In this document: in pieces, positions 1 to 5,870 of the stretch | How positions within the stretch are numbered: the stretch's first letter is position 1 | How the letters are laid out: the number at the start of each line of letters is the position of its first letter | NCBI GenBank assembly: GCA_017432405.1 | Contig: JAFRJF010000269.1 | Span: forward strand, 1-5,870 | Source: Clostridia bacterium | GTDB taxonomy: Bacteria; Bacillota_A; Clostridia; Christensenellales; Aristaeellaceae | DNA: 5,870 nt | Direction of reading: 5' to 3' | Notes under the pieces: generated by a model | What the model was told of the DNA's origin: nothing | Seen by the model: the letters and a program-made list of their open reading frames with translations, nothing else | Databases searched by the model: none | Program-made: the position numbers and the translations under genes

Positions 1-6
1 AGCGTC

Positions 7-276
7 GCCTCCCAAAGCCTTCCCCAGCGACCGAAGGGAGCGGTTCAGGGGAAGGTGGGCCGCGAAGCGGGTCGGATGAGGTCGGTCCCCCCGCGGTAAC
101 GATGGTTTGCGCGCTTCCTTCCAAGAGAACGACCTCATCCGTCTTTCGGCGACGCGCAGCTAGTCCTTTAGGGCAAAAACGCAAGCGTTTTCACCGAAAT
201 CCACCTTCCGCCCAAGGGCATGGCTACGCACACCCTGAACCGGCAGTTTCGCTGCCTGGGGAAGGCTTTGGGAGGC
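7..276. repeat. Inverted pair of modular intergenic repeat arms (MITE/REP-like)
   Basis: Positions 7-27 and 256-276 are a perfect 21-bp inverted repeat beginning GCCTCCCAAAGCC. Moving inward, the two arms keep the same boxes in the same order: CGGTTCAGGG (41-50, complement 233-242), GGAAGGTGG (50-58, complement 201-209) and CGGATGAGGTCG (73-84, complement 130-141). The gap between the first two boxes is 13 nt in both arms but differs in sequence, and each gap can form a small hairpin. The right arm is longer: it carries extra sequence at 142-200 and 210-232, including the near-palindrome AAAACGCAAGCGTTTT (176-191). The centre (85-129) is not shared. No coding potential is convincing here; a short open frame at 102-314 crosses the repeat boxes and has no recognisable product. 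Mobile-element or REP identity is inference. No clear target-site duplication is visible, and the left end is only six bases from the window edge. Confidence 0.72.
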
Positions 277-339
277 CGTGTCAGCTCGACAAATCAGTAT
301 TTGCATGCGACTGAACAGATACGCCGTATTTAAAAACTC
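277..339. other. Short intergenic stretch with no recognised feature
   Basis: This AT-richer segment lies between the inverted repeat and the terminator. I see no promoter pair, ribosome binding site, tRNA-like fold or coding frame I would defend. Its AAAAA run (332-336) reads as a T-run on the minus strand and belongs functionally to the terminator. Confidence 0.5.
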
Positions 340-371
340 AAGGGAGCTGCCCTTTGCGGTGCAGCTCCCTT
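340..371 (-). terminator. Rho-independent terminator of the large wall-binding protein gene
   Basis: AAGGGAGCTGC (340-350) pairs perfectly with GCAGCTCCCTT (361-371), giving an 11-bp stem with a 10-nt loop. On the minus strand it begins 15 nt beyond the TAG stop of the large gene. It is followed, after three bases, by five T residues (complement of 332-336). On the plus strand the same stem runs into TTTTT at 370-374, so it could terminate transcription both ways. The minus-strand role is the better supported because a gene ends right there. Confidence 0.85.
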
Positions 372-386
372 TTTCAGTGCATTTGA

Positions 387-3300
387 CTACATGTCTTCGG
401 CTTCTTCGTACGCTTCAGCCTCTTCAGCCTCTTCATACGCCTCAGCCTCTTCATATTCTTCGGCTTCTTCGTACGCCTCGGCCTCTTCGTACGCCTCAGC
501 CTCTTTGTACGCTTCAGCTTCCTCGTAGTCGTCCGCCGCATCGTCGTCGCCCTCGGACGCTTCATCGGGCAACAGGACGGCGCTTGGGTTGGCGTAGCTC
601 TCGTCTGCGTACTTCAGGGCATCCAGCGTGTCGGCGTCAATGATCGGATTCATGGGATCGATCATCGGCAGGTCCAGGTCAAAGGTCTCGTTGCAATAGC
701 TCTGGAAGTCTCTGATGGCATAGACGGTGGCATCGTCCAGCATGCCGGGCATGAAGCTGTCGGCTTCCAGCCAGCCAAGGCTTACCAGCTGGGTTTGCAG
801 CTCGGTGATCTCATCCTCGCTCAGATCGACGCCTTCCGCTTCCTCGGAATCCGCCTCCTCGTCCTCGGGCTCCAGGTATTCCTCTTCACCTTCGGGCTCC
901 TGGTACTCCTCTTCAACCTCAGGCTCCAGGTATTCCTCTTCAGCCTCGGGTTCCTGGAACGCTTCTTCACCCTCAGGTTCCAGGTATTCCTCTTCAGCCT
1001 CGGGTTCCTGGAACGCCTCTTCAACCTCAGGCTCCAGGTATTCCTCCTCGGCCTCGGGCTCCTGGTACTCCTCTTCAACCTCAGGCTCCAGGTATTCCTC
1101 TTCGCCTTCGAGCTCCTGGTATTCCTGCTCGGGCTCAGGCTCCAGGTATTCCTCTTCACCTTCGGGCTCCTGGTACTCCTCCTCGGGCTCAGGCTCCAGA
1201 TATTCCTCTTCGCCTTCGAGCTCCTGGTATTCCTCCTCGGCCTCGGGCTCCTGATATCCCTCTTCGGTCCCAGGCTCTTGGTATTCCTCTTCGCCTTCGA
1301 GCTCCTGGTATTCCTCCTCGGCCTCGGGCTCCCGGTATTCCTCCTCCGCGTCTTCGTCGGCGGCTTCTTCATAGGGCTCGTCGGCGATGACGGCGGCGGG
1401 TGCGGCGGTGTAGAGGGCGAAGCTGGCCGATGCGGTCGCGCCGTCGGCCTCCGATCCGCCCGCGGGTATGGCCGTGACCTTCAGGGTATAGACCTCGTTG
1501 GGGTCCAGTGCGCTGGTATAGGCGGACAGGGATGTGGCTTCGACCGCCCGGGAATCCAGCAGGTTGCCGCTGGAATCCAGCAGCGACACCTGGTATTCCG
1601 CCACGTCGCCCTCGGACTGCCAGGACATGGTCAGGACCTCGCCGGAGACGTAGCTGATGCCTCCCTGCGCTTCTTCCACGGTTTCAAAGTTGATGACCGG
1701 CTCGGTGACGCGCGCGGTTTCCGGCACGTCCGCCTCCAGCGGGATGTCCTCGGGCAACGCCGCCTCCGGTTCCGTCACCTGCGCCTCTGCCGGCTCCACG
1801 GTTTCAGTCTCCTCCGCCGGGAGCTCGACGTCTTCCCCGGCTTCGGGCTCCTCCGCCGGGAGCTCGACGTCTTCCCCGGCTTCAGTCTCCTCCGCCGGGA
1901 GCTCAATGGCCTCCTCGGGCATCGTTTCCTCTGCCGGTGTTTCGCTCAAATCCTCCGGGATGGGTTCGCCCTGTTCCGGTTCGGTCGCCGCTTCGACGGG
2001 CGCATCCTCCACGGGCAATTCCACTGCGGGTTCGATCTCCTGCGCCTCTGAGGATTTCTCTATATCCGCATCGCCTTCGATTTCAACGGGCGAATCCAGG
2101 GTGGGCATGAGCTCGAGCGCCTCCTCGGGCAGCTCGATCTCCTCCTGCCCTTCGATGACCTCGGGGTCATCGATCGGCTCGGGCGTGGGCTCGGGCTCCG
2201 GCTCGGGCGTGGGCTCCGGCGTGGGATCGGGCTCGGGCAGCTCCACCTCGGGCAGGGCGAACTGGACCGAATTGGTGCGGGCGGCCTTCATGTTGCCGTC
2301 CTCCGGTATCGCGGCGACGGAGATGGTGTAGATTTCGCCGGCGCTCATGGCGCTGGAGCTGACGCGGGCAACATGCTCGGGCGTTTCCTGTTCCACGACG
2401 ACCTTGCCGCTCTCGTCCTCGATGCGCACTTCATAGGCGCCCACATCGCCCTCGGCATACCAGTCAAAGGTGATGTCGCCGGGCAACAGGTAATAGACGC
2501 CGCCTTCCGTGCGGCCCACCGAGCTGATGATGATCTCGGGCAGGCCGATGGTTTCGACCTCGATGTCCTCGTCCTCATACGCGGGCTCGATCCTCGCGAA
2601 GTCGATCTCGGCCTGGGTGACGTGCCTGCTGTCGCCGTCCTCGGGGTAGGCCCTGACGCGCAGCGTGTAGGTCTCGTTGAAGTCCAGCGTGGCCAGGGAG
2701 ACGCCGGTGCTGGTCATCAGCGTGTCCTTGTCGATGTACACGTTGCCCTGGGAATCGTTCACGCGGATGCCGTAGTGGTCCACGCTGCCCTCCACATCCC
2801 AGCTGAAGACGACATAGCCGTCCGGGGCGCTCTCCTCGGAGATGAAGTAGACGCCGTCGTCCTCGAAGTCGTATTCCTCGACGTAGATGTCCGGCTCGCC
2901 GATGACGGTGGGCTTTACGTATTCGGGCGCGTCTTCGTCAAACAGCAGCCTCTGGGTGCGCACGGTGGCGATGCCGGTGGGCTTCAGGCCGACCTTCTTC
3001 TGGAAGAGGGCCACGGCCTCCTTGGTCTGCCTGCCGAAGTAGCCGTCCACGGGACCGTCGTAGTAGTTCAGGTCCCTCAGCCGGCGCTGCAGGCGGGCGA
3101 CGCGCTCGTTGTCGTCGCCGCGGCGCAGCACGATGTAGCCGGGCGCCTCGGGGGCGTCGTCGGAGAACAGCAGGCGCTGCATGGCCTGGCTGGCATAGCC
3201 GGTGTCCTTCAGCCCGGCCGTGCGCTGGAATACGCGCACCGCAGAGCTGGTTTCGGAGCTGTAGGTGCTGCCGGGGCTGCTTTCCAGATAGTAGAGGTCC

Positions 3301-4934
3301 CGCAGCCGGTTGTTCAGCTCGCGCACGCGATATCCGGTGTCGCCGGGATACAGGTCGATGTAACTGGAGCAGTGGCTCGCGCCGTCGGAATAGAGGCGCT
3401 TGAGCGTATCCCGGGTGGCGACGCTGGCTTCCGGCAGGCCGTTTTCATACTGGAACAGCTGCACGGCCTTCAACGTGCGGGGGCCGAAAATGCCGTCCGC
3501 CGCGTCGGCCAGGTAGCCCAACTCCCGCAGGCGCTCCTGCATCCGCCGCACGCGCATGCCCCTGTTGCCCCGGGTCAGCTGGAAATAGGGGTCGTAGGCG
3601 CTCAGCCTGCCGGAGAGTATGATGCGCTGCAGCTCGGCGTCGGCGACGCCGGTCACGGTGCGCTCCAGGTCGAACTGCAACAGCTGTACGGCGGCCTGGG
3701 TGCGGGGACCGAATATGCCGTCCACGTAGTAGTCGTAATAGCCCAGGTCCTTCAGCGGCTGCTGGATGGCGCTGACGGCGTCGCCGCGGTTGCCCCTGGA
3801 CAGGGGGGCGTACTGGGGGGTGGGCTTCAGCTGCTCCGAAGCGGTCTGCTCGCCGGCGAGCTTCAGGGTGTCGATCAGCCGCAGCGCGGGCGCGGCCACT
3901 TCGGCCTCCGATTCGAACTCGATGAACGAGAAGGTGGGCTTCGCGGCCTTTTCCACCAGCTGGGCATAGACGTTCAGCTGGCCGCTCATGCCCTCTATGT
4001 ACAGCCCGTCCACATTGTATTCCGCGGGCAGCTTATAGGCCGACAGGTCGGAATAGCGCTTGAATACGCCCAGCGTGCCCTTGGCGGTATCCACCCGGCA
4101 GACGGTGTTGTCGGCGGCCAGCATGAACAGCGACTTGCCGCTGGCGGTCAGCTGGTCCTTCATCTTTACGCCGGGGGTCAGCACGATCTTCGAGGTCTTC
4201 GCCGAGGGATCGTAGGCCTTCAGCCGCAGGGCGCTGCCGGTGCGGGTCAGGTAGTATACGGTGTCGTTCAGCCAGGCGAAGGCGGTCACGTCGCTGTCGA
4301 TCAGGCTGGCGCTGTAGTTGAAGAGGCTCTTCAGGTACAGCTCGGCGTCGTCGGTCAGGTAGATCTCGTAGCGCTCGCCGATGGCGCCGCTCCTGGGCAT
4401 GCCGCCGCTGTAGATCTCAAAGCGGTCGGTGTCCTGGGCGTACAGCATCGTGGCGGCACGGTCCACCAGCTGGAAGACCGGTCCCTCCGCGGACATGTAC
4501 AGCCGGTCGATGGGCTCCGCGGCGGTGTAGACGACCTCGTTCGCCAGGCTGTGCAGGTCGGCGCGGACCAGCTGCTTGCGGTTGGCGCCGGTCACGTAGA
4601 AGGCGGTGTCCTCGTCAGCCAGGCAAGCAGCCGTGACGTCCGCGGCGATCAGGGACTCCTTCAGGCTCTGCAGGTCGACCGCGTACATATCCTGGGTGTC
4701 CAGGAAGTCGTCGGCGCTCATATAGAGCACGCGGTAGGCGTCCATGCCCACCACGCTGCTTGCCGGCTTGGTGTTGATGGCGTCCGCCTTGCCGGTCAGG
4801 TACAGGTGCCCTTCGCCGTCGGTGTAGGCGGCGAAGGCGTCGCTGCGGGCGACGGGGCCGCTCTCTGCCACCGCGAAGGGGGTGGCGAGCAGGCACAGCG
4901 CGAGCAGCAATATGAAAAGTGCTGTTTTCTTCAT
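387..4934 (-). CDS. Giant secreted peptidoglycan-binding repeat protein, 1515 aa, function unknown
   Basis: The start is ATG at 4934, because AGGAGGA (4942-4948) lies 7 nt upstream and the protein then begins with a signal peptide (MKKTALFILLLALCLLATPF, predicted cut after AVA at residue 23). The frame stays open to 5021, but that ATG has no ribosome binding site. Residues 24-331 look like an irregular beta-propeller, perhaps DUF5050-like (weak call). Four PG_binding_1 domains follow at about 375-671, with motifs such as VDGIFGPRT. Ig/Fn3-like domains lie at about 676-796 and 797-898, a Pro/Glu-rich linker at 899-1078, and a third Ig-like domain at 1079-1182. Eighteen Glu/Tyr nonapeptides (1197-1358), a degenerate fifth PG-binding domain (about 1373-1442) and an acidic hexad tail (1470-1515) complete it. 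I see no catalytic domain, LPXTG motif or transmembrane helix beyond the signal. A wall-attached scaffold or spacer is the likeliest role (inference). It appears monocistronic, divergent from spoIIIAA, and ends at a strong terminator. Confidence 0.93.
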   Translation of the reverse strand: MKKTALFILLLALCLLATPFAVAESGPVARSDAFAAYTDGEGHLYLTGKADAINTKPASSVVGMDAYRVLYMSADDFLDTQDMYAVDLQSLKESLIAADVTAACLADEDTAFYVTGANRKQLVRADLHSLANEVVYTAAEPIDRLYMSAEGPVFQLVDRAATMLYAQDTDRFEIYSGGMPRSGAIGERYEIYLTDDAELYLKSLFNYSASLIDSDVTAFAWLNDTVYYLTRTGSALRLKAYDPSAKTSKIVLTPGVKMKDQLTASGKSLFMLAADNTVCRVDTAKGTLGVFKRYSDLSAYKLPAEYNVDGLYIEGMSGQLNVYAQLVEKAAKPTFSFIEFESEAEVAAPALRLIDTLKLAGEQTASEQLKPTPQYAPLSRGNRGDAVSAIQQPLKDLGYYDYYVDGIFGPRTQAAVQLLQFDLERTVTGVADAELQRIILSGRLSAYDPYFQLTRGNRGMRVRRMQERLRELGYLADAADGIFGPRTLKAVQLFQYENGLPEASVATRDTLKRLYSDGASHCSSYIDLYPGDTGYRVRELNNRLRDLYYLESSPGSTYSSETSSAVRVFQRTAGLKDTGYASQAMQRLLFSDDAPEAPGYIVLRRGDDNERVARLQRRLRDLNYYDGPVDGYFGRQTKEAVALFQKKVGLKPTGIATVRTQRLLFDEDAPEYVKPTVIGEPDIYVEEYDFEDDGVYFISEESAPDGYVVFSWDVEGSVDHYGIRVNDSQGNVYIDKDTLMTSTGVSLATLDFNETYTLRVRAYPEDGDSRHVTQAEIDFARIEPAYEDEDIEVETIGLPEIIISSVGRTEGGVYYLLPGDITFDWYAEGDVGAYEVRIEDESGKVVVEQETPEHVARVSSSAMSAGEIYTISVAAIPEDGNMKAARTNSVQFALPEVELPEPDPTPEPTPEPEPEPTPEPIDDPEVIEGQEEIELPEEALELMPTLDSPVEIEGDADIEKSSEAQEIEPAVELPVEDAPVEAATEPEQGEPIPEDLSETPAEETMPEEAIELPAEETEAGEDVELPAEEPEAGEDVELPAEETETVEPAEAQVTEPEAALPEDIPLEADVPETARVTEPVINFETVEEAQGGISYVSGEVLTMSWQSEGDVAEYQVSLLDSSGNLLDSRAVEATSLSAYTSALDPNEVYTLKVTAIPAGGSEADGATASASFALYTAAPAAVIADEPYEEAADEDAEEEYREPEAEEEYQELEGEEEYQEPGTEEGYQEPEAEEEYQELEGEEEYLEPEPEEEYQEPEGEEEYLEPEPEQEYQELEGEEEYLEPEVEEEYQEPEAEEEYLEPEVEEAFQEPEAEEEYLEPEGEEAFQEPEAEEEYLEPEVEEEYQEPEGEEEYLEPEDEEADSEEAEGVDLSEDEITELQTQLVSLGWLEADSFMPGMLDDATVYAIRDFQSYCNETFDLDLPMIDPMNPIIDADTLDALKYADESYANPSAVLLPDEASEGDDDAADDYEEAEAYKEAEAYEEAEAYEEAEEYEEAEAYEEAEEAEAYEEAEDM
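390..527 (-). repeat. C-terminal Glu/Ala/Tyr hexad repeat (18-bp period)
   Basis: The last 46 residues of the large protein (1470-1515) repeat the hexad YEEAEA. Tyrosines fall at 1470, 1476, 1482, 1488, 1494 and 1500, then at 1509 after a 9-residue spacer unit (YEEAEEAEA). One unit has Lys in place of Glu (YKEAEA) and one reads YEEAEE. The DNA shows the matching 18-bp repeat, read on the plus strand as variants of TCGTACGCCTCGGCCTCT. The pattern is likely to be helical or extended and very acidic, and it runs to the stop codon. Confidence 0.9.
861..1346 (-). repeat. 18 tandem Glu/Tyr nonapeptide repeats (27-bp period, 54-bp higher-order unit)
   Basis: The segment is exactly 18 x 27 bp and encodes residues 1197-1358. 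The consensus is EEEY-[Q/L]-EPE-x, where x is A, G, V or P. From unit 5 to unit 18, position 5 alternates strictly Gln, Leu, Gln, Leu, giving seven 18-residue dyads. Units 1-4 carry Arg, Gln, Gln, Gln instead. Tyr is kept in sixteen units and replaced by Phe in units 13 and 15 (EEAF). Units 2, 5 and 9 have QELEG in place of QEPEG. Each unit carries about five Glu and no Lys; the only Arg is in unit 1. Recent tandem duplication of 54-bp dyads explains the pattern. Confidence 0.95.
1812..1904 (-). repeat. 39-bp direct repeats in the Pro/Glu linker
   Basis: Two adjacent 39-bp units (1812-1850 and 1851-1889) are almost identical, and a third begins at 1890 and stays identical for 15 bases. They encode the 13-residue unit ELPAEETEAGEDV within the linker that joins the second and third Ig-like domains. 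The near-identity at DNA level suggests a young duplication. The linker also holds a PTPEP/PEPEP run at about residues 902-922, of the kind found in wall-spanning segments. Confidence 0.88.
2922..3812 (-). repeat. Four tandem PG_binding_1 domains, 75-residue period
   Basis: The domains start at the equivalent tyrosines Y375, Y450, Y525 and Y600, a constant spacing of 75 residues (225 bp). Each follows the PG_binding_1 plan: [L]xxGxxxxxVxxLQxxLxxLGYY, then VDGxFGxxTxxAVxxFQ, then a helix ending near RLLF. Domains 1, 2 and 4 keep the DG-x-FG turn (DGIFGPRT, DGIFGPRT, DGYFGRQT). Domain 3 has lost it (SSPGSTYSSET). Domains 3 and 4 share the closing motif RLLF followed by an acidic DAPE stretch. 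This family is known to bind cell-wall peptidoglycan; binding by these copies is inferred. Confidence 0.92.
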
Positions 4935-4941
4935 GGTCCGG

Positions 4942-4948
4942 TCCTCCT
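4942..4948 (-). promoter_or_regulatory. Ribosome binding site deciding the start of the large gene
   Basis: On the minus strand this reads AGGAGGA, a near-perfect anti-Shine-Dalgarno match, 7 nt before the ATG at 4934. It fixes the start there rather than at the in-frame ATG at 5021, which has no such site and would bury the signal peptide. Confidence 0.9.
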
Positions 4949-4972
4949 GATGATGATACTGCTTGGACGTAA

Positions 4973-5002
4973 TTGAGGCGCTTCTGGTTCCAAAATTATA
5001 AA
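4973..5002 (+). promoter_or_regulatory. Weak candidate promoter for spoIIIAA
   Basis: TTGAGG (4973-4978) and TATAAA (4997-5002) are separated by 18 nt and resemble a vegetative-type promoter facing spoIIIAA. Its -10 shares the TTATAA core with the opposing -10 box. The spoIIIA operon is sigma-E controlled in Bacillus subtilis. A sigma-E-like -10 (CATAGGAT, 5039-5046) exists closer to the gene, but it has no convincing -35 partner because the expected place is filled by the GC palindrome. I cannot choose between them from sequence alone. Confidence 0.25.
4995..5000 (-). promoter_or_regulatory. Candidate -10 box for the large gene
   Basis: The minus strand reads TATAAT here, an exact sigma-A type -10 box, about 60 nt upstream of the ATG. 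No good TTGACA-like -35 lies 16-18 nt further upstream. A TG lies one base too far upstream (TGTTTATAAT) for a standard extended -10. The box is one of the few AT-rich spots in this intergenic region. Confidence 0.45.
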
Positions 5003-5023
5003 CAGATCGCCCCGGAGGCATGA

Positions 5024-5038
5024 GCGGGCCCGGCCCGC
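5024..5038. promoter_or_regulatory. Perfect GC-rich palindrome between the divergent genes
   Basis: GCGGGCCCGGCCCGC is a 15-nt dyad with a single central base. It has no T-run beside it, so it is not an intrinsic terminator. It sits between the divergent start signals, just upstream of the -35 position expected for the minus-strand promoter. It could be an operator or an RNA hairpin, or it could be chance in GC-rich DNA. Confidence 0.35.
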
Positions 5039-5056
5039 CATAGGATTAGAGGGAAC

Positions 5057-5061
5057 GGAGG
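5057..5061 (+). promoter_or_regulatory. Ribosome binding site of spoIIIAA
   Basis: GGAGG lies 7 nt before the ATG at 5069. No other start codon in this frame upstream has comparable support. Confidence 0.85.
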
Positions 5062-5068
5062 CGGTGTC

Positions 5069-5870
5069 ATGGGGGCTGTGGACAGGCTGAAGGGGCTGCT
5101 GCCCCCGGGCGCGGCTGCGCTGCTGGCGGCCTGCGGGGATGGGGTGACCCAGGTTCGGCTGCGCGTCGGCAGGCCCATGCAGGTCTGCATGGGCAGCGGG
5201 GGCGAGGCGCTGTCCGACGAACCGCTGGAGCGGGCGACGCTGGAGCGCATACTGGCTGCGCTGATGGAATACAGCGTCTATGCCCGCCAGGACGAGCTGG
5301 ACCAGGGCTTTTTCACCCTGGACGACGGCAGCCGCGTGGGGGTCTGCGGCAGGATGGTCGGGGACGGGACCCGGTTTCGAATGGACGGGATCGGCTCGGC
5401 CTGCCTGCGCGTCGCCAGGCCGGTGGCCGGGTGCGCCAGCGGGCTGCTCGCCCACATCGCGCCAACCAGGGACGTTCTGCGCTCGACGCTGCTGCTGTCG
5501 CCGCCGGGGCTGGGCAAGACCACGATGCTGCGGGACATTGCCCGCCAGCTGTCCGACGGCGGCCTGTGCGTGGCCGTTGTGGACGAGCGACACGAGCTGG
5601 CCGCCTGCCACATGGGCGTTCCCACGCTGGACGTGGGGCTGCGCACGGACGTGATGGACGGCTGCCCCAGGGACCGGGCCATCGGGCGAATGCTTCGGGC
5701 GATGGCGCCACAGGTGGTCGTTGCGGATGAGATCGGCGGCGCGGAGGACGCCCTGGCCCTGGCTGACGCCGCGCGCTGCGGCGCGGCCATCGTGGCCTCT
5801 GCCCATGCCGCGAGCCTCGGCGAAGCGCTGTCCCGACCCAGCCTGCGCGCGGTGCTGGATGCGGGGGTCG
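5069..5870 (+). CDS. spoIIIAA: Stage III sporulation protein AA, ATPase (partial, 3' end beyond window)
   Basis: SpoIIIAA is the secretion-type ATPase of the SpoIIIA-SpoIIQ complex, which links mother cell and forespore and supports forespore development after engulfment (family knowledge). The visible 267 residues show the family landmarks: an N-terminal region with LRVGRPM (31-37), the P-loop SPPGLGKTTMLRD (144-156, catalytic Lys150), VDERHELAA (171-179), RTDVMDGCP (192-200), the Walker B segment VVVADE (216-221), and the SAH motif (244-246). The P-loop begins with Ser rather than the Gly/Ala of the textbook Walker A pattern; I recall this form from other clostridial members, so I do not read it as inactivating. 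Family members are usually about 300-340 residues, so only the C-terminal tail is missing. The rest of a spoIIIA operon is expected just to the right. The divergent neighbour is the large wall-binding protein. Confidence 0.95.
   Translation, partial: MGAVDRLKGLLPPGAAALLAACGDGVTQVRLRVGRPMQVCMGSGGEALSDEPLERATLERILAALMEYSVYARQDELDQGFFTLDDGSRVGVCGRMVGDGTRFRMDGIGSACLRVARPVAGCASGLLAHIAPTRDVLRSTLLLSPPGLGKTTMLRDIARQLSDGGLCVAVVDERHELAACHMGVPTLDVGLRTDVMDGCPRDRAIGRMLRAMAPQVVVADEIGGAEDALALADAARCGAAIVASAHAASLGEALSRPSLRAVLDAGV

What the first reader, a model, noticed from the sequence alone, without database searches (positions are those of the whole stretch)
387..4934. Unfamiliar giant architecture: signal, propeller-like region, 4+1 PG-binding domains, 3 Ig-like domains and two Glu/Tyr repeat tracts
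The domain order is seen directly. PG_binding_1 domains usually accompany a hydrolase, but no catalytic domain is visible in 1515 residues. Peptidoglycan binding at the middle and near the C-terminus, joined by long acidic spacers, suggests a wall-spanning scaffold or cross-bridge (inference). I do not recognise the whole as a named family.
Basis: partly seen in the sequence, partly recalled or inferred. Interest (0 to 1): 0.72.

Follow-up and report, generated by a model that had tools for sequence, protein, structure and literature searches.

The report
Stress-type promoter drives cell-wall scaffold protein
Some gut and rumen Clostridia carry a giant, very acidic secreted protein that looks built to hold on to the cell wall without cutting it, and its gene has a strikingly conserved promoter of the kind bacteria often use to look after their envelope.

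Summary
ORF 387-4934 (-) encodes 1515 aa: signal peptide, beta-propeller of about seven blades (AlphaFold2 pLDDT 85.9), four tandem PG_binding_1 domains, two Fn3, disordered Pro/Glu spacer, Fn3, disordered Glu/Tyr tract, a fifth PG_binding_1 domain, acidic tail; net charge -270. No enzyme domain was found. It belongs to a conserved, unnamed family: 42 homologues in one search, 28 loci in 28 genomes titled Clostridiales, Clostridia or Firmicutes.

The unexpected result is upstream. All 28 readable promoters (window plus 27 of 28 loci) have GGAAC-N17-CGTCNAA, an ECF-sigma-type promoter. It persists in different gene neighbourhoods and in 14 of 19 readable divergent relatives. In seven genomes the motif occurs 55 times (reversed pattern 9); 35 of 55 sit just upstream of a secreted-looking protein, suggesting an envelope regulon with vWA lipoprotein, VanW and SH3b proteins. 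A sigmaE-like ECF factor matched in 28 of 28 genomes is the candidate regulator, unproven.

Most likely: an ECF-controlled, non-catalytic, wall-bound acidic scaffold.

The parts
387..4934 (-). Giant secreted wall-binding protein, 1515 aa
   Evidence: ORF; Pfam; homologues
4963..4991 (-). ECF-sigma-type promoter GGAAC-N17-CGTCCAA, 28 nt upstream of the ATG
   Evidence: conserved in 28 of 28 readable sequences (window + 27 of 28 loci; one locus reads N)
4943..4948 (-). Ribosome-binding site AGGAGG
   Evidence: sequence
4866..4934 (-). Signal peptide (residues 1-23), by eye
   Evidence: sequence; similar N-termini in homologues
3951..4859 (-). Beta-propeller, about seven blades (residues 26-328)
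3636..3809 (-). PG_binding_1 domain 1 (about residues 376-433)
   Evidence: Pfam; 78% identity across family
3411..3584 (-). PG_binding_1 domain 2 (about 451-508)
   Evidence: Pfam; 77%
3180..3359 (-). PG_binding_1 domain 3 (about 526-585)
   Evidence: Pfam; 74%
2943..3125 (-). PG_binding_1 domain 4 (about 604-664), closest solved relative the SleB wall-binding domain 6tci
   Evidence: Pfam; 75%
2580..2909 (-). Fn3 domain 1 (676-785)
   Evidence: Pfam; model
2250..2552 (-). Fn3 domain 2 (795-895)
   Evidence: Pfam; model
1710..2249 (-). Disordered Pro/Glu spacer (896-1075)
   Evidence: mostly pLDDT under 50; 27% identity and 36% gaps across family
1410..1709 (-). Fn3 domain 3 (1076-1175)
   Evidence: third fn3 stretch; alone 21.8 bits, below cut-off; confident model
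840..1400 (-). Disordered Glu/Tyr repeat tract (1179-1365), 27/54-nt tandem repeats
   Evidence: TRF; 53% acidic
600..827 (-). PG_binding_1 domain 5 (about 1370-1445)
   Evidence: Pfam 23.4 bits; helical model
390..599 (-). Acidic C-terminal tail (1446-1515), part modelled as a helix
5069..5869 (+). Divergent neighbour spoIIIAA (cut by the window end); context, not part of the protein
   Evidence: PF19568 199.3 bits; same neighbour in 16 of 28 loci

Best explanation
A secreted, non-catalytic, cell-wall-bound scaffold made under an ECF sigma factor. Shown by computation: the domain order, the propeller model, the lack of a recognised enzyme domain, the conservation of the wall-binding block, and the invariant ECF-type promoter. 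Inferred: the protein is exported, the four tandem PG_binding_1 domains hold it on peptidoglycan, the propeller is displayed as a binding head for an unknown partner, and the disordered polyacidic spacers (net charge -270) reach to a fifth wall-binding domain, so that one molecule can span or cross-tie the wall and add a flexible anionic layer. Its synthesis is part of an envelope homeostasis response with other secreted proteins (YfbK-type vWA lipoprotein, VanW, SH3b). The likely regulator is the sigmaE-like ECF factor matched in every one of the 28 genomes examined, with a zf-HC2 protein downstream (tested in one genome) as its probable anti-sigma factor.
For: Domains. Conservation: wall-binding domains 1-4 74-78% identity, propeller 61%, spacers 26-27% with 36-39% gaps (35 members over 1100 aa). 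No enzyme domain among Pfam hits of the window protein or of four homologues scanned whole, nor recognised in the accession lists of 57 homologues (limits in the full report). Promoter: 26 of 29 strict GGAAC-N17-CGTC[TC]AA, two more with CGTCAAA, one unreadable (Ns); spacer 17 in all 28; all 25 hits with spacer 16-18 in L001-L028 (895 kb, both strands) lie at this gene. Different neighbourhoods. Divergent relatives: 14 of 19 readable with GGAAC-N17-CGTC. Regulon: 55 motif hits in seven genomes against 9 for the reversed pattern; spacing control N15 gives 1 hit against 26 in the same three genomes; 35 of 55 hits precede an RBS plus signal-peptide-like start against 38 of 2200 random anchors. 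Sigma candidate: 28 of 28 genomes, 64-100% identity, two of them fragments; related to sigma-E 1or7, 113.6 bits.
Against: No binding, localisation or transcription data. The candidate sigma gene shows no such motif upstream in the three genomes read and has a TATAAT stretch, so autoregulation, common among ECF factors (recalled), is not seen; another ECF group (L080/L081/L082) is shared by the same three genomes. 20 of 55 motif hits do not meet the secreted-gene test. Five of 19 readable divergent relatives lack the exact motif: L141 has GGAAC-N16-CGTC, L130, L131 and L133 have AAC-N16-CGTC with other bases before it, L129 has none seen. The fifth wall-binding domain scores barely above the Pfam cut-off. 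Four divergent relatives (L142-L145) show no match to the family Fn3 model, so the C-terminal half is not universal. 199 of 250 sampled genomes of the wider family have no match to the propeller, so the protein is dispensable to that family as a whole.
Confidence: 0.62

Rival explanations
1. A sporulation protein: a cortex-binding scaffold or organiser made in the mother cell or forespore, using SleB-like wall-binding domains next to the spoIIIA operon.
For: spoIIIAA lies divergently beside it in the window and in 16 of 28 loci; domain 4 is closest to the SleB wall-binding domain 6tci and the SleB model matches four stretches.
Against: 10 of 28 loci have a different upstream neighbour and the same promoter; the promoter is of ECF type and not like those of the sporulation sigmas (their consensuses recalled, not tested by a call); the SleB match is confined to the wall-binding part and below cut-off (172.7 against 236.5).
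Confidence: 0.12
2. A regulator or inhibitor of wall hydrolases: the propeller binds a hydrolase and the wall-binding domains deliver it, as an accessory and not a structural protein.
For: Propellers are common protein-binding platforms (one search lists BamB, WD40 and others); the motif is shared with other envelope genes.
Against: No partner identified; the large variable acidic spacers are not explained by it.
Confidence: 0.15
3. A surface adhesin: a wall-anchored stalk with Fn3 domains that shows the propeller to plant fibre, host mucus or other cells.
For: Gut sources in 7 of 28 titles and the RUG series in 19 (RUG read as rumen, recalled); Fn3 arrays and long spacers; 2 to 7 Fn3 matches in 13 of 20 divergent relatives.
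Against: The four wall-binding domains sit next to the propeller, which would hold the head close to the wall; no target known.
Confidence: 0.1

Closest known systems
DUF5050-type clostridial propeller (PDB 3s25, EUBREC_1955)
   Same: Best Foldseek match of the propeller (E 6.7e-10), titled a seven-bladed propeller from Eubacterium rectale; weak DUF5050 matches in the window protein (16.3 bits) and in relatives (up to 24.1 bits, P0045)
   Different: About 10% identity; DUF5050 stays below its cut-off of 27 in each; no wall-binding block or spacers in the 295-residue 3s25 chain
SleB spore cortex-lytic enzyme, wall-binding domain (6tci, 4fet)
   Same: PG_binding_1 domain 4 matches it by sequence (6tci E 4.6e-08)
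   Different: No SleB catalytic part matched; five wall-binding domains; below the NCBIfam cut-off
Promoter of the ECF factor Tt-RpoE1 of Thermoanaerobacter tengcongensis (PMC3397946)
   Same: CGTC -10 element required by an ECF factor (passages read)
   Different: -35 there is tGTTAC, here GGAAC, as in the E. coli sigmaE element GGAACTT quoted in the same paper; there it drives the sigma gene itself

Membership tests
PG_binding_1 wall-binding proteins | Pfam PF01471 above cut-off | tested here: met
   198.7 bits, five stretches
PG_binding_1 wall-binding proteins | binds peptidoglycan | not testable with these tools
   needs a pull-down
Peptidoglycan hydrolase | a catalytic domain | tested here: not met
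   none in Pfam; the best stretches of the listed NCBIfam hydrolase models lie in the wall-binding region, below cut-off
SleB spore cortex-lytic enzyme | NCBIfam TIGR02869 above 236.5 bits, with the catalytic part | tested here: not met
   172.7 bits over four stretches; the best covers model positions 5-68 of 201
DUF5050 | Pfam PF16472 above 27 bits | tested here: not met
   16.3 bits; relatives up to 24.1; similar fold
Sortase- or SLH-anchored surface protein | LPXTG anchor or SLH domains | tested here: not met
   none in Pfam; the C-terminus is an acidic tail
ECF-sigma regulon member | conserved ECF-type promoter at a fixed distance | tested here: met
   28 of 28 readable, spacer 17 throughout
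ECF-sigma regulon member | transcription depends on the ECF factor | not testable with these tools
   needs RNA data
ECF-sigma regulon member | motif shared with other envelope genes and with the sigma gene itself | tested here: inconclusive
   shared with secreted-looking genes (35 of 55); not seen at the candidate sigma gene in three genomes

The most novel reading that the evidence does not exclude
The protein is the lead effector of an ECF envelope-stress response in a group of Clostridia and acts as a protein polyanion: a wall-clamped, teichoic-acid-like acidic polymer, encoded by a gene, that binds cations and cross-ties the wall when the envelope is damaged.
Probability: 0.15. Interest if true: 0.75.

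Novelty: new variant of a known kind. Interest (0 to 1): 0.52.

Why it matters
Every module is known, but this arrangement has no named family in the libraries searched, is kept over wide divergence, and carries a promoter that is almost invariant. It gives an anchor for what looks like an unstudied ECF regulon in uncultured gut and rumen Clostridia, predicts its members from sequence, and makes a specific question testable: whether these bacteria reinforce the wall with an acidic protein under envelope stress.

Tried and rejected
Viral contigs: 4 stretches matched a pattern, none confirmed as a relative. Rfam (gathering threshold) and tRNA scans of the window: nothing. No whole genome is held for the window. 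Sigma70-type promoter scan of the window: 0 found; terminator-like sites at chance level. A TATAAT-like stretch at -66 in the window was dropped because it is not conserved in the other loci. Long open frames on the other strand (for example 2373-4976 +, 867 aa) were taken as by-products of GC content and repeats, not as genes, without a test. My first automatic gene calls and first sigma-frame picks (in part) were unreliable in this GC-rich DNA and were replaced by tblastn and by frames with sigma region 4. In one search two start picks failed (L127, L128) and L146 was read in the wrong one of two frames split by a run of Ns; searches corrected the promoter reading, so the count is 14 of 19, not the 12 that alone shows. 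The repeat-like stretch at 1-300 was sought in L001-L028: no match at E 1e-5. Papers: propeller + PG binding + Fn3 + Clostridia (0 papers); spoIIIAA context (9 listed, none opened); ECF + VanW + PG-binding (1 listed, not opened); ECF promoter terms (searches listed); DUF5050 (3 listed, none opened); rumen Clostridiales envelope stress. Only PMC3397946 was opened, by passages. The host family was not named.

Full report

Family. One protein search with the propeller found 42 proteins, a second from the most divergent locus 15. In the precomputed Pfam accession lists of these 57 I recognise no catalytic domain; most names there are from recall. Four of them with unusual accessions were scanned whole: PG_binding, fn3 and fn3-like models, GH85_C (named a C-terminal domain, overlapping an fn3 match, not the catalytic one) and weak others; PF22433 and PF26586, listed in the precomputed data, did not come up in that scan and were not identified. 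In the species collection 28 of 81 pattern matches were confirmed as relatives, in 28 different genomes. Titles: 19 of the RUG series (rumen uncultured genomes, recalled), 7 RGIG isolates with sheep, goat or roe deer gut sites in the title, one S12M isolate and one ADurb.Bin467; all titled Clostridiales, Clostridia or Firmicutes. In four genomes searched whole, each had one match. In a sample of 250 genomes of the family of G001, 51 had a match at E 0.001 or better, 6 of these with two matches, and 199 had none. Of the 51, 19 were already among my 28; of the 32 others I fetched 20, leaving out 12, mostly weak matches. All 20 match the propeller model (two of them only from residue 118 or 130 on); 17 of 20 show four or five wall-binding domains, the other three loci ending at a contig end within or soon after the block; 13 of 20 match the Fn3 model.

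Conservation (35 members over 1100 aa). Wall-binding domains 1-4: 74-78% identity to the window; propeller 61%; Fn3 47-58%; fifth wall-binding domain 41%; spacers 26-27% with 36-39% gaps; tail 12%. Net charge is -270 in the window and -74 to -248 in the 35 (some may be cut). The best-kept parts are the wall-binding block and the propeller, while the spacers keep composition and not sequence.

Promoter. Upstream of the start, the window and 25 of 28 loci carry GGAAC-N17-CGTC[TC]AA; L005 and L012 carry CGTCAAA; L006 reads N. The spacer is 17 in every one, and the distance to the start is 28-32 nt in 23 of the 26 strict cases and 39, 40 and 58 in the rest. In all of L001-L028 (895 kb counting both strands) the pattern with spacer 16-18 occurs 25 times, every time at this gene. 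It holds where spoIIIAA is the divergent neighbour (16 of 28 loci), where the upstream neighbour is a gene that I read as single-stranded-DNA-binding-like (10 of 28, in L008 and L011 about 2 kb away; my reading, no family search), and in L010 and L027, which showed neither (L010 has 1.7 kb before its contig end and shares the downstream genes of the first group). Of the 20 divergent loci, L135 lacks the start; of 19 readable, 14 have GGAAC-N17-CGTC, L141 has GGAAC-N16-CGTC, L130 GAAAC-N16-CGTC, L131 and L133 GCAAC-N16-CGTC by eye, and L129 none seen. A -35 of GGAAC with a -10 of CGTC is of the ECF kind: PMC3397946 (passages) reports CGTC as the required -10 element of Tt-RpoE1 and cites GGAACTT as the E. 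coli sigmaE -35 element.

Regulon. The strict motif ending in CGTCTAA is rare: in nine genomes it gave 9 different places, 7 of them at this gene and two others (L034, L037); G001 and G008 missed their own gene there because it reads CGTCCAA. With GGAAC-N17-CGTCNAA, seven genomes give 12, 7, 7, 7, 6, 9 and 7 hits (G001, G002, G004, G003, G006, G007, G009), 55 in all; the reversed pattern gives 9. Changing the spacer to 15 gives 1 hit in the three genomes where 17 gives 26. A start codon with an SD-like stretch and a signal-peptide-like N-terminus lies 10-70 nt downstream in 35 of 55 hits (28 of 48 without the giant gene itself), at 24-49 nt in fact, against 38 of 2200 random anchors in the same loci. 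The signal-peptide test is a simple hydrophobicity rule of mine, and orthologues in related genomes are not independent. Some of the other 20 hits look like coding or chance matches (for example L043, before an rpoD-like frame). Recurring genes: the giant protein (7 of 7 genomes), a vWA/YfbK-type lipoprotein (6 of 7), VanW (4 of 7), and smaller sets. Pfam names for one example each: YfbK_C and vWF_A (L048), VanW (L047), SH3_3 (L034), PG_binding_1 (L061); L051 and L060 have none at E 0.01.

Which sigma. The three genomes searched for Sigma70_r2 have 15, 16 and 8 matches. One ECF factor, with a zf-HC2 protein downstream in G002, has a 64-100% identical match in 28 of 28 genomes (in G025 and G027 only part of it), while other listed matches reach at most 39%, apart from a second piece in G025; the list was cut. 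It is related to sigma-E 1or7 (113.6 bits), sigma-H 6in7 and SigE chains, and in the five alignments shown, which do not include 1or7, its K-S-R stretch of region 4 lies over R-S-R. Against it: no GGAAC motif lies upstream of this gene in G001, G002 or G004, where a TATAAT stretch is seen, and another ECF group is shared by the same three genomes. So the assignment is a proposal.

Reading. The protein has no recognised enzyme, the wall-binding block is its best-kept part, and it is preceded by an envelope-type promoter shared with other secreted-looking proteins. A wall-bound scaffold in an envelope response is the simplest account. The spoIIIA neighbour suggested sporulation, but the promoter stays when the neighbour changes. 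The protein-polyanion idea rests only on charge and is marked as the bold reading.

Noticed in passing
window 7-50 and 233-276: Inverted repeat with 44-nt arms, 82% complementary, 182 nt apart, downstream of the gene; looks like a mobile or structural element. No match in L001-L028 at E 1e-5.
   Followed up: partly
window 5069-5869 (+): spoIIIAA (recalled as the first gene of the spoIIIA sporulation operon), cut by the window end and divergent from the giant gene.
   Followed up: partly
L048, L050, L100, L105, L106, L115: vWA/YfbK-type lipoprotein with the same ECF-type motif upstream in six of seven genomes (Pfam on L048 only; orthologue set): second core member of the putative regulon.
   Followed up: partly
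L047, L056, L104, L118: VanW-type secreted protein with the motif upstream in four of seven genomes (Pfam on L047 only).
   Followed up: partly
L067, L068, L076 around 1100-1400: The sigmaE-like ECF gene is preceded in all three genomes by what I read as a tRNA gene on the other strand (not scanned; sequence); in L068 the ORF before it looks like a PG-binding protein (not scanned).
   Followed up: no
P0044: A relative has SH3 domains in its Pfam list and ends in a Pro/Thr-rich repeat tail in place of the acidic tract, so the far end can use another kind of module.
   Followed up: no
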